Source: Leisingera aquimarina DSM 24565
GTDB taxonomy: Bacteria > Pseudomonadota > Alphaproteobacteria > Rhodobacterales > Rhodobacteraceae
Length of the DNA: 64,000 nt
Direction of reading: 5' to 3'
NCBI RefSeq assembly: GCF_000473165.1
Contig: NZ_KI421504.1
Coordinates: forward strand, 4,155,656 to 4,219,655
The position numbers and the translations under genes were made by a program. Position 1 is the stretch's first letter, and each line of letters starts with the position of its first letter. Under the pieces are notes generated by a model. It had not been told where the DNA came from. It saw nothing but the letters and a program-made list of their open reading frames with translations, and made no database searches. Shown piece after piece: positions 1 to 64,000 of the stretch.

Positions 1-104
1 GGATTCCTGATGTGAATCCTCAGAAGTCAGAGTTCTGCAACAACGCCACATGGGAGTGAGATACCGGTTTGGGAAACCGAGGATCTGCGGCGCCACAGGC
101 CGGG

Positions 105-1121
105 TTATTTACCCCGGAACTGCCCCGGGCTTTGGCCTGTCCAGCGCCGGAAGGCGTCGCTGAAACTATTCAGCCCGGAGTAACCTAGGAGAAAGGCGAT
201 TTCGGCCAAGGCCAGGCCGCTTTCCCGCAGATAACGTATTGCCAGCGCCTTGCGCAGGTCCTCAAGAATGGTGAAGTAGCTGGTCCCCGATTGCGCCAGT
301 TTGCGCGACAGAGTCCGCGGGCTCATCCCCAGATCCGCTGCCACAGCGCCAAGCGTGGCCGATCCGCTGGACAACCGCGCAGAAACTGCGTCTTCGACCT
401 GTGCTGCAAGACCTGTGTTTTTGCGGCCCCGCGCCTGCCCATCCAGAAGCTGATCCCCATAGGACCGCAGCACGCGCAGCAGAACACGGTCGGCGCTGGT
501 CAGCGGCAGCTCCAGATCTTCCGGTCTGAAGACAAACCGGCTGGCCGGGGCGCCGAACTCCACCAGGCAGCCGTAGAATGCCGAGACTTCATCCCTTCCG
601 CCGTTGCGCTGATGGCTGAAGGCTGCCTTTTGCGGTTCAATCCGGGCTTCAGTTCCATCACGAAGGGCAGCAAAGAACACCGCTGCCAGAAATTCGATAT
701 ACTGATGTGCTTGCAAACCAGGCTCCGCCCTGCACGTCCAGGTGAACTCGCCGTGCGAGGCAAGGCGGGATGTATCCAATTCCCAGACATCGCTCATGAC
801 GCCGGCATAACGCGCGATGTTGCGCAAAAAGCAGCCGGCAGTCGGCGAACTCCGCGCGATGTAGCCCAAGAGCCCGGCCTGGCGCAGATCCGTTGCACTG
901 CCGAGGCGGAATCCGAATAAGGGGTCGCCGGTCAGTTCCGCCGCCCGTTCGAAAAAACCCGCAATTGCGGCAAAAGGCGCTGCGGGATCTTCCTGGTTCA
1001 GCAGCGCCTGGCCAAAACCGGTTCCGGCAAAAACTGCCGCAGGCGTATAGTCGCGGGCCAGAAGATGGCGCGCGGCCAGCTGGGCAAAAATGGCATTATG
1101 CGGTGCCGGAGTGGCGGACAT
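105..1121 (-). CDS. AraC-family transcriptional regulator
   Basis: Predicted DNA-binding regulator of about 338 residues. The first two thirds resemble the arabinose-binding-like N-terminal domain of OruR/ArgR-type AraC proteins. The last ~90 residues form a double helix-turn-helix, with the typical LGMSPRTLSRKL and ALAEIAFLLGYSGLNSFSDAFRRWTG segments. The start at 1121 is preferred to the longer ORF start at 1253. A strong GGAGGT lies 9 nt upstream, and the extra N-terminal residues are low-complexity and do not resemble the family. It is transcribed away from the DgoK-like kinase, which it could regulate, although nothing in the sequence proves that. The family is clear; the effector is unknown. 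Confidence 0.88.
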   Translation of the reverse strand: MSATPAPHNAIFAQLAARHLLARDYTPAAVFAGTGFGQALLNQEDPAAPFAAIAGFFERAAELTGDPLFGFRLGSATDLRQAGLLGYIARSSPTAGCFLRNIARYAGVMSDVWELDTSRLASHGEFTWTCRAEPGLQAHQYIEFLAAVFFAALRDGTEARIEPQKAAFSHQRNGGRDEVSAFYGCLVEFGAPASRFVFRPEDLELPLTSADRVLLRVLRSYGDQLLDGQARGRKNTGLAAQVEDAVSARLSSGSATLGAVAADLGMSPRTLSRKLAQSGTSYFTILEDLRKALAIRYLRESGLALAEIAFLLGYSGLNSFSDAFRRWTGQSPGQFRGK

Positions 1122-1482
1122 CTTGGCAGTACCTCCTGTCACTATTACGCGTGCGCCGCCTGTGTCCGGCGCGGCACAAGCCACCGGGCTTCCGGTTCCC
1201 GCGATTCGCACCGCCGCCCCTGGCCGGGGCTGTACGGGATTGACAGAGTGCAAGGCCGACGATGCCTTAACACTAATGGATTTTGCGGACCGGGCGCAGA
1301 GCTGGACACCCTGTCTTTTGCATAAATCCCGGGCGCGTTAGCCTATGGCGCGTATACTTGCGGATAGCACCTTCGCCATACGGGTATTCAGGCCGATACC
1401 GGCGGGCGGGGTGCCCGCTTGCCGGAACAGAGAATCAGCGCCATAAGCCCGGCAACGCAATGGCACAGGAAGTGAGGGCATC
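1122..1482. other. Divergent intergenic region
   Basis: 361 nt between the AraC gene and the DgoK-like gene, which are transcribed away from each other. It should hold both promoters. No convincing ORF, repeat or clear operator was seen. Confidence 0.5.
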
Positions 1483-2325
1483 ATGCAGTCTCCCCGCAAC
1501 GGCACCGGCTGGCTGGCCGCAAATCTGGACGGAGACACGCTTTCGGCCTGGGAAATGGCCGGCAGCAAAGCGGGGCCGGCCCAAGTGCTGCGCCTGCAGG
1601 ACAGCCACCCGCCTGCGCTGGCGGCAGCGTTGCGGCAGGTCCTGGGCGGCACGCCGCGCCCGGTGCTGCTGGGCGGCACTGCCCTGGCGGCGCCGCATCC
1701 GGCACCGGTGCGGCCGGCGGAGCTGCATGTGGCCAAAACGGTGTTAGACGGCATGCCGGTTCATGTCCTGCCAGGGCTGAGCCAGGCCGCACCCTGCGGG
1801 CTGATGCAGGGCCCCGTGGCTGCTGTCAGCGGCTTCTTGCGGCTGAACCCGGATTGGGACGGGGTCATCTGCCTGCCGGGCATGGTGACCCATTGGGTGC
1901 AGGTGAGCGCGCGCGAAGCTGTCAGTTTTCAAAGTGCTCTGACCGCTCAACTGGCACAAGTTTCGATACAGGGCATGGCGCTGGAGGCGGCAGGAGCCTG
2001 GGACAGGGCAGTATTGGCAGAGGCGGTGGCAGACGGCATTGCCAAACCCGAGCAGCTGGCGGCGCGGCTGGCTTCGGTTCAGGCGGCAGCGGCGCTGAGG
2101 CAGATGCCTGATGAAGCTGCGCGGGCGCAGATCTGGGGCCATCTTCTGGGAGCCGAACTGGCAGCTGCCCGGCCTTACTGGCTGGGCCAGAACCTGACCC
2201 TGATTGCCGATCCGTCTCTGCAGGCTTTCTATACCGCGGCTTTGGGTGCGCAAGCGCTGCCGGTCACCTTGGCGGACCCTGGCCGCATGACGCTGCAAGG
2301 GCTGATCGGCGCCTGGCCAGGTTAA
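1483..2325 (+). CDS. 2-dehydro-3-deoxygalactonokinase-like protein
   Basis: 280-residue protein resembling the DgoK family, which phosphorylates 2-dehydro-3-deoxygalactonate in the DeLey-Doudoroff galactose pathway. The supporting core is around residues 105-150: an SGFL segment followed by DGVICLPGMVTHWVQV, matching the family's DGVICLPGTHTKWV-type motif, then an F(Q/T)(S/T)xLTxxL segment. The usual MRGEETQ-like stretch just upstream is degenerate (LMQGPVAAVSG), so substrate or activity may differ. GGAAG/GAGG-like ribosome-binding sequence precedes the ATG. No aldolase (dgoA) partner is adjacent, which is unusual for the pathway. Confidence 0.65.
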   Translation: MQSPRNGTGWLAANLDGDTLSAWEMAGSKAGPAQVLRLQDSHPPALAAALRQVLGGTPRPVLLGGTALAAPHPAPVRPAELHVAKTVLDGMPVHVLPGLSQAAPCGLMQGPVAAVSGFLRLNPDWDGVICLPGMVTHWVQVSAREAVSFQSALTAQLAQVSIQGMALEAAGAWDRAVLAEAVADGIAKPEQLAARLASVQAAAALRQMPDEAARAQIWGHLLGAELAAARPYWLGQNLTLIADPSLQAFYTAALGAQALPVTLADPGRMTLQGLIGAWPG

Positions 2326-2526
2326 ATGTACCGCCTGCCAGCCTTCGCCGCCGCGGCAGTCAGCGTCCAAGACTGTTTCATCAAGGCAGAAAACCCGGAA
2401 GTTCCAAGACACACCGAAGCCCTCCCGCGCCTGCAGATGTGCCGGCTGTGCCACGCCCAACGGGCACAGGCTTTCCGTCAGGAAGGCCGGAGCCGGGCGG
2501 GAGCGCGCCGCGGCTACCGGGACTAT

Positions 2527-3327
2527 TCAAGTTTCTGCCTTATAACGGTTTCCCTTGCCGGGCGGAGTTTCCGGCGGGCCCGCAAAACACTGGGCGATGC
2601 GCATCCAGCTGGCGGCGGCCTCGCCTGACAGCTGCAGACCGGTGTCGGCAAGACTGCGCACCTGCGTGACCACCCGGGCAAACTCCACCGCCGTGCCTTT
2701 GACAAATCCCGTTTCCTGCGGCGCGTTCCAGTCCCAGACCGCCCCGGACGGCCCGGTCAGTTGCACAAACGGCGCAGGCTCCGGCACCTCCAGCCCGCGG
2801 TTGCGGAAACTCCAGCCGTAGGTTGCCACCCCCAGATGCGCGATGTTGCGGATGCGGTCCTGCTCTTGCCGCTCCCGCCCCAGCAGGTCAAACACCTCCT
2901 GTCCATGCGCCCAGGTCTCCATCTGCCGGGCAGTGACCGAACTGAGCGCGCTCATGTCCGGCCCGATCCATTTCAACCGCTGTTTGGGATCCGCCTTGGC
3001 AAACGCATCGGCACAAGTCTCCGCCCCGAGCCGCCAGACTTCAAACAGCGCCCGGCCCGACAGGCCGTTCAGCCAGGGAAATTGACAGTTCAGGATGGGC
3101 TTTCCCTCCTGCATGTCCCGCAGCACCGGAGCGATAAAGGCGGCAAAGGCCTCGTCTCCCTGCAACGCCGCCTCCGCCGCGGCGTTGAACAGATGCAGAT
3201 GCCCCAACACATGATCAATGGTCCACCCCTTGAACTGGGTCGCGCGGTGGAAGCCCGCCTCTGGCAGATCCTCCAGAATGGCCGCCAATGCGCGGCTTTC
3301 GGCACGGAAATCTTCGGCCTGCTGCAT
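2527..3327 (-). CDS. TIGR03084-type metal-binding protein (DinB/maleylpyruvate isomerase fold)
   Basis: 266-residue protein with the features of the TIGR03084 family, related to the mycothiol-dependent maleylpyruvate isomerase N-terminal/DinB four-helix fold. Likely metal-binding histidines occur in the DHVLGHLHLF segment (about residues 39-48) and in METWAHGQEVFD (about 136-147). The family function is unknown. It is convergent with the upstream DgoK-like gene and followed on the same strand by nothing obvious. Its neighbour at 3419 is on the same strand but about 90 nt upstream, so co-transcription is possible. Confidence 0.75.
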   Translation of the reverse strand: MQQAEDFRAESRALAAILEDLPEAGFHRATQFKGWTIDHVLGHLHLFNAAAEAALQGDEAFAAFIAPVLRDMQEGKPILNCQFPWLNGLSGRALFEVWRLGAETCADAFAKADPKQRLKWIGPDMSALSSVTARQMETWAHGQEVFDLLGRERQEQDRIRNIAHLGVATYGWSFRNRGLEVPEPAPFVQLTGPSGAVWDWNAPQETGFVKGTAVEFARVVTQVRSLADTGLQLSGEAAASWMRIAQCFAGPPETPPGKGNRYKAET

Positions 3328-3418
3328 GTCTGTTCCCCGGTTGCGTTCAGCGGCAGACTAGCGGCAGGGCCATCAGGCCAGAACCCTGGACTACACGTCA
3401 CAAACGGAAGAAAGGCGT

Positions 3419-4432
3419 TCAGACCCCGGACATTGACCGGAATGCGCGCCCGGCAGCCTCGAAGTTGCGGCAGAGCGGCGCGGTAAGCTTGGACTGCGCG
3501 GCATAATAGGCGCCGGTGCGGCACAGCTGCGCGGCGAACTCCGGATGCACGCCGGCGTCATCATACTTGCGCACCCGCTCCTGGCTGAGCCAGCCGCGGC
3601 TCTTGACCTCTTTCCGAATCAGCTCCAGCCGCTGGATGCAATGCAAGGCGGTGTAGGCCGAAAGATACTCCAAATACGCGCCGATCTCATGGCCGCAGCC
3701 TGGGTCAAAAGTCTCGATCATCACATCGGCCATCTTGTCAGGCGCGACCGGCCAGGTCTCGTCGCCGATCAGCCAGGCGAAATCCTCGGCCCCGTGGCGC
3801 AGGCCCGCATATTCGAAATCAAACCAGCGCACGAACCCGTCGTCCCCGATCGCGGCATTGCCTGCACGGCAGTCCCATTTCAGAAACTGAACTCCGGGCT
3901 GTTCCATGAATTCGGCCACTGCCGGATAGTCGAATGAATCGGGGATGCCCATGGAAAAGGCTTCCAGTGCCCCGACTGAGCTTACAAAATTGCGGATCCA
4001 GCTGCGGTTGGCGCCAAGATGCGGCAGGACGCTGTGCAGGTCCGTTTTGCGGGCTGCTGCCTGGATGCGGAAGATTGCGGCGCAGGCCTCTGCCGCCAGT
4101 TCCAGCTGGTCGCCCGGCTCATGTTCGATGATCTCTTCGCTGAGCCGGGTCTGACCGGTGTCTGATTGGAACAGCACATCGTTGTGAACACCCAGCACCT
4201 GCGGAATGTCATCGCAATGGGGGGCCAGCTGCTCAAGCACGAAGGCCTCCAGATGGGTGCGGCGGAAATTGGCGCGCAGGGTGGCGATCACGGTGCGGTC
4301 CTTGAAATGCAGCCGCAAGGAGGACCGCGACTTCCCGCCCGGCGCCGAGATATCCTGCGGCTCCTCGCCCAGAACTTCCCAGGCCGCCCCCGTGATATAT
4401 GCAGAGCGGTTGTCAAATCTGCCATCAGCCAT
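3419..4432 (-). CDS. Aminoglycoside-phosphotransferase-like kinase
   Basis: 337-residue protein resembling the APH/choline-kinase phosphotransferase superfamily. A catalytic-loop-like WDCRAGNAA segment corresponds to the family's HxDxxxxN motif but has Cys replacing the usual residue, and an RWFDFEYAG segment follows that matches the Mg-binding DFE. The N-terminal lobe contains a plausible ATP-binding Lys/Arg region but no clear nucleotide loop. The ATG at 4432 is chosen because an AAGGG sequence lies 8 nt upstream; the ATG three codons earlier would overlap that site. The substrate cannot be told; involvement in resistance is not implied. Confidence 0.6.
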   Translation of the reverse strand: MADGRFDNRSAYITGAAWEVLGEEPQDISAPGGKSRSSLRLHFKDRTVIATLRANFRRTHLEAFVLEQLAPHCDDIPQVLGVHNDVLFQSDTGQTRLSEEIIEHEPGDQLELAAEACAAIFRIQAAARKTDLHSVLPHLGANRSWIRNFVSSVGALEAFSMGIPDSFDYPAVAEFMEQPGVQFLKWDCRAGNAAIGDDGFVRWFDFEYAGLRHGAEDFAWLIGDETWPVAPDKMADVMIETFDPGCGHEIGAYLEYLSAYTALHCIQRLELIRKEVKSRGWLSQERVRKYDDAGVHPEFAAQLCRTGAYYAAQSKLTAPLCRNFEAAGRAFRSMSGV

Positions 4433-4794
4433 CCCTGGCACCCTTTTCCAGCCTGCCGCCCGAAACCGGTGCGGATTCCCCTTTGAGAGTTAACACCCTG
4501 GCAGCAAAAGGCGGCGCTTTTCGGGACAGATTTGGGCAATTCCCGTGCTTGGATGGCCGATTCGGACGGCGGCGGCTGGCCCGCACGGGTCAATTAGCGG
4601 CGAGATTAAAACAATGGCGCCCCCATCAGGCTGTTTGTTTCCGCGCGCCACCCCGTTCTTTGAAATATTGACTAAAATGCGGCGTAAGTTTGGCCTCTCC
4701 TGCCGGTTTCCCTACTCTCATTCAATCCGCGTTTGCAGCTCGCGAAAAGCTGCAGCGCCACTGTGATTCAAGATTCTTCTGGGGGTAGAAAAAC
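4433..4794. other. Divergent intergenic region
   Basis: 362 nt between the APH-like gene and the glycine-rich protein gene. It is more AT-rich near 4640-4770 and probably contains the promoter for the glycine-rich gene. No ORF or clear binding site was recognised. Confidence 0.4.
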
Positions 4795-6129
4795 ATGGGC
4801 CGGGGACATTCTTCATATGGCTGGGGGCGCGGGAATGCGTCCTGGGGCGGCAAGCAGGCTTGCGGCGGCAACAGCTATTACAACGGCGGCGTGCAAGGCG
4901 GGCATTTCGGACGCTGGTACAACAGCAACCTCTCTGACCGCTATGGCTGGAAAGGCAAGGACAGCAAAGCCTGGTGGCAAGACAAGGACCAGGACGGAAC
5001 CGGAAGCACCAAGGGATCCGGTGGGACTAAGGGTTCTGGCGGCTCCAATGGGTCCGGTGGCACCAAAGGCTCCGGCGGCTCCAACGGGTCCGATGGCACA
5101 AAAGGCTCCGGCGGCTCCAAAGGGTCCGATGGCACAAAAGGCTCCGGCGGCACCAAAGGCTGCGGTGGAACCAAGGGCTGGGGCGGCAAGGGCCACCACG
5201 GCAAGAAACACTGGTGGCACCGTGAAGAAGACGATTGGAACGGCCATGGAAGCGGTGGATCTGGCGGCACCGGAGGTTCCGGTGGCACGCATGGATGCGG
5301 CTCCGGCACAAAGGGCACTGGCACGGGCGGTTCGGGCACTGGTGGTTCGGGAACAGGCGGCTCGGGCACAGGCGGCACCAAAGGGAGCAGCGGGACTAAG
5401 GGAACTGGCGGAACCAAGGGCACCGGAGATGGCGGTGGCGATACCGGCAAAACCTCTGTCACCTTTGAGATCGGCGGCAATGGCGACCCCAGAGTCTCTG
5501 TCGAGGTGCTGCAGACCCCGCAGGGGCAGCTGTTCATCAAGATGGAGCCGACGTCCTGGAATGGCGAAGTTGCCGATATCGACGGGCTGTTCTTCAACAT
5601 GGCGGATGACGCCAGCGTCGACGGGCTGAATTTCTTCCCGGATGAAAACGCGCTGCCGGTCACAGGCCATGCGGCCAATGCCAACGCAGTCAATGCGCTG
5701 GACACCGGCACTACCGTGCCCGGCAATTTTGACGGCATGGTGCAATTCGGCCAGACGCCGGACAGCACCGACGGCACCGTCAACAATGCCAACTTTACCC
5801 TGTGGTCCGACGCCGGGCTGACGCTGGAGGATATCGACCTTAGCAGCATGTCGCTGGTAGTCAGCAACCCGGACGGCTCGCAGCAGGTGCTGGAGGGCGG
5901 GTACGATCCGGCGGCGGCGGCCAGCAGCGGTGCATCCTATGCCAATGGCGGGGTGACCGGTGACGGACTGAGCAACTGGTATGACGCCAACCTGACCGGC
6001 CAGTTCCAGGGCAACGGCACCGAGGCCGGCACCGAGGATGTCATGGCGCTGATGAACCAGCCGGTGGGCGGCACCATGCCCGGCAACGGAACCGAGGGCG
6101 GTGCGGAAGATCTTTATGAGATCGCTTGA
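4795..6129 (+). CDS. Glycine-rich repeat protein with C-terminal surface-type domain
   Basis: 444-residue protein of unknown function. Residues ~60-220 are low-complexity Gly/Ser/Thr/Lys repeats (GSGGTK, GSGGSN, later GSGTG), interrupted by a charged, Trp/His-rich island (WGGKGHHGKKHWWHREEDDW). Residues ~225-375 form a non-repetitive, acidic, beta-rich segment rich in Asn and Asp. A motif of the form WY(N/D)(S/A)NL occurs both near residue 41 and near residue 395. There is no cleavable signal peptide or membrane segment, so export, if any, would be by a leaderless route. The start ATG follows a GGGGG-containing sequence. A surface or matrix protein is a guess only. A long antisense ORF here is a shadow. 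Confidence 0.7.
   Translation: MGRGHSSYGWGRGNASWGGKQACGGNSYYNGGVQGGHFGRWYNSNLSDRYGWKGKDSKAWWQDKDQDGTGSTKGSGGTKGSGGSNGSGGTKGSGGSNGSDGTKGSGGSKGSDGTKGSGGTKGCGGTKGWGGKGHHGKKHWWHREEDDWNGHGSGGSGGTGGSGGTHGCGSGTKGTGTGGSGTGGSGTGGSGTGGTKGSSGTKGTGGTKGTGDGGGDTGKTSVTFEIGGNGDPRVSVEVLQTPQGQLFIKMEPTSWNGEVADIDGLFFNMADDASVDGLNFFPDENALPVTGHAANANAVNALDTGTTVPGNFDGMVQFGQTPDSTDGTVNNANFTLWSDAGLTLEDIDLSSMSLVVSNPDGSQQVLEGGYDPAAAASSGASYANGGVTGDGLSNWYDANLTGQFQGNGTEAGTEDVMALMNQPVGGTMPGNGTEGGAEDLYEIA
5008..5171 (+). repeat. Tandem repeat encoding GSGG(T/S)(K/N) units
   Basis: In-frame tandem array with an 18/36-nt periodicity built on GGCTCCGGCGGCTCCAA and GGCACAAAAGG-type units. Copies are imperfect but reading frame is preserved. 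Such arrays can change copy number by slippage or recombination. Confidence 0.8.
5311..5380 (+). repeat. Tandem 15-nt repeat encoding GSGTG units
   Basis: About four copies of a 15-nt unit (GGTTCGGGCACTGGT-like) inside the glycine-rich gene, distinct in period from the array at 5008-5171. Confidence 0.75.
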
Positions 6130-6157
6130 ACCGGCCTGACCTGTGCCGCACATCCAG

Positions 6158-6185
6158 CAAGAGGGCGCAGCAGGGCGCCCTCTTG
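6158..6185. terminator. Hairpin between convergent genes
   Basis: A perfect 11-bp stem (6158-6168 with 6175-6185) around a 6-nt loop lies between the stop codons of the glycine-rich gene and the methyltransferase. There is only a weak T-tract downstream, so it may act as a bidirectional terminator or an RNA-stabilising hairpin. Confidence 0.6.
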
Positions 6186-6200
6186 ACGTTTAAAACATTA

Positions 6201-7319
6201 TCAGGGCAGCGGATCCGTCTTGAACAGGCGGATTTTCAAGCCGCCATGCGCGACCGGGGCGCCAAAGGGCAGAAACGGCAGATTGGTCGCCTTGGCCAGC
6301 CCGGTTTCCGAGGTGACAATGCCCACACGCCAGCCGGAGAACCGTTCCTTCAGCACCTGTCCCAATGCGCCATAAAGGGCAAACAGCAGCTTTTTGTTGC
6401 CGATCCGCGCACCATAAGGCGGGTTGACGATGACCAGGCCGGGCGGGCCGTCCGGGCGTTGCAGATCACTGACTGCCGCCTGCAGAAACCGGGTGCAATC
6501 CGCCACGCTGGCGCGGCCCGCATTGGCCGCGGCCATTTCAACCGCGCCTTCATTGCGGTCGGAGCCGTGGAAAAACAGATCTGTCTCGCTAGCTTCACCT
6601 TGCTGCTTCAGCGCGGACCAGGCGCCGACGTCAAACGTGGCCAGCTTTTCGAACGCAAAGCTGCGGCTGCGGCCAGGCATCAGGCCTTTGGCGATCTCTG
6701 CCGCCTCGATCACAAAGGTGCCGGAACCGCACATCGGGTCCACCACCGGCTCATCCCCGGTATAGCCGCATTCCCGCAAGAACATGGCCGCAAGGTTTTC
6801 GCGCATCGGGGCTTTGCCGACAGCAGATTTATGGCCGCGCTTGTGCAGCCCCTCACCCGAGGTATCGACACTGAAGACGCAGAGGTTGTCCTCGATCCGC
6901 AGCTTGACCGTCACCTCCGCGTCTTTGGCGACAGGCGTGCCGAGGGTTTCGGAAATTGCTTTTTCCACCCGCTGGGCAGCAGCGCCGGCGTGGTAGATTT
7001 TGGACTTCTTGTTGGTGGCGACCTCCACCTTCACCGGCACATCCGGGCGCAGCACGTCGCCCCAGGGAAACTTGCGCGCGCGTTTGTCGAGCTGGGCCAA
7101 ATGGAAGGCGCGGAATTCGCCGATCCGGGCCAGCACACGGGCGGCGCCGCGCACCGACAGGTTAGCGCGCCAGACCTCGGGCCAGCCCCCCTGCACCGTG
7201 ACCCCGCCCGGAACCGCCTTGGGGGCGGCAAAGCCCAGTTCCTTGGCCTCGGCCAGCAGCGCCTGTTCCAGTCCCGGCGCTGCGGTCAGGAAAATCTCGA
7301 ATGTGCTTTCTTGCGTCAT
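6201..7319 (-). CDS. THUMP-domain rRNA (guanine-N2) methyltransferase, RlmL-type
   Basis: 372-residue SAM-dependent methyltransferase of the UPF0020 family, related to the N-terminal half of E. coli RlmL, which methylates 23S rRNA at G2445. The N-terminal ferredoxin-like/THUMP region spans about residues 1-160. The Rossmann methyltransferase domain follows, with SAM motif I at VVDPMCGSGTFVIEAA (about 190-205) and the catalytic NPPYG motif near residue 299. It ends normally. The gene is single-copy in type and has no operon partners here. Exact target guanosine is inferred from family. Confidence 0.88.
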   Translation of the reverse strand: MTQESTFEIFLTAAPGLEQALLAEAKELGFAAPKAVPGGVTVQGGWPEVWRANLSVRGAARVLARIGEFRAFHLAQLDKRARKFPWGDVLRPDVPVKVEVATNKKSKIYHAGAAAQRVEKAISETLGTPVAKDAEVTVKLRIEDNLCVFSVDTSGEGLHKRGHKSAVGKAPMRENLAAMFLRECGYTGDEPVVDPMCGSGTFVIEAAEIAKGLMPGRSRSFAFEKLATFDVGAWSALKQQGEASETDLFFHGSDRNEGAVEMAAANAGRASVADCTRFLQAAVSDLQRPDGPPGLVIVNPPYGARIGNKKLLFALYGALGQVLKERFSGWRVGIVTSETGLAKATNLPFLPFGAPVAHGGLKIRLFKTDPLP

Positions 7320-7596
7320 GCCGCCTCCTTAGCTGCAAAGCCTGCGCGCGGCGACTGTTTTTTCCGCAACCGCATAAGCGGAAAGTACCGTGGCGCCACA
7401 ACCGTTGATGCTGCAATGCGGCATGCTTTCCGCGCATCAATTCCGGCCGCGGAGAGTAATAATTTCCAATTAAAAACAGACGCATATGCATTACTAAAAA
7501 ATTAGTTTGACAACATATTCCAACCTATGAAAGCTCTATAGCAGTCAGGTGCAGTGCATGCACAACTGGCCTTAAGCGACTTTCAGGGAGGAAAAG
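7320..7596 (+). promoter_or_regulatory. Upstream region of the glycerol-type ABC operon
   Basis: 277-nt AT-rich region between the methyltransferase and the SBP gene. It contains a TTGACA at 7507-7512 (without a convincing -10 at ideal spacing) and a perfect 10-bp palindrome GTGCATGCAC at 7554-7563, 34 nt before the start codon. The palindrome could be an operator, but no known site was matched. Confidence 0.35.
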
Positions 7597-9330
7597 ATGC
7601 GTAAGTATCTTTTGTCCGCAGCTGCCGTTTGCGCGATGGTTGCCGGATCAAATGGCTATGCCGACGAAATGGCGGCCAAAAAATGGATTGATGAAGAATT
7701 CCAGCCGTCGGTGCTGACCAAGGATGAACAGCTGTCTGAGATGCAGTGGTTCATTCAGGCAGCCCAGCCGTTCAGCGGCATGGAAATCAACGTGCTGTCG
7801 GAAGGCATTCCAACGCATTCGTATGAATCCGAAGTGCTGACCAAAGCCTTTGAGGAAATCACCGGCATCAAGGTGAACCACCAGATCCTCGGCGAGGGCG
7901 AAGTGGTTCAGGCCGTGCAAACTCAGATGCAGACCAAGCGGAACCTCTATGACGCCTATGTCAATGATTCCGACCTGATCGGCACCCATTCGCGTCTGCA
8001 GCTGGCCTATAACCTGACCGACATGATGGCAGGCGACTTCAAGGACGTGACCAACCCCGGTCTGGACCTGGGCGACTTCATGGGAACCCAGTTCACTACC
8101 GGCCCGGATGGCGATCTGTACCAGATGCCCGACCAGCAGTTTGCGAACCTCTACTGGTTCCGCAAGGACTGGTTCGACCGCGAAGACCTGCAGGCCGCGT
8201 TCAAGGAAAAATACGGCTATGACCTGGGTGTGCCGGTCAACTGGTCCGCCTATGAGGACATCGCCGAGTTCTTCAGCACGCAGGTGAAGGAAATCGACGG
8301 CACCGCGATCTATGGCCACATGGATTACGGCAAACGCGCGCCGGACCTGGGCTGGCGGATGACCGATGCTTGGCTGTCGATGGCCGGCGCGGGATCGAAG
8401 GGTGAGCCGAACGGAGTGCCGATCGACGAATGGGGCATCCGCATGGAAGCCGGCACCTGCAACCCGCAGGGCGCCAGCGTCAGCCGCGGCGGTGCTGCCA
8501 ACGGCCCGGCTGCTGTCTATGCGATTCGCAAGTGGGACGAGTGGCTGCGCAAATACGCGCCTCCGGGTGCTGCGTCTTATGACTTCTACCAGTCGCTGCC
8601 GGCACTGGCACAGGGCAACGTGGCGCAGCAGATCTTCTGGTACACTGCGTTCACCGCCGATATGGTAAAACCGCAGTCCGAAGGCAACAACACCGTAGAC
8701 GAGAGCGGCACGCCCCTGTGGCGGATGGCCCCCTCGCCGCATGGCCCCTACTGGGAAGAAGGCCAGAAGGTCGGTTATCAGGACGTGGGGTCCTGGACTT
8801 TCCTGAAGTCCACGCCCGTCGACCGCGCGCAGGCAGCTTGGCTTTATGCCCAGTTCGTGGTGTCGAAAACCGTGGACGTGAAGAAATCGCATGTGGGTCT
8901 GACCTTCATCCGCGACAGCTCGATCAACCACGAAAGCTTCACCGAGCGTGCCCCCAAGCTGGGCGGCCTGGTCGAGTTCTACCGCTCGCCCGACCGTGTG
9001 GCATGGTCGCCGACCGGCGTTAACGTGCCTGACTATCCGAAGCTGGCCCAGATCTGGTGGCAGCAGATCGGTGACGTTAACTCGGGCGCCTTCACCCCGC
9101 AGGAAGCGATGAACCGTCTGGCCGAGGAAATGGACATCACCATGGCCCGGATGCAACGTGCGGACGAGCAGGCCAGCGTCTATGGCGGCTGCGGCCCGCG
9201 CCTGAACGAAGAAAAGGACGCGGAGTGGTGGTACGCCAATGGCGGCGCCAAGCCCCCGCTGGAGAACGAGAAGCCCGCAGGCCAGACCGTCAACTATGAC
9301 GAGCTGGTAGCCCGCTGGGCGACTGAGTAA
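7597..9330 (+). CDS. glpV: Glycerol-type ABC transporter substrate-binding protein (GlpV-like)
   Basis: 577-residue extracellular solute-binding protein with a Sec signal peptide (MRKYLLSAAAVCAMVAG..., cleavage likely near residue 23). It is unusually long for a sugar-type SBP, as is typical of the GlpV family that binds glycerol in rhizobial glpSTPQUV systems. It is the first gene of an operon with two ATPases, two permeases and a DUF2160 protein, an arrangement specific to this family. The GGGAGGAAAAG upstream is a strong ribosome-binding site. Here the SBP gene comes first, not last as in Rhizobium. glpR and glpD are not in the window, so the substrate is inferred from synteny. Confidence 0.85.
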   Translation: MRKYLLSAAAVCAMVAGSNGYADEMAAKKWIDEEFQPSVLTKDEQLSEMQWFIQAAQPFSGMEINVLSEGIPTHSYESEVLTKAFEEITGIKVNHQILGEGEVVQAVQTQMQTKRNLYDAYVNDSDLIGTHSRLQLAYNLTDMMAGDFKDVTNPGLDLGDFMGTQFTTGPDGDLYQMPDQQFANLYWFRKDWFDREDLQAAFKEKYGYDLGVPVNWSAYEDIAEFFSTQVKEIDGTAIYGHMDYGKRAPDLGWRMTDAWLSMAGAGSKGEPNGVPIDEWGIRMEAGTCNPQGASVSRGGAANGPAAVYAIRKWDEWLRKYAPPGAASYDFYQSLPALAQGNVAQQIFWYTAFTADMVKPQSEGNNTVDESGTPLWRMAPSPHGPYWEEGQKVGYQDVGSWTFLKSTPVDRAQAAWLYAQFVVSKTVDVKKSHVGLTFIRDSSINHESFTERAPKLGGLVEFYRSPDRVAWSPTGVNVPDYPKLAQIWWQQIGDVNSGAFTPQEAMNRLAEEMDITMARMQRADEQASVYGGCGPRLNEEKDAEWWYANGGAKPPLENEKPAGQTVNYDELVARWATE

Positions 9331-9345
9331 ACTTCTCCTCCCGGT

Positions 9346-9415
9346 CCGGCCAACGATCCCCATCAATTGGCCGGGCTTTGCAGGGCCCCGGAGACACTTT
9401 CCCGTCTTCGGGGCC
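9346..9415 (+). terminator. Two tandem hairpins after the SBP gene
   Basis: The first hairpin pairs CCGGCCAA (9346-9353) with TTGGCCGG (9367-9374). The second is an 11-bp stem with one G-U pair (9384-9394 with 9405-9415), followed by TTCTT. Placed between the SBP and the first ATPase gene, they probably stabilise the SBP mRNA and reduce downstream expression. Confidence 0.6.
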
Positions 9416-9498
9416 TTCTTCCCCAAAAGACTGCGCGCCCCCGCCCCCCCGCATGCACCTGGGCGCAAACAGGCCGCCTGCCAGAAAGTCAAAGCAAG

Positions 9499-10575
9499 AT
9501 GGCACTCGAACTTAAGGGTGTGACCAAGCGCGTCGGCGCTATTCAGCACATCAAGGACACCTCGCTGGTGCTGGAACCCGGTCACTTCAACGTCCTTCTC
9601 GGCGCCACCGGCTCCGGCAAGACCTCACTGATCAAACTGATGGCGGGCCTCGACCCGATGGCCAGCGGCCAGGTGATCATGGACGGCGAGGATGTCAGCC
9701 GTCTCAGCACCCAGAAACGCAACATCAGCCTGGTGCATCAGTTCTTCATCAACTACCCGCATATGACGGTGTACGAGAACATCGCATCGCCGCTGAAAGT
9801 GGCCGGGATGGCCAAGTCGGAAATCGCCGGCCGGGTTGAGGAAGCCGCAGATATCCTGCAGCTGAAACCAATGCTGCACCGCCGCCCGCATGAGCTGTCC
9901 GGCGGCCAGCAGCAGCGCTGCGCGCTGGCCCGTGCGATTGCCAAGGAAAGCCGCGCGGTGTTCCTGGATGAGCCGCTGGCGAACCTCGACTACAAACTGC
10001 GCGAGGAGCTGCGCGACCAACTGCCCGAGCTGTTTGCAGGGCGCGGCGCGGTGGTGGTCTACGCAACCTCCGAACCGGAAGAGGCGCTGCTCTTGGGTGG
10101 CAAGACCGCGCTGATGCGTGACGGCCGCGTCACCCAGTTCGGCCCCACCGCCGAGATCTACCGCAACCCCGGCAATGTCGATGCGGCGCGGGTGTTCTCA
10201 GACCCGCCGATAAACACCGCCGAGATTACCAAGCAGGGCAGCATGGCCCGCCTGGGCACTGGCGTCACCTGGGAGCTGAGCGGCGACGCTGCCGGTCTGA
10301 CAGACGGCACCTACACCATCGCCATCCGTCCGCACCATGTGCTGCCTGTGGCGAAAAACGGCGCCCAGGTGCAGCTGTCGGGACAGGTGCAGGTAACCGA
10401 ACTTTCCGGCTCTGAAAGCTCAGCCCATTTCGATATGGGCACAGGAACGGATACTGGCAGCTGGGTATCGCTGGCCCACGGCGTTCACCCCTACCGCGTG
10501 GGTGAGGCGCACGACTTTTACATGGACCCCGCGCAGGCATACTTCTTTGCCCCTGACGGCAGCCGCGCGGCGTGA
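9499..10575 (+). CDS. glpS: ABC transporter ATP-binding protein (GlpS-like)
   Basis: 358-residue MalK-type ATPase. The Walker A motif (GATGSGKT, residues ~35-42), a canonical signature (LSGGQQQR) and Walker B (VFLDEP) are all present. A C-terminal TOBE/MOP-like domain spans roughly residues 240-358. The H-loop position reads YATSEPEEA instead of the usual YVTHDQxEA, so the switch histidine is missing. The ATG at 9499 is used because the upstream extension (9367-9498) is GC-rich filler containing the hairpin region, and because homology starts with MALELKGVTK. It should pair with the next gene's product as a heterodimer. Confidence 0.87.
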   Translation: MALELKGVTKRVGAIQHIKDTSLVLEPGHFNVLLGATGSGKTSLIKLMAGLDPMASGQVIMDGEDVSRLSTQKRNISLVHQFFINYPHMTVYENIASPLKVAGMAKSEIAGRVEEAADILQLKPMLHRRPHELSGGQQQRCALARAIAKESRAVFLDEPLANLDYKLREELRDQLPELFAGRGAVVVYATSEPEEALLLGGKTALMRDGRVTQFGPTAEIYRNPGNVDAARVFSDPPINTAEITKQGSMARLGTGVTWELSGDAAGLTDGTYTIAIRPHHVLPVAKNGAQVQLSGQVQVTELSGSESSAHFDMGTGTDTGSWVSLAHGVHPYRVGEAHDFYMDPAQAYFFAPDGSRAA

Positions 10576-10582
10576 GGCATCA

Positions 10583-11677
10583 ATGGCTAAAATAACACTC
10601 TCAAAACTGCGCCACAGCTATCTGTCAGCGCCAAAATCCGACTCGGACTACGCGCTGAAGGAAATCGATCTGGATTGGAACGATGGCGGCGCCTATGCGC
10701 TGCTGGGTCCTTCGGGCTGCGGCAAATCCACCTTGCTCAACATCATCTCGGGGCTGTTGGTGCCCTCCGAGGGTCAGATCCTGTTTGACGGAAACGACGT
10801 GACCGCCCTGCCGCCGGACCAGCGCAACATTGCCCAGGTGTTCCAGTTCCCGGTGATCTACGACACCATGACGGTCTACGACAATCTGGCCTTCCCGCTG
10901 CGCAACCGCGGCCGGGACGAGGCAACAGTGCACGAACGCGTGATGGCAATTGCCGAAATGCTGGAAGTCACCGAGATGCTGGATCAGAAGGCCGCCGGCC
11001 TGTCACCGGACAACAAGCAGAAGATCTCAATGGGCCGCGGGCTGGTGCGCGAGGACGTCAACGTGGTGATGTTCGACGAACCCCTCACCGTGATCGACCC
11101 GCACCTGAAGTGGAAGCTGCGTTCCAAGCTGAAAGAACTGCACCAGCGGGTGAAGGCGACGATGATCTACGTCACCCACGACCAGACCGAGGCGCTGACA
11201 TTCGCCGATCAGGTGGTGGTGATGGAGCTGGGCGAGGTGGTCCAGATCGGCACGCCGGTGGAGCTGTTCGAACGCCCCGCCCATACGTTTGTCGGCCATT
11301 TCATCGGCTCTCCGGGGATGAACATCCTGCCCTGTGAGCTGCAGCAGGGTACTGCGATGTTTGCGGGCCAGGCTGTTGCGCTGGAAGGCCCCATTCAGGG
11401 TGCTGCAAACGGCAAGACTGAAATCGGCATCCGTCCGGAATTTGTCGCGCTGGCGGACCACGGCCTGCCCGCCACGGTCACCAAAGTTTCCGACGTGGGC
11501 CGCCATACGGTGGTGGAATGCGAGGCCGGCGGCCAGCGCGTCAATGCCGTTGTAGAAGCCAACGCCCCGGCCAAGGGCAGCGCTGTGCATCTTGCCTTCC
11601 GCCAGGACATGACCCGGCTTTACGTGGATGGCTGGCTTGCCACCTCCCCCGCTGCAGACGAACAAGGAGCAGCCTGA
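10583..11677 (+). CDS. glpT: ABC transporter ATP-binding protein (GlpT-like)
   Basis: 364-residue MalK-type ATPase. Walker A is GPSGCGKS (residues ~42-49), Walker B is VVMFDEP, and the H-loop is intact (YVTHDQTEA). The signature motif is degenerate (LSPDNKQK instead of LSGGQ). This complements the preceding ATPase, which has the signature but lacks the H-loop histidine. A TOBE-like C-terminal domain follows. The gene starts 7 nt after the previous stop. Its TGA overlaps the next ATG by one base (TGATG), indicating translational coupling. Note: this glpT is the ABC ATPase of rhizobial nomenclature, not the glycerol-3-phosphate antiporter. Confidence 0.87.
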   Translation: MAKITLSKLRHSYLSAPKSDSDYALKEIDLDWNDGGAYALLGPSGCGKSTLLNIISGLLVPSEGQILFDGNDVTALPPDQRNIAQVFQFPVIYDTMTVYDNLAFPLRNRGRDEATVHERVMAIAEMLEVTEMLDQKAAGLSPDNKQKISMGRGLVREDVNVVMFDEPLTVIDPHLKWKLRSKLKELHQRVKATMIYVTHDQTEALTFADQVVVMELGEVVQIGTPVELFERPAHTFVGHFIGSPGMNILPCELQQGTAMFAGQAVALEGPIQGAANGKTEIGIRPEFVALADHGLPATVTKVSDVGRHTVVECEAGGQRVNAVVEANAPAKGSAVHLAFRQDMTRLYVDGWLATSPAADEQGAA

Positions 11678-12540
11678 TGAAAACCGAAAACCAGAAAGCC
11701 TGGTTCTTTGTGCTGCCGGTGCTGCTGCTGGTGGCCTTCAACGCGCTGATTCCGATGATGACGGTGGTCAACTACTCGGTGCAGGAAACCTTTGGCGACA
11801 ATGTGTTCTTCTGGCAGGGGCTGGACTGGTTCCAGCAGATCCTGCGCTCGGACCGGTTCCACGCAGCCCTTGGCCGCCAGTTCATGTTCACCTTCCTGAT
11901 CCTGATCATCGAGGTGCCGCTGGGCATCGCCATTGCCCTGTCGATGCCGCGCAGCGGCTTCTGGGTGCCGGTGTGCCTGGTGCTGATGGCGTTGCCGATG
12001 CTGATCCCGTGGAACGTGGTGGGCGCGATGTGGAACATCTTCACCCTGCCCGACATCGGCCTGCTGGGCTATTTTCTGAACCACACGCTGGGCATCAACT
12101 ATGACATGACGCAGGATCCGGTTGCGGCCTGGGTGACGATTGTCACCATGGATGTCTGGCACTGGACCTCGCTGGTGGTGCTGCTGAGCTATGCCGGCCT
12201 GGTGTCGATCCCTGACGCCTATTATCAGGCGGCCAAGATCGACGGAGCCTCCAGCTGGGCGGTATTCCGGTTCATCCAGCTGCCGAAGATGAAGACGGTG
12301 CTGACCATCGCCATCCTGTTGCGCTTCATGGACAGCTTCAACATCTACACCGAGCCTTTCGTGCTCACCGGCGGCGGCCCCGGCAACTCCACCACGCTGC
12401 TGTCCATCGACTTGGTGAAAATCGCGCTTGGCCAGTTCGATCTCGGCCCTGCCGCCGCCATGTCGCTCATCTATTTCGCAATCACGCTCCTGGTCTCCTG
12501 GCTGTTCTACACGCTGATGACCAAGGACGATCTGAACTAA
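11677..12540 (+). CDS. glpP: ABC transporter permease (GlpP-like)
   Basis: 287-residue inner-membrane permease of the MalF type, with about six predicted membrane segments. The EAA-loop region lies around DAYYQAAKIDGASSWAVFRFIQLPKM (residues ~185-210), which contacts the ATPases. The start at 11677 overlaps the preceding stop by one base. The longer ORF beginning at 11518 is out of frame with the ATPase and not real. It works with the next permease as the transmembrane heterodimer of the importer. Confidence 0.9.
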   Translation: MKTENQKAWFFVLPVLLLVAFNALIPMMTVVNYSVQETFGDNVFFWQGLDWFQQILRSDRFHAALGRQFMFTFLILIIEVPLGIAIALSMPRSGFWVPVCLVLMALPMLIPWNVVGAMWNIFTLPDIGLLGYFLNHTLGINYDMTQDPVAAWVTIVTMDVWHWTSLVVLLSYAGLVSIPDAYYQAAKIDGASSWAVFRFIQLPKMKTVLTIAILLRFMDSFNIYTEPFVLTGGGPGNSTTLLSIDLVKIALGQFDLGPAAAMSLIYFAITLLVSWLFYTLMTKDDLN

Positions 12541-12552
12541 AGGGAGGGGAAC

Positions 12553-13350
12553 ATGCAGAAACGATCCATCGTCCCCATTATCTATATCCTGTTCCTCATG
12601 CTGCCGATCTATTGGCTGGTAGCGATGAGCTTCAAGACCACAAACGAAATCCTGTCGGGCTTCTCGCTGTTCCCGCAGACCTTCACGCTGGAGAATTACG
12701 CGACCATCTTCACCGATCCCAGCTGGTACTGGGGATACATAAACTCGATTGCCTATGTGTCGATCAACACGGTGATCTCCATCGCGGTTGCCCTGCCTGC
12801 GGCCTATGCTTTCAGCCGTTACCGGTTCCTGGGCGACAAGCAGCTGTTCTTCTGGCTGCTGACCAACCGGATGGCGCCGGCCGCGGTGTTTGCGCTGCCG
12901 TTCTTCCAGCTCTATTCCGCGGTGGGGCTGTTCGACACCCACCTGGCGGTAGCTCTAGCGCACTGCCTGTTCAACATCCCGCTTGCGGTCTGGATCCTTG
13001 AAGGCTTCATGGGCGGCATTCCGAAAGAACTGGACGAGACGGCCTTTGTCGACGGCTATTCCTTCCCGCGCTTCTTTGCCACGATCTTCATCCCGTCGAT
13101 CAAGGCGGGCGTGGGGGTGGCAGCCTTCTTCTGCTTCATGTTCTCCTGGGTGGAACTGCTGCTGGCCAAGACCCTGACCGCCGTCGCCGCAAAACCGATT
13201 GCCGCCACCATGACCAAAACCGCGTCCTCTGCGGGCTATGAACTTGGCCTTTTGGCGGCTGCGGGAACTCTGACAATCATTCCGGGCGCCATCGTGATCT
13301 GGTTTGTCCGCAACTACATCGCGAAGGGTTTCGCGATGGGGAGGGTGTAA
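12553..13350 (+). CDS. glpQ: ABC transporter permease (GlpQ-like)
   Basis: 265-residue MalG-type permease with about six membrane segments. Its EAA loop is at PKELDETAFVDGYSFPRFFATIFIPSI (about residues 157-183). It begins 12 nt after the previous gene behind a GGGAGGGGAAC ribosome-binding sequence. Its TAA overlaps the ATG of the following DUF2160 gene (TAATG). It is part of the same transcript as the rest of the importer. The name follows rhizobial glpQ, not glycerophosphodiesterase. Confidence 0.9.
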   Translation: MQKRSIVPIIYILFLMLPIYWLVAMSFKTTNEILSGFSLFPQTFTLENYATIFTDPSWYWGYINSIAYVSINTVISIAVALPAAYAFSRYRFLGDKQLFFWLLTNRMAPAAVFALPFFQLYSAVGLFDTHLAVALAHCLFNIPLAVWILEGFMGGIPKELDETAFVDGYSFPRFFATIFIPSIKAGVGVAAFFCFMFSWVELLLAKTLTAVAAKPIAATMTKTASSAGYELGLLAAAGTLTIIPGAIVIWFVRNYIAKGFAMGRV

Positions 13351-13628
13351 TGTTTTCATGGATGGCCTGGACCTGGCCCACAGCCCTGCTGTTCATCGGC
13401 ATCTTCAGCGCCATCGGCGTGCTGATCGCCGTGGAAATCCGCCACCCCGGCGGCGCCGCCCGCAAGGGGGTGCTCGGCCTCACAACCACCCGCGGCGACC
13501 GGCTGTTCATCAGCCTCTTGGGCACCTCCTACATCTTCCTGGCCTGGCTGGGCCTGGTGGGAATGCCGCTTTGGTGGCCGTTGGGACTGGCAATCGCCTG
13601 GGGCGTCTTCTGCTTCTGGAAGGTCTGA
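13350..13628 (+). CDS. glpU: DUF2160 small membrane protein (GlpU-like)
   Basis: 92-residue protein with two to three hydrophobic segments (about residues 8-28, 50-66 and 70-86), matching the DUF2160 family that accompanies glycerol ABC importers in alphaproteobacteria. The start codon overlaps the preceding permease stop. Function is unknown; it is probably an accessory membrane subunit of the transporter. Confidence 0.85.
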   Translation: MFSWMAWTWPTALLFIGIFSAIGVLIAVEIRHPGGAARKGVLGLTTTRGDRLFISLLGTSYIFLAWLGLVGMPLWWPLGLAIAWGVFCFWKV

Positions 13629-13954
13629 CGGCCCCTGCGGGTCAGTTCTGATACTGCCCCTGCGGGTCAAGGGGGCCGAAGGCCCCGCCGCAGGCGGCTT
13701 GCCATTGACGCGCGAAACCCAAACACAATCGGGACAGGCCTTGAAGGCAAACCTGCCCTTCAAGGCCTTCTCAGCCAAAACACCAACGGATACGCCAAGC
13801 CCCGCTCCCAAGGCCGGTACGTCACGTCTCAGCACACAGAATAAGAGCGCGCGGAAGCGCACAATTTGACACCCCCGGCCTCAGCCGCTGCGCGTCTCTT
13901 AAAAAAATAGTTTTCATGGGAGCCCCCTTCCCCTAGCATGACTGGAACCAACAA
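13629..13954. other. Intergenic region with several inverted repeats
   Basis: 326 nt without a credible gene. It holds two direct copies of CCCCTGCGGGTCA (near 13630 and 13656), a GGGGGCC...GGCCCC hairpin near 13670, and a perfect 12-bp inverted repeat (13736-13747 with 13757-13768, 9-nt loop). The repeats probably terminate the transporter operon. The last ~100 nt should carry the promoter of the BlaI-like gene. Confidence 0.6.
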
Positions 13955-14371
13955 ATGAGCCGGACAGCCGAGGCAATGCGCAAGAAACACGACCATTCCC
14001 TGCTCACCGAAGTGGAGCTGGAGTTTATGACCGCCGTCTGGGACATGGGCGGCGGCACCGTGCGCGATATCCTGGCCGAACTGAACAAGGCACAGGAACG
14101 CGCCTATACCTCGGTGGCAACGGTTCTTAAAATCATGGAGCAAAAGGGCTTCCTCACCAGCGAGCGCAAGGACCGCTCTTTGGTTTACCGCCCCGTCGTT
14201 CCCAAGGCAGAGTATCAAAAAACATCTCTGAAAAACCTTTCGAGCAAGCTTTTCAACGGCGCGCCGGCGGCCCTGGTGGCACGGCTGGTCGATGATGAGG
14301 ATGTGACCGACGAGATGCTCGAAGAGATGCGGGCGCTCTTGGAGGAAAGGCTGGGGGACAATGCCAACTGA
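13955..14371 (+). CDS. BlaI/MecI/CopY-family repressor
   Basis: 138-residue winged-helix repressor of the BlaI/MecI/CopY family. The LTEVELEFMTAVW and TVRDILAELN...YTSVATVLKIMEQKGFL segments form the DNA-binding domain (residues ~15-85), and the C-terminal helices provide dimerisation. It overlaps the following M56 peptidase gene by 11 nt, the usual repressor-antirepressor arrangement, in which the peptidase cleaves the repressor upon a signal. No beta-lactamase gene is adjacent, so the regulated target is unknown. Confidence 0.88.
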   Translation: MSRTAEAMRKKHDHSLLTEVELEFMTAVWDMGGGTVRDILAELNKAQERAYTSVATVLKIMEQKGFLTSERKDRSLVYRPVVPKAEYQKTSLKNLSSKLFNGAPAALVARLVDDEDVTDEMLEEMRALLEERLGDNAN

Positions 14372-15503
14372 TGCTCTGCTGAATGCCTATTTTGACCTGA
14401 ATATCCTGCTGCTGTCAGGGGCTGTACTGTGGCTTGCAGCGCGCAAGCTGCTGGCGCGCAGCAAACTTGGCCGCGCATACCGCCCGCAATTGCGGTTGCT
14501 GAACGGGATGACGGTACTGCTGGCGGCGACGCCGGTGCTGATCATTGCCTTCACGCATTTCGTCCTCCCCCATCCGCCGAATTTCTCCGACATGCTGGTC
14601 TCGCAATACTTGCAAGGCAATGTCAGCATGAGCGCGGGCACGTTCGAGACGCTGCTGGGCCTGCGCGAGGATGCCGTGCGCGGCCTCACCAGCCTGCAAC
14701 CGCTCTGGGCGCAGGTCCTTGCCGCGGGTTTTGCCGCAGGGGCGCTGATCTGCCTGGCCCATGTGGCTGTCTCCATTTTCCGCCTGCGCCAGAACCTGAG
14801 CTGCGCCTTTGTCTGGAAACGGATCGGGCGGGTGCAGCTGATGGTCTCTGACACAGTCCGCGTTGCCTATTCCACCCGCGGGCTGTTTTGCCGCTATGTG
14901 GTGCTGCCTTCGGCACTGCTGAGCGATCCGCGCGATCTGCGCCTGACCGTTGCGCATGAACTGCAGCATTTCCGCCAGCGCGATATCGAATGCGAATTCC
15001 TGCTGGAGATGCTGCGCCCGCTGCTGTTCTGGAATCCGGCGTTTTATCTGTGGCGGCACGAAGTGCGGCTGCTGCGCGAATTTGCCTGCGACCAGGCCTT
15101 GATGGCGCGGCCCGAGTTCGATGTCCGGGCCTATTGCGAATGCCTGATCCGCGCCTGCGCCCATGCCGCCCGCGGGCCCGCGCTGTTCACCCGCCGCAGC
15201 CCGGCAGTCGCCCTGGTGGACCGCCGCGAAACCCGCCGCGGCGCTGCCCTGCAGCGCCGTATCATCGCGGTAACAGCCGCACAGCCGCAGGGGAAGAACT
15301 CCTTGGGCTGGGGCTTGGTGTCTTTGGCCATGGCCGGGGTGGTGCTGGCCACAGCCATGCTGCTGCAGCGGCCCAGCGACTGGAGCCATGACCGCATCAT
15401 GCTGTCGACCATCGTCAACCTGGAACGCATGGCCAGCCGCAGCACCTCGCCCGCGCTTGCCGTCAGCGCGCTGAACGGTGGCTTTGCCGTTCCCTCCCAG
15501 TAA
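14361..15503 (+). CDS. M56-family (BlaR1-type) membrane metallopeptidase
   Basis: 380-residue integral-membrane zinc peptidase. The N-terminal membrane segments are followed by the cytosolic protease domain with the HExxH zinc motif in VAHELQHFRQRD (about residue 200). A further membrane segment lies near residues 315-330, with a short C-terminal tail. It lacks the large penicillin-binding sensor domain of true BlaR1, so it likely senses something else. It is translationally coupled to the BlaI-type repressor upstream. Confidence 0.82.
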   Translation: MPTDALLNAYFDLNILLLSGAVLWLAARKLLARSKLGRAYRPQLRLLNGMTVLLAATPVLIIAFTHFVLPHPPNFSDMLVSQYLQGNVSMSAGTFETLLGLREDAVRGLTSLQPLWAQVLAAGFAAGALICLAHVAVSIFRLRQNLSCAFVWKRIGRVQLMVSDTVRVAYSTRGLFCRYVVLPSALLSDPRDLRLTVAHELQHFRQRDIECEFLLEMLRPLLFWNPAFYLWRHEVRLLREFACDQALMARPEFDVRAYCECLIRACAHAARGPALFTRRSPAVALVDRRETRRGAALQRRIIAVTAAQPQGKNSLGWGLVSLAMAGVVLATAMLLQRPSDWSHDRIMLSTIVNLERMASRSTSPALAVSALNGGFAVPSQ

Positions 15504-15929
15504 GCAGGCAGTTCCCGGAACCGGCCGGTACAGCCGTCCCAACCTTTCAGAAATACACCGCCCGCCCGGCCTTCAGCACCCGGCAACGGTTGCTTGATGC
15601 CGCCTTAAGGCCAGTTTGCTGTCCGAGTCCCCAAGGCAGGGCACAGCAGTTCCCCGCCCTCAGGTTTCAAGACGCGGCCAGGGATCGCAGCCGGTACAGG
15701 CAGAGTTCTGCAGGCCGGGCCCCAGGGCTTGAGCGGAGAAAGGACCAGGAAAAATCCAGGGCGGCAAAGCGCCTAGGAGACAGGCATGTTCAGGCAGTCC
15801 GGCGCCGGAAATTGCGCCTATGGCTCAAGGGGATAGAACCTGGCTCTGCGGCAGCCTAGCTCTATGCCACGGCACACGGAACACCGTGGCCGCTGGTAAC
15901 GAACCAAACAAACGAATGGAGTGTCTCAC
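15504..15929. other. Intergenic region
   Basis: 426 nt without a credible gene; short ORFs here are Arg-rich and lack a ribosome-binding site. An imperfect GCCACGG...CCGTGGC inverted repeat lies near 15867-15892, just upstream of the EF-hand gene. Confidence 0.4.
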
Positions 15930-16178
15930 ATGAAAAAATTCGCGCTGACTGCCGCCGCCTTTGCTGTTCTGACCGCTGCGCCGCTGGCCGCAATGGAATC
16001 CATCACCGAGGCCGACGTGGACGGCAACGGCACCTATTCGCTGGAAGAGCTGCAGGCGGCCTTTCCTGATCTGACAGCAGAAACCTTTGCCACCATCGAC
16101 GCCAATGCCGATGGCGAGGCTGACCTGGCCGAGGTGAAGGCAGCGGCGGATGCCGGCCTGCTGGCAGCGGCCGGCTGA
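15930..16178 (+). CDS. Small secreted EF-hand protein
   Basis: 82-residue protein with a Sec signal peptide (MKKFALTAAAFAVLTAAPLAA) and two EF-hand-like loops, DVDGNGTYSLEEL and DANADGEADLAEV, predicted to bind calcium in the periplasm. The ATG at 15930 is preferred to the GTG three codons earlier because GGAG lies 8 nt upstream and the Lys-rich n-region starts here. A strong terminator follows at 16258-16280. The role is unknown. Confidence 0.8.
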   Translation: MKKFALTAAAFAVLTAAPLAAMESITEADVDGNGTYSLEELQAAFPDLTAETFATIDANADGEADLAEVKAAADAGLLAAAG

Positions 16179-16257
16179 ACCCGCGGCAAGGCGGCTCTCC
16201 CCCCGAAACCGGGCCGCCTTGCCACTTTGTGCCTCCCCCACTGTTAAATGGTGCCAC

Positions 16258-16280
16258 GGCCCCGCGTTGCGGGGCCTTTT
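16258..16280 (+). terminator. Rho-independent terminator
   Basis: A perfect 8-bp GC stem (GGCCCCGC/GCGGGGCC) with a 3-nt loop followed by TTTT, downstream of the EF-hand gene. Confidence 0.85.
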
Positions 16281-16297
16281 ACGTGTGATAATGCTGC

Positions 16298-16522
16298 TTA
16301 GCCTTTGTCAGCCTGTTGCATCAGCCGGGCAATGTGGCGGGCGAAAACAAATGTGGCGGGCAGGCCCAGCAGCAGCCCCCAGGCGACAGCTTCATAGGGG
16401 CTGAGCACCCGCCAGCCGATCCAGCTGCTTATCAGCGAGGCAAAGAATATGTTGACCCCTGCAGCCCCCGCGCCAAAGGGGTAAAGCGCTGCCAACAGGC
16501 GCCAGGAGGGCTGCGGTGTCAT
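16298..16522 (-). CDS. Small membrane protein of the nor operon (NorF-like)
   Basis: 74-residue protein with two predicted membrane segments (about residues 8-30 and 38-60). It is the last gene of the nor operon. Its ATG overlaps the stop of the 57-residue protein upstream (ATGA), showing tight coupling. By size and place it resembles NorF-type accessory proteins of nitric oxide reductase clusters, though the sequence alone does not prove that assignment. Confidence 0.65.
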   Translation of the reverse strand: MTPQPSWRLLAALYPFGAGAAGVNIFFASLISSWIGWRVLSPYEAVAWGLLLGLPATFVFARHIARLMQQADKG

Positions 16523-16692
16523 CGCCGGCTCACCAGGTATTGCACCAGGCCCAGGCTGATGATCAGCGCGATGGAGGCGGCCAGGAACCAGAACTCGGCG
16601 GCTTCGGTCTGCGGCTGCGGGATCGGCCGCTCGAAACTGGCGGCAAAGGCGCTGGAGGGGGCAAGCAGGGCGAGGGCAAAGAAGCGTTTCAT
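16519..16692 (-). CDS. 57-residue signal-peptide/membrane protein of the nor operon
   Basis: A short gene of 57 codons. It begins MKRFFALALLAPSSAFA, a signal peptide or N-terminal helix, and then has a second hydrophobic stretch (FWFLAASIALIISLGLVQYL) with Arg-Arg at the C-terminus. It starts 1 nt after norD and overlaps the next gene by 4 nt (ATGA). Small NnrT-like proteins of this design accompany nor clusters in Rhodobacteraceae; I recall this only at family level. Its role in NO reductase assembly is inferred. Confidence 0.65.
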   Translation of the reverse strand: MKRFFALALLAPSSAFAASFERPIPQPQTEAAEFWFLAASIALIISLGLVQYLVSRR

Positions 16693-16693
16693 C

Positions 16694-18571
16694 TCAGTGC
16701 TCCATGGTCAGGGATTGATAGATTTCCGGCAGCGCGCGCGGCAGCCGGGCCGGGTCAGGCAGCAGGGTGAAACCGGCACGGCCAAAGATGCGGGCAAACC
16801 AGTCCTGCCCGTCGGCGTCGATCACCACGCCATGCACCGACTGGCCCAGGGCGCGGGCCTCGCGCACCGCCATGCGGCTGTCCTCAATGCCGTGCACGCC
16901 TTCGTAATGGTCCAGATCGTTCGGCTTGCCATCGGTCAGCACCAGGAGCAGGCGGCGTTCAGAGCCTTCCTCGGCCAGCTGGGCGGAAGCATGGCGGATT
17001 GCGGCGCCGAGCCTTGTGTAGTGGCCGGGTTTGAAGCCGCCGATGCGGGCAGTGACCGCCTCTGACATCGGGTCCTCGAACCCCTTGGCGCGTGTCAGGA
17101 ACACCCGGTCGCGGCGCAGGGAGGAAAAGCCCCAGATACCCAGCCGGTCGCCCGCGGTGGCAATGCCGCCTGCGAGGGCTGCAAGCGACTCGCGGGCGGT
17201 CTCAATCACCGGGCGGTCGCCGACCGTGGCCTCGGTCGAGCGGGAGCAATCCATCAGCACTGCAACGCTGAGATCGCGCGCCATCGGGCGGCTGGCCTGC
17301 CAGACCCGGTCGCTGCCCTGGTGGCCGCAAGCGAGGTCAACGTGGGATTTCACCACCGCTTCCAGATCCAGCTCGTCGCCGTCCAGCTGCCGCGGCAGCA
17401 TCACCCGGCGCGGGTGCAGCGGCGCGAACTGGCGGCGCACGCGGGCGACCAGTTTGGGGTCTGGCAGGAAGCTGCCGGCGGGCTTGCCTTCGGCCTCCAG
17501 TACACAAGTGTGATCGGGCATGTGTTTGGCCAGGCGGTGGTTCCATTCGGGATAGGTGAACTGCCCCGCCAGCCGCTCGTGTTCGGCGTCCTGTGGTGAC
17601 AGGTCCAGCGAGATCCGCAACCGGGACGCCGCCCGCTTCATATGCTGCGAGAGGGTGAGGTTATCCTGATCCTCTGCCGCCTTCTGAGCGTTTTCGTTGT
17701 CGTCGTCATCGACCATCCGGTTGATGTTCAGGCTTTCGGCCCAGGACAGAATGGATTCGAACCGGTGGACGATGAAGCTGTCCTTGCGGGTGGTCTGGTC
17801 CTGGTCCTGCCGCTTGGCCGTCTTGCGGGTGGAGACCGCGAGGCCGGGGGTTTTCATCTCCTCGGCATCGGGAGCGGCCCCCCTGCCCGCCTGCGGCACC
17901 GGCAGGCGCAGCCAGAACGGCACCGGCTGATAGGTCCGGTAGCCGCGCGGTTCGGTGCAGGTGCAGGGCTCGGCAATACGGCAGTCGGAACCGATCTGGT
18001 CCAGCACCATCTGCTCAATCCGCGCCTCGGACCGCGGCAGGCCGCTGCGGTTGCGGGTCTCGGCGGTATGGGCGCAGAACGCGCCATAGGCAGACCGCAG
18101 CCCCGGACAGGCGGCAAACACCTGATCGGCTGCGCGGGCATTGGCCGCGATTTCCAATTGGTCCGCCTGATAGCGGTCCTCGTTGCGATCCGGCAGTTCA
18201 ATCGTGGCAGCCATTGCAGCCAGCCACAGATAGGCCTTGCGGTTCAGCTCGCGGCTGGGAAAGGCAGCCATTTCCGGCGGCAGACGCAAACGCTCGCCGT
18301 CGAAACTGGCCATATTCACTATCTCCCGCGGCGTGCCGATGCGGCGCAGCCGGTCCGGGCGGTGGTCCGACAGCACCGCGGGTGCCGGTTGGATTTCCAC
18401 GCCCCCGGCCCCGCCCAGCGCCCGGAACAGCGCCGCCACGCTGGCGCGCATGTCCTCGAACCGAACGATATGTTCGGTTCCGTCCTCTGCGGCACCGATC
18501 CGTGTGGCCATGCCGTGCCACAGGTTGCCAACCGTTTCTTCGGGTTCCAGAAGGTCGAGAGCGTGGATCAT
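16694..18571 (-). CDS. norD: Nitric oxide reductase activation protein NorD
   Basis: 625-residue cytosolic protein with a C-terminal von Willebrand factor A domain containing a MIDAS-like DCSRSTEA motif (about residue 455) and the TDGKPND segment (about residue 555). NorD works with the AAA+ ATPase NorQ to insert the non-heme iron into cNor. It starts 4 nt after norQ and is followed immediately by the two small nor genes. Length and gene order are normal for the family. Confidence 0.92.
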   Translation of the reverse strand: MIHALDLLEPEETVGNLWHGMATRIGAAEDGTEHIVRFEDMRASVAALFRALGGAGGVEIQPAPAVLSDHRPDRLRRIGTPREIVNMASFDGERLRLPPEMAAFPSRELNRKAYLWLAAMAATIELPDRNEDRYQADQLEIAANARAADQVFAACPGLRSAYGAFCAHTAETRNRSGLPRSEARIEQMVLDQIGSDCRIAEPCTCTEPRGYRTYQPVPFWLRLPVPQAGRGAAPDAEEMKTPGLAVSTRKTAKRQDQDQTTRKDSFIVHRFESILSWAESLNINRMVDDDDNENAQKAAEDQDNLTLSQHMKRAASRLRISLDLSPQDAEHERLAGQFTYPEWNHRLAKHMPDHTCVLEAEGKPAGSFLPDPKLVARVRRQFAPLHPRRVMLPRQLDGDELDLEAVVKSHVDLACGHQGSDRVWQASRPMARDLSVAVLMDCSRSTEATVGDRPVIETARESLAALAGGIATAGDRLGIWGFSSLRRDRVFLTRAKGFEDPMSEAVTARIGGFKPGHYTRLGAAIRHASAQLAEEGSERRLLLVLTDGKPNDLDHYEGVHGIEDSRMAVREARALGQSVHGVVIDADGQDWFARIFGRAGFTLLPDPARLPRALPEIYQSLTMEH

Positions 18572-18575
18572 GGCA

Positions 18576-19370
18576 TCACCCGTAGACGCTGGCCGCGAGG
18601 TCGCGCAGCGCCTGGCTCACGTCAGCCTCGTCGCTGAGGGGTTCGATGATGGCGGCCTCCACCGCCCGCTCAACGCTCATGCCCTTGGCGATCAGCGTCG
18701 CGGCGTAGATCAAGAGGCGGGTAGAGACGCCTTCCTCCAGATCCATGCCGGAGAGCTTGCGGATATGGCCCGCCAGTCGCACCAGCGCGGCGGAGCGGCC
18801 CTCGTCCAGCCCGCTCTCGGCGGCAACCACGGCGGTCTCAGCAGCGGCTTCGGGGAAGTCGAAGCTGATCGACAGGAAGCGCTGCCGGGTCGAGGGCTTC
18901 AGCTTCTTCAGGATGTTCTGGTAGCCGGGATTGTAGCTGGCCACCAGCATGAAGGGCTTGGGGGCCGCCAGTTCCTCACCCGTGCGGTCGATCACCAGAC
19001 GGCGGCGATCGTCGGTCAGCGGGTGCAGCACCACGGCCACGTCCTTCCGGGCTTCGACCACCTCATCCAGGTAACAGATGCCGCCCTCGCGCACCGCGCG
19101 GGTCAACGGGCCGTCGACCCAGACCGTTTCTCCGCCTTTCAGCAGGTAGCGCCCGATCAGGTCGGCGGCGGACAGATCATCGTGGCAGGCAACGGTGTGG
19201 AGGGGCAGCCCAAGCCGGGCTGCCATATGTTCCACGAACCGCGTCTTGCCGCAGCCGGTGGGCCCCTTCAAAAGAAGGGGCAGACCGTTGGCTTGGGCCA
19301 TCTCGAAGACGGTGCATTCATCGCCAGCGGGACGGTAGAAGGGCACGGAAGGCATGTTCATTGCGTTCAT
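18576..19370 (-). CDS. norQ: Nitric oxide reductase AAA+ ATPase NorQ
   Basis: 264-residue MoxR-type AAA+ ATPase. It has Walker A GPTGCGKT (about residues 36-43), Walker B ICYLDEV (about residues 97-103) and a sensor-like VASYNPGYQ segment. With NorD it activates the NorBC complex by metal insertion. It lies 3 nt after norB in the order norC-norB-norQ-norD. Two candidate ATGs (codons 1 and 4) are possible. Confidence 0.93.
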   Translation of the reverse strand: MNAMNMPSVPFYRPAGDECTVFEMAQANGLPLLLKGPTGCGKTRFVEHMAARLGLPLHTVACHDDLSAADLIGRYLLKGGETVWVDGPLTRAVREGGICYLDEVVEARKDVAVVLHPLTDDRRRLVIDRTGEELAAPKPFMLVASYNPGYQNILKKLKPSTRQRFLSISFDFPEAAAETAVVAAESGLDEGRSAALVRLAGHIRKLSGMDLEEGVSTRLLIYAATLIAKGMSVERAVEAAIIEPLSDEADVSQALRDLAASVYG

Positions 19371-19373
19371 GGC

Positions 19374-20717
19374 TTACTCTCCCGGTACGGCCGCGGGGCC
19401 GGGTTTGATGACTTCGCGGCGGACCACCACAGTTGCGTAGATGAACAGCAGTGCGCCAAGGACCACCACTGCGCCGGAACCGAGACGCATCAGGTAGAAC
19501 AGTCCCAGCTGGTCCTGCACATCCATGTAGTAGTCGCCGACGATGCGCTGCATGTGGGTCTGGATGGTGCCGGCAAAGGTCAGCACGAAGGTCATGAAGG
19601 CCATGCCGCCGGTCATCAGCCAGAAGGACGCCATGTTCAGCACCTGGTTATAAGGATCGCGGTTGCGCAGATGCGGCATCGCATAGGTGAACATCGCCAG
19701 GTTCATCGCCACATAGGCGCCGTAGAAGGCCAGGTGCCCGTGGGCGGCGGTGATCTGGGTGCCGTGGGTATAGTAGTTCACCCCGTGCAGCGTATGCAGG
19801 AAGCCCCAGACGCCAGCCCCGAAGAAGGCTACGGTGGAGGCGCCAAGCGACCACAGCAGTGCGGCCTTGTTGGGGTGGTTCTTGCGGCCTTTCCAGACCA
19901 TGACGAAGGCAAAGCTCATCATCGCGAAGAAGGGGATCACTTCGAGGGTCGAGAAGATCGAGCCGATCCACTGCCAGTATCCCGGTGTGCCGATCCAGAA
20001 GAAGTGGTGACCGGTGCCGAGGATGCCGGAGAACAGCGCCAGGGCAACGATGACATAGAGCCATTTCTCCACCACTTCGCGGTCAACACCGGTCAGCTTC
20101 AGCATCAGGTAGCCAAGGATCGCGGCCATCACCAGCTCCCAGGTGGCTTCCACCCACAGGTGCACGACGAACCACCAGTACATCTTATCAAGGCTGAGGT
20201 TGTCGGGGTTGATGAAGGCAAACACCCACAGGAGCGACAGCAGCCACAGGCCCATCAGCAGGATGTTGGTGATCGCGGTTTTGCGGCCAGCCAGCACAGT
20301 TAGCGAGATGTTCACGAGGAATATCACTGCCGCAACCAGAATCCCGAACTTGACCCACAGGGGCTGTTCCAGGAACTCCCGCCCGCCGTGGATGCCGACG
20401 AGATAGGAGCCGACCGCGCCCAAAGTGCCGACGACGAGAATTGCCAGCTGGATATAGGCGAGTTTGACTGAGAACAGCTCGCGCTCGGATTCTTCAGGCA
20501 CCAGATAATAGGCAGCACCGAAGAAGCCCAAAAGCAGCCAGACGATCAGCGCGTTGGTGTGCAGCATCCGCACGATGTTGAACGGCAACAGCTCGCTCAG
20601 CGTATTGGGCCAGACATAGATCCACCCCGCCAGCAGCCCGCCGAGAACCTGGATTGCAAACAGGCCCATTGCCACCATGAAATAGGCATAGGCCACCTTT
20701 TGTGATTGGTATTTCAT
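19374..20717 (-). CDS. norB: Nitric oxide reductase large subunit NorB
   Basis: 447-residue, 12-helix heme-copper-oxidase-superfamily subunit that reduces 2 NO to N2O at a heme b3/FeB centre. The conserved histidines include HTNAL (helix II), WWFVVHLWVE and HHFFWIG for the FeB site, and HGHLAFYGAYVAMNL toward the heme ligands. Length matches short-chain cNor, which needs the NorC cytochrome; no quinol-oxidase N-terminal extension is present. It is encoded 12 nt downstream of norC. Confidence 0.95.
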   Translation of the reverse strand: MKYQSQKVAYAYFMVAMGLFAIQVLGGLLAGWIYVWPNTLSELLPFNIVRMLHTNALIVWLLLGFFGAAYYLVPEESERELFSVKLAYIQLAILVVGTLGAVGSYLVGIHGGREFLEQPLWVKFGILVAAVIFLVNISLTVLAGRKTAITNILLMGLWLLSLLWVFAFINPDNLSLDKMYWWFVVHLWVEATWELVMAAILGYLMLKLTGVDREVVEKWLYVIVALALFSGILGTGHHFFWIGTPGYWQWIGSIFSTLEVIPFFAMMSFAFVMVWKGRKNHPNKAALLWSLGASTVAFFGAGVWGFLHTLHGVNYYTHGTQITAAHGHLAFYGAYVAMNLAMFTYAMPHLRNRDPYNQVLNMASFWLMTGGMAFMTFVLTFAGTIQTHMQRIVGDYYMDVQDQLGLFYLMRLGSGAVVVLGALLFIYATVVVRREVIKPGPAAVPGE

Positions 20718-20729
20718 TGTTTTTCTCCC

Positions 20730-21182
20730 TCAGCCCGCGTCATTCGGCGGCCAGTTCTGGGTATCGGTCTGATCCGCCCAGCGCAGGAATTCAGCAAGGC
20801 CGCGCATTTCTTCTTCGGTTATCTCGAAATGCGGCATCTGGCGGCGGCCCTCGACGCCGGACGGCTGGGCTTCCATCCAGCCATTCAGCATTTCATAGGC
20901 GCCCTCAGCGTCGTCCAGCACGCCCCAGCGGGTCATCACGTTGCCGACTTCCGGGGCGAAATAGGCGCCCTCGCCATGCAGGGTGTGGCAGTTGATGCAG
21001 GAGTGTCGCTCCCACACATGTTTTCCCAGCCGCACCGCGTCGGTCAGTTCCATGCCAGCGGTGGAGGTCTTGACGATGTAGCGGTGGCTGTGCGCGGTCA
21101 TGGCCACGAACACGACAACGAAGAACAAGGAGCCCCCGTAGAACACGTTCCTGGCCCGCGACTTGGTAAGTATCTCTGACAT
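20730..21182 (-). CDS. norC: Nitric oxide reductase cytochrome c subunit NorC
   Basis: 150-residue membrane-anchored cytochrome c. An N-terminal helix (residues ~14-32) anchors the protein, and the heme motif CINCH follows (about residue 61) with an axial-Met candidate downstream in GNVMTRWG. It passes electrons from periplasmic donors to NorB. It is the first gene of norCBQD. An FNR/NNR-type box lies 62 nt upstream of the start, consistent with induction by low oxygen and NO. Confidence 0.95.
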   Translation of the reverse strand: MSEILTKSRARNVFYGGSLFFVVVFVAMTAHSHRYIVKTSTAGMELTDAVRLGKHVWERHSCINCHTLHGEGAYFAPEVGNVMTRWGVLDDAEGAYEMLNGWMEAQPSGVEGRRQMPHFEITEEEMRGLAEFLRWADQTDTQNWPPNDAG

Positions 21183-21243
21183 ATCGCGGTCCTGAGTACA
21201 GTTGCGGATGGGTTCTGCCTAACCCCCCGCACCGCCATGGATA

Positions 21244-21257
21244 TTGTCCAAGCGCAA
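21244..21257. promoter_or_regulatory. FNR/NNR-type binding site
   Basis: TTGTCCAAGCGCAA, a TTG-N8-CAA dyad of the FNR/DNR/NnrR family. It is centred about 68 nt upstream of the norC start codon and about 56 nt upstream of the divergent CxxC gene, so it could serve both as a class II activator site. Confidence 0.75.
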
Positions 21258-21306
21258 AGACCGCGCGCATTGCTGCACGCAAGATGCAGGAAAAGGAGGA
21301 TGCCCC

Positions 21307-21513
21307 ATGCGCCGCCCCGATTTCGACGATCCCGACCTGCCCTTATCCGATCTGTTCCACCACTGGCCCGCCTGCGCGGGCGAGTTCATGCGCCGCCAGA
21401 TGATCTGCCCCGGCTGCCCGATCGCGCCGTTCCACACGGTGATTGACGCCTGCGAGGAATACGGGCTTGAGGAGATGGCGTTCCGGGAGCAGTTGAAAGG
21501 GGTGATGGGGTGA
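21307..21513 (+). CDS. Small CxxC protein, DUF1858-like redox disulfide domain
   Basis: 68-residue protein with a CPGCP motif and a second cysteine in DACEEYG. It resembles the DUF1858 / hybrid-cluster-protein-associated redox disulfide family. The ATG at 21307 is chosen because AGGAGGA lies 7 nt upstream; the longer ORF start at 21244 would lie inside the FNR-type box. It diverges from norC across the shared site, which suggests a role in nitric oxide or nitrosative stress. That role is inferred from context. Confidence 0.65.
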   Translation: MRRPDFDDPDLPLSDLFHHWPACAGEFMRRQMICPGCPIAPFHTVIDACEEYGLEEMAFREQLKGVMG

Positions 21514-21633
21514 GGTGCGGATCACTTGGCGCAGATAGCGACATCTGCAAACATTGGCGAATGCACTGAAGCGGTTATTGGACAAGAATGTAGCTAAAGC
21601 TCAGTTGTAGAACACGCGACTTGATCTGACATT

Positions 21634-21884
21634 TCTGCTCTTCTGGAGCGCAAGCAGCAGACCTTCATCGATACCTATGCGCGGGTGGCGGCCGGTAAGC
21701 TCTACACCGGGAAAACGGCGGTCACCGCCGCCGGCCTGCTGAATGACAGGGTTATCCCCTTCTTTGCCGGACACGGCATCAGCCTGTTGCGCATCCTGAC
21801 GGACCGCGGCACCGAATATTACGGCAAAGCCGGAACCCATGCCTATCAGCTCTACCTGGCCGTCGAGGACGTGGACCAGCCGAT
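21634..21884 (+). pseudogene. IS481-family transposase fragment
   Basis: Internal piece of an integrase-core transposase. The readable stretch is KQQTFIDTYARV, KLYTGKTAVTAAGLLNDRV, LRILTDRGTEYYG and AYQLYLAVEDVDQ, typical of IS481-type DDE cores. Both ends are missing: the N-terminus is lost upstream of 21634, and the reading breaks into an IS3-type sequence at about 21881. Confidence 0.7.
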
Positions 21885-22660
21885 CATCGCTGTATTACAC
21901 GCCGGTTGGTGTGAATGCTGAGACGCTGGAACTGATGAATGAGATTGACCGGGTGTTCACGAAGTACCCGTTCTTCGGCAGTCGCCAAACCGCGGCCTAC
22001 TTGCCTAGAAATGGTCTCCACGCAGGCCGCCATCGTGTACGCCGTCTGATGGGTATCATGGGGCTGCAGGCCATCTATAAAGGTCCAAACACGAGCAAGA
22101 AGCATCCTCAACATCGCATTTACCCTTACCTGCTGAGAAAGCTGCCAATCACGCGACCCAATCATGTTTGGTGCAGTGACATCACCTACATTCCAGTCAG
22201 ACGTGGCTGCCATTATCTGGTCGCGATCATGGATTGGGCAACGCGCAAGGTGCTGTCCCGGCGGCTGTCGAACACGCTGGACGCTAGTTTTTGTGTGGAG
22301 GCATTGAATGAGACCAACGCCAAATACGGTAAACCAGAGATCATGAATACGGACCAAGGATCGCAGTTCACTGGTGCGGCATGGATCACCACTTTGACGG
22401 AAGCTGATGTCAAAATCTCGATGGATGGGCGGGGCCGCCACCTCGGCAACATCTTCATCGAACGGCTGTGGCGATCCCTGAAACAGGAGGCCGTTTATCT
22501 GCATGAAATGCAAGACGGCTTCTAGGCCAAACGGGTGATCAAAGATTGGATCAGCTTCTACAACACGGAGCGGCCCCAAACGGCCCTCGACAAACGATCC
22601 CCCGACGACGCATTCTTCAACACAGAACGATCTCAAAAGGCGGCATGAAACCAACCAGAT
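21881..22660 (+). pseudogene. IS3-family transposase OrfB, truncated and with an in-frame TAG
   Basis: Remnant of an IS3-type OrfB that begins at SRSSLYYTPVG and continues through the DDE core (WCSDITYIPV, STOP-free to DGF). It is then interrupted by TAG at 22523-22525 within a DGF(Q)AKRVIKDW segment, after which the same frame continues with WISFYNTERPQTALDKRSPDDAFF. A CAG-to-TAG change is the simplest explanation. The OrfA part is absent. An IS-end-like sequence (AAGCTGTCCAGAAAAGCAGG) follows near 22680-22700. Confidence 0.8.
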
Positions 22661-22735
22661 TACATCTTAGCTGAGCCGCAAAGCTGTCCAGAAAAGCAGG
22701 ACCACTTCACCGCACCGTTGGCCGATCCTATTTGG

Positions 22736-23857
22736 TCACACCAGAGCTGTTTCGGGCGTCGCAGGCACTAGAACGAAATTGCCGATATGGCTTTTTTTCA
22801 AAAACTCCTGCTGCGCCTCAGCGATTTGGTCGAGCGGAAAGACTTTCGCAAGTAGCGGGCGGATTTCGCCGCGTTCGATATAGGAAATGAGGTTGGGAAA
22901 GACCGGCGCGTCCCATGCTGTGCTGCCGATCAGGGTCAGGTCCTTCAGATACATGTCCCGCATATCAAGGCTAACGATCGGGCCAGCAATCGCGCCCGAT
23001 GACACGAACCGACCACCCCGTTTCAGCACCTTCAGCATGTTCGGAAATCCGTCACCCGCCACATTATCGACCACCACATCGACTGCCATTTCGCCCAGCT
23101 CGCCTACCAGATCGGCCCCCCGATCAAGGATGATATCCGCGCCCAGTTTCCGCAAAACGTCGGCTTTGTCCGCACGCGTGATGGCAGCGACACGTGCGCC
23201 GCGCCGCTTGGCCAACTGAACCGTCGCAGATCCGACACCGCCCGATGCGCCCGCGACCAGCACAAGATCGCTCGCTGTCACGTTTGCACGCTGGAGCATG
23301 TTTTCGGACGTCCCGTAAGCACATGGAATTGTCGCCAACTCCGCATCGGACCAATCACAGTCGACAGCGAAAACCTCGCTTGCAGGGACCTTAACGTATT
23401 GCGCGAAGGCCCCATTAAAGTCCGAAGCCATCCAGACGTTTTCCATATCGTCAAAACCATTGGGTCGCATGCAGGCGCGCACCAGCACGCGCTTGCCGAT
23501 GAGTGCAGCGCCAGCATCATCAGCCGCCTGAACGACTTGCCCGCAACAATCCGTGCCTTGGATCAAGGGAAACGGTGTCGCGGCGCTCCACCCGCCATCC
23601 CCCTTTTGCTCAGGGGTTACGTTCTGCTCCTGTGCGGTCGCACTTGTGTCAGTCGTGACACTGGAGGAATACCAGCCAAGGCGGGTGTTGATTTCGGTGT
23701 TGTTCACGCCCGCTGCCAATACGCGGATCAAAACCTCGCCATGGCTGGGTACCGGGGTCGGAACCTCGCGATAGACAAGCTTGTCATATCCCCCGTTGCC
23801 TGTCGTCTCGACGGCCATCATTGTCTTTTTCAAATCGAGAGTATCATGACGGGTCAT
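22736..23857 (-). CDS. Zinc-type/quinone-reductase-like alcohol dehydrogenase (MDR superfamily)
   Basis: 373-residue medium-chain dehydrogenase/reductase. The N-terminal catalytic domain contains GVNNTEINTRLGWY and FPLIQGTDCCGQV. The Rossmann domain has the nucleotide-binding GASGGVGSATVQLAKRRGA motif (about residue 213). Cys pairs for a structural zinc are not evident. The start at 23857 is preferred to longer in-frame ATGs because AAGGA lies 7 nt upstream. Substrate is unknown. It stands alone between IS debris and the LysR regulator. Confidence 0.78.
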   Translation of the reverse strand: MTRHDTLDLKKTMMAVETTGNGGYDKLVYREVPTPVPSHGEVLIRVLAAGVNNTEINTRLGWYSSSVTTDTSATAQEQNVTPEQKGDGGWSAATPFPLIQGTDCCGQVVQAADDAGAALIGKRVLVRACMRPNGFDDMENVWMASDFNGAFAQYVKVPASEVFAVDCDWSDAELATIPCAYGTSENMLQRANVTASDLVLVAGASGGVGSATVQLAKRRGARVAAITRADKADVLRKLGADIILDRGADLVGELGEMAVDVVVDNVAGDGFPNMLKVLKRGGRFVSSGAIAGPIVSLDMRDMYLKDLTLIGSTAWDAPVFPNLISYIERGEIRPLLAKVFPLDQIAEAQQEFLKKSHIGNFVLVPATPETALV

Positions 23858-24338
23858 TCGCTGTCCTTCCATGACATTCGACGCTTCGGGTGTGCCAGAC
23901 TTCCCCGCACAAGCCAAGCGTCTAAAAGCATTCTAGACATATGTCAGACGGTCGCGTTAGTCCTTTCCAGAGACGTCCATTGCCGTTGCAGTCATGCTTT
24001 AAACGGCGCCAAAGTCGGCATTCGCGCACTGTGCAAAATTAGGTGAAGCTGGGCTCAGACCGGCCCAATGCATCCGCGGCGTTTCCCAAAGAACACGCAA
24101 CCGGACAACGGCCATTCAAACCGCCAGTAAGATTCAGGCGTCAGCGCGGTGCTGATGTCTGGGCTTGGCGGGAGGATTGGAGGGCAAACTATGCCAAGAG
24201 TCCAACTTCCCGCTGTTACCCCGAAACGAAGAGCCTGGAACAAGGGTCGGATCATCGGCCAGAACCCGGTATTTCCTTGCAACCGCGCTTTTGCCTGGTA
24301 CTCAAGTTTTTTCACATCATGTGAAAGGAATGTCAGTC
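23858..24338. other. Intergenic region
   Basis: 481 nt between the MDR gene and the LysR gene. Short ORFs on both strands show no family features. I see nothing recognisable in it; it may be degraded sequence. Confidence 0.4.
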
Positions 24339-25277
24339 TCACGTCATTACCAACTGGGGGAATTCTGACGCCAGTACTTTGGCTCGTTTCCTAATACCGT
24401 CTACCAGCTTCTGCGCTACGGGGGACAACCGCTTCCTTCTTGATTTGATCAAATTGCACGTACGGTGGGCGGCATCGATTTTCAAAGGGCGGAACTTCAG
24501 GTTTTGCCGGGCGATCATCCGCGCCGACAGCCCCGGCAGGACCAAAAGGCCGATACCGCTCCCGGCCAGCACCTCCATCGTCATCAGGCGCGATGTCTCC
24601 GCCGCATAGGAAAACTCCCTGCCCGCGGATTTTTCGCACGCCTCCAGGATCCGGTTGGCTGCGGTGCCGGCCGACGGGCGGATGAAGCTGAAGTCAAAGA
24701 TCTCTTCCAAGTCAAGCCCGGCGTGCCCGTTCTGATCCAGTTCATGCCCCGCAGGGAAAACGACACAGGTGCGATCCTTGACAAGCATGGTCTGCGTCAG
24801 CTCCGCGTCATTCCCGGTCATTGAGGTCAGCGCGAAGTCAACCTCTCCGGAGCGCATCATGTCGTAGACATGGAAATCGTCCACTTCCCGGATCACCGGA
24901 AACACCTTGTCGTTCTCTGACTGCATGGCGGCCACAGCCGGAGCAAGCAGGAACGACACCATTGACGTCGGCGCACCGATCCGGACCGAGTGCGGGCTCT
25001 TGCGGGCGGCGGTCCGGGCCTTGTCGAACATCATTTCAACCGACCGCTCCAGGCGCTCAAAATCCGGCAGGAGCAGACGCGCTTCCTTGGTGGGGACAAT
25101 GGCCCCCCGGCTCCGCTCGATCAGCTTCACGTCCAGCAGGTCTTCAAGCTTCGAAATATGCTGTGACACAGCCGGCTGAGTCAGGTTGAGCACTTGGGCC
25201 GCTTTGGTGTGGCTCTGCATTCTGAGCACGGTCAGGAAGCTGATCACCAGGTTTGAGGACAGGTTGTGACGCTGCAT
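24339..25277 (-). CDS. LysR-family transcriptional regulator
   Basis: 312-residue LysR regulator. The N-terminal helix-turn-helix (residues ~10-60) is HTKAAQVLNLTQPAVSQHISKLEDLL, and the C-terminal substrate-binding domain includes IRIGAPTS- and SGIGLLVLPG-type elements. The start at 25277 is set by AGGAGGG 5 nt upstream; an ORF extension to 25448 has no such site. It diverges from the TRAP cluster and probably controls it, responding to the transported substrate or a product. Unlike its targets, it appears intact. Confidence 0.88.
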   Translation of the reverse strand: MQRHNLSSNLVISFLTVLRMQSHTKAAQVLNLTQPAVSQHISKLEDLLDVKLIERSRGAIVPTKEARLLLPDFERLERSVEMMFDKARTAARKSPHSVRIGAPTSMVSFLLAPAVAAMQSENDKVFPVIREVDDFHVYDMMRSGEVDFALTSMTGNDAELTQTMLVKDRTCVVFPAGHELDQNGHAGLDLEEIFDFSFIRPSAGTAANRILEACEKSAGREFSYAAETSRLMTMEVLAGSGIGLLVLPGLSARMIARQNLKFRPLKIDAAHRTCNLIKSRRKRLSPVAQKLVDGIRKRAKVLASEFPQLVMT

Positions 25278-25295
25278 AAGCCCTCCTTCTAAGTT

Positions 25296-25313
25296 ATAAC
25301 AATTCATTATTAG
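25296..25313. promoter_or_regulatory. Candidate LysR operator
   Basis: An AT-rich imperfect dyad (TAACAATTCATTATTA) in the interval between the LysR gene and the TRAP SBP gene, of the T-N11-A form that LysR proteins use. No experimental counterpart known. Confidence 0.35.
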
Positions 25314-25442
25314 ATGTGGCTTTAGTGATGATTGATGATTTTTCATGCAATAGGGACTCACCGCAAACCGGCTCACACAGCTGGTTGCAAGCGTCGGACC
25401 GGGGAGCTGTTGACAACGAATTTGTGCGAAAAGGAGGATGAA

Positions 25443-26435
25443 ATGCACGGGGCTTTGAAACCTATTCTGACGGCGGGCGCGCTCGCCGTTGGGCTGGCGG
25501 GACCGGCACTGGCGGAAACCACGCTGAAATTTGCCACCGACTCCGGGGACCGTGACTCACCGTCAGGCATGGCGCTGGCCGCCTGGGCGAAAGCCATCGA
25601 AGACGGCTCCGGCGGCTAGATCAAAGCACAGTTTTTCTATCAGAACGAACTGGGCGGCCAGCTCGAGGTCTTTGACCTGTTCGTCGCCGGCGAAGTCGAC
25701 ATGATGATCAGCTGGCCCTCGACGTCCTACGACAAGCGGATCGGCGTTCTGAACACGCCTTACATAGTCACCTCGTGGGAAGAAGCGTTTGAGGCCTACA
25801 AACCCGGCGGATGGGTCAACGAAACCCTGAACGTCGTGTTCAACGATCTGGGCCTCTCCTACTATGGCGCCTGGCCGGAAGGCTTCAGCGGCGTTGCGAC
25901 CCGCAGTTCTTATGCGCTCGACCTGGCCGGCGCCGACGGCGTCAAAGTGCGGACACCGCCGCTGTTTCCGTTCCCCCAGATCCTGCAGTCCATGGGCTAC
26001 CAGACTGCTTCGATCGACTGGGGCGAGGTATACACCTCGATCCAGACCGGTGTTGTCGATGGCGATGCCGGAAACGTCATCTACTGGAACTACGAGTACT
26101 TCCGCGATGTCCTGGACTATTATGTGCGCACCAAGCACACATTCGTGACCGGCAACCTGCTGGCCAATTCCGAAACGGTTGCAGAGCTGACCGGCGCGCA
26201 GCAGGCGCTCGTGGAGAGCACCGCCATCGAGATCATGGCTGCCCGCTTTGAATCCGCCCGCGCGGAGGACCAGAAATATGTCGATCTGGCCGTGAAATCC
26301 GGAATGCAATACTTCGAACTCGACGACACGCAGCTCAGCCCGGTCATCGCGAAAGTCCGGGCGGAAGTCTGGCCCCAGATGGAGCCGGAGGTCGGCGCAG
26401 AGATCATGAACCTCATCCGCGAACGCGCGAAATAA
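25443..26435 (+). pseudogene. dctP: TRAP transporter substrate-binding protein DctP, interrupted by TAG
   Basis: Gene for a periplasmic TRAP-type binding protein of about 330 residues. It starts MHGALKPILTAGALAVGLAG... (signal peptide, cleavage after ALA) and carries a TAG at 25617-25619, at about codon 59. The same frame then continues uninterrupted to 26435 (IKAQFFYQNELGGQLEVFD, SWPSTSYDKRIG, DGDAGNVIYWNYEYF). The family pattern there is GGxIxxxxFY, and a CAG-to-TAG change is the simplest cause. Without suppression it yields only a truncated peptide, so the transporter is probably dead. It is followed by intact dctQ and dctM genes. Confidence 0.85.
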
Positions 26436-26485
26436 GCCTAAGCGTGCCTGGAAGCTCCTTCCGGGCACTTTCAGGGAGGGCAATA

Positions 26486-26992
26486 ATGACAAAGCTTCTT
26501 TCGATAGCGGACAGGGTGCTGATGCATCTTCTCAACGCGGTTGTCGTGTTCGCAAACCTGGCGGTTATGGCGCTGATCCTGTTACTCGTCGCCTCAAGGA
26601 TGTTCGGATGGTCGGTCGTCGGCATGCTCGAACTGGCCACGATTTCCGCGATGTGGCTTTATATGGCCGGCGCGATCATCGCCATGCGCAACCGCGAGCA
26701 TCTGGTGGTCGATTTCCTGACCCAAAGCCTATCGCCGAAATTGCAGGTCATCCACGAAGCCGTGACATCGGTGATCGTGCTTGCAATCGGCTTCTTCTTC
26801 ATCTTCCTGGCCAGCGGGATGCTGGAATTCGCCACCCGCAGGCCGCAGACCACGCCTGCGCTGTCCCTGCCGCTGCTGATCCCGCAAAGCGCCATCGTCA
26901 CCGCCGCCGTCTTCACAACAATCTACGCGCTGCGGGATGCGATTCGCGCGTGCCGGGCCTTCTCCCGAATTCGCAACACGGAGGTTCACTGA
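26486..26992 (+). CDS. dctQ: TRAP transporter small permease DctQ
   Basis: 168-residue inner-membrane subunit with four predicted helices, the usual size for DctQ. The family-typical RNREHLVVDFL segment follows the first two helices. The ATG at 26486 has AGGGAGGG 5 nt upstream. It precedes dctM by 2 nt. Intact in sequence, although the partner SBP gene has an in-frame stop. Confidence 0.85.
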   Translation: MTKLLSIADRVLMHLLNAVVVFANLAVMALILLLVASRMFGWSVVGMLELATISAMWLYMAGAIIAMRNREHLVVDFLTQSLSPKLQVIHEAVTSVIVLAIGFFFIFLASGMLEFATRRPQTTPALSLPLLIPQSAIVTAAVFTTIYALRDAIRACRAFSRIRNTEVH

Positions 26993-26994
26993 CG

Positions 26995-28305
26995 ATGGAA
27001 CCGGTCTTTGCAATCCTGCTTCTCCTGTTTCTGATGATCATCGGGATCCCGGTGGCCTGGAGCTTCGCCGGCGTGCATGTCTATCTTGTCTGGGCTTACG
27101 ATGTGGGCAGCAGCACCTTGCTGCTGCAGGGGTTCCGGTCCTTGGACTCGGTGATCCTGCTGGCCCTGCCGTTGTTTGTTCTTGCCGGCTACCTGATGCA
27201 AAGCGGTGGCGTCGCCACCCGGCTCATCGGTTTCATGACACTCATGCTCAAAGGCCGCAAGGGCGGCCTTGGCGGGGCGCTGGTGATGTCATCGGGCATC
27301 TTTGGCGCGATTTCCGGCACCGCCACCGCTGCCGTGGCCTCTATCGGCACCATCATGATCGATCCGCTGGCCGAGCGCGGCTATCCCAGGGGCTATTCCA
27401 GCTCGCTGCTGGGATTGTCTTCGCTGCTTGGCATTCTCATTCCGCCCTCGATCACCCTGATCCTGTTCGGAGTCGTGACCCGGCAGTCGATCACGGCGCT
27501 GTTTGCGGCAACCCTGGTGCCCGGCCTGCTGCTGATGTTCGGCCTGCTGATCTATAACAAGATCATGACGGCGCGGCTGTTGCACGAAACGCCCGAACGG
27601 CTTGCGGCCCTGCGCGCCCAGGCCTCCACGGAAGCCGCGCCAAAGGCGATGATCCGCGCGCTGCCCGCCCTGTTCATGCCGGTCATCATTCTGGGCGGCA
27701 TCTACGGCGGCGTGTTCACCCCCACGGAAGCGGCCGCTGTTGCCCTTGGCTATGCGATCCTGATTGGCTTCTTCGTCTACAAGGATCTGACGCTTGCCAA
27801 ATTCAAACAAAGCCCGCTTGATGCCGGCGAAACCACCGGCACCATCGTGCTGATCCTGCTGTTCTCTTTCATGATTGGCCGGATCATGGTGTCCGAGGGG
27901 GTGCCGCAGCAAGTCACCGTAAGCGTCAGCGCCCTGACCGAGAGCCCGATCCTGATCCTGCTGCTGGTGAATGCGTTCCTGATCTTTGTGGGCATGATCA
28001 TGGATGACGTTTCGGTGACCGTCGTGATTGCACCGCTTCTGATGCCGCTCATGGCAGCATATGGCGTCGATCCGGTTCACTATGCCTCTATCGTTGCCTG
28101 TTCGGTGGTGATCGGCGCAAACAGCCCGCCGGTTGCTCCAATCCTCTACATGGCCTGCCGCATCGGCAAGGTGTCGATCCACCATTCGGTCATGCCGGCG
28201 ATCTACATGATCCTGTTTGCGGCCCTTCCGGTGATGCTGCTGGTCACATTCGTGCCTGCCATCTCCCTGGCTTTCCCGAAAATCTTGGGGATCTATGGTG
28301 GCTGA
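26995..28305 (+). CDS. dctM: TRAP transporter large permease DctM
   Basis: 436-residue, about 12-helix permease, the usual DctM length. Features include GGVATRLIGFM, MSSGIFGAISGTATAAVASIG and LGILIPPSITLILFG, and a second inverted repeat half with the PPVAPILYM-type segment. It imports small organic acids with Na+ symport together with DctP and DctQ. Its stop lies at the start of the amidase-like gene. Intact. Confidence 0.9.
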   Translation: MEPVFAILLLLFLMIIGIPVAWSFAGVHVYLVWAYDVGSSTLLLQGFRSLDSVILLALPLFVLAGYLMQSGGVATRLIGFMTLMLKGRKGGLGGALVMSSGIFGAISGTATAAVASIGTIMIDPLAERGYPRGYSSSLLGLSSLLGILIPPSITLILFGVVTRQSITALFAATLVPGLLLMFGLLIYNKIMTARLLHETPERLAALRAQASTEAAPKAMIRALPALFMPVIILGGIYGGVFTPTEAAAVALGYAILIGFFVYKDLTLAKFKQSPLDAGETTGTIVLILLFSFMIGRIMVSEGVPQQVTVSVSALTESPILILLLVNAFLIFVGMIMDDVSVTVVIAPLLMPLMAAYGVDPVHYASIVACSVVIGANSPPVAPILYMACRIGKVSIHHSVMPAIYMILFAALPVMLLVTFVPAISLAFPKILGIYGG

Positions 28306-28306
28306 G

Positions 28307-29141
28307 ATGAATGATCAGACAGAACACCGGGACAGGACCGGCACCACAGGCTCCCTTCATGTCGCGGTGCTGCAGCATGATGCCGCCCTCACCGGCCCCG
28401 GCCAGCGTTTCAAGTGGCTGGAACAACAGGCGCGCGGCTTGCAGGGCCGGAGCATCGATCTGATCCTGTGTCCGGAAGCCTTCATGTCCGGCTACAATAT
28501 CGGCGACCGGATCACGAAACACGCCCAGGCCGCGGATGGCGTCTTTGCCTCCCGCGTCCGGGCGCTGGCCAAGGAGACCGAAATTGCAATCGCCTACGGC
28601 TACCCCGAACGGAACGGCACGGCACGGCACGGAGATCTTCAATTCCGCGATCTGCATCGGTGCGGATGGCGCCACGCTTGCCAATCATCGCAAGTCGATC
28701 CTGCCGCCGGGCTTTGAGGAAAGCTATTACAAGACAGGCAGCCGCCTGACCCTGTTCACTCTCAAGTCCATCCGCATCGCCCTCCTGATCTGCTATGAAT
28801 CCGAATTCCCGGAAGCCGTGCGCAATGTCTGCAACCTTGGCGCCGAAGTGGTGCTGGTCCCGACCGCCACGGTGAAACGCTACCGCCTGGTGCCGCGTCA
28901 AGTGATCCCGGCGAGGGCCTTCGAAAACGGGGTTTTCATGGTCTAGGCAAACCATGCCGGCGCCGAGAGCAGCTCTGACTACGCTGGTGACAGCTGCATC
29001 GTGGATCCGCTGGGCTGCGACCTTGCCCGCGCCGGCGGGCAAGAAGAGATCATCACAGCGGCGCTTGATATTGCCGCAGTAGCGGCCGCGCGCTCCCGGA
29101 TCCCGTATCTGAGCGACAGTGCAAAAATCCCGCGACGCTGA
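28307..29141 (+). pseudogene. Carbon-nitrogen hydrolase (nitrilase superfamily), frameshifted and with TAG
   Basis: Amidase-like protein of about 275 codons. The N-terminal half (HVAVLQHDAAL, LILCPEAFMSGYN) reads in one frame up to about 28615. The rest (EIFNSAICIGADGATLANHRKSILPPGFEESYY with the catalytic Lys, then ALLICYESEFPEA with the catalytic Cys) reads in another. The switch coincides with a three-copy 5-nt repeat (CGGCA). A TAG at 28944-28946 then interrupts GVFMV(W/Y)ANHAG, after which the frame is open to TGA at 29139-29141. Probable substrate amides or nitriles were imported by the adjacent TRAP system. Confidence 0.85.
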
Positions 29142-29191
29142 AACCAGCCTCCCGCCCGTACAATTACCCTTGGAAATCTGAAGGTCCGACC

Positions 29192-30325
29192 ATGAACATC
29201 AAAGAAATCCGCGTCATCCCAATGCGCATGCCACTCAAAACCCCCTACATCTGATCCCAGGGGGTCGAAGATTCCTTCACCATCAACCTGATCGAGATCG
29301 AGGCCGAGGACGGCACCATCGGCTATGGTGAAACCACAACCGCACCGGATGCGGACGGCCAGAAACTGGTGCTGCAAAAGCTGGCACGCAGCTTCGTCGG
29401 GCGCTCGGTGTTCGACTATGCGATGTGCGAAATGGAGGCCTTCCGCGGCAACTTCCTGACCTTTGGCGGCAACATGCCCCGCTTTGCAAACCAGTTGTTC
29501 TGCGGCCTCGAAATGGCCGCCTTGGATCTGCAGGGCAAAACCCTCGGCCGTCCGGTCTGGGATCTGCTGGGCGGGGCCAAACGCAGCGAGGTCGGCTATT
29601 TCTACTTCCTCCAGGGTAAAACGGTTGAGGCGCTGGCCGAAGACGCAAAAGCTGCGGTCGCGGCTGGCAATCCGATCATCTACCTCAAGGTTGGGGTCGG
29701 CGAAGCGCATGACATGGCTGCGGTGAAGGCCGTGCGCGAGGCCATCGGCGGCACCCGCCTGCGTCTTGATGCAAACGAGGCCTGGGATCCAGCCACGGCG
29801 CTGCGCATGCTGAACGCCTTTGCGCCCTACAACATCGAATATGTCGAGCAGCCGACCCCCAGCTGGTCCATCCCGGCCCTGAAGCACCTGAAAGAACGGT
29901 CGCCGATCGCGCTTGGTGCCGACCAGAGCGTTTTCACCATTCATGACGTCTATCAGGCCTGCTCCACCCGTGCCCCCGACATGATCGCCGTTGGCCCGCG
30001 CGAAGTGGGCGGGCTGCGGGCCATGATGAAAGCCGCAGCCATTGCCGAGGGGGCCGGGCTCAATATCTGCATCCATTCCAGCATGACGACCGGGATCACC
30101 ACCTGCGCCGAACACCATATCGCCCGCGCCATTCCGAACCTGGATGATGGCAACCAGCTGATGTGGCAGCTGCTGCAGGACAATATCGTGTCCAACCCGG
30201 GCCTCACACCCATCAAAGGAAAACTGTCATTTGAACCCCGGCCGGGTCTGGGATTCGACCTTGATCACGACATGGTCGCCAAGGCTGCGGAGCGTCACGA
30301 ACAATTTACCAAGGGCAACGCCTAA
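29192..30325 (+). pseudogene. Enolase-superfamily enzyme (MLE/mandelate racemase-like), TGA in frame
   Basis: About 377-codon enolase-superfamily gene starting MNIKEIRVIPMRMPL. TGA at 29252-29254 (codon 21) falls where homologues would carry a Trp-like residue, followed in frame by SQGVEDSFTINLIEIEAEDG. Catalytic-site features downstream include YLKVGVG (one Lys of the usual KxK kept, the first replaced by Tyr), the metal-site LRLDANEAWD, VEQPTPSW and GADQSVF, and a final HSSMTTG. The intact enzyme would be an epimerase or lactonising/dehydrating enzyme. Translation from an internal start would lose the N-terminal capping segment. Confidence 0.82.
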
Positions 30326-30415
30326 CAGCATGGCGCTTTTTTCATTGGCCAAGGCTGCGGCAGGACAAGCTCTTGCCGCAACATCTTCTCAACGAACCAA
30401 AACCGGGAAAACACC

Positions 30416-30802
30416 ATGAGCGTTACGGTCATACGATCTAACGAATTGCAACTGCGGGATCGCGGCGGACCTCCTGGCATTGCCCGTGTCGGGCGGGCGA
30501 TTTCATCCGACCTCAGCCCGTCTATGGGCGCGGGTATCGCGCAATTCGACAAGTGTTCGAGCAGCTGGCGCGTGCTTTATGATGAAATCATCTACGTCAT
30601 CGAAGGGACATTCACGCTTACCAGCGGCGGCCAGGTTCACCAAGCCAAGGCCGGGGACATCATGTGGATCCCGAAAGGGACATCCCTGAAATACGGCGGC
30701 GAAGGAGCCAAGCTGTTCTACACAGTCTACCCCGGCAACTGGAAAGAGCTAATGCAAGCCGCAAACTCCGCTGATGCACTAGAGACTGAGCCATCGAACT
30801 GA
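30416..30802 (+). CDS. Cupin-domain protein (EutQ-like)
   Basis: 128-residue single-domain cupin. The beta-barrel motif includes DEIIYVIEGTFTL and AGDIMWIPKGTSLKY, the usual G(X)5HxHx3-4E positions being partly replaced (no clear HxH). The family resembles EutQ/ethanolamine-type cupins. Its role is unclear. It stands 3' of the enolase gene and appears intact, although surrounded by damaged genes, so its function may already be lost. Confidence 0.7.
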   Translation: MSVTVIRSNELQLRDRGGPPGIARVGRAISSDLSPSMGAGIAQFDKCSSSWRVLYDEIIYVIEGTFTLTSGGQVHQAKAGDIMWIPKGTSLKYGGEGAKLFYTVYPGNWKELMQAANSADALETEPSN

Positions 30803-30863
30803 GCAGGATCGGAAGTACTCGCCGCCGGTCGGCAGAACCAATAAAGGTGCAGGGGAGAGGCAG

Positions 30864-31705
30864 ATGCCCGAAATAGCACGCGATCAACTGGAGCTTTTGG
30901 TCCGGCGCTATCTTGTTGACGCCGGATGCATCACAGAGACCGCAGCGCCAGTTGCCCGGGCTGTTGTCCAAGCTGAAGCCGAGGGAAACCTCGTTTGCGG
31001 ATTGTTCTACCTGCCCGTTTTCCGGGAACAGTTGCTGCTTGGGAAAGTCGACGGGAAGGCGCTGCCCGAAATCCTGAAGGCCAAGGACGGCTTGATCGTG
31101 GTCGATGCCCGGCATGGATTTGCCCATCCGGCGATAGAGCTGGCAACACAAGCGCTGAAAATGGCCGCGCGAAAAAACGGTGTCTCCGCTGCGGGGATCA
31201 CCAATTCGTACAATGCGCTTTCCCTGGCTCATCATGTGATCCCTTTGGCCGAAGCCGGGCTGATTGGGATCTGCTGCTCGAATGCACAGGAAACCATTCC
31301 ACCCGGGTGGGCGCAGGATGGAGAAGGCCAGTCCACACTTGATCCGGAGGTTGGGCTGCGCGGGTCTCTGCTTCCCTTTGGCGAGCAGAAAGGAGCCAAC
31401 ATCGGGCTGCTTGTCGAAATTCTGTCCGCCGTTCTGACCGGTTCCAACCTGAGCATATCAGCTCCATCCTTCTCCGGTCAGGATGCAGGAACACCTAACA
31501 TCGGACAGTTTCTCCTGGCAATCAATCCAGCGCATTTTGCCGCTGAGGTCTTCACAAATTCGCTCAAAGAACTGGAAACGCATTTTGGCCGTACCGGCCT
31601 GCGGTTTCCCGGGCAAGTCACCGGAAGCGCGATCACGCAGAAAAGACCCAAAAGATCGCCATCAACGATGCTCTTTGGAAAGAGCTTTCTGCAAATATGG
31701 ACTGA
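30864..31705 (+). pseudogene. Ldh-family (malate/lactate dehydrogenase-like) oxidoreductase, deleted and frameshifted
   Basis: N-terminal region MPEIARDQLELLVRRYLVDAG... and the HGFAHPAIELATQALK segment identify the Ldh/MDH type-2 family that includes Δ1-piperideine/pyrroline-2-carboxylate reductases. Homologues have ~40-50 residues with the GTNPIAFA/APWGGS segment after the first SN; here the sequence jumps from ICCSNA to ETIPPGWAQDGEG at about 31290, an in-frame internal deletion. At about 31637 the frame shifts; the alternative frame encodes the expected tail EKTQKIAINDALWKELSANMD ending at 31703-31705. The result is a clear pseudogene. Confidence 0.8.
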
Positions 31706-32282
31706 CTGTCATAGGAGAAATTCCATCTGGATGAGCATTTCAATAGCTCCTTCCCGGCCTTACGACAGCCTGAAATGCATTCCAATCGGGTGGAGGCATC
31801 ATTCAGTGGTTGCGGCCGCGGAACTTACTTTTGGCAGCGCAGAGGGCAGCTCATTTTAAGGGCTGCTTGAATGGCGGCTTCCAGATTTCCGGTATGGTTG
31901 GCTCGCGCTCGCGACGGGCGACTGCTTCCCGCCTTCCAGCTGAGCGCCGGTGGGAATGAGCGCAGTTTGCCGCCATTGAAGCAGATTACAGCGAATTTTC
32001 ACTTTGTCCCGCGTCTCGATGGTCGGTCCCGGTTGCGGCGAAAGGACGGTTTGAATTTCGCCCTCAGACTGGCTTTCAATTACCGGTCTGGCCACATCGA
32101 CTGCAACGCAGCAATGAATGTGCCGCATATGCGAAAGAATGCTGCGTCAGCGAAGTTGGGAAACTCAAGGTCGGTTTTGTCCCGCACAGCAAACCTTGGC
32201 TTGTCACACAACGAAAGGCAGCAATCCGTCCTATTTCGGCCCGCTGCCCATCACCCAAGCGAGATCCGCATCAGCCGCGCAT
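31706..32282. other. Gene-free stretch before IS scar
   Basis: 577 nt with no family-like ORF; translations on either strand are without recognisable features. Likely degraded sequence. Confidence 0.4.
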
Positions 32283-32361
32283 TGAGCAGCCCCACTTGAG
32301 TGGTCCAAATTGAAAGTTAGTGCATGGTTGGCCTTTGGTCCATCGGGACTATGGCCTCTGG
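32283..32361. mobile_element. IS3-end scar
   Basis: About 79 nt nearly matching the left end of the complete IS3 at 56969-57050: TGAGC(A/G)GCCCC(A/G)CTTGAGTGG..., then TTAGTGCATGGTTGGCCTTT. Only the IS end remains. It abuts the 5'-truncated BCCT gene. Confidence 0.8.
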
Positions 32362-32364
32362 CGC

Positions 32365-33212
32365 AGGTATCCGGCGTCGGACGCGGGATCAAATGGCTGT
32401 CGAACCTGAATATGGGACTGAGCTTCTTCCTGCTAGCGTTCTTCCTGATCTTCGGATCCACGATGTTCGCTCTCGAAGTGTTTTTCGTCGGCATCTGAGA
32501 CTACCTGCGCGCGCTGCCCGGCATCAGCTTTACCGTCTGGTCCGATGACGGCACCGAACAGGGCGCTGCCCTGGCTGGCTGGCAAGGCGGCTGGACCGTG
32601 TTCTACTGGGCCTGGTGGATTGCCGTGACGCCGTTTGTCGGCCCGTTCCCGGCACGGATTTCACGCGGCAGAACCGAGCGTGAATTCATTCTGGGCGCGA
32701 TGATCATTCCGTCGATCATGTGCTTTATCTGGTTCGCCTTTATCGGCGGCACAGCCATTGATCTGGAACTGAGCGGCGGCGCCGATAACGCGATCCTTGG
32801 CGTAGGGATTTCGGATCAGCTCTATGCCACGCTTTCGGTCCTGCTCAGCGACGGGTTGACCTGGGTGTTCCCGGTCATCGTAGTCGTTTTGCTGCTGACC
32901 TATTTGCTGACATCAGCGGACTCGGCCGTGTTGATCATCAACACCATCAACGCAGCCGGTGATGATGGTCCCAAGGCGCGCGCCCATATCATCTTTTGGG
33001 GTGTTGCGCTGGCATTGGCCGTTGGCGCCTTGCTCGTTGTCGGTGGCCTGAAAGCTATTCAAACCGCGATGGTCATCGCCGCATTGCCGTTCAGCTTTGC
33101 AATGGTGCTGATAGGCTTTGCTCTGATCAAGGCGATCATCAAAGATAGCCGCCGGAAAGCGGCCGGAGTCGCATCGACAGTGGACGATGAGGACCCGTTA
33201 CCAGCCGAGTAG
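32365..33212 (+). pseudogene. BCCT-family transporter, 5'-truncated and with TGA
   Basis: C-terminal portion of a betaine/choline/carnitine transporter, starting at VSGVGRGIKWLS near 32365. It reads through the typical segment LSFFLLAFFLIFG and FFVGI, then TGA at 32496-32498 where homologues have Trp (GIWDYL). The frame continues with DYLRALPGISFTVW, FYWAWWIAVTPFVGPFPARISRGRT and SADSAVLIINT to 33212. Everything upstream was removed at the junction with an IS-end scar. Full-length BCCT proteins have about 12 helices; here roughly half remain. The transported substrate would be a betaine-like osmolyte. Confidence 0.88.
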
Positions 33213-33290
33213 CGGCACCCAATGCTCCCGGAGCGCCCGCATGACCTGTTGCGGGCACTCTTCCTGCAATCAATCCACAGGAGGGTTTTG

Positions 33291-33840
33291 TCAGGCTGCC
33301 TGCTCGATGAAGGCGGATTTTTGCCCCGACAGCCCCACACCAGGTCCGCACGCATTGGCAACACACTCCGGCCCATTGTCGCTTCTGACGCGTGCTGGCG
33401 GCCCGCGCAGGATGAGCAGATCTGTCACGGCATCAATAACGTCAGTCGAATTGAGTTTCCGCTTCACTTGGATCGGCGGGCATCCACGGCTGAACTCATC
33501 CAAGACATTCAGTGCGCGGAATGCCTTCCCATCGCCGGTTCGGCAATGCACGAAAATACGACCAAACATGGTTACGATCTCGGGCTGCAACCGGATGCAT
33601 GTTCCATCGTTAAGTCAAAGCCTGCCAGACTTCGGTTGTTTCGGCGGCACCTTCAGCCGCTCCCGTCGCCACAGCCGCTCGATCCAACTGAAACTGACCT
33701 GCCAGACTGGATCTCGCAGCTGCACGGCGCCCCCCGATAGCGGTAGCTGCCATATTGCCGGGCCAGCTCGGTCATTTCGGCAACCAGCCGGGCCTGGTCT
33801 TCCCGGACCCTTGGACGATGCCGCTGCGTCACCGGCGGGC
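33291..33840 (-). pseudogene. IS3-family OrfB remnant (same type as the IS at 57 kb)
   Basis: Reads as LKVPPKQPKSGRL, TGA at 33615-33617, LNDGTCIRLQPE, then GKAFRALNVLDEFSR, LNSTDVIDAVTDLLILRG and RSDNGPE, matching the intact transposase at 57003. The TGA falls on the Trp of GRLWLN. The region is also rearranged at both ends. Confidence 0.8.
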
Positions 33841-34111
33841 ACATGTTGAGCGCTTGATGCGAACGTGTGTGGTTGTATTGCCTGACGCATCAATCAATGA
33901 CGATCTGCGTCTGTTTTGTGGTCTTCAACCTTTCGGCATTGGGCATCTCACGGCGAAGCGTTCCATTGAAACGTTCGCTGTATTCGTTCTCCTAGGTTGA
34001 TCCCGGAAAGATCCGGATTGGGGTCACGCCGACCTTCTCGAGCCAGCTCCGGGTCGCCTGGGACGCAAACTTGGGGCCGCAGCCGGATTCATGGGTGTGC
34101 CGTGACCAGAT
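33841..34111 (-). pseudogene. Second IS3-family transposase remnant
   Basis: The reverse strand encodes PKFASQATRSWLEKVGVTPIRIF, then GST, TAG (where homologues have Trp of PWEN), ENEYSERFNGTLRREMPNAE, TTKQTQIVI and YNHTRSHQALN. These form the C-terminal half of an IS3-type OrfB of a different subgroup from 33291-33840. It is joined to that fragment without spacer. Confidence 0.75.
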
Positions 34112-34418
34112 GCGGAAGCGCATGATTGTCCCGGTTGCGTCAGGCGTATTATCGAGCTCAGGATTTCTCCCGTGCGTTAGTTAGGACCTAAGCATCAGGG
34201 CCCTATTTCTCCGCGCCGAATGCCAGCTGGCCGCATCGGCAAGGAGCACGGCGCAGAAACATTTGTATGGGGTTTTCCACATTACAGTTGTCTCCGGCCA
34301 TCCCGATTTTCACCTTCCTGGCCTATATTTGTCCAGATGCCGGAGATCAGCAGGACAGGGCCTGAACACGCGTTTGCGCGAACTGGAAAGGCTTGCCCTG
34401 GGAACAGAAGGACGGGTC
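34112..34418. other. Intergenic region before the mobilisation genes
   Basis: 307 nt without a credible gene, directly upstream of the MobC-like gene. Origin-of-transfer sites of mobilisable elements usually lie here. I saw short inverted repeats (GGCCA...TGGCC near 34298-34325, CAGG...CCTG near 34352-34365) but no recognisable nic-site consensus. Confidence 0.35.
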
Positions 34419-34706
34419 ATGACCGAACTCAGGACCCACATGGTCAAGTTCCGCTTGAGCGAGACTGAGAATCAGCAGCTGGAACAGCTTGCCAGGCAGA
34501 GCGGCTTTGCAACAAAAGCAAGTTATCTGCGCCATGCAGCACTGGAGGCAGACGGTGGTGATGCGGCCCTTGCAGAGGAGATCGGGAAACTCGGTCTGGC
34601 GGTCAACGCGCTGCATGGCCGCGTTCCCGCCTCCCGGATCGGCCGTCTCGCCGAAGCAGTCTGCCAGCTGGCCGAGGCTTTGGCCATGCGCGGGGCGGAA
34701 CGCTGA
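34419..34706 (+). CDS. MobC-like relaxosome accessory protein
   Basis: 95-residue protein with a MobC/ribbon-helix-helix-like pattern: VKFRLSETENQQLEQLARQSGFATKASYLRHAAL, typical of plasmid mobilisation accessory proteins that bind the origin of transfer. The ATG at 34419 has AAGGA 7 nt upstream; the longer ORF from 34263 has none. Its last base is the first base of the next ATG (ATG at 34706 overlaps TGA), so the two genes are coupled. Confidence 0.72.
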   Translation: MTELRTHMVKFRLSETENQQLEQLARQSGFATKASYLRHAALEADGGDAALAEEIGKLGLAVNALHGRVPASRIGRLAEAVCQLAEALAMRGAER

Positions 34707-35965
34707 TGCGCCCATACGTGACCTTCCACAAAACCGCCCAAGCCGCCGCCGCTTATATCTTCGACGATGGCGCGGAAATTATTGGCGGCACGATCCCGGT
34801 GCTGCCCCGGCGTCGGCTTAGTCAGTATCTCGAACATCTCGCGGCGGGTCATGACATCATTCATATGACGCTGTCCTTGCCCGAAGGCTTGCGCGCAAGC
34901 AGCGGCCAATGGACCCGGATTTTCCTGACGACGCTGCGCGAAACAGGTTTCCCGGAATTCGCAACCCCGTGGCTGGCCGCGCGTCACCCCGGCAAGAGTT
35001 GCGACCATGTCCATTCGGCCATCGCATCCCGGACCTTTTCAGGTTCGGGGGTCAGGCCCCGGGTGTCCCGAAAAAACACCGACCGGGTGCATGGGATGCT
35101 GGCACGGCATCTGGGCCTCGAAAAGCCTGTGTATTTCGACCCGAAGATTCCCGACCTGACCCCGCCAGTGCCGCTGCGGAACCTGACCACCGACCTCCGC
35201 CGCCAGTTACATACCGACCTCGACTCAGTGTTCCGGCACCTGCAGCCACGGTCCCTCCCCGAGCTCGACGCCGCCATGGGTCTTGCCCCCGGTGAGTTTC
35301 GGCGCACCCGGATCCTGAACACGCACAGGACCAAAAGCGATCTCTGGGTGAATGGTGCAGGCAGCGTGCTAGGCGGAAGTCTCGGTCCGGCTTGGGAACC
35401 GCGGCACCTGCGCAGCCGCCTCGAATTCGCCCGCAAATTGGACGAAGCACGGAGGTTTCTGGAAGCCGCTAGTTTTTTCAATGCCCTTAACCAATACAGA
35501 CCCGAATTCACGGAGTTCATAGATGACCACATCCGTACCGAAAACGCTTCACCTGCCCCAGGACCATCAGGTGCTTCTCGACCAATTGATCCGGAACGAG
35601 GAACACATCAGAGTGTTGCACCCACTGCTCGCGCTTCTGGAAACGCCCGAGCGGGACACCAAGACCCTGGCGCAAGGGCTTCTGTCAGCGCTTCTCCAGA
35701 TCTCCGAAGACCTGCGCCTTGGCCGTCAGCAGCAGGAAGCCGACCAGCAGCAGATGGCCGCCCTCGAACGAAAGCTCGACAGCGTGCTGACCATCCAGAA
35801 CCTGCCCCTGGAGTGAAGTTTGGCATCCTCTTGTGGCATGTCGTCGCCTGCATCGGCGCAAGTCGCGGTTCTTGGCAGATTGCCCGCCAGGACGGGAGAT
35901 TCCCGCTGCGCATCATGTTCGGCGATGGCAGCTTTGCTGCCGCCGGACCCCGCAGGGCTTCCTAA
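34706..35965 (+). CDS. Relaxase-like mobilisation protein (C-terminal end uncertain)
   Basis: A relaxase/mobilisation nuclease-like protein. An N-terminal Tyr occurs in MRPYVTFHK, and a histidine-rich metal site in ARHPGKSCDHVHS (about residues 92-104) resembles relaxase motif III (HxDxxHxH-like). Residues up to ~270 look protein-like. From about 35523 on, the translation becomes Pro/Arg/Ala-rich and overlaps another in-frame gene, so the true end is probably near 35530 or a frameshift has occurred. The coupling to a MobC-like gene supports the role. Annotated length is the open reading frame. Confidence 0.55.
   Translation: MRPYVTFHKTAQAAAAYIFDDGAEIIGGTIPVLPRRRLSQYLEHLAAGHDIIHMTLSLPEGLRASSGQWTRIFLTTLRETGFPEFATPWLAARHPGKSCDHVHSAIASRTFSGSGVRPRVSRKNTDRVHGMLARHLGLEKPVYFDPKIPDLTPPVPLRNLTTDLRRQLHTDLDSVFRHLQPRSLPELDAAMGLAPGEFRRTRILNTHRTKSDLWVNGAGSVLGGSLGPAWEPRHLRSRLEFARKLDEARRFLEAASFFNALNQYRPEFTEFIDDHIRTENASPAPGPSGASRPIDPERGTHQSVAPTARASGNARAGHQDPGARASVSASPDLRRPAPWPSAAGSRPAADGRPRTKARQRADHPEPAPGVKFGILLWHVVACIGASRGSWQIARQDGRFPLRIMFGDGSFAAAGPRRAS
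35523..35816 (+). CDS. Small coiled-coil protein of the mobilisation module
   Basis: 97-residue protein with heptad-like Leu spacing in LDQLIRNEEHIRVLHPLLALLE and QQQEADQQQMAALERKLDSVLTIQN. Its frame overlaps the relaxase ORF in a different register, and its composition is the more natural of the two there. No known family recognised. It may be a mobilisation accessory factor, by position only. Confidence 0.5.
   Translation: MTTSVPKTLHLPQDHQVLLDQLIRNEEHIRVLHPLLALLETPERDTKTLAQGLLSALLQISEDLRLGRQQQEADQQQMAALERKLDSVLTIQNLPLE
35817..35961. other. Intergenic region
   Basis: Short gap of about 145 nt after the mobilisation genes with no recognised feature. Confidence 0.3.
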
Positions 35966-36088
35966 TACTGCCTGATCTGATCCCGGCCCATCAGCGGTTC
36001 TCTGAAAGGGGTCTCATGGTATTCTGCCGCTACCGTGAACAGGGCGCGGGTCGCCTTCGATCCAGGCCCTGCCATAGGCCTTCAGCTA
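35962..36088 (-). pseudogene. Remnant of an NTF2/SnoaL-like protein
   Basis: Reverse-strand fragments AYGRAWIEGDP and ALFTVAAEYHETPFREPLMGRDQIRQY occur in different frames and are followed by TAG. They match the core pattern of SnoaL-like small proteins (A..GDP...f...A.Y.etPF.EP..GR..I..YW). It is too short and broken to be functional. Confidence 0.35.
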
Positions 36089-36185
36089 GTCTTCAACATC
36101 CTGTTCTCTCATGCCGGCCTCCAATTTTTTCAAGTGGCTGACGCAATACCCTTCACGCGCTGCAGCAGGCCGCCGGCCCGAAAAG
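36089..36185. other. Intergenic region
   Basis: No recognised feature. Confidence 0.3.
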
Positions 36186-36779
36186 TCAAGCGGCCAGCGA
36201 TTGCGTGACCTTGATCAGCTTTTCCTCATCGATGTCGTACATATAGCCGTAGATATTGGTGTGTTTGGGGGTTCCGGCGGAGTCCCGCATCAATTGGACA
36301 TCATGCTCAAGGGAGGCAATGTAGTCGCTGATGCAAATGCTTTCTGCCGGGTAAAGCTGTTCAATTTCGGCCTCATGTTCCTGCTTGTAGGCGTCAATGA
36401 TCCCCTCTTTGGTGAACGAAGTGGCGCCGCAATGGGTGTGGTGAACGATGACGATGTTCTCGATCCCGAACAGATGCTGCGCCACTGTGACGGACCGCAG
36501 GGCGTCATAGGCCCGGCCGCCGGCCACGCAAACCTCGAAGACATTTGTGGTCGAAGCGATCTTGTTGCCGCTGCCGTCGGTGACGATGTTCCCGGGGTGT
36601 GTTTGGCCGAACTCTTCGGCCACCAGCCGCGGCACTTGGGCGATGCGCGGGTCATAGCAATAGACGACCACGGTTTTCAGCGGCACCGCCTTGGCGAATT
36701 CCTTGCGCACCGCCGCTTCGTCAAAGCCGGGCTGCTTGGAAAAGGCATAAGCGTCGAAGTTCTGATGGTTGCCACACAT
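36186..36779 (-). CDS. Beta-class carbonic anhydrase-like protein
   Basis: 197-residue beta-carbonic-anhydrase family protein that would interconvert CO2 and bicarbonate. The zinc site is built from C-Y-D-P-R in VVVYCYDPRI (about residue 41) and the H-x2-C pair in VIVHHTHCGATS (about residues 113-116). GGRAYDAL is the usual loop. The AAGGAG 8 nt upstream of ATG supports the start. It is followed, on the same strand, by GST and PhzF genes. Confidence 0.8.
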   Translation of the reverse strand: MCGNHQNFDAYAFSKQPGFDEAAVRKEFAKAVPLKTVVVYCYDPRIAQVPRLVAEEFGQTHPGNIVTDGSGNKIASTTNVFEVCVAGGRAYDALRSVTVAQHLFGIENIVIVHHTHCGATSFTKEGIIDAYKQEHEAEIEQLYPAESICISDYIASLEHDVQLMRDSAGTPKHTNIYGYMYDIDEEKLIKVTQSLAA

Positions 36780-36799
36780 GTTGATCTCCTTTCATCAGG

Positions 36800-37408
36800 T
36801 CAGAAAATGGCTGCAAGCGCGCGCTGCACCGATGCGCGCTCCTGCGCCTCGCGGTACCAGCGCAGGGTGGCCGGCAAGTCCTTCAGGCGGCCGGCGCCCA
36901 GCAGGTGGATCATGGGAAAAGCGGCACAGTCAGCTGCACCGAAACGGCCGCCGCTTAGAAAGCTGCATGCGCCGAGTCGCTGCTCGATGCCAGCGAGCGC
37001 GCGCATTGCCCGCGCCTCGCCAAAGGCCAGTCCAGCGCTGCTACCCTCTTCGCGCTCCAGGCTGAGCCCGAAATTGACGGGTGCCACCAGGTCAGTCATC
37101 ACTAGGCTCAGGGCTTCGAGCGCGCGGGCGCGCTCCGCCCGGGCGGCTGGTATCAGCTGGCCGGACTTTTCGGCCAAATACTGGAGAATCGCCATGGACT
37201 GGCTCAGGGTAATCTTGCGGCCGCAAGGGCCTTCGTTGTCGATGATCAGCGGCACCTGTCCCATCTGGTTGAGCGCCAGGAACCCCGGCCTGTCCTGGTC
37301 CCGCTCGCGCAGATTCACAGGAACCGTCCGGTAGGGCAGCCCGGTTTCTTCCAGCGCGATCAGCACCCGGTAGGTGTTACCGGTGGTCCAGCCGTAGAGA
37401 TCAATCAC
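36800..37408 (-). CDS. Glutathione S-transferase
   Basis: 202-residue cytosolic GST. The N-terminal thioredoxin-like domain (MIDLYGWTTGNTYRVLIALEETGLPYRTV) includes MGQVPLII (cis-Pro) and LSQSMAILQYLAE. A helical C-terminal domain follows. Its start overlaps the PhzF gene's stop by 8 nt, so they share an operon. Substrate unknown. Confidence 0.88.
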   Translation of the reverse strand: MIDLYGWTTGNTYRVLIALEETGLPYRTVPVNLRERDQDRPGFLALNQMGQVPLIIDNEGPCGRKITLSQSMAILQYLAEKSGQLIPAARAERARALEALSLVMTDLVAPVNFGLSLEREEGSSAGLAFGEARAMRALAGIEQRLGACSFLSGGRFGAADCAAFPMIHLLGAGRLKDLPATLRWYREAQERASVQRALAAIF

Positions 37409-38441
37409 TTCCCCCTCCTGCGGTTGAGGCCCAGCTGCGGTCCAGACTGATCTGCATCTCCTTCATCACCGCGCCGTGGCCGCCTGCCATCAGGCCGGTG
37501 ATCCGGCCGGCGCTGAGGTCCAGCTCAACGGTGATTTCGCTTGGGGAAGCGGGCTCCATGAAGTGGCCCTGCTCAATCAGCAGCCTTGGCTTGCGCGCAC
37601 CCAGGTGGTCATAGAGCGCGCAGGCCAACGGGCCCGCTGCCATGCCGGTGGCCGATTCTTCGCTGATGCCGTAACGCGGCGCAAACATGCGAGCGGTGGC
37701 GTCAGCAGAGGTAGCACCGGGATCCGTCGTGAACACGTAAAAGCCGATCAGATCCAAGGCTTCGCTGATGGCCTCGAGCTGCGCAAAGTCGGGTTTCACC
37801 GCCTTGAGCGCGGCACCGTCTTTGACTGCAACCAGCACAAAACTGTTGCCGGTATTGGCCAGCTTGGGAGAGAAGCGCGGATCCAGATCCACTAGCGTCA
37901 GCCCCAGTGCGTTCAGCACATCCTGTTCCTGAACGCCCCGGTCCGCCCACTCAGACGGGTCTTCGTACCGCGGTGCCAGCTGCTCCATATAGGCGGCGCC
38001 ATCCCGGATGATAATCTTGCGCGGGCCGTCCACGGTCTCTTTCGAGGCCTCCCCCTCACTCACCCGTCCGAGCTCGGCAAGATAGCTGAAGGCGGCGATG
38101 GTTGCATGGCCGCAATGGGCAATGCGGCGAGTCGGGGTGAAGAAATCCAGTTTGAAGCCTTCGGTTTCGGAAAGAGACACAAAGGCGGTTTCGGACAGGC
38201 CGACTTTCTGCGCAATTTCAAGCATTTGGGCATCGCTCAGACCGTCCGCATCCAGCACAACGCCAGCAGGATTGCCACCAGTTGCGTACGGCCGGGCGGC
38301 CCCGCCTTCGCCAAGGCGCTTCAGGTCTTCGTCGCTCAACCCGTCGCGCCCGGCCTCCAGAAGCTCAGGGTCGCCATGATCCTTGAGGGTGACGAAACCG
38401 TTGACGATACGGGCGGTGACTGTGGCTTCAGTGCGGGTCAT
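37401..38441 (-). CDS. PhzF-family isomerase (first copy)
   Basis: 346-residue PhzF-superfamily protein (trans-2,3-dihydro-3-hydroxyanthranilate isomerase fold), longer than typical ~290. Key pieces are GGNPAGVVLDADGL, a catalytic-Glu region LSETAFV, FTPTRRIAHCGHATIAAFSYL and SATGMAAGPLA. Members often act as small-molecule isomerases or racemases. An upstream AAAAGGAA supports the ATG. It diverges from the LysR gene at 38525, which may control it. Confidence 0.88.
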   Translation of the reverse strand: MTRTEATVTARIVNGFVTLKDHGDPELLEAGRDGLSDEDLKRLGEGGAARPYATGGNPAGVVLDADGLSDAQMLEIAQKVGLSETAFVSLSETEGFKLDFFTPTRRIAHCGHATIAAFSYLAELGRVSEGEASKETVDGPRKIIIRDGAAYMEQLAPRYEDPSEWADRGVQEQDVLNALGLTLVDLDPRFSPKLANTGNSFVLVAVKDGAALKAVKPDFAQLEAISEALDLIGFYVFTTDPGATSADATARMFAPRYGISEESATGMAAGPLACALYDHLGARKPRLLIEQGHFMEPASPSEITVELDLSAGRITGLMAGGHGAVMKEMQISLDRSWASTAGGGSD

Positions 38442-38524
38442 GCTTTCGGTTCCTTTTCATGAATTGCCTTCAGCATGATCCATCCCTTGCCAGGAATACA
38501 TTGATATAACTATGATCCAGATTC

Positions 38525-39463
38525 ATGAAACAGATCGACACCCTTCTGCCCAAGCTGATCCAGAGCTCGCCCTTGCTGGAGGCAATAGCCGAGGAGCAGA
38601 ACTTCACCCGCGCCGCGGAGCGCCTCGGCATCGAGCAATCGGCGGTCAGCCACAGGATCAAGGCCCTGGAGGACGCGCTCGGGGTGCCGCTGTTTGACCG
38701 CACAACCCGCCGGATCATGCCGACTGAAGCCGGCCGTATCCTGTGTGACGCCGCGCAGCACAGCGGCAGCGCCTGGCGCGCTGCTCTCACCCGGCTGCAT
38801 GACCTCAAGACCAGCCGCAGCCTGCGCCTGTCGGTTTCTTCCTCGGTGGCGATGAAATGGGTTGTGCCCGCCCTGCAGCGCGCGCAGGACAGCGGGCTGG
38901 ATCTTCTGGTCGACGTGGATGACCGGCTGGTCGATCTGCACGCAGGCGAGGCCAAAGCCGCAATCCGCTATGGGTTGGGCCCTTATCCCGGGCTGCATTC
39001 CGAGCCTCTGCTGCAGGCGGTTCTGCTGCCAGTCAGCCGGCCCGGTTACCTGGGGCCGGTGCCTCTGCAGGACTATTGCCGCCAGCCCGGCGCCCGGCTT
39101 CTGGTGGATCGCTTCGGCGAAAGCGACGGCACCGGTTTCAGCTGGCAGGAGTATTTCGCCGGCCGCAGCTGGGATATTGAGTTCGAGCGCTCGGTCAACG
39201 CCTTTGCCCGCGCCGATCTTGCCATTCAGGCCGCCATCGGCGGCATGGGTATTGCGCTGGGGCGCAGCCTGCTGGTGGAAAATGATCTTGAGGCCGGATT
39301 CCTGGAAACTGTCGGCAAGCCGGTAAAATCCCGCGCCCGCTACTGGCTGGTCACCACGCCGGCCAATGCCGCCACCGACGGGTATCAGGCCCTGCGGCAG
39401 TGGATGCATGAGGAAATTTCAGTAATTCGCGCACAGCAATCAAAGATGTTCAGCATGGGCTGA
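38525..39463 (+). CDS. LysR-family transcriptional regulator
   Basis: 312-residue LysR protein. The helix-turn-helix is at residues ~18-60 (NFTRAAERLGIEQSAVSHRIKALEDALGVPLFDR), and the effector domain follows. It sits divergently from the PhzF/GST/carbonic anhydrase set with an 83-nt gap and in line with a second PhzF gene. A T-N11-A-type sequence (TTGATATAACTATGA) lies between. No strong ribosome-binding site is seen, so the start is by homology. Likely regulates both flanking sets. Confidence 0.85.
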   Translation: MKQIDTLLPKLIQSSPLLEAIAEEQNFTRAAERLGIEQSAVSHRIKALEDALGVPLFDRTTRRIMPTEAGRILCDAAQHSGSAWRAALTRLHDLKTSRSLRLSVSSSVAMKWVVPALQRAQDSGLDLLVDVDDRLVDLHAGEAKAAIRYGLGPYPGLHSEPLLQAVLLPVSRPGYLGPVPLQDYCRQPGARLLVDRFGESDGTGFSWQEYFAGRSWDIEFERSVNAFARADLAIQAAIGGMGIALGRSLLVENDLEAGFLETVGKPVKSRARYWLVTTPANAATDGYQALRQWMHEEISVIRAQQSKMFSMG

Positions 39464-39563
39464 TCTCCACATTCATGAGGCAGCCTCATGTACATATGGC
39501 TCACCCCGCGCCCTGTTTCTGAGCTAACCAGCAGGCAGATGCTCAATTCAGCGGGGGTGCGGC

Positions 39564-40430
39564 ATGCACTATGTCCTTTGCGATGCCTTCTCGGATGGCC
39601 CGTTCACCGGCAACAGCCTGGCAGTATTCCCCGACGCGCTGGCGCTGGACGGCCGGCAGATGCTGCAGCTGACCCGGGAGCTCAAGCACTTTGAATCCGC
39701 TTTCCTAACCGGGCAGGCACTCGCGGACGGAAGCCGGCCATTGCGTGTTTTCGACCTGGAAGAGGAGCTGCCGTTTGCTGGACACCCGCTGCTCGGTGCT
39801 GCGGCCGTGCTGCATGACCTTGAGCAACCCGCTGTAACGGCAAAGATTGCCTTTGCCTTAGGAGAACGCCGGGTGACTCTGCGTTCTGCCCGCCGCGCAG
39901 CTGGGTTTGACGTTTGGATGGATCAGGGAAAGCCTCTGTATTTGGCAGAGCTGAACGGCCCCGCCGCCCGACAACTTGCCAGCTGTTTCTCGCTGGCGCT
40001 TGAGGATCTTGCCCCGGGCCTGCCGCTGGAAGTCATCTCGACCGGGCTGCGTTATCTGGTGGTACCGGTCCGGCAGGGTTTGGACAGGGCGGCTATCCGC
40101 GTTCCCGAGCTAGAGCAGCGGCTTGCGGACGTAGGCGCTCAGTTTGCTTATCTGTACGACGTCCACCGGACCGAAGGGCGCCATTGGACCAACGACGGAC
40201 AGATCGAAGACATCGCAACCGGCAGCGCCGCAGGCGTCATCGGCGCTTATGCCCATAAGCACGGGCTGCTGAACGCGGCCAACACGTTGGAACTTAAGCA
40301 GGGGCAGTATGCAGGCCGCCCCAGCCGTATTTCTGTACAGGTCGTCAGTGGACCCGATGGGATCAGTGCTATCCATGTTGGTGGTCGGGTAACAATCCTG
40401 GGCACCGGCCGGTTCGGGGTGCTGCCATGA
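39564..40430 (+). CDS. PhzF-family isomerase (second copy)
   Basis: 288-residue PhzF-family protein of normal length. Motifs: GNSLAVFPDALAL, HFESAFL with the catalytic Glu, ELPFAGHPLLGAA and IATGSAAGVIGAY. It starts MHYVLCDAFSDGPFTGNS and is followed by an ornithine-cyclodeaminase-like gene with ATGA overlap. The pair suggests amino-acid or opine catabolism. Not closely similar to the first PhzF except in motifs. Confidence 0.88.
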   Translation: MHYVLCDAFSDGPFTGNSLAVFPDALALDGRQMLQLTRELKHFESAFLTGQALADGSRPLRVFDLEEELPFAGHPLLGAAAVLHDLEQPAVTAKIAFALGERRVTLRSARRAAGFDVWMDQGKPLYLAELNGPAARQLASCFSLALEDLAPGLPLEVISTGLRYLVVPVRQGLDRAAIRVPELEQRLADVGAQFAYLYDVHRTEGRHWTNDGQIEDIATGSAAGVIGAYAHKHGLLNAANTLELKQGQYAGRPSRISVQVVSGPDGISAIHVGGRVTILGTGRFGVLP

Positions 40431-41422
40431 CACCTGCCCTGCGCCATATCACCCGCGAAGAAATCTCCGCCCGGCTGTCCCACGCGGCCCTGCTATCTCC
40501 AGTGCGCCAGGCGATGATCGCCTACAGCGCAGGAAAGGCAACGTCGGCGGCTCAGGTGCTGTTCCCTGCGCCGGGCGCCGATGTGCATGTCAAAAGCGCG
40601 GCTCTGCCTGGCACCCCCATTTTCACCGTCAAGCTCGCGGGCTGGTCGGAAAGCCTGAAAGCAGACACCGGCAGCGGCCATAGCGGGCTGATTCTGGTCT
40701 GTGATTCCAAGAGCTGCCAACCGCTTGCATTGCTTCACGACGGCCATCTGATTTCCGACTACCGGACCGGCGCCGCCGGCGCTTTGGCCGCGCATAGCTG
40801 CCTGTCTGCCGGACCAGTGGATGCAGCGTTGCTGGGTGCCGGCACGCAGGCGCGCCATCAGATACAGGCACTTGCCCAATTGCGGGAGGTCCGAAGCCTC
40901 CGCATCTGGGCGCGCCGGCCTGGGGCGTCCAATTCGCTGGCGGCGGCTTTGCGGGCTGAGCTTCCGGGAAGCCGGGTTTCAACTGCAAGCAGCCCGTCCG
41001 GGGCAATGCGCGGAGCCAGGCTGGTGGTGTGCGCCACCGCCGCGTCAGACCCATTGTTTCAGGCCGCAGATGTGGAGCCCGGCCAGACAGTTATCAGCAT
41101 CGGCGCCGATGACGAAACAAAATGCGAGCTGCCCCCGCAGCTGCTCGCCAAGGCCGACAGGGTCTTTACCGACAGCCTCGGACAATCCCGCGCCTATGGC
41201 AATGCAGCCCGAGCCCTGTCTTCGGGCCTGCCGGAGGCAGAACTTGGGATGCAGGAATTGGGCTCTGTTTGGGCCAAGTATGACCGGCTGCGCAGCAGCG
41301 AAGGCCAAGTCATCGTCTGCAGCCTAACCGGGTTGGGCGTGCAGGACCTTGCTGCGGTTTCAACCTTATTCAACTGGGAAACACCCCGGACGAACTCCGC
41401 ACCCGCGCAAAAGACCGGATAA
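40427..41422 (+). CDS. Ornithine cyclodeaminase/mu-crystallin family protein
   Basis: 331-residue NAD(P)-binding enzyme of the OCD/mu-crystallin family. Rossmann motif VDAALLGAGTQARHQIQAL is near residue 130, and the catalytic-region DYRTGAAGALAAH lies upstream. Such enzymes act on ornithine, alanine or cyclic imino acids. It is translationally coupled to the preceding PhzF (ATGA). A strong terminator follows at 41422. Confidence 0.88.
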   Translation: MTPALRHITREEISARLSHAALLSPVRQAMIAYSAGKATSAAQVLFPAPGADVHVKSAALPGTPIFTVKLAGWSESLKADTGSGHSGLILVCDSKSCQPLALLHDGHLISDYRTGAAGALAAHSCLSAGPVDAALLGAGTQARHQIQALAQLREVRSLRIWARRPGASNSLAAALRAELPGSRVSTASSPSGAMRGARLVVCATAASDPLFQAADVEPGQTVISIGADDETKCELPPQLLAKADRVFTDSLGQSRAYGNAARALSSGLPEAELGMQELGSVWAKYDRLRSSEGQVIVCSLTGLGVQDLAAVSTLFNWETPRTNSAPAQKTG

Positions 41423-41476
41423 AGGCGGCGGCCTTAAGGAACCCGCCGCTGAGAGCGGGACCTGCCGCCGCCTTTT
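41421..41476 (+). terminator. Strong terminator after the PhzF-OCD pair
   Basis: A 12-bp outer stem (AAAGGCGGCGGC with GCCGCCGCCTTT) encloses an inner hairpin (CCCGC/GCGGG) and is followed by TTTT. A compound or terminator/antiterminator structure is possible. Confidence 0.75.
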
Positions 41477-41513
41477 CACAATGATCGATGTGAAAACCTA
41501 AGGAAACACGAAA

Positions 41514-41936
41514 ATGACCGACACTCTAGGCTGGAAAATCGAAGGCCATTCGTTCCGGGACGGCAGCCTGCTGGCAGATTGGGAAAAGATCTACCAGGAC
41601 AGCACCTGGCACTGGCAGTACGACACCCACGAGATGACCTTCGCCATCTACAAACACGATGGCCAGTACTGGAAACTGTATCATGCCCGCTTTGTGCAGC
41701 CCGGCGCCGATGAATATTCTTATGGCTTTGGCGGCCAGTCCTGCCGGATGGTGGAGGTGGAATACACGCGCCGTGCGCGCTCGACTCATTCTCGCATGCT
41801 GATGGAAAAGGGCGACCGCCAGTGGATCCGGACCTACGAGTACGATCCCGCGATAATGACCGTCATCACCGCCGGTGAGGAGAACGGAAAATACGGCGCG
41901 CCCTATACCGAAATCCGCAAAAAACAGTGGGCCTGA
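41514..41936 (+). CDS. Hypothetical protein
   Basis: 140-residue soluble protein of unknown family, Trp/Tyr-rich, starting MTDTLGWKIEGHSF. It ends 2 nt before the SDR gene, so likely co-transcribed. No motif recognised. Start ATG is preceded by AAGGAAA. A role tied to the SDR or the OCD pathway is possible by position only. Confidence 0.7.
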   Translation: MTDTLGWKIEGHSFRDGSLLADWEKIYQDSTWHWQYDTHEMTFAIYKHDGQYWKLYHARFVQPGADEYSYGFGGQSCRMVEVEYTRRARSTHSRMLMEKGDRQWIRTYEYDPAIMTVITAGEENGKYGAPYTEIRKKQWA

Positions 41937-41938
41937 CC

Positions 41939-42679
41939 ATGGCCGGGCCTCTTTGCATCATCACCGGCGTCGGCGACGCCACTGGCAGCGCCACCGTGCG
42001 CAAGTTCCTCTCGCAAGGCTACCGGGTTGCCATGATTGCCCGCAAAGCTGAGCGCTTGCAGGCGCTGGCAGACCAGCTCCCCGGCGCGCAGGCCTATGCC
42101 TGCGACATCTCCGACCTGCATGCCTTCGAAACCTGCCTGGCAAGGATCGAGGCGGACATGGGCGTGCCCCGGGTACTGGTGCATAATGCGGTGTCACACA
42201 GTTTTGGACGGTTCCGCGAGCTGGATCCGCTGGAGATCGAACGGAACTTCCGGGTCAACACTACTGCCTTGCTGGTCTTTGCCCGCTTCTTTGCGGACAA
42301 GATGGCCGCCAGCGGCGGCGGGGCAATCCTGGCCACTGGCAATACCGCGTCGCACCGCGGTGTGCCGAACTACGCATTGTTTGCCCCGACCAAGGCCGCG
42401 CAGCGCAATCTGTGCGAAGCACTGGCACGTGACCTGGGTCCGGAAGGTATCCATGTCTGCTACTTGTCGGTGGACGCCGCCATCGACGCGGCCTGGCTGG
42501 GCGCCAGCGACGCAGAGCGCCCCAGCTGGCTGGTGCCGCCCGCAGACTGGCCGCAAGCGCGGGAGGATTTCTTCGCCCACCCCGACGGCATCGCAGAGGA
42601 AATCTATCACCTCACCCACCAGCACCGGACCACCTGGTCCTTTGAGACCACAATCCGCCCCTTTGCGGAAAAGTGGTGA
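41939..42679 (+). CDS. SDR-family oxidoreductase with altered active site
   Basis: 246-residue short-chain dehydrogenase/reductase with the TGxxxxxG cofactor loop (TGVGDATGSAT) near residue 9. The NTASHRGVPNYALFAPTKAA segment holds the catalytic Ser-Tyr-Lys region; the YxxxK motif is replaced by FxxxK (FAPTK), as in a subset of SDRs. So a standard reductase mechanism is doubtful. Start at 41939 follows the upstream gene by 2 nt. A TetR gene follows. Confidence 0.85.
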   Translation: MAGPLCIITGVGDATGSATVRKFLSQGYRVAMIARKAERLQALADQLPGAQAYACDISDLHAFETCLARIEADMGVPRVLVHNAVSHSFGRFRELDPLEIERNFRVNTTALLVFARFFADKMAASGGGAILATGNTASHRGVPNYALFAPTKAAQRNLCEALARDLGPEGIHVCYLSVDAAIDAAWLGASDAERPSWLVPPADWPQAREDFFAHPDGIAEEIYHLTHQHRTTWSFETTIRPFAEKW

Positions 42680-42740
42680 TCCCCGCAGCCGCGGTGGGCG
42701 GCCTCAGCCTGCCGCGGCCTCAATCAACAGGAAGGGCCTC

Positions 42741-43364
42741 ATGGGAAGGCACAAGGAATTCGACCCGGACGATGCCGTGGAAGCTGCGCTCAAGGTGTTC
42801 TGGCGCAAAGGCTACCATGATGCCTCTCTGAAGGATCTGATCGCCGGCACCGGTGTCAACAACTACGGGCTTTATTCAGTCTTCGGCTCCAAACACGGTT
42901 TATACTTGGCCGCTATTGAGCACTACAACCGGGATGTAACCGGCCCGCTGGTCCGCAGCATCGCCCGGGCAGGCGCCAGCCCCGAAGGGCTGCGCGGCGC
43001 CTTGCAAGGAGCAAGAGAGCGGCTGACCCCAGGCGGCGAGCCGCTGGGCTGCTTCGTCTGCACCAGCATGGTCGAAATGTCCGGAACCGATGAGAAGGCT
43101 GCTGAACTGGCAGCCCGCAATCGCCGGATACTGTCGCAGGGATTTGCCAGGTTCTTGCAGCGGGCAGCGCCTGAGGACACGGAACCCGCGCGCCGCGCAA
43201 AGGCGGGGCTACTGGCCAATGGCATGTACACTCTCGGCCTGCTCATCCGGTCGCGCAGCCCGGAACCCCTCATCCTGGATCACCTCAGCGGCCTCTGCGC
43301 CCTGATCCGTCCCGCCGCACGCTGCCAGGCAGGCAGCAGCAGCAGCCTGCATCTTAATGATTGA
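42741..43364 (+). CDS. TetR/AcrR-family regulator
   Basis: 207-residue repressor. The N-terminal helix-turn-helix is AVEAALKVFWRKGYHDASLKDLIAGTGVNNYGLYSVFGSKHGLYLAAI (residues ~12-60), typical of the family; the C-terminal ligand domain contains the family's CFVCTSMVEMSG-like patch. AGGAAGGG lies 7 nt upstream. It precedes a DMT exporter, which it may control. Confidence 0.85.
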   Translation: MGRHKEFDPDDAVEAALKVFWRKGYHDASLKDLIAGTGVNNYGLYSVFGSKHGLYLAAIEHYNRDVTGPLVRSIARAGASPEGLRGALQGARERLTPGGEPLGCFVCTSMVEMSGTDEKAAELAARNRRILSQGFARFLQRAAPEDTEPARRAKAGLLANGMYTLGLLIRSRSPEPLILDHLSGLCALIRPAARCQAGSSSSLHLND

Positions 43365-43386
43365 TGTGTTTAAGGAAGAAACCACG

Positions 43387-44301
43387 ATGCGCTGGACACT
43401 GTTTCTGATCTTCCTGGGGCTGGCCTGGGGAGCAACCATACCACTAAACAAGCTCGCCGTGGCGGGCGGGCATTCCACTGCTGCCCTGGTCTTTTGGCAG
43501 CAGCTGGCCGGGTTTGCCCTGCTGCTGGCCTGGCAGTCTTTCCGGCGGCTGAAAGGGCAGCGCAGAGGAGCCAGATCTCAATGGGGTCTCTATTTCATTG
43601 TTGCGTCGCTGGGTACGCTGCTGCCGCACGGGCTGAGCTTTGCGGCCGTCAGCATGGTGCAGGCGAACATGATGTCCATCGGCATCGCCGTCACCCCGAT
43701 GGCAGCCTACCTGATCGCCCTCGGCCTGGACCGGGAAACGCTCAGTCTCCGGCGCGGCTCCGGTCTGCTCCTAGGTGCCACGTCGATCCTCCTGCTGCTG
43801 GGCATTTCGCTCACGCTGCTGGGCCAGCAGGCAGCCTGGGGCATAGCCATCGCCTTGCTGCCCGGGCTGTGCTACGCGGCCGAGAGCAACGTGATTGCCG
43901 CCCGCACTCGCGACCGCTTCGACCCTGTCGAAACGCTGCTCTATGCGTCCGGCCTGTCTTGCCTTCTTGCTCTGCCCCTGGTCCTTGGCATCGGCACCGA
44001 TCCGCTGGCCCTTGCCACCCTCTCGCTGTCCTTTACAGCACTCATACTCTCCGGCCTGCTGCATGTTCTGTGCTACGCAGCTTATTTCGCAATCCTCGCC
44101 CGGACCGGCGCGGTCTTTGCCAGTCAGGTGGCCTATTTCGTGACAATTGGCGGTTTCTTGTCCGGAACTCTGTTCCTGAACGAGACAGCGCCGCCCGCCC
44201 TGATTGTTTCCTTAGGACTGATGGTGTTGGGGGTCGGGTTGGTGCAGCCTCGGTCACAGCAGAGACAAGGGTTGGATATCGCCGATAGTTTCAACCGTTA
44301 A
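43387..44301 (+). CDS. EamA/DMT-family transporter
   Basis: 304-residue inner-membrane protein with about ten predicted helices in two EamA repeats (residues ~5-135 and 150-290). The first begins MRWTLFLIFLGLAWGATIPLNKLAV. The ATG at 43387 has AGGAA 8 nt upstream; the longer ORF start at 43357 overlaps the TetR stop. It probably exports a small metabolite under the adjacent TetR regulator. Confidence 0.85.
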   Translation: MRWTLFLIFLGLAWGATIPLNKLAVAGGHSTAALVFWQQLAGFALLLAWQSFRRLKGQRRGARSQWGLYFIVASLGTLLPHGLSFAAVSMVQANMMSIGIAVTPMAAYLIALGLDRETLSLRRGSGLLLGATSILLLLGISLTLLGQQAAWGIAIALLPGLCYAAESNVIAARTRDRFDPVETLLYASGLSCLLALPLVLGIGTDPLALATLSLSFTALILSGLLHVLCYAAYFAILARTGAVFASQVAYFVTIGGFLSGTLFLNETAPPALIVSLGLMVLGVGLVQPRSQQRQGLDIADSFNR

Positions 44302-44486
44302 GGTCAGGATGCATTGATTTCCGATTTGCCGTGTGATGATTCGCCGTGTGATTCAGAGCTCGAAAACGAGCGGTGTACATGTCTGATCTTTTCTGGCTGG
44401 GCGACGCGCAGATGGCGCGTCTTGAACCCTTCTTTCCCAGGTCCCCCGGCAAGCCTCGCGTCGATGACCGGCGCGTTTTGAGCGGG

Positions 44487-44535
44487 AGTGAGGAGGATCA
44501 GAAAACGATCCAGTGAATCGTTTTCCCGACGAACC
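44487..44535. repeat. Inserted palindrome element, type C
   Basis: About 49 nt replacing a short expected segment between LSG and FINRN of the IS5 transposase. Its core is a hairpin, GAAAACGAT...ATCGTTTTC at 44501-44525. It shifts the frame. Confidence 0.6.
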
Positions 44536-44789
44536 TTCATCAACCGCAATGGATTGCGCTGGCGGGACGCTCCTGCTGAATACGGTCCGCACAGTGAGGC
44601 GGGACCGTCGCCCCAGCGGGGCGGCGTCAGCCCGGTGAACGCTTTACAGCCGGTGGAAGCGCTGGAGCGAGAATGGCATCTTCGCTCGAATGATGGCCGG
44701 GCCGGCCTCCGGTCACAGGGAAGAGAAGACTGTGATGATCCCCTCTCATCGAAACTGCGTTTCGACTGCCGGGCAGTGGACGCCTGATC

Positions 44790-44829
44790 CCTTGCCCGGC
44801 AGGGCATTGCGCAGCAATGTCCCGAGAGG
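44790..44829. repeat. Inserted palindrome element, type A (copy 1)
   Basis: Clean 40-nt insertion between the codons for RLI and GRTKGG of the IS5 transposase. Core: CATTGCGCAGCAATG at 44806-44820, flanked by CCGGCAGGG and TCCCGAGAGGG. A second copy lies at 51140. Confidence 0.7.
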
Positions 44830-45048
44830 GGCCGGACCAAAGGCGGCATGAACACGAAGCTGCATGCCATCTGCGACCGCCAGGGCCGGCCGCTCAGCCT
44901 GTTTATCACCGCCGGGCCCCTTCTCGGCGATGCAAACATCGCCTGTCAGGCGGCGGGTCAGCGACGACATCGGCGCGCGGGCGCTGCTAAGCAGCTTGCC
45001 AAAAGCCGGTTGGCTGCTTGGGGACCGTGGCTATGAACCGCCCCGGGT

Positions 45049-45315
45049 TTGCCGGAGGCGGTTCAAACCCTTACAGACGAAGGTGTGGCTGGCAGAGCGA
45101 GCGATGAGCTTCACGAGCTGCTGGATCGGGTTGTGGTTTCATACGATCATGATGCCAAGAACCACATCCTGGACATGCAGGGCAATTTGATCGCCATGCC
45201 TAAAAAAGCAAAACCCGCCGAAGAGGCGGGCATTGGCGATGCGGAAAGTTCGCTAAAGTTGGTTGCGGGAGCAGGCAACCGCCGTTTCCTACCGCAGTTG
45301 GTTACCGCTGTATGA
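45049..45315 (+). pseudogene. Possible serine recombinase C-terminal fragment
   Basis: The frame reads PEAVQTLTDEGV, then LHELLDRVVVSYDHDAKNHILDMQGNLIAM and SLKLVAGAGNRRFLPQL. This resembles the C-terminal end of large serine recombinases (L..RIVL.......v.l.G.la.i). The N-terminus is absent; joined to the IS5 remnant. Confidence 0.4.
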
Positions 45316-45783
45316 ACGGCACAAATGGGCGCAAAGCTGAAGGCAGATTGCGAAAATGCCGGACAGCGTTTTATACTAGCACGTCCCGCTGAGTGTTTTT
45401 AACCTGTAGAATGAAAAAAGCATTCCTGCCGATACCGCCTCGAACTTGAGAAGCAGTTTGAATCCGATCCACCAGGTGCCGGGACTGAATACCTAGACAT
45501 TGGTGCTCGCTTGTTTTGAGAAATTTCGACTGTCAGATGCACTAGGGGTGCATTTAGTTACCCTTGATCTGTGACCCAAAGGCTGGCAGATGGATTTGGT
45601 ATCCGCCGGGACCTTGAACTGCGGCCGGATTGCTGTGCCGTGTTTCATATCTGTCCGGGAGCGCGCATTTGCGCGAGATTTCAGGCGCTCACGGCGGCCG
45701 CCTGCTCGGCCGCCGGTCGGAGTAGTTGCGGAGGATCCAGGCAATCATTTCTCCTTTTCCAAAGATACGCCTTGCGAAATGGT
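45316..45783. other. Gene-free stretch
   Basis: 468 nt with no recognised gene or repeat; short ORFs lack family features. Confidence 0.4.
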
Positions 45784-46065
45784 TCAACGCCGCTTGCCCG
45801 AGAAAGCCCCCTGAACAATCCTGTCGATAGTGATTGCGCAGAAAAGGATGGCAAAGCCGCCTAGAATGCCTGGGCCCTTGGCCGCATGCTGCAGTGCCTC
45901 AAGGATTGATTTGCGGAGCCCGCCTCCACCAATCAGCGAGATCATCACAACCATAGACAGACACATAAGGATCGTCTGGTTAACGCCCGCCATTATAGAT
46001 GGCAGAGCCAACGGCACTTCTACATCCTTCAACATTTGTGCTTTGCTTGCCCCATATCGGCGCAA
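45784..46065 (-). pseudogene. Glycine betaine/proline ABC permease fragment (ProW/OpuAB-type)
   Basis: C-terminal fragment of the permease subunit. It reads YGASKAQMLKDVEVPLALPSIMAGVNQTI, then MVVMISLIGGGGLRKSILEALQHAAKGPGILGGFAILFCAITIDRIVQG. The first membrane segments are missing; the reading upstream of about 46065 is unrelated. GLGK-type patch is altered to GGLRK. The binding protein and ATPase are not in the window, so this is a leftover of an osmolyte transport operon. Confidence 0.8.
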
Positions 46066-46376
46066 AGCACCGGTCACGATAGTGAGTTTGGCCGGGAGCA
46101 GCACTCTATGAGGCAGTGAAATACTGGATCGCAGAACTGAAAGCCTGCCTTGGTCGATTGCCATCGACAGTCGCCTCTCAGGGGTTTTGAAGGCGGTCGC
46201 AAGCCAGGATCATAGCGCGGCGTGCGAATCACAATTTCGCAGCAGAACGGTGCAGGAGGGACAATACATGAGACTGTGCCTCGCCGCCGGTCGCGGCGGT
46301 ACAGGCGTTGACGCGGCAGGATCTGGGCATTGCCAACAACCAGCGGATTGAAGCACCTGCCGCTTGTTCGCACGGG
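46066..46376. other. Gene-free stretch
   Basis: 311 nt with no recognisable gene. The reading fused to the ABC permease fragment here does not resemble a permease. Confidence 0.4.
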
Positions 46377-47051
46377 TCAATTCTGGTTGCCCAACAGGGA
46401 CAGTATCTCGAGGTATTGACGGTCTTCTGCATGGTCACGCGGAGTGGCACCGTCACGGTCTCCGATTGTTTGATCTGCACCCGCCGCGACTAAAAGCTCG
46501 ACCACGGCCTGGTGATCCGGGCCACCGTCCCCCAGGATCACCGCCTCGATCAGCGCGGTCCAGCCGAGGTTGTTGACATGATCGAGCGGCGCCCCGGCGT
46601 TGATTAGACGGCGCACCACCTCGACATAGCCCAGATGCGCGGCGGCGATCAAGGCGGTGCCGTCATACGGGCTGGTAGTCAGGCCGGGGTGGTTGCCCAG
46701 TTCGATGGCCAGCGACATCAATTCGGGGTCGTCGGCCACGGCGGCGATGGTGACTACGTCATAGGCCTGCCCTTCGAGTGCGTTGAGATCCGCCCCGGCC
46801 TTGGCCAAGGCGCGCAGGGTGGCGTCCTGCGAGGCGAAGGCAGCCACGTGGGCGGGGGTGCGGCCACGCCGGTCGCGTGCATTGAGATCGGCGCCGCCAG
46901 CGGCGAGGCGGTCAATCCCGGCGACATCGCCGGTCTGGGCTGCGCGGTGCAGCCCGTCGTAAGCGGCAATTTCCGCGGCCGAGGGTGCGGTTTGGGCCAA
47001 GGCGGGCGACGCGAGGGTCAGAATGGCGGAAAACAGGAGGAATTTGAGCAT
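46377..47051 (-). CDS. Secreted ankyrin-repeat protein
   Basis: 224-residue protein with a Sec signal peptide (MLKFLLFSAILTLASPALA, cleavage near residue 19) and about five ankyrin repeats, e.g. RDRRGRTPAHVAAFASQDATLRALAKAGAD and NLGWTALIEAVILGDGG. Likely periplasmic. It lies downstream of the HbpS-like gene and may be in the same operon; periplasmic ankyrin proteins are linked to peroxide/catalase function in some bacteria. Confidence 0.85.
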   Translation of the reverse strand: MLKFLLFSAILTLASPALAQTAPSAAEIAAYDGLHRAAQTGDVAGIDRLAAGGADLNARDRRGRTPAHVAAFASQDATLRALAKAGADLNALEGQAYDVVTIAAVADDPELMSLAIELGNHPGLTTSPYDGTALIAAAHLGYVEVVRRLINAGAPLDHVNNLGWTALIEAVILGDGGPDHQAVVELLVAAGADQTIGDRDGATPRDHAEDRQYLEILSLLGNQN

Positions 47052-47107
47052 TTAATGTCTCCGATGTGGATAGGCAGTCCGAAGGGATGACCGGCCGCCC
47101 GACGGGA

Positions 47108-47587
47108 TCATTTTGCGCCGATGGCATCAAGCCCGGCGCGGGCGCAGGCCTCGTCCAGGTGGCCTCCGGGGGCGCCGCCGACACCGATGCCGCCGACCAG
47201 CGCGCCACCAATCCTGATCGGCAGGCCGCCGCCTTGGATCACCATGCGGCGGTCCATGTAGCGCAGGCCGTCATGTTGCGGGTTTTCACCGATGAAATTG
47301 GCCAGACCGGCGGTGTCGCGGCCCATCGAGGCCGAGGTGAAAGCCTTGCCCTGGGCGCTGCCTACGGTGTGCGGCCCGGAATTGTCGGCTTTCAAATGCA
47401 CCTTGGTTGCACCGTCACGGGCGACGATGGCGACGCTGACATTGTAGCCGTCAGCGGCACAGGCCCCAAGCGCGGCCTGGGCGGCCTTGGTGGCCATGTC
47501 GAGCGGCAGATAGGCGGCAGTGGGTAGCTCTTGCGCGGCCAGGGTGGCGGGGGCCAGAAGGGAGGCGAGGATCAGTTTGCGGATCAT
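47108..47587 (-). CDS. HbpS/GlcG-like secreted heme-binding protein (DUF336)
   Basis: 159-residue protein with a signal peptide (MIRKLILASLLAPATLAA) followed by a DUF336/GlcG-like domain: LDMATKAAQAALGACAADGYNVSVAIVARDGA, then QGKAFTSASMGRDT and GGLPIRIGGALVGGIGVGGAPGGHLDEACARAG. HbpS of Streptomyces is an extracellular heme-binding sensor partner. The ATG at 47587 is chosen over the TTG six codons earlier because the signal peptide starts there. It is encoded directly downstream of a two-component system. Confidence 0.82.
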   Translation of the reverse strand: MIRKLILASLLAPATLAAQELPTAAYLPLDMATKAAQAALGACAADGYNVSVAIVARDGATKVHLKADNSGPHTVGSAQGKAFTSASMGRDTAGLANFIGENPQHDGLRYMDRRMVIQGGGLPIRIGGALVGGIGVGGAPGGHLDEACARAGLDAIGAK

Positions 47588-47677
47588 GGCGTGTCTCTTT
47601 GTCAAAATCGATTTAGAGAGACTATGGCGCGAAGGGCCGGCGCGGTATTCGTAGACCTTGCACGCATCTCCGTAGTT

Positions 47678-48286
47678 CTACGGACTGTCGCGGCCTTCGA
47701 GCCATATACGGGTCAGTTCGGCCTGCGAGGTGGTGCCCAGCTTGGCGCAAATCGCGGCACGGTGGCTTTCGATGGTGCGCGGCGACAGGCCGAGGCCCTC
47801 AGCGATCTGTTTCGATGTGAAGCCCTCGGCGATGCGGTCAAGCACCTGTGCCTCGCGCGGGGTAAGCGATTGCAAGAGGCTGCGCGCCTCAGCCTTTTCA
47901 GCCTCCGCCAGCAGGCGCCGTTCCAGGATTTCATTGCCTTTCTGAATGGCGTCGATCAGGTCCTGTTCATCGATGGGTTTCGACAGAAAATCGACTGCGC
48001 CGTTGCGAAAAGCCTGCCGGCAGGCTTCGATATCGCCGTGGCCGGAGACGACGACAGTTGGCCAGCCGATGTTCCGTTCTGCCAGCTTTTCCTGAAGCTT
48101 CAGACCCGAGATCAGCGGCATCCGAATGTCGAAGATCAAGCAACCGGGGGCAAGCCCGTCGAGCCGCGCCAGAAATGCCTGAGGATCGGCAAAGGGCGTT
48201 ACGTCCACGCCGACGGTCGACAGCAGCAGGGTCAGCGCATCGCGCACTGCCTCGTCATCGTCGACCAGATAAACCGGATGTGTCAT
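47678..48286 (-). CDS. LuxR/FixJ-type response regulator
   Basis: 202-residue response regulator. The receiver domain (residues 1-120) has DDDEAV, a phospho-accepting Asp in CLIFDIRMPLISG (about residue 54), VVSGHGD and the Lys in FLSKPID. The C-terminal LuxR helix-turn-helix is LTPREAQVLDRIAEGFTSKQIAEGLGLSPRTIESHRAAI. Its first codon overlaps the upstream kinase stop (ATGA). Its regulon is unknown; the downstream secreted genes are good candidates. Confidence 0.92.
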   Translation of the reverse strand: MTHPVYLVDDDEAVRDALTLLLSTVGVDVTPFADPQAFLARLDGLAPGCLIFDIRMPLISGLKLQEKLAERNIGWPTVVVSGHGDIEACRQAFRNGAVDFLSKPIDEQDLIDAIQKGNEILERRLLAEAEKAEARSLLQSLTPREAQVLDRIAEGFTSKQIAEGLGLSPRTIESHRAAICAKLGTTSQAELTRIWLEGRDSP

Positions 48287-49821
48287 TGCGCGGCCTCCGC
48301 AATGGGAGCCGTCAACGGCAGGTCGATCCGGAAGACCGCTCCGGGGTTGCCTCCGCCATAGGAAATCGTGCCGCCCGCGCGTTCGATCAGGCGCTGGCTA
48401 AGCGCCAGCCCCAACCCGGTGCCTTCGGCGCGGGTTGTCATGAAGGGCATGAACAGCTGGGGCACCATGCCGGCCGCGACGCCGGGGCCGTTGTCGGCAA
48501 TATCGAGGGTAGCAGTATCACCGCTGCTGCGCAGCGTGATCTTGACGCGTGCCTGGGGCGTACCCTCAAGCGCCTCGAGTGCATTACGCAAGACGTTGTG
48601 GATCACCTGTTCGATTTCCACCTGATTCACTGTCACCGTGACTGGGTGGTTTGTTGGGGCGGCCTCGAGGGTGACACCCCGGCGGTGCGCCTCGGCCGAC
48701 AATAGCGCGCGGACATTGGCGATTGCATCGCGCAGGTCAATCGGTGCGGTGCCGGCGCGCTGCGGACGCGACCAGTTGCGCAGCCGTTCCAGGATCGTCG
48801 AGGCGCGCCGGGCTTGGGCGATGGTGCCATCGAGCGCCGAGGCCACGGCATCGCTGTCGCCTCGCGCCAACAGGCGCTTGCCGGCCTGGGCCTGGGCCAG
48901 GATCGCGGTCAGGGGTTGGGTCAGTTCATGCGCCATGCCACTGGCCATTTCTCCCATCGCGTTGACCCGCGCAGCATGGCTGAGCTGGGCTTCCATCCGG
49001 CTGAGGCTGGCCTGTTGTTCGGCCGCGCGCACCCGGCGGCGTTGCCGGGATGCAGCGGTGACTGCAGCATAGAGAAGCCCGGTCAGCAACAGCACAAGCG
49101 CGACCTGCGCGGGCGGCAGGAGATCGGCCGGGCGCGTCCGCATTGCAGTTTCCAAAAGCAGGGGTTGCGAGCCGCTTCCAAGAGATTTTGCGAACCGCGC
49201 CGCGCTCATACCCGAGGATTGGACCAGCACCGTGCCATCCGGCAGGGACACCCGGAAGCTGGCCTTGTCCTGCGCCCAAAACGCGGCGTTGCTGTCGAAC
49301 AGTTGGGCGGCATCGACGCTGAGCGCCAGGGCATAGAGTGCCTGATCCGAGTTCGGGCTGCGTTTGATCAGCAGGTAATGCTGCGTTTTTTCCGGGTGCG
49401 GCAACATCACCGGGACACCGGTGGAGCGCGCGGCGGCAGCGCGGATTTGCTCGGCGGTGTCGGCCGAAATGACCATCGCACCGACGATGTCCCGAGCGGG
49501 ATCCAACGGCACAAGCTGCACGTCGCCGATCCGCGGGTAGAACCTTGAAATTGTTGCTGCGACGTCGAGGAAAAGATCGTTGCGCTGTCCCGCGCCGGCT
49601 ACGGCAATGGCCGACAAAGCCGTCAGGTGTGCATCGTGTTGACCAGCCCGTTGCGAGGCAAGCCGTTGAAGTGTGGCGCTTTCGCTGTCGAGCCGGGCGG
49701 AATGAAGCCAAAACTGTATCACCGCGAGGCCTGCCAGCCCCATAACCCCCGCCATCAGAGTGGACAAAGCCCGCCGCGTTGCCTTGCTCCCGAAGAGTGA
49801 TATCATCTGCGTTGTGCTCAT
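48283..49821 (-). CDS. Sensor histidine kinase with periplasmic sensor domain
   Basis: 512-residue histidine kinase. Residues ~17-39 form a first membrane helix, an extracytoplasmic domain follows, and a second helix lies at ~230-255. A coiled-coil linker leads to the HisKA motif (MAHELTQPLTA, His near 290), then the N box (EQVIHNVLRNALEAL), DIADNGPGV and GTGLGLALS of the HATPase. It resembles FixL/DctB-type kinases in the transmitter region. It is coupled to the response regulator by a 4-nt overlap. The secreted HbpS-like protein downstream may be its sensory partner, by analogy. Confidence 0.92.
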   Translation of the reverse strand: MSTTQMISLFGSKATRRALSTLMAGVMGLAGLAVIQFWLHSARLDSESATLQRLASQRAGQHDAHLTALSAIAVAGAGQRNDLFLDVAATISRFYPRIGDVQLVPLDPARDIVGAMVISADTAEQIRAAAARSTGVPVMLPHPEKTQHYLLIKRSPNSDQALYALALSVDAAQLFDSNAAFWAQDKASFRVSLPDGTVLVQSSGMSAARFAKSLGSGSQPLLLETAMRTRPADLLPPAQVALVLLLTGLLYAAVTAASRQRRRVRAAEQQASLSRMEAQLSHAARVNAMGEMASGMAHELTQPLTAILAQAQAGKRLLARGDSDAVASALDGTIAQARRASTILERLRNWSRPQRAGTAPIDLRDAIANVRALLSAEAHRRGVTLEAAPTNHPVTVTVNQVEIEQVIHNVLRNALEALEGTPQARVKITLRSSGDTATLDIADNGPGVAAGMVPQLFMPFMTTRAEGTGLGLALSQRLIERAGGTISYGGGNPGAVFRIDLPLTAPIAEAAQ

Positions 49822-50426
49822 TGGGCAAGGCTAACATGGCGCGCTTGAACTCCAAGGCTATAAGCTCATACCAGAATGCCGACTGCTTCTGAGCACTGTC
49901 GGCGGTCACTGCGGCATTTCTGCTCCAACACGAGGATTTAGCCCGCGGCAACCATGGGAATATTTCTGGACTACCCCGTAACCGTCCTCTACCAGAGCAA
50001 ATGACAACTCTGCCACTTTACGACACCGTCTAATCCGGCTGCGTCGGTGCAATCCACCCGCGATCAATGACGGCAAAGCTGCAGGTTTCTCGGACGCCAC
50101 GCGCGACGTTTGAGTGATGCGCGGCCTTGCCTGGCGTCGGAGAAGCGCGCAAGCGGGAAATCGCAGTGCTGGAATTGGGCAGGCCAGCTGGCTCCATGGG
50201 GGTTTGAAGCGGTTGATTGCCTTGGTTCTTGTTCTGCAGGTTGGGCCAACTGCGCTCGTTGCAGGCAGCTTCGGCACGGATTTTGTGAGCTTTGAGGGGC
50301 ATGCGCCGCCTCTCGCGGGGCTCGGCAACCTTCGCACCTCTCCTATCCGGGCTGCAGGCATGCCGGATTGGCCGCAAGCGGTATCGTGAACAGCGGCAAT
50401 TGGACTTCCGGTCTTTGGCGCGCATG
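49822..50426. other. Gene-free stretch
   Basis: 605 nt between the kinase and the IS91 remnant. Minus-strand ORFs in it have no family match that I can see. It may be IS flank or degraded sequence. Confidence 0.4.
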
Positions 50427-51139
50427 TCATGCGGCAGCCCTCGCTGTTCCTGGCGGCGCCCTGGGGCGTCGTTCTGGCGTGATGGTTTCGGCGATGATCA
50501 ACCGCCCGCCGCAGCAGGGGCATGGCAGCGCGAGGACCTGGGCAAGTGCATCGGCGTCACCGGCCGTGCCATCGTGCGCGAGACCCGGATCTGACTGCCC
50601 GGCCCCGAGCCGTTCCCGGATCCTGGCGATATTGGCGGCACGGTTGCCATTCCCGAAGAAGCCGTAGTGGCGGATGCGATGCCGCCCCTTGGGCAGGACA
50701 TGGATCAGGAACCGGCGGATGAACTCGCCGGCCTTCAGGGTCATGCTGGTTTGCCGCCCGGGGCCGTGGACGCGGTAATCCTTGACGCGGAAGGTGAGGC
50801 CCCGGCCGTCCATGCGGATCAGGCGGCTGTTGGAGATCGCGGCACGGTGGGTGTAGCGCGACAGGTATGCCAGCCCTGCCCTGGGTCCGGCGAAGGGTTC
50901 CTTGGCATACAGGACCCAATCGATCCTGCGCAGCGGTTGCAGAAACGCGTCGAAGGCTGCGCGATCCACAAGCCCGGCATGATCGCCGAAGAAGTGCAGC
51001 TTCCCGGCTTTGTGCAGCCCGGCCAGCCCGTCCAGGATGAGGCGGCGGTACAGGCGTGACAGCACCCGGACGGAGAGGAAGAAGTTCCCGCGGCAGGCGA
51101 TCCAACCGGTGCCATCCGCAGACAGGCCGCCGTCCCACT

Positions 51140-51177
51140 GCCTGGCAGGCGATTGCGCAGCAATCTGCCGAGAGGGG
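51140..51177. repeat. Inserted palindrome element, type A (copy 2)
   Basis: Second copy of the type A element, inside the IS91 transposase just after HVHMIVP. Core GATTGCGCAGCAATC at 51151-51165, flanked by CCTGGCAGG and TGCCGAGAGGG. The change from C...G to G...C at the ends of the core, relative to the first copy, preserves pairing. Confidence 0.7.
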
Positions 51178-51223
51178 GGGGCACGATCATGTGGACATGC
51201 GGGTGGTGCGTCATCGCCGAGCC

Positions 51224-51252
51224 CGTCGTGTCGAAGACGCGCTTCCGGCACG
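51224..51252. repeat. Inserted element, type B (copy 1)
   Basis: 29 nt inside the IS91 transposase near TSVLHT/GSAMTHHPH. Its core is GTGTCGAAGACGCG followed by CTTCCGGCAC. It adds codons without shifting the frame. The second copy lies at 52091 in the integrase gene. Confidence 0.65.
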
Positions 51253-51751
51253 ATGTGTGCAGGACGGATGTGAGGCCGGCCCGGGCGCCAAGGTGCTTGG
51301 GGCCGGCGGCGATCCGGATCACCGTGTCCGCGCTTGATCGCATCAGCAGATTGCAGATCTCCCGCGTTCGCCAATGTCTCTCGGACCATTGGCGTTCCAT
51401 TGGCTCACTCTGCCGGGCGATGCCGGCGATTGGCTTCGGCAGCGCGAAGACCAGGTGGAAATACCGCACGGGCAGCAGCTCGGCCTCGCGCGCCGCCAGC
51501 CAGGCCTTGGCCGCACCCGCCTGGCATTTGGGACAGTGCCTGTTCCGGCACGAATTGTAGGCGATGTGTTTATGCCCGCAGTCTTCACATCGCGCGGCAT
51601 GACCGCCAAGCGCCACCGTGCGGCAGCGCTCGATGGCGTTCATCACCTTCAACTGATCGAGGCTGATATGGCCCGCATTGGCCGCCCGCCAGGCAGCACC
51701 ATGCATGCGGAAGATATCCGCGACGTCCAAATGTGATGGGGGCAAGGCGCG

Positions 51752-52507
51752 CTATGACGCGCATTTCTTGCCCTTCTTGTGCTTGGCCGGCCTCAAATCG
51801 TCCAGCAGATGCGTCGCAAAGGAATGGCGCAAAGTGTGCAGCGTCACCGGCTTGGTAATCCCTGCGGCCCGGGCCGCCTGCTTGAACAGCCGCGAAATCT
51901 GGCGGGCCGAGAGGTGTTTGCCGCGATAGCCGGGGAAGAGAACCCGCTCGGGTCCGGGCACGCCCGTGTTCTGGCTCGCGGGGCGTTCGGTCCACCACTC
52001 GCGCAACAAACCCAGAATGTCCCCGGGCAGCATCATGTTGCGGTCCTTGCGGCCCTTGGCCTGCACAATGCGGATGATCTTCTGTTCCCCGCCGTGTCGA
52101 AGACGCGCCTCCGGCACGCTGTCGCCGACCTTCAGGCCGGGCGCCATGGCGAGGATGCGCCTGACCTCGTTGCGGCTCAGCACAAGCGGCACTTTCACCG
52201 GTTCCTTCAGGCGGAAAACCTCGGCTGCCAGATCATGCCGCCGCAGGGTGACCCGGAACAGAAACTTCACCCCGGTCATGGTTTGGTTGCGGGTGCAAAT
52301 GCTGGTCCCGGTCTCGATCAGATGCAGCTGTAAGTGCTTCACGTCATCCGGTGAGACTGTCTCCAGAGATCGCCCGAGCCAGGAGGCAAACCGCTTGCAG
52401 GCCCGCAGGCGGCTGGTCGGCGATGCCGGTCCGAGATTGCGTGCCGGCCTATCCGCGATCATGCGCGCCCGAAGGGATGCCGCCGGTGCAGGAGGCTGCT
52501 TGGTCAT
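51752..52507 (-). pseudogene. Tyrosine recombinase/integrase, likely inactive
   Basis: 251 codons of a phage-type integrase. Features seen are KQPPAPAASLRARM..., LVLSRNEVRRILAMAP, EQKIIRIVQAKGRKDRNMMLPGDIL, and HTLRHSFATHLL (the catalytic HxxR). The first catalytic Arg box (usually YGCGLRASE) is missing: the reading jumps from ILAMAP to GLKVGDS, then VPEARLRHGG from the inserted element (52091-52119). The C-terminus ends before the GH and Tyr. It precedes the IS91 transposase, as in known IS91-linked integrases. ATG at 52507 follows AGAGGG. Confidence 0.75.
52091..52119. repeat. Inserted element, type B (copy 2)
   Basis: 29 nt in the integrase gene, two differences from the copy at 51224-51252. 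Falls where the catalytic Arg box should be. Confidence 0.65.
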
Positions 52508-52585
52508 GGCAAAACCCTCTGTCAACCGAGGCAAAATCACCTCGGCCAACAGCACACACCCGACATCGAAAACCGCGAAACACAT

Positions 52586-52901
52586 CCCGCTTCAGTCCAA
52601 CACCGGCCACGCAGAGCCCCTATCGCGGAGCGATTTAGTGCAAGCGCACAAAGCACCCGTTCATGCTTATTGCGGCATTCGGAAAATAGGGTTCTCAGCC
52701 GCCGAAGGCTAATGCAGCAGGCACCTTGGCGCAGATGGAACGGAACCAGTCATCGGCAGAATAGGTCAAGCCTCTGATCTTTCACTGTCTTGTTCGATGT
52801 GCTGTCGTTCGCATCGTAGGGCCGGACTTTTGCGTTACAAGCGGTGAAATCGGGCTTCGAGCCCATTTTGACCGATGCTACAGAATAGACGAACGACGGC
52901 A
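52586..52901. other. Gene-free stretch
   Basis: 316 nt with nothing recognised, between the integrase pseudogene and the LysR gene. Confidence 0.4.
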
Positions 52902-53840
52902 CTACAGAATTACGGATCCTTGGACACCTGTGGTGCCGGAGGTCGAGCTCGACAACCTGCACATCTCTAGAAACCGGTCAATCAGCCCTGTCTGCACTAC
53001 TTGGCGCGAGCGAGCAATCACCACCCTGTAATGCCCAATGTTTTCCTTGAGCGGCCGCGCAACGATGGTGTCGCCTTCAATAGTGCGGTCCTGCTTGGGC
53101 GGGAAGCCCGCAAGCGTGAACCCGAACCCCTTGCCGACGTAAGCCTGAACCAGCTCGCGCGATTGGGACTGGAACGGCACTTCGGGGTGGACGCCCGCGG
53201 CCTGCAGCAGTTGCAAGTAACTGGGGCCGGGGCCAGCGGGTGAAACCGCAACGTAAGGCAGACCGGTCAGTTCGGACAGGCTGATCCGGCTTTTCACCGC
53301 CAGGGCGTGTGACGCTGACAACAGAACCAGGGGTGGCAGCTCCAAAAGGATTTCAGACTCATGCCGGCGGGAGTCTTCCCCCTGGTCAAAAACCACCAGC
53401 GCATCCACTTCGCCAGCATCCAGCGAATCTACCAATGCTGGATAGTCGGCTTCCTTTACTTCGATACGGACGCCGGGATGGCTTTCGCGGAAGGCAAGCA
53501 CTGCAGGCAGGACGATCCGCTGTGCCAGTGCGTGATGGGTGCCGATGTGGATCCTGCCAGCGCCGCCTGATACGAGATCCGCGGCCTGCCTGTCCAGAGC
53601 GTCGGCCTGCGCCAGCAAGGCCTCGGCCTGGGTGGCAAACGTCTCGCCAGCGCGGGTCAGCCGCATGCCCTGTGCCGGAAAGCGGTCGAACAGGGTCAGA
53701 CCAGTGGCGGCCTCCAGCTTGTCCAGTGCCGAGGCGATGGCTGCGGCAGAGACATTCAGCTGCCGCGCCGCCTGGGCAATACCGCCCTGCCGCGCGGTTT
53801 CCGTCAGGTAGGTGAGTTGGCGAAGGGTGAAGCGAACCAT
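52902..53840 (-). CDS. LysR-family transcriptional regulator
   Basis: 312-residue LysR protein. The helix-turn-helix is at residues ~14-60 (GGIAQAARQLNVSAAAIASALDKLEAATGLTLFDR), with an effector domain containing GAGRIHIGTHHALAQRI and PYVAVSPAGPGPSYLQLLQ. It diverges from the TauD dioxygenase gene with a 90-nt gap and likely activates the TauD/sulfatase pair under sulfur limitation or substrate presence. Confidence 0.88.
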   Translation of the reverse strand: MVRFTLRQLTYLTETARQGGIAQAARQLNVSAAAIASALDKLEAATGLTLFDRFPAQGMRLTRAGETFATQAEALLAQADALDRQAADLVSGGAGRIHIGTHHALAQRIVLPAVLAFRESHPGVRIEVKEADYPALVDSLDAGEVDALVVFDQGEDSRRHESEILLELPPLVLLSASHALAVKSRISLSELTGLPYVAVSPAGPGPSYLQLLQAAGVHPEVPFQSQSRELVQAYVGKGFGFTLAGFPPKQDRTIEGDTIVARPLKENIGHYRVVIARSRQVVQTGLIDRFLEMCRLSSSTSGTTGVQGSVIL

Positions 53841-53930
53841 GGGAAAAATCTTTCTTTGAGGGAGAATAAATCAGTTTTTCCAGTCTTGGGACAGACCCTA
53901 TGCTGCCTGCAGGTGACAGCGGAGGATATC

Positions 53931-54767
53931 ATGGACATTTTGCCAATGACCGGTGGGCCGGGCGCTGAAATCCTGGGGGCGGATATCCGCCGCAGCGAGG
54001 ATTTCAGCGCCATTCGGGACGCATTTGCGGAATACTCGGTGATCGTGCTGCGGGGGCAGACCGCCGGACCGGGGGATCACCTGGCCTTTGCCCGCCGTTT
54101 TGGACCGGTGAATGTCAACCGGTTCTTCCGACCGGTCGAGGGGCACCCGGAAATTGCCATGGTGCTGAAAGAGAAGGACCAGACAGAGGCCGTTGGTGAA
54201 GGATGGCATACCGATCATTCCTATGATCAGGAACCGGCGATGGGCTCTATTCTTCACGCCATCGAGATGCCGCCCTATGGCGGCGACACGCTGTTTGTCT
54301 CCATGGGTGCCGCCTATGAGGCGCTCTCAGAGCCGATGCGCCGGTTTCTTGGTGGTCTGACGGCCGTGCATTCCTCGCGCCATGTGTTCGGCGCCGCCGC
54401 GATGGGCAGCGAGGCCGTGAAATCCGGACGTCTGAGCAATACAGAGGCCGCCACCCAGGACGCCCGGCATCCGGTTGTCATCACCCATCCATTGAGCGGA
54501 CGGCGCGGCCTTTTTGTGAACCCGGTCTTCACCACCCGCATTGAAGGGCTGACCCCGGACGAATCCTCGGCGCTTCTGGCCATGCTCTATGCCCATTGCC
54601 AGCAACCCGAGTTTCAATGCCGCGTGCGCTGGCGGGCCGGTGACATCACCATGTGGGACAACCGTGCCACCTGGCACAAGGCGATCAACGACTATCACGG
54701 TTTCCGCCGCCTGATGCACCGGGTCACCGTCGAGGGCGGCCCGCTTGCGTCCGCCCCCGCAGCCTGA
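53931..54767 (+). CDS. TauD/TfdA-family Fe(II)/2-oxoglutarate dioxygenase
   Basis: 278-residue dioxygenase that would cleave a sulfonate or sulfate ester/ether, releasing sulfite or sulfate and using 2-oxoglutarate. The metal site is HTD in GEGWHTDHSYD (about residue 94) with the distal His in HRVTVEG (about residue 263), and the 2OG-binding Arg in the RRLMHRVT segment. GGAGG 5-6 nt upstream sets the start at 53931. A sulfatase gene begins 20 nt downstream, which supports a sulfur-scavenging role. Confidence 0.88.
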   Translation: MDILPMTGGPGAEILGADIRRSEDFSAIRDAFAEYSVIVLRGQTAGPGDHLAFARRFGPVNVNRFFRPVEGHPEIAMVLKEKDQTEAVGEGWHTDHSYDQEPAMGSILHAIEMPPYGGDTLFVSMGAAYEALSEPMRRFLGGLTAVHSSRHVFGAAAMGSEAVKSGRLSNTEAATQDARHPVVITHPLSGRRGLFVNPVFTTRIEGLTPDESSALLAMLYAHCQQPEFQCRVRWRAGDITMWDNRATWHKAINDYHGFRRLMHRVTVEGGPLASAPAA

Positions 54768-54787
54768 CCCCTGATGAAAGCACAGTT

Positions 54788-56419
54788 ATGACCAACAACA
54801 GCCCCCAGACAGGAACCAGCCGGCCCAATGTCATCCTGATCTTGGCGGACGACATGGGATTTGCCGATCTCGGCTGCACCGGGTCGGAAATCCAGACTCC
54901 CAACATCGACGCCCTCGCGCGGGGCGGTGTGATGCTGTCTGCGATGTACAATTGTGCCCGCTGCTGCCCCACGCGCGCCTCGCTCCTCACCGGCCTGTAT
55001 CCTCATAACGCCGGTGTCGGACATATGGGCGCCAATCTGGGCACCCCTGCCTACCAGGGGTTCCTGCGCAACGACAGCGCCACAATCGCCGAGCATCTGC
55101 GCGCCAACGGCTATGCCACGCTGATGTCCGGGAAATGGCATGTAGCCGGTGATTTCGAGCCGCGCAGCGTGGACAGTTGGCGGGTCGGAGACGTCGAGCA
55201 CCCGACCCCGCGCCAACGCGGCTTTGACCGGTTCTACGGGATCATGGACGGGGCCACGCATTTCTTCTCGCCGCATTACATGCTGGAAGATGACAGCCGA
55301 GTCGAAACCTTCCCGGATGATTTCTACTTCACCGATGCCATCACCCAAAAGGCCATCGGCATGATAGAAGGTGCGGTGGCTGAGGAGAAACCCTTCTTCC
55401 TTTACCTCGCCCACACCGCGCCGCACTGGCCGCTGCATGCCCACCCCGAGGACATCGCAAAATACGATGGCGTCTATGCCAAGGGCTGGGACCATATCCG
55501 CACCGCGCGCCACGAAACGATGAACGGCCAAAGCGTGTTCCAGTGCAGCTGGGACATCTCCCGGCGCGACAGCACTGTGCATGGCTGGGAGCAGGAAAAG
55601 AACCCGGACTGGGAGGCCAGCAAGATGGCCACCTATGCAGCGATGGTGGACCGCATGGACCAGTCGATTGGTACTTTGATCACAGCCCTGAAACGGCTCG
55701 GGCAGTTCGGCAACACGCTGATCCTCTTCCTCAGCGACAACGGCGGCTGCGCCGAGTTCATGGCCGAGGACGGCTGGGCGAAGTTCTACCCGGACAAAAC
55801 ACACGACGGAAAGCAGATCACTATGGGCAATGTGACCGGCCTGCGCCCGGGCGATGCCCAGACCTTCCAGAGCTATGACAAGCCCTGGGCCAATGTCTCC
55901 AATGCGCCGTTCCGCCTTTACAAGCATTATGTGCATGAGGGCGGCATCTCGACCCCTCTGGTCGCCCATTGGCCAAAGGGGTTCAAACCGCGCGGCAATG
56001 CCCATGCGGCCTGCCATGTGGTCGATATCCTGCCGACTATCCTGGAAGCCGCCGGCGCTGGCTACCAGACCGAGGTGGGCGGACATGAAATTCAGCCGCT
56101 GCAGGGGGAATCGCTGCTGGGTCTCTTTCAAGGCAAGAACTGGCAGCGCGAGCAACCGATCTTCTGGGAGCACGAGGGCAACGCCGCGATCCGGCTGGGC
56201 CAGTTCAAGCTGGTGCGGCTGCATGGTTACCCCTGGGAGCTATACGACATTGAGGCGGACCGCACCGAGCTAACCGACCTTGCAGGCCGTAACCCCGCCT
56301 TTGAGAAGGATCTGATCCGCCAGTACCAGGCCTGGGCGCAAGCCGTCGGCGTGCTGGACTGGACCGAAGCGCTGCCGAAACTGCTGGCGGCATGGAAGAT
56401 GGAAACCGCAAATGGCTGA
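54788..56419 (+). CDS. Sulfatase (arylsulfatase-like)
   Basis: 543-residue type I sulfatase that hydrolyses sulfate esters. The calcium-site DDMGFADLGC is near residue 22. The formylglycine motif is CCPTRASLLTG (about residue 59-69); the first Cys is the likely formylglycine position of C-x-P-x-R. Further matches include GKWH, the HW-like region near residue 205 (HTAPHWPLHAHP) and FLSDNGGC (about residue 310). No signal peptide, so probably cytosolic. It partners the TauD dioxygenase upstream. Confidence 0.88.
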   Translation: MTNNSPQTGTSRPNVILILADDMGFADLGCTGSEIQTPNIDALARGGVMLSAMYNCARCCPTRASLLTGLYPHNAGVGHMGANLGTPAYQGFLRNDSATIAEHLRANGYATLMSGKWHVAGDFEPRSVDSWRVGDVEHPTPRQRGFDRFYGIMDGATHFFSPHYMLEDDSRVETFPDDFYFTDAITQKAIGMIEGAVAEEKPFFLYLAHTAPHWPLHAHPEDIAKYDGVYAKGWDHIRTARHETMNGQSVFQCSWDISRRDSTVHGWEQEKNPDWEASKMATYAAMVDRMDQSIGTLITALKRLGQFGNTLILFLSDNGGCAEFMAEDGWAKFYPDKTHDGKQITMGNVTGLRPGDAQTFQSYDKPWANVSNAPFRLYKHYVHEGGISTPLVAHWPKGFKPRGNAHAACHVVDILPTILEAAGAGYQTEVGGHEIQPLQGESLLGLFQGKNWQREQPIFWEHEGNAAIRLGQFKLVRLHGYPWELYDIEADRTELTDLAGRNPAFEKDLIRQYQAWAQAVGVLDWTEALPKLLAAWKMETANG

Positions 56420-56806
56420 AACTGATGGCTAAGCGGCTACTGCTGCGCCCCTAGCAAAAGACAGTTTTGTCGAAGGTTTTTCGATGCGGGCCGCGGCGCA
56501 TCGGTGGCGTTCGTGTGCAACCCGGCCCGCGTTGAATAACCTGACAAGGAGGAAGCTGCGGGAGGCTGGGCGGCGTCTATGGGGAAAGTATGCTGCGGGT
56601 GATTGCGAGAGCCGGTTCTGAGCGCCAGCCAGGCAGGAAGCGCCGGTTTAGAAAGGTTGTCCAGCGGGGTGTGATCATGCGTTCCGTGTGCCGGCGGAGC
56701 CGTTGACCGGGTGATTGCGGGCCAGCCACAGGACCGGGCGTACCGGGGGCGTTCCGGAGCACGAATTGGAACCGGGGCAGTCTTCGCGGCGTGGACGGGC
56801 GTTTCG
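56420..56806. other. Gene-free stretch
   Basis: 387 nt after the sulfatase gene with no credible ORF. Probably flank of the IS91 remnant that follows. Confidence 0.35.
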
Positions 56807-56968
56807 TCATGCGGCCTGCTCCCTGGGTGGCGCGCGGCTCATCGGTTTTTGCCCGCGCCGGAAGATTTCGACGATGCGCATCGGGCCGCCGCAGCAAGGG
56901 CACGGCTCGCGCAGGGTGAGCGGTACGGTCTCAGCAGTCTCCTGCGTTTCCTGTTCGGCCGGGGTCTG
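56807..56968 (-). pseudogene. IS91-family transposase 3' end
   Basis: Reads LTLREPCPCCGGPMRIVEIFRRGQKPMSRAPPREQAA then stop at 56807-56809, a typical IS91 C-terminus with the last zinc-finger cysteines. The rest was removed or displaced at the IS3 boundary (56969). Confidence 0.65.
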
Positions 56969-57002
56969 TGAGCGGCCCCGCTTGAGTGGTCCAAGTTGAA
57001 AG

Positions 57003-57866
57003 TTAGTGCATGGTTGGCCTTTGGTCTACCGGAACAATGGCCTCTGGAGCCGGTGGGCGGTAGCCCAGAGCACTGTGTGGTCGTCTGGTGTTGTAGTGTT
57101 TTCTCCAACTTTCGATGATGATCTGGGCTTCCCGCAGCGAGTAAAAGACCTCACCGTTCAGCAGCTCGTCGCGCATGCGCCCGTTGAAGCTTTCGCAATA
57201 TCCGTTCTCCCACGGTGACCCGGGTTCGATGAATGCGGTCTTAGCCCCAACTGCTTTGATCCAGCCTCTGACGGCCTCAGCTATGAATTCGGGGCCGTTG
57301 TCAGACCTGATGTAAGCAGGCACGCCCCGAAGAATGAACAGGTCGGTCAGAACATCAATGACCTCGGTCGAGTTCAGCTGCCGCCTCACCCGGGTCGCCA
57401 AACATTCCCGACTGTGTTCGTCCAGAATATTCAATGTCCTGAACGCTCGACCATCGTCTGTTCGATGATGCACGAAGTCGTACGACCAGACGTGATTGCG
57501 ATACTCTGGCCGCAGCCGAACACACGAACCATTGTTGAGCCAGAGCCGCCCTTTCTTGGGCTGTTTCATGGGAACCTTTAGCCCCTCTCGCCGCCATAGA
57601 CGTTCGACGCGCTTGTCGTTCACCTGCCAGCCTGCGTCTCGCAGCAGAGCGGCAATCCGACGGTAGCCATATCGACCATACTGACGTGTCAGCTCGATCA
57701 TGTCCTCGACCAGGCGGTCTTCGTCAGCACGCCCAAGTGGCAACCGGCGCTGCGTGGATCGGTGCTGGCCCAAGACGCGGCATACACGGCGTTCGGAAAT
57801 CTTGATTTGGCTACGCACATGATCGATGCAGGCACGGCGGCGCGAGGGGCTCAGAAGTTTCCCTTT
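57003..57866 (-). CDS. IS3-family transposase OrfB
   Basis: Transposase with the integrase-core DDE motif: SYDFVHHRTDDG, RSDNGPEF and ESFNGRMRDELL. It reads through YNTRRPHSALGYRPPAP and ends at PTMH. The upstream frame remains open to 58004, so its translation needs a -1 frameshift from orfA at about 57861-57868, where GCAAAGGG permits slippage. Confidence 0.88.
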   Translation of the reverse strand, partial: KGKLLSPSRRRACIDHVRSQIKISERRVCRVLGQHRSTQRRLPLGRADEDRLVEDMIELTRQYGRYGYRRIAALLRDAGWQVNDKRVERLWRREGLKVPMKQPKKGRLWLNNGSCVRLRPEYRNHVWSYDFVHHRTDDGRAFRTLNILDEHSRECLATRVRRQLNSTEVIDVLTDLFILRGVPAYIRSDNGPEFIAEAVRGWIKAVGAKTAFIEPGSPWENGYCESFNGRMRDELLNGEVFYSLREAQIIIESWRKHYNTRRPHSALGYRPPAPEAIVPVDQRPTMH

Positions 57867-58129
57867 GCGGCCTCTGACAGGATCAGTTTGTCGAGTGTAA
57901 GATCTGAAACGGCACGGCGAAGGCGCTCGTTCTCCTTCTGGAGCCGCTTCAGTTCCTTGAGTTGTTCTGTGCCCATTCCGCCGTACTTCTTCTTCCAACG
58001 GCAATAGGTTTGTTCCGTCACACTGATCTGCCGAATGGCGTCTATTCGGGGCATGCCTTGCCCCATCAGCACTTCAACCTGCCGTAACTTCGCGACAATC
58101 TCTTCAGGCTTGGGTCTCTTAATCGCCAT
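57851..58129 (-). CDS. IS3-family OrfA
   Basis: 92-residue protein. The N-terminal helix-turn-helix (KPEEIVAKLRQVEVLMGQGM...) is followed by a leucine-zipper helix (ELKRLQKENERLRRAVSDLTLDKLIL). Starts at 58129 and ends at 57851, and forms the OrfAB fusion by programmed -1 frameshifting with orfB. Confidence 0.88.
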   Translation of the reverse strand: MAIKRPKPEEIVAKLRQVEVLMGQGMPRIDAIRQISVTEQTYCRWKKKYGGMGTEQLKELKRLQKENERLRRAVSDLTLDKLILSEAAKGNF

Positions 58130-58186
58130 CTATGGCCCTCCGCTTTCCTAATCATAGGGGCGGACCACTTCATTGGGGGAGGCTCA

Positions 58187-58486
58187 GGCTCACCACTTTC
58201 TTTTGTTTCACGCAGACACCACTCATGGGCGACTGACAGTTGATCAACACTGCTGGGCAGCTGTGGATGAAGAGCGATAAATGCAGTTTTAGAGAACTTC
58301 CGAGGCATTCTTTAGATCCGTATTCGCCAGCTACAGTTAGCCAAACAGAAAGTACTGTTTGCCATGCACTGTCCCAATACGCCTGCTTTCATAAGAAAAG
58401 AAAGCCGAGTCATTCTGCAGTGCGGTTATTACCGAAATTTCACTAGAAAAGTGAAATTCCACCTTATTCGGGAATTTTAATATTAA
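58187..58486. other. Gene-free stretch
   Basis: 300 nt, AT-richer than its neighbours, with no recognised gene. Lies between the IS3 and a secreted-protein gene. Confidence 0.35.
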
Positions 58487-58990
58487 CTACAACCCCAACC
58501 TGGATCGCACTTCCAACACATTGCTGTGAAACTTGTACCCCTCCTTCATCCCAGAATACGGCTTTAATCCGGAAAATTTTCCTGCTAATTGCCACCATTC
58601 CGATTCATCAGGCCAGCTGCGCCAAATTGTGCCCCAGCGATCGATTACATGGGAAATACACGTTTCATCTCCTGGACTTTCCCCCGCACCGTCTCCATCG
58701 GGCCAATACCAGGACAGCTGATGGCACATTCTTCCCTGAGAGTCGATTTTCCACGTGCCTGCCCCTAGGTTTTCACTGTTTTCGCCACACCAGGCGCGGG
58801 CTTGTTGATTGGGAGCATAATAAATGCCTCCGGTGCAGTTGTTGGCCCAAATATCCGTGTTTCCAGCGTAGATTTCCGCTATCTTTTGCGGGTCTACAGG
58901 CTTGGCACTACGAGGTTTTGGATCTGCCAAAACAAGTGACGGGATTGCGCCCAAAAGGGCAGCGGCCGTTAATTTCGCAGCTAGCTTCAT
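58487..58990 (-). CDS. Secreted DUF995-like protein
   Basis: 167-residue protein with a signal peptide (MKLAAKLTAAALLGAIPSLVLA) and four to six cysteines in pairs (NNCTGGIYYAP, ARAWCGEN, GRMCHQLSWYW, ETCISHV). The Trp-rich region (WIDR.WGTIWRSWPDESEWWQL) resembles DUF995. The ATG at 58990 is supported by TAGGAGG 7 nt upstream. Function unknown. Confidence 0.6.
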   Translation of the reverse strand: MKLAAKLTAAALLGAIPSLVLADPKPRSAKPVDPQKIAEIYAGNTDIWANNCTGGIYYAPNQQARAWCGENSENLGAGTWKIDSQGRMCHQLSWYWPDGDGAGESPGDETCISHVIDRWGTIWRSWPDESEWWQLAGKFSGLKPYSGMKEGYKFHSNVLEVRSRLGL

Positions 58991-59112
58991 GTAAAACCTC
59001 CTAAGGTAAGACCGATGTGGAATACCACGTAGACCATTTACGCGTATTTTTCCTGTTCTCACACGCCCCTCATTGTTTGCCCAGGCTCGCGCAGTAACAG
59101 GGGCACCTACCT

Positions 59113-60024
59113 TCAGAAAAGAAAGTTGGCTCCGTCGTCCAACTGCTCCACGGTCATATTTTGCACAGTGATCGTGACATTTCCGAAATAGACGAGCACG
59201 TGATCCCCTTGCTGATCAAAATCCACTTGATCCATGCTGGTGGCGCCGCTTTTCACCCTGATCATATCAACACCAACTTCGAAATCTGTAATGACGTCAG
59301 TGTGGTCGTTCGATTTGAATACAAAGATGTCTTCGCCACCGCCTCCGGTGAAAACGTCATCGCTTTGCCCGCCCCTCAGGGTGTCTTTGCCATTGCCGCC
59401 AATCAAAGTATCATTGCCCGCCCCTCCGATTAGCTTGTCGTTACCTTTACCTCCCGACAAGATGTCATCTTCAGAGCCGCCTTTTAGCGTATCATTCCCT
59501 CTTTCACCGTAAAGGACATCCTGACCGTCGGCGCCCGTCAGTAAATCCCCACCGGTGCCGCCTCGCAGTTCATCGTCTCCACTGCGTCCCTGCAACGTAT
59601 CACTGCCGGCACCACCGAGTGCGGTGTCGTTACCCGCGCCTAGGCTCACAACGTCATCTCCGGCAAAAGTTTTGATCGCCAACCCAGTACTCACATTCAC
59701 TGAGATATTGTCATCCCCGGAAAACAGGCTTTGCGAAAGCTGCCGTCCAGTCATCGTCTCGAAATCCGAAAACGGCAGCGAGAATCCTGAAATCGAGATG
59801 AGCGGCACCTCGTTGTGAACATAAGATATGGAAAAGATTTCCCAGTCACCCTGATCTGCGCTAGCAAAGTTGCCAGTCAAAGACAGTATGGACCCATCGA
59901 GCGCAGTCATCTCGATTCTGGAGCTATCCTGCTCACTGCTTACAGGCTCGGCGAAGTCCTCAAAAGCCAGAAGTCTGATCAGTGACGACGCTCCGTTCAA
60001 GCTGCCAATATATGCATTTGCCAT
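59113..60024 (-). CDS. RTX-type calcium-binding protein
   Basis: 303-residue protein with several GGxGxDxLxG nonapeptide repeats (residues ~125-245: GAGNDTALGGAGSDTLQGRSGDDELRGG..., GKGNDKLIGGAGNDTLIGG...). It has no Sec signal; such proteins are exported by type I secretion with a C-terminal signal, here ending in NFLF. The N-terminal ~120 residues have no known fold that I recognise. Secreted structural or adhesive function is likely. No T1SS genes are in the window. Confidence 0.85.
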   Translation of the reverse strand: MANAYIGSLNGASSLIRLLAFEDFAEPVSSEQDSSRIEMTALDGSILSLTGNFASADQGDWEIFSISYVHNEVPLISISGFSLPFSDFETMTGRQLSQSLFSGDDNISVNVSTGLAIKTFAGDDVVSLGAGNDTALGGAGSDTLQGRSGDDELRGGTGGDLLTGADGQDVLYGERGNDTLKGGSEDDILSGGKGNDKLIGGAGNDTLIGGNGKDTLRGGQSDDVFTGGGGEDIFVFKSNDHTDVITDFEVGVDMIRVKSGATSMDQVDFDQQGDHVLVYFGNVTITVQNMTVEQLDDGANFLF

Positions 60025-60648
60025 AGAATGGGTCTTTCATCTGGATGAACCTTGGTTGACTAAACCGATAGGGTCCCTGATCAGAGAAACAACCTATTTT
60101 TAATAAACTTCACAATAACTAAGTTTATTGTTCCAACCTCCTGAATAAAGCGGCCGCTGGACGCGCACTGTCTCCAATACCTGAACTGCACTTAGCCCGC
60201 GCTGCCTGCGGACAAGATTCGCGTGGCCTGACAACCGGTGAGAACGCGAACGCGCTGCGGTCTCAGGCCTGGGCTCGCAAACGTTCTGACGGCAGGCAGG
60301 AATCAGTTAAAATTCCAGAGCGCGCCCAATCTTTAGGTATTCTACTCAACAATCCGCCGAAGCACGGGGAATTGTCACCCCCATTCGGACTGAATTTGGG
60401 AAATTCGACGAAAATTTGAGAAAATTTTGACAAGCAAGTCAGCAGCGCTGAAATTGTCTTCAGTATTGCCAGATCTGCTTGATGTGCGCTGGGGAATTGT
60501 GGGGACAGGTCCCGCGCACATTTGACGGCGGTGTTGGCGTTCTTGGGGGTCGGGGGACCGTGGCTTACAACAGTGTCTTTAGGCGCTTGGCAGGTGTGTG
60601 CCTGCCCGCCATTTATAAACAGTCCAGCTTCTCTCGGGGGACCGGAAT
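60025..60648. other. Gene-free stretch
   Basis: 624 nt between the RTX gene and the large synthase gene. It has AT-rich promoter-like sequence around 60390-60440 (GAAAATTTGAG, AAAATTTTGAC) and no credible ORF. Confidence 0.4.
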
Positions 60649-63600
60649 TTGAAGCGTTTTTCCTTTCATCAGGACAAGCTGGAACTCCGCGCGTCGTCAG
60701 CAAGGGTGTTCGATGATCCCAAGCGGATCAGAATCCGCCGTGTAAGAGCCGTTCTGATCGCTGTAAGCACGGCCATCCTCTGCTGGGCCATACTTTTTCT
60801 GAATGGATCGTTCTCTTTGCAATCGGCCATCCGTGAGCTGAACCCGTTTCTCAGCGGCAGCAGCCAACAGCCTGCCTCCGTAGACGCATACGATTACCGC
60901 AACTTGGCACATCTGGCATCCACGGTGCCCTCCCCCCAGGCAAGTGCTGACTGCAGTGCGGACCGCAAACAGCCTTATTTCTCAGCAATGGCAGATACAT
61001 CCGTACCCCGGGTATACGCACATGTGCCTGTGTCCGCGGAATGGGCTTTCTTATCTCTGGATGACAGCTGCGGCCAAGCTGGGGTCATCGTGCCTGAATG
61101 GATCAGCATTATTGAAGAGCAGGGCCGCCCCGCAGTCTCTCTGATCAGCAAAGACACCCGGATTGCTGTTGAGGAATACATTGCAGGCGCGGCTTCCCGC
61201 CCGCAGCTGCTGCCCGCCGTGCGGCTCGTTGGCGGCGGGCAGAACGATGAATTCCTTGAAGGGATTTCCGCCCCGGAACAGGCCGAGGCACTTGCTGAAG
61301 GGCTGGCAAACGCAGTGGCGGATTTGAACGCGCAGGGCGCCTGCCTCGACTTCACGGGCCTGAAGCCTGAGAAATTCCGGCGCCTTGAACCATTGATGTC
61401 GCGTGTGTCCGGGGTATTCCGTGCCCGCGAGCTGACGGCCTGCACCGTTTTCGACGGTAGCCAAACTGTCTGGAAGGACACGGATCTGACGGCGCTTTTT
61501 GACCAGGTCATACTGAAACTCTTTCATCAGCCCTGGACAGAATCCGTCCCAGGGCCGGTCTCTCCCTATGGCTGGTTTGAAGACACCGCTGCGCAAGCCG
61601 TCAAATTCATTGGAGTGGACAAGCTCGTTGTCGCCATTGGCAGTTTTTCAGTCGAATGGACGTCCGGGGTGAGCAATCCGGAAACTCTCTCCTTTGCAGA
61701 AACTATGCACAGGATCGGGACGGCCGGTGCAGACCTGCGTTTCAGTGCCAAGGCTTCAAACAGCATGAGCCGCTACCGTGACGCGCAAGGGCGCCAGCGC
61801 AAGATCTGGATGCAGGATGCCGCGTCCGCGTATAATCAGCTGATCCGCCTTAAAGAGCTTGGCATCGCCAATGTCGCAATCTGGTCTCTTGGCATGGAAG
61901 ACCCGGGGATCTGGAAAATTCTACAGCATCAGAATGACGGCAAAGAAGTTCTGGACACTGCTCTGAAAATTGTAGAGCTCAACAACTACGTGAACTATCA
62001 AGGCCAGGGTGCAATGTTCCGCATTGATCAGCGGGCATCGGGCGGCGTGCGCCAGCTTGCATTCGAGACCGGGACCGGCCGGATCAGCAACCAGACCTAC
62101 AGCCTGTTGCCCAAACCCTACTCCATCGAGCGATACGGCAAGCCCGACACCCGAAAGCTGGTACTGACTTTCGATGATGGACCGCACGAAAAATACACCA
62201 AGGACATTCTGGACATTCTACAGCAGGAAGATGTTCCAGGCTCCTTCTTCGTCGTTGGCACAAGTATCATGGATTCTCCCGATCTGGTCGCCCGGATGAT
62301 GGACGAAGGCCATGAAATCGGAGCCCACAGTTTCTCCCATCCCAGAATGGATCTGATTTCCCAAACCCGCGTCGACCTGGAATTCTCCCTCTTGGACAAA
62401 ATCCTAGCTGGAGCGGCAGGGCGGAAAACAATGCTGTATCGGGAACCTTTTCAGCGCAGCGGCGGTCCGATCAGCGCCGAGCGGGTCGCCTCTCTGGAAG
62501 CAGCCGAAGACCGCGGTTTCGTTATTGCCGGCATGGAAATCGTACCAAAGGACTGGGAAGGCTGGGACAGCAGCCAAATTGCAAACTTCGTGATCGACCA
62601 AGTCGAACAGGGAAATGGCAATGTCATTCTACTGCATGATGGCGGGCAGGACCGCACCGCCTCTGTCAACGCGGTCCGCCCAATTATCCGCTCCTTGAAG
62701 GAAAAAGGCTATGAATTCACCACGCTGGCCGATCTATTGGGAACCACCCCGGCGGCATTGATGCCGGTGGCCGAGGGCGGTTCACCCGCCTTTGACCGTG
62801 TGTCGTTTTCAATGGTGTGGTTTGCGCAGAAATCACTGGTCTTTGTGTTCTGGACGGTGCTCGCAATCGGCCTCCTCCGCTCCACAGGCATTCTGGTTCT
62901 CGCACTCATGAACCGCCGTGAAAGGTTCACACCGTTGCAGCGGCAGCCCAAGGTCGCTGTGATCATCCCGGCTCACAACGAAGCAAAAGTGATTGCCCAG
63001 AGCGTCGAAAGCGTCCGTGCATCCGGATACAAAAACCTTGAGGTCATCGTCGTGGACGACGGATCGACGGATGACACGCTCATTGAAGTTCTCAAGTTTG
63101 GGCACAAAAGCGAAGTGCGCCTCATCTCGCAGCCGAACCAGGGAAAATGGAGCGCCCTGAACCGCGCGATCCTCAGTTGCGACGCTGAATTTGTTGTGTG
63201 TATCGATGCAGATACGCAGATCCATAAGAACGCGATAACTCATCTGGTGAAGCATTTCACGGATCCGAAAGTCGGCGCCGTGGCGGGCAAGATCATCGCG
63301 GGCAACCGGGTGAATCTCCTTACCCGCCTGCAAGCTTTTGAGTATGCAACCGCCCAGAATATCGAAAGAAAGGCGTTTGACCTGATCAACGGCATTTTGG
63401 TGGTTCCCGGAGCTATCGGCGCATGGCGGGTTGAGGCTCTCAGAAAGGCGGGACTGTTCAGTGATGAGACTCTGACCGAGGACACCGACCTAACGATCCA
63501 GGTGAACCGCACGGGCTACGCCGTGGTCTTTGAACCCAAGGCAAAGGCCTATACAGAGGTTCCCGAGAAGGTGGGTCAGCTTCTGAAGCAGCGATTACGC

Positions 63601-64000
63601 TGGTCCTTCGGCATGTTCCAAAGCGCCTGGAAGCACAAAGGGGCAATCATTGATGGCCGGTCGGTGGGATTGATCTCCATTACCGACATGTTTGTGTTCG
63701 GCTATGTTTTTCCTCTTCTGGCTCCCATTGCTGATCTCTTTGTAGTCATAATGCTTTACAATCTCGCTGCAGGCGGATGGGCTGCAGAGGTTGGCAACTC
63801 GCAGACGGTGCAATCAACGCAGTATCTCTGGGCCTATCTGACCCTGCCGGCAATGGAGCTGCTGATTGCCGCGATTGCCATCTCGTCAGATGAGGATGAA
63901 AGCATGTGGTCTCTGTGCCTCTTCCCGTTGCAACGGCTGGTTTACCGCCCCCTGCTGTATTTTTCGGTGATCCGCTCTATCCTGCGTGCCGTAACCGGAC
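60649..64000 (+). CDS. Polysaccharide-modifying fusion: GH18-like, NodB deacetylase and GT2 glycosyltransferase (3' end beyond window)
   Basis: Single reading frame of at least 1117 codons with no stop before the window end. A membrane helix lies at residues ~30-50. Residues ~75-450 resemble a GH18-like extracytoplasmic domain (ACLDFTGLKPE in the usual catalytic-strand place). Residues ~500-690 are a NodB-type deacetylase (LVLTFDDGPHEKYT near 505, AHSFSHP near 560). A helix follows at ~720-745, then a GT2 synthase (VAVIIPAHNEAK near 768, CIDADTQ near 851, EDTDLTIQ near 944, QRLRW near 981) with C-terminal helices. TTG at 60649 with GGGGGACC ahead is the likely start; GTG at 60709 is an alternative. 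Confidence 0.85.
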   Translation, partial: MKRFSFHQDKLELRASSARVFDDPKRIRIRRVRAVLIAVSTAILCWAILFLNGSFSLQSAIRELNPFLSGSSQQPASVDAYDYRNLAHLASTVPSPQASADCSADRKQPYFSAMADTSVPRVYAHVPVSAEWAFLSLDDSCGQAGVIVPEWISIIEEQGRPAVSLISKDTRIAVEEYIAGAASRPQLLPAVRLVGGGQNDEFLEGISAPEQAEALAEGLANAVADLNAQGACLDFTGLKPEKFRRLEPLMSRVSGVFRARELTACTVFDGSQTVWKDTDLTALFDQVILKLFHQPWTESVPGPVSPYGWFEDTAAQAVKFIGVDKLVVAIGSFSVEWTSGVSNPETLSFAETMHRIGTAGADLRFSAKASNSMSRYRDAQGRQRKIWMQDAASAYNQLIRLKELGIANVAIWSLGMEDPGIWKILQHQNDGKEVLDTALKIVELNNYVNYQGQGAMFRIDQRASGGVRQLAFETGTGRISNQTYSLLPKPYSIERYGKPDTRKLVLTFDDGPHEKYTKDILDILQQEDVPGSFFVVGTSIMDSPDLVARMMDEGHEIGAHSFSHPRMDLISQTRVDLEFSLLDKILAGAAGRKTMLYREPFQRSGGPISAERVASLEAAEDRGFVIAGMEIVPKDWEGWDSSQIANFVIDQVEQGNGNVILLHDGGQDRTASVNAVRPIIRSLKEKGYEFTTLADLLGTTPAALMPVAEGGSPAFDRVSFSMVWFAQKSLVFVFWTVLAIGLLRSTGILVLALMNRRERFTPLQRQPKVAVIIPAHNEAKVIAQSVESVRASGYKNLEVIVVDDGSTDDTLIEVLKFGHKSEVRLISQPNQGKWSALNRAILSCDAEFVVCIDADTQIHKNAITHLVKHFTDPKVGAVAGKIIAGNRVNLLTRLQAFEYATAQNIERKAFDLINGILVVPGAIGAWRVEALRKAGLFSDETLTEDTDLTIQVNRTGYAVVFEPKAKAYTEVPEKVGQLLKQRLRWSFGMFQSAWKHKGAIIDGRSVGLISITDMFVFGYVFPLLAPIADLFVVIMLYNLAAGGWAAEVGNSQTVQSTQYLWAYLTLPAMELLIAAIAISSDEDESMWSLCLFPLQRLVYRPLLYFSVIRSILRAVTG

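Follow-up and report, generated by a model that had tools for sequence, protein, structure and literature searches.

Hairpin inserts in two insertion sequences

The window -- the whole 64,000-nucleotide stretch of Leisingera aquimarina DSM 24565 DNA analysed here -- contains a degenerate IS5-type insertion sequence (IS) and an IS91-type IS with an accessory recombinase-like gene, each interrupted by a short hairpin element (Table 1). The preliminary description of this DNA had placed the first copy exactly; the second is also present, though the limits first given for it (51140-51177) are better replaced by those in the table. Both inserts do disturb the transposase frame, as had been noted, and a native -1 frameshift also appears to operate in the IS5 host of copy 1. 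The paired swap between the copies, C...G in one and G...C in the other on either side of ATTGCGCAGCAAT, was likewise correctly read. The same genome contains a 73% identical IS5 relative (L039/L040) without the 40 bp of copy 1, and copy 2 is missing from L069, an IS91 relative. Shared ancestry of the two sites by recombination, which had been named as a possible objection, is excluded: hosts and flanks are unrelated, and there are many further sites.

Inspection by eye of the IS5 remnant brought out four palindromic inserts besides copy 1 that had been overlooked earlier, one of them (44740-44779) clearly of the same family. Two of the others are absent from L039/L040; that at 44917 resembles L147:2129-2168, and that at 44486 has a counterpart in the IS3 copies L485-L489. 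One further hairpin family, if not more, seems to dwell in ISs in the same way. The right end of the IS91-type host bears only a loose resemblance to the hairpin element.

When each copy is folded by itself as single-stranded DNA, copy 1 exceeds its shuffles in stability (z -2.66); copy 2 does not clearly do so (z -1.03), 30 of 200 shuffles being as stable. A search of the window alone for the 13-base core with 2 mismatches gave 6 matches against 3.35 expected, which is not beyond chance. No known RNA family scored above threshold between positions 44000 and 52500; the one sub-threshold match, to RT-15, lies elsewhere.

Table 1. Insertion sequences and palindromic inserts in the window
Feature	Position	Strand	Remarks
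Host IS5-type insertion sequence, degenerate copy	44298..45049	+	Matches G000:C1:4199953-4200438 and 4200426-4200704
Palindromic insert, second and distinct family, same IS5 remnant	44486..44535	undefined	GGTTCG.CGGG ... CCTCACTC ends
Third palindromic insert, same IS5 remnant	44594..44640	undefined	Bounds approximate; partly deleted in L035/L036
Extra family copy, same IS5 remnant	44740..44779	-	Unrelated stem (TCGAAAC/GTTTCGA); covariance-model match G000:C1:4200395-4200434 and pattern match
Hairpin mini-element, copy 1	44790..44829	+	Stem type A (GGGCATTGC/GCAATGtCCC); 40 bp, in IS5-type transposase
Degenerate family-like hairpin insert, same IS5 remnant	44917..44955	-	GCGATGTTTGCATCGC; bounds approximate, assigned by eye
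Host IS91-type insertion sequence with accessory recombinase-like gene	50078..52645	-	Y2_Tnp match G000:C1:4206307-4206789
Hairpin mini-element, copy 2	51136..51176	+	Stem type B (GGCGATTGC/GCAATCtGCC); 41 bp, antisense in IS91-type transposase

Structure, copy number and distribution

The element is gene-less and typically about 41 bp long (range about 34-45 bp). Its constant ends, C[ACG][CT]TGCCCGGCAG and CGAGAGGG, enclose a hairpin of varying sequence; neither TGCCCGGCAG nor CGAGAGGG is part of the stem, and stems differ widely between copies. Across the alignment of copies 97.1% of stem cells are paired, and double-sided changes number 63 against 14.5 in shuffles, bearing out the earlier proposal that compensatory change maintains the hairpin; counted by pair instead, 7 of 9 have at least one double change, a value no higher than in shuffles, 152 of 500 of which attain it. 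Template switching at palindromes can be another source of such covariation.

The window's genome contains 51 exact matches to the two end boxes (one of them probably due to chance) and none to a reversed-pattern control; a longer pattern allowing up to 3 mismatches finds 37, again with none for its reverse. The count by covariance model that had been proposed yields 90 matches in this genome and further ones in its relatives, which removes the concern that the two window copies might be the only ones. Among 198 genomes of the family, the end-box pattern occurs in 37 (control 0) and covariance-model matches in at least 86, with 32 candidates scored per genome. A class-wide scan gave matches in 9 of 385 genomes, four of them outside the family, and these four loci read by eye as ISs. 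Viral contigs were scanned with an overly loose pattern; among the matches listed, 76 were re-examined and 7 have a stem of at least 5.

Insertion sites

Homologues without the insert, which the preliminary description had suggested seeking, exist for 158 flank-distinct places, so that net insertion length could be measured: core+4 in 91, core+3 in 30, core+5 in 17 and other values in 20 (core+4 and core+3 being 41 and 40 for the commonest core). No target duplication is seen in the filled and empty pairs inspected by eye, a subset of the 158 of which L233/L156 and L005/L187 are the clearest. The site profile and the inspected pairs indicate precise insertion beside a short, one-sided, YCRTY-like target on the left, and the profile contains no TA target. 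The CRTY motif that precedes the element is also present in empty sites, and therefore belongs to the target rather than to the element. The site of copy 1 is filled at locus L233 and empty at locus L156; these two are 95% identical over 219 bp and are sister rows in a tree (support 99/100). The L233 insertion is recent (Leisingera), and the tree supports repeated insertion at one site.

Host genes

Most hosts are transposase genes, belonging to IS3, IS5, IS66, IS256, IS21, IS630, IS91 and others, and transposase domains dominate the coding segments flanking the element. Control points at the same loci, at least 2.2 kb away, fall in ordinary genes, with no transposase among the 25 commonest families. 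About 20 of 123 sites could not be assigned to a gene by eye, and intergenic copies are few among those recognised (L503, L504). Judged by the best-scoring coding segment, 52 of 117 sites are antisense to the gene, 37 sense and 28 undecided. Copies, covariation, empty sites, re-insertion and the same-locus control support the original suggestion of a very small mobile element found chiefly in transposase genes. The further claim that it lands there by preference holds as a bias of location; active preference for IS genes and tolerance plus carriage are not separated by these data.

The insert mostly breaks the host reading frame, and element-bearing host copies also show other frameshifts and deletions. 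Such ISs have nevertheless multiplied: one carrier exists in 6 copies at 98-100% identity with both inserts in each, a second in 5 copies at 98-100%, and a shortened IS3 derivative lacking about 345 bp in four copies that share one arrangement and a fifth, shorter copy. In two of the carrier comparisons no insert-free copy is more than 73% identical; in the third, relatives reach 88-90%, in short pieces.

Search for a mobilising enzyme

Neither the distribution of Y1 and Y2 transposases nor the end-box searches revealed a mobilising enzyme. Y1_Tnp is found in 19 of the 198 genomes and Y2_Tnp in 21; each is absent from 29 of the 37 pattern-positive genomes, and both are absent from 22 of these and from 59 of the 86 model-positive ones. 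Model-positive genomes make up 15 of the 19 with Y1 and 16 of the 21 with Y2, against 86 of 198 overall, an excess for which IS-rich genomes alone could be a sufficient source. This distribution does not bear out an obligate partnership with Y1 or Y2 transposases; G075 has 22 model matches but a match to neither transposase, and G066 and G128 likewise combine many model matches with none to either. None of 30 Y1 loci shows a Y1 gene flanked by the element; only L269 has one nearby, seemingly in a neighbouring, different element, and this Y1 gene was rejected as a partner, since no Y1-like frame was seen at that site in L160, L197 and L205. No HUH gene carrying the element's ends was found, and no longer parent element was recognised among 60 listed of 177 unpaired 5' boxes, many of which were either the reverse complement of the box itself or belonged to copies whose 3' box has changed.

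Nature of the element

Hairpin ends, a short one-sided target and the lack of target duplication are familiar from IS200/IS605 and IS91 (HUH) elements and from their MITEs. The reading favoured here, with a probability of roughly 0.55, is that these are very small gene-less mobile hairpins, living mostly inside Rhodobacterales ISs and mobilised in trans by an HUH-type enzyme. The folded single strand would be recognised by an IS200/IS605- or IS91-like transposase, which would explain why only the structure of the stem is kept, why the target is short and one-sided and why duplication is missing. The bias toward ISs would come mainly from harmlessness inside them and from carriage by them, since broken ISs, such as the shortened IS3 derivative, apparently go on being copied in trans; the element would thereby ride on other parasites and, no moving enzyme having been found, looks like a parasite of genetic parasites. 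It offers a widespread natural case of such parasitism, in which a gene-less hairpin disrupts transposases of many families and the disrupted ISs seem in turn to disperse it. Its mobilisation is directly testable, given clear-cut ends, numerous sites that have an empty homologue, the recent Leisingera insertion and a clear habitat. Against this reading stand the failure to find a mobilising enzyme, the one covariation measure that does not exceed shuffles, and the small number of intergenic copies recognised, of which tolerance alone predicts many.

The preliminary description had thought a mini-element of transposase genes new, yet an IS-dwelling one has a precedent in RUP of Streptococcus pneumoniae, a small non-autonomous element which, in the relevant part of PMC2229807, is described from more than 6 IS families whose transposases it inactivates. 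Insertion into many IS families is common to both; RUP, however, is 107 bp long, with terminal repeats like those of IS630-Spn1 and TA targets, whereas the element described here measures about 41 bp, consists of one variable hairpin, shows no duplication in the inspected pairs and has no recognised parent IS. The same absence of duplication sets it apart from MITEs of DDE insertion sequences.

It is doubtful, if worth serious consideration, that the element or its mobiliser actively recognises ISs or their transposition intermediates and so acts as a specialised hyperparasite or a device that silences ISs. The many unrelated IS families struck in many genera, the five palindromic inserts seen by eye in one IS5, the transposase-free same-locus control and the IS-like character of the four out-of-family loci would all fit; the visible target, however, is merely a short YCRTY-like motif with nothing common to all ISs, and carriage by mobile ISs together with purging from other genes would bias the distribution in the same way. 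More speculative is a structure-defined mini transposon of about 41 bp with a free stem, homing to ISs of every family through an unrecognised enzyme, IS-directed hairpin insertion being possibly a general form of transposon silencing in Rhodobacterales.

Short palindromic repeats are mobile and mostly lie outside genes, and their movers are often not known. A classic REP/RAYT-type or IS200/IS605-derived mini-element moved by a host Y1 transposase would share the hairpin, insertion 3' of a short one-sided target and the missing duplication in inspected pairs, and could draw on the Y1 matches in 8 of the 37 pattern-positive genomes and the 15 model-positive genomes among the 19 with Y1. It is unlikely in view of the 29 pattern-positive genomes without a Y1_Tnp match, the 30 Y1 loci (L269 being the sole doubtful case) and the absence of an HUH gene with these ends among those searched; G075 also points against it. 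The relevant part of PMC3733652 describes GTAG- and CGTC-tagged REPs as high-copy palindromes of 20-40 bp, the CGTC type being frequent in alphaproteobacteria and having no known transposase there; in REP-rich genomes they lie mainly between genes, with few, fortuitous associations of CGTC repeats with transposase genes. The hairpin element differs in its constant boxes outside the stem, in sitting mainly in IS genes rather than extragenically, and in lacking a repeat-flanked Y1 gene of the REPtron kind. As for the GTAG or CGTC tag that REPs carry next to the stem, what precedes the element is the CRTY motif of its target.

The size and hairpin of the element recall mitochondrial byps, and a functional transposase restored by translational bypass or RNA splicing was taken seriously because the carrier ISs are multi-copy; they are also nearly identical and, in two of the carrier comparisons, have no insert-free copy above 73%. 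It is nonetheless very improbable: the element lies in both orientations to the gene, where a byp would keep to one; host copies bear other lesions; and the shortened derivatives multiply too, so that trans-mobilisation suffices.

Least credible of all is an insert kept for its in-frame peptide, like the Rickettsia palindromic elements, which in the relevant part of PMC2229807 are 105-146 bp long and in frame in protein genes; both are palindromic inserts inside alphaproteobacterial genes, yet the present element is short, mostly frame-breaking and in transposases, its net lengths are mostly 41 or 40 for the commonest core, and only 17 open frames run through it over 244 distinct places, several judged by eye to be chance or wrong-frame, which largely refutes a general rule. 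A few antisense inserts do open in frame as PSRDIAAQCPAGQW-like peptides, at L237 (an annotated IS3 transposase) and at L076/L508 (IS66).

Structure and copy number of the element

The two palindromes claimed for the window, one in an IS5-type and the other in an IS91-type transposase gene, were both confirmed, and they are listed below with two further palindromic inserts.

Palindromic inserts in the window
Feature	Position	Orientation to host gene	Host and remarks
Element copy 1	44790-44829 (40 bp)	sense	insert in IS5-type transposase
Element copy 2	51136-51176	antisense	insert in IS91-type transposase
Second-family insert	44486-44535; also loci L031, L485-L489		IS5 and IS3 transposases
Third insert	44594-44640		same IS5 as copy 1; partly deleted in two other copies

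The inner 13-mer, with up to two mismatches, matches the window 6 times against 3.35 expected; the window therefore does not decide the matter, and the whole genome (5.34 Mb in 8 contigs) does. There, a longer pattern with up to three mismatches gives 37 matches and its reversed control none, and TGCCCGGCA with GAGAGG alone gives 51 exact matches against 0 for the control; one of these, on contig C1 at 1803194, has no stem and is probably due to chance. For a covariance model built from 65 diverse family members the genome has 90 matches with E ≤ 0.01, and in 87 the value is no higher than 1.2e-4 (rough E-values, from 150 scored of 5125 candidates). Many copies are thus present, which the preliminary description had named as support.

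Across the family the stems vary in both sequence and length, flanked externally by the constant boxes C[ACG][CT]TGCCCGGCAG and CGAGAGGG; stems of the ATTGC types mostly carry one unpaired base in the 3' arm, usually T. The suggestion of a hairpin with compensatory change is borne out by an alignment of 42 members sharing one length, where 97.1% of the cells are paired, double-sided changes occupy 63 cells versus 14.5 in shuffles (equalled by 0 of 500), the covariation score is 0.557 versus 0.142, and structures slid along the alignment reach at most 23 double changes, although the result, inflated by relatedness and drawn from rows picked for diverse stems, is no calibrated probability. Counted by pairs, 7 of 9 show some double change, which does not exceed the shuffles (152 of 500 reach that number). 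Single-strand folding (z -2.66 for copy 1, -1.03 for copy 2) is by itself weak evidence for a hairpin.

Insertion sites

Comparison of filled places with fetched homologues gave 158 flank-distinct places with an insert-free counterpart, homologous sites of different genomes being counted separately. The net insertion exceeds the core by 4 bases at 91 of them, by 3 at 30 and by 5 at 17, and takes other values at 20, some of these owing to poor alignments; an element thus usually measures 41 bp. It adjoins an RTY end, the left-flank preferences being Y, C, R, T, Y. Filled and empty copies are from 95% down to 69% identical, the cleanest pair being two Leisingera loci, L233 (filled) and L156 (empty), with 95% identity over 219 bp, and no target duplication was seen in the pairs inspected. 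Filled and empty copies are intermixed in an IS5 tree of 25 rows (13 filled, 12 empty), in which well-supported branches force at least 2 changes and 5 is the most parsimonious number; support is poor for 12 of the 22 inner branches of this tree, and three rows lie on long branches. Different stem types can occupy one and the same IS site.

Host genes, orientation and reading frame

The 198 distinct places surveyed form 123 site clusters; taking the best coding segment per side gave 198 segments for 117 sites, of which 194 non-duplicates were scanned. Transposase domains predominate among their Pfam matches (rve 31, DDE_Tnp_1 13, HTH_Tnp_1 10, DDE_Tnp_IS66 9, Transposase_mut 9, IstB 6, DDE_3 4 and others), with a few other families such as Meth_synt_2 (2), HATPase_c (1) and DAO (1), among 25 families listed out of 48 and out of 50. 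As a control, points 2.2 kb or more away from every recognised element were taken in 78 loci, with 34 skipped, and their 144 segments show ordinary genes, with no transposase family among the 25 listed of 130, most single-member families lying outside those 25. The location is thus biased towards mobile-element genes. Judged by eye from translations rather than by a tool count, the element sits in a transposase or recombinase gene at about 100 of the 123 sites, and some 20 have no assignment. Intergenic copies are few; among them are L503 and L504, which have a 30-base core and a GC-rich stem and apparently lie between housekeeping genes.

By best-scoring coding segment, 52 of 117 sites are antisense to the host gene, 37 sense and 28 undecided. 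Only 17 open frames cross the element in 244 places, several of them spurious, so it usually breaks the host gene; the claimed loss of frame is thus the rule, with a handful of copies apparently truly in frame (an IS3 in L237, IS66 in L076 and L508). The annotated IS3 transposase at L237:14780-15975, on a plasmid of Sulfitobacter sp. D7, holds the element in frame with about 14 added residues. The IS5 host itself seems, from a two-frame D. shibae copy, to use a -1 frameshift natively. IS5-type transposases at L236:30932-31689 and in L031 have two frames joining at AAAAAGGGGGG, likely their -1 frameshift site.

Multiplication and mobilisation

Several carrier ISs have multiplied in the window's genome. 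Besides the copy in L005, the element-bearing IS5 occurs there seven more times: three copies are nearly complete (98-99%), two stand at 94-95%, one at 98% is cut short by a contig end, and the seventh, the one in the window, matches in two parts (95% and 98%). A second carrier has six copies at 98-100%, each with two inserts, and an IS3 carrier five at 98-100%. Insert-free copies reach at most 73% identity for the L005 IS5 and 70% for the two-insert IS; those of the IS3 reach 68-69% by longest match and 88-90% in short pieces, the latter (L490-L494) being shortened derivatives that lack about 345 bp, of which four share one arrangement and the fifth is shorter. Since these derivatives occur in several copies, broken, non-autonomous ISs seem to be moved in trans in this genome, which makes bypass unnecessary as an explanation.

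The element itself may be moved by single-strand HUH transposition, to which the short one-sided target, the structure-only stem and the lack of duplication in inspected pairs point. The HUH profiles Y1_Tnp and Y2_Tnp were found in 19 and 21 of 198 family genomes, in 8 and 8 (either, 15) of the 37 positive by the strict pattern, and one or the other in 27 of the 86 model-positive ones. Model-positive genomes hold 15 of the 19 and 16 of the 21, an excess that general IS richness could explain. Both profiles are missing from most element-bearing genomes, and the mobiliser may therefore have been lost, may be too divergent for these models, or may belong to another kind.

Taxonomic range and related hairpins

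The 37 and 86 positive genomes are out of 198 in the family, with up to 32 candidates scored per genome for the model. Class-wide, with 16 candidates scored per genome, 9 of 385 genomes give a match at 1e-4, five of the same family and four of others; the four out-of-family loci, read by eye, also lie inside ISs. At least 112 stretches of a species collection match, and among the 80 matches listed 79 have alphaproteobacterial titles, the sole exception, Enemella, being probably contamination. Seven viral-collection contigs carry family-like hairpins (L337, L342, L369, L373, L379, L383, L387), and L373 shares its flank with L119 and L127. The locus labelled Enemella evansiae, L179, has two element copies and the same IS5 segment as L118.

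No description of the element was found in the open-licence literature by title or start of abstract, nor in the portions consulted of PMC10969869 and PMC3646047, the latter of which mentions many TE-linked pseudogenes in Octadecabacter. In excerpts of two other papers, RUP is reported from over six families of IS (PMC2229807), and REPs of the GTAG and CGTC kinds are described, the CGTC kind being common in alphaproteobacteria and without a transposase (PMC3733652). The second-family insert has the ends GGTTCG.CGGG and CCTCACTC around a variable hairpin.
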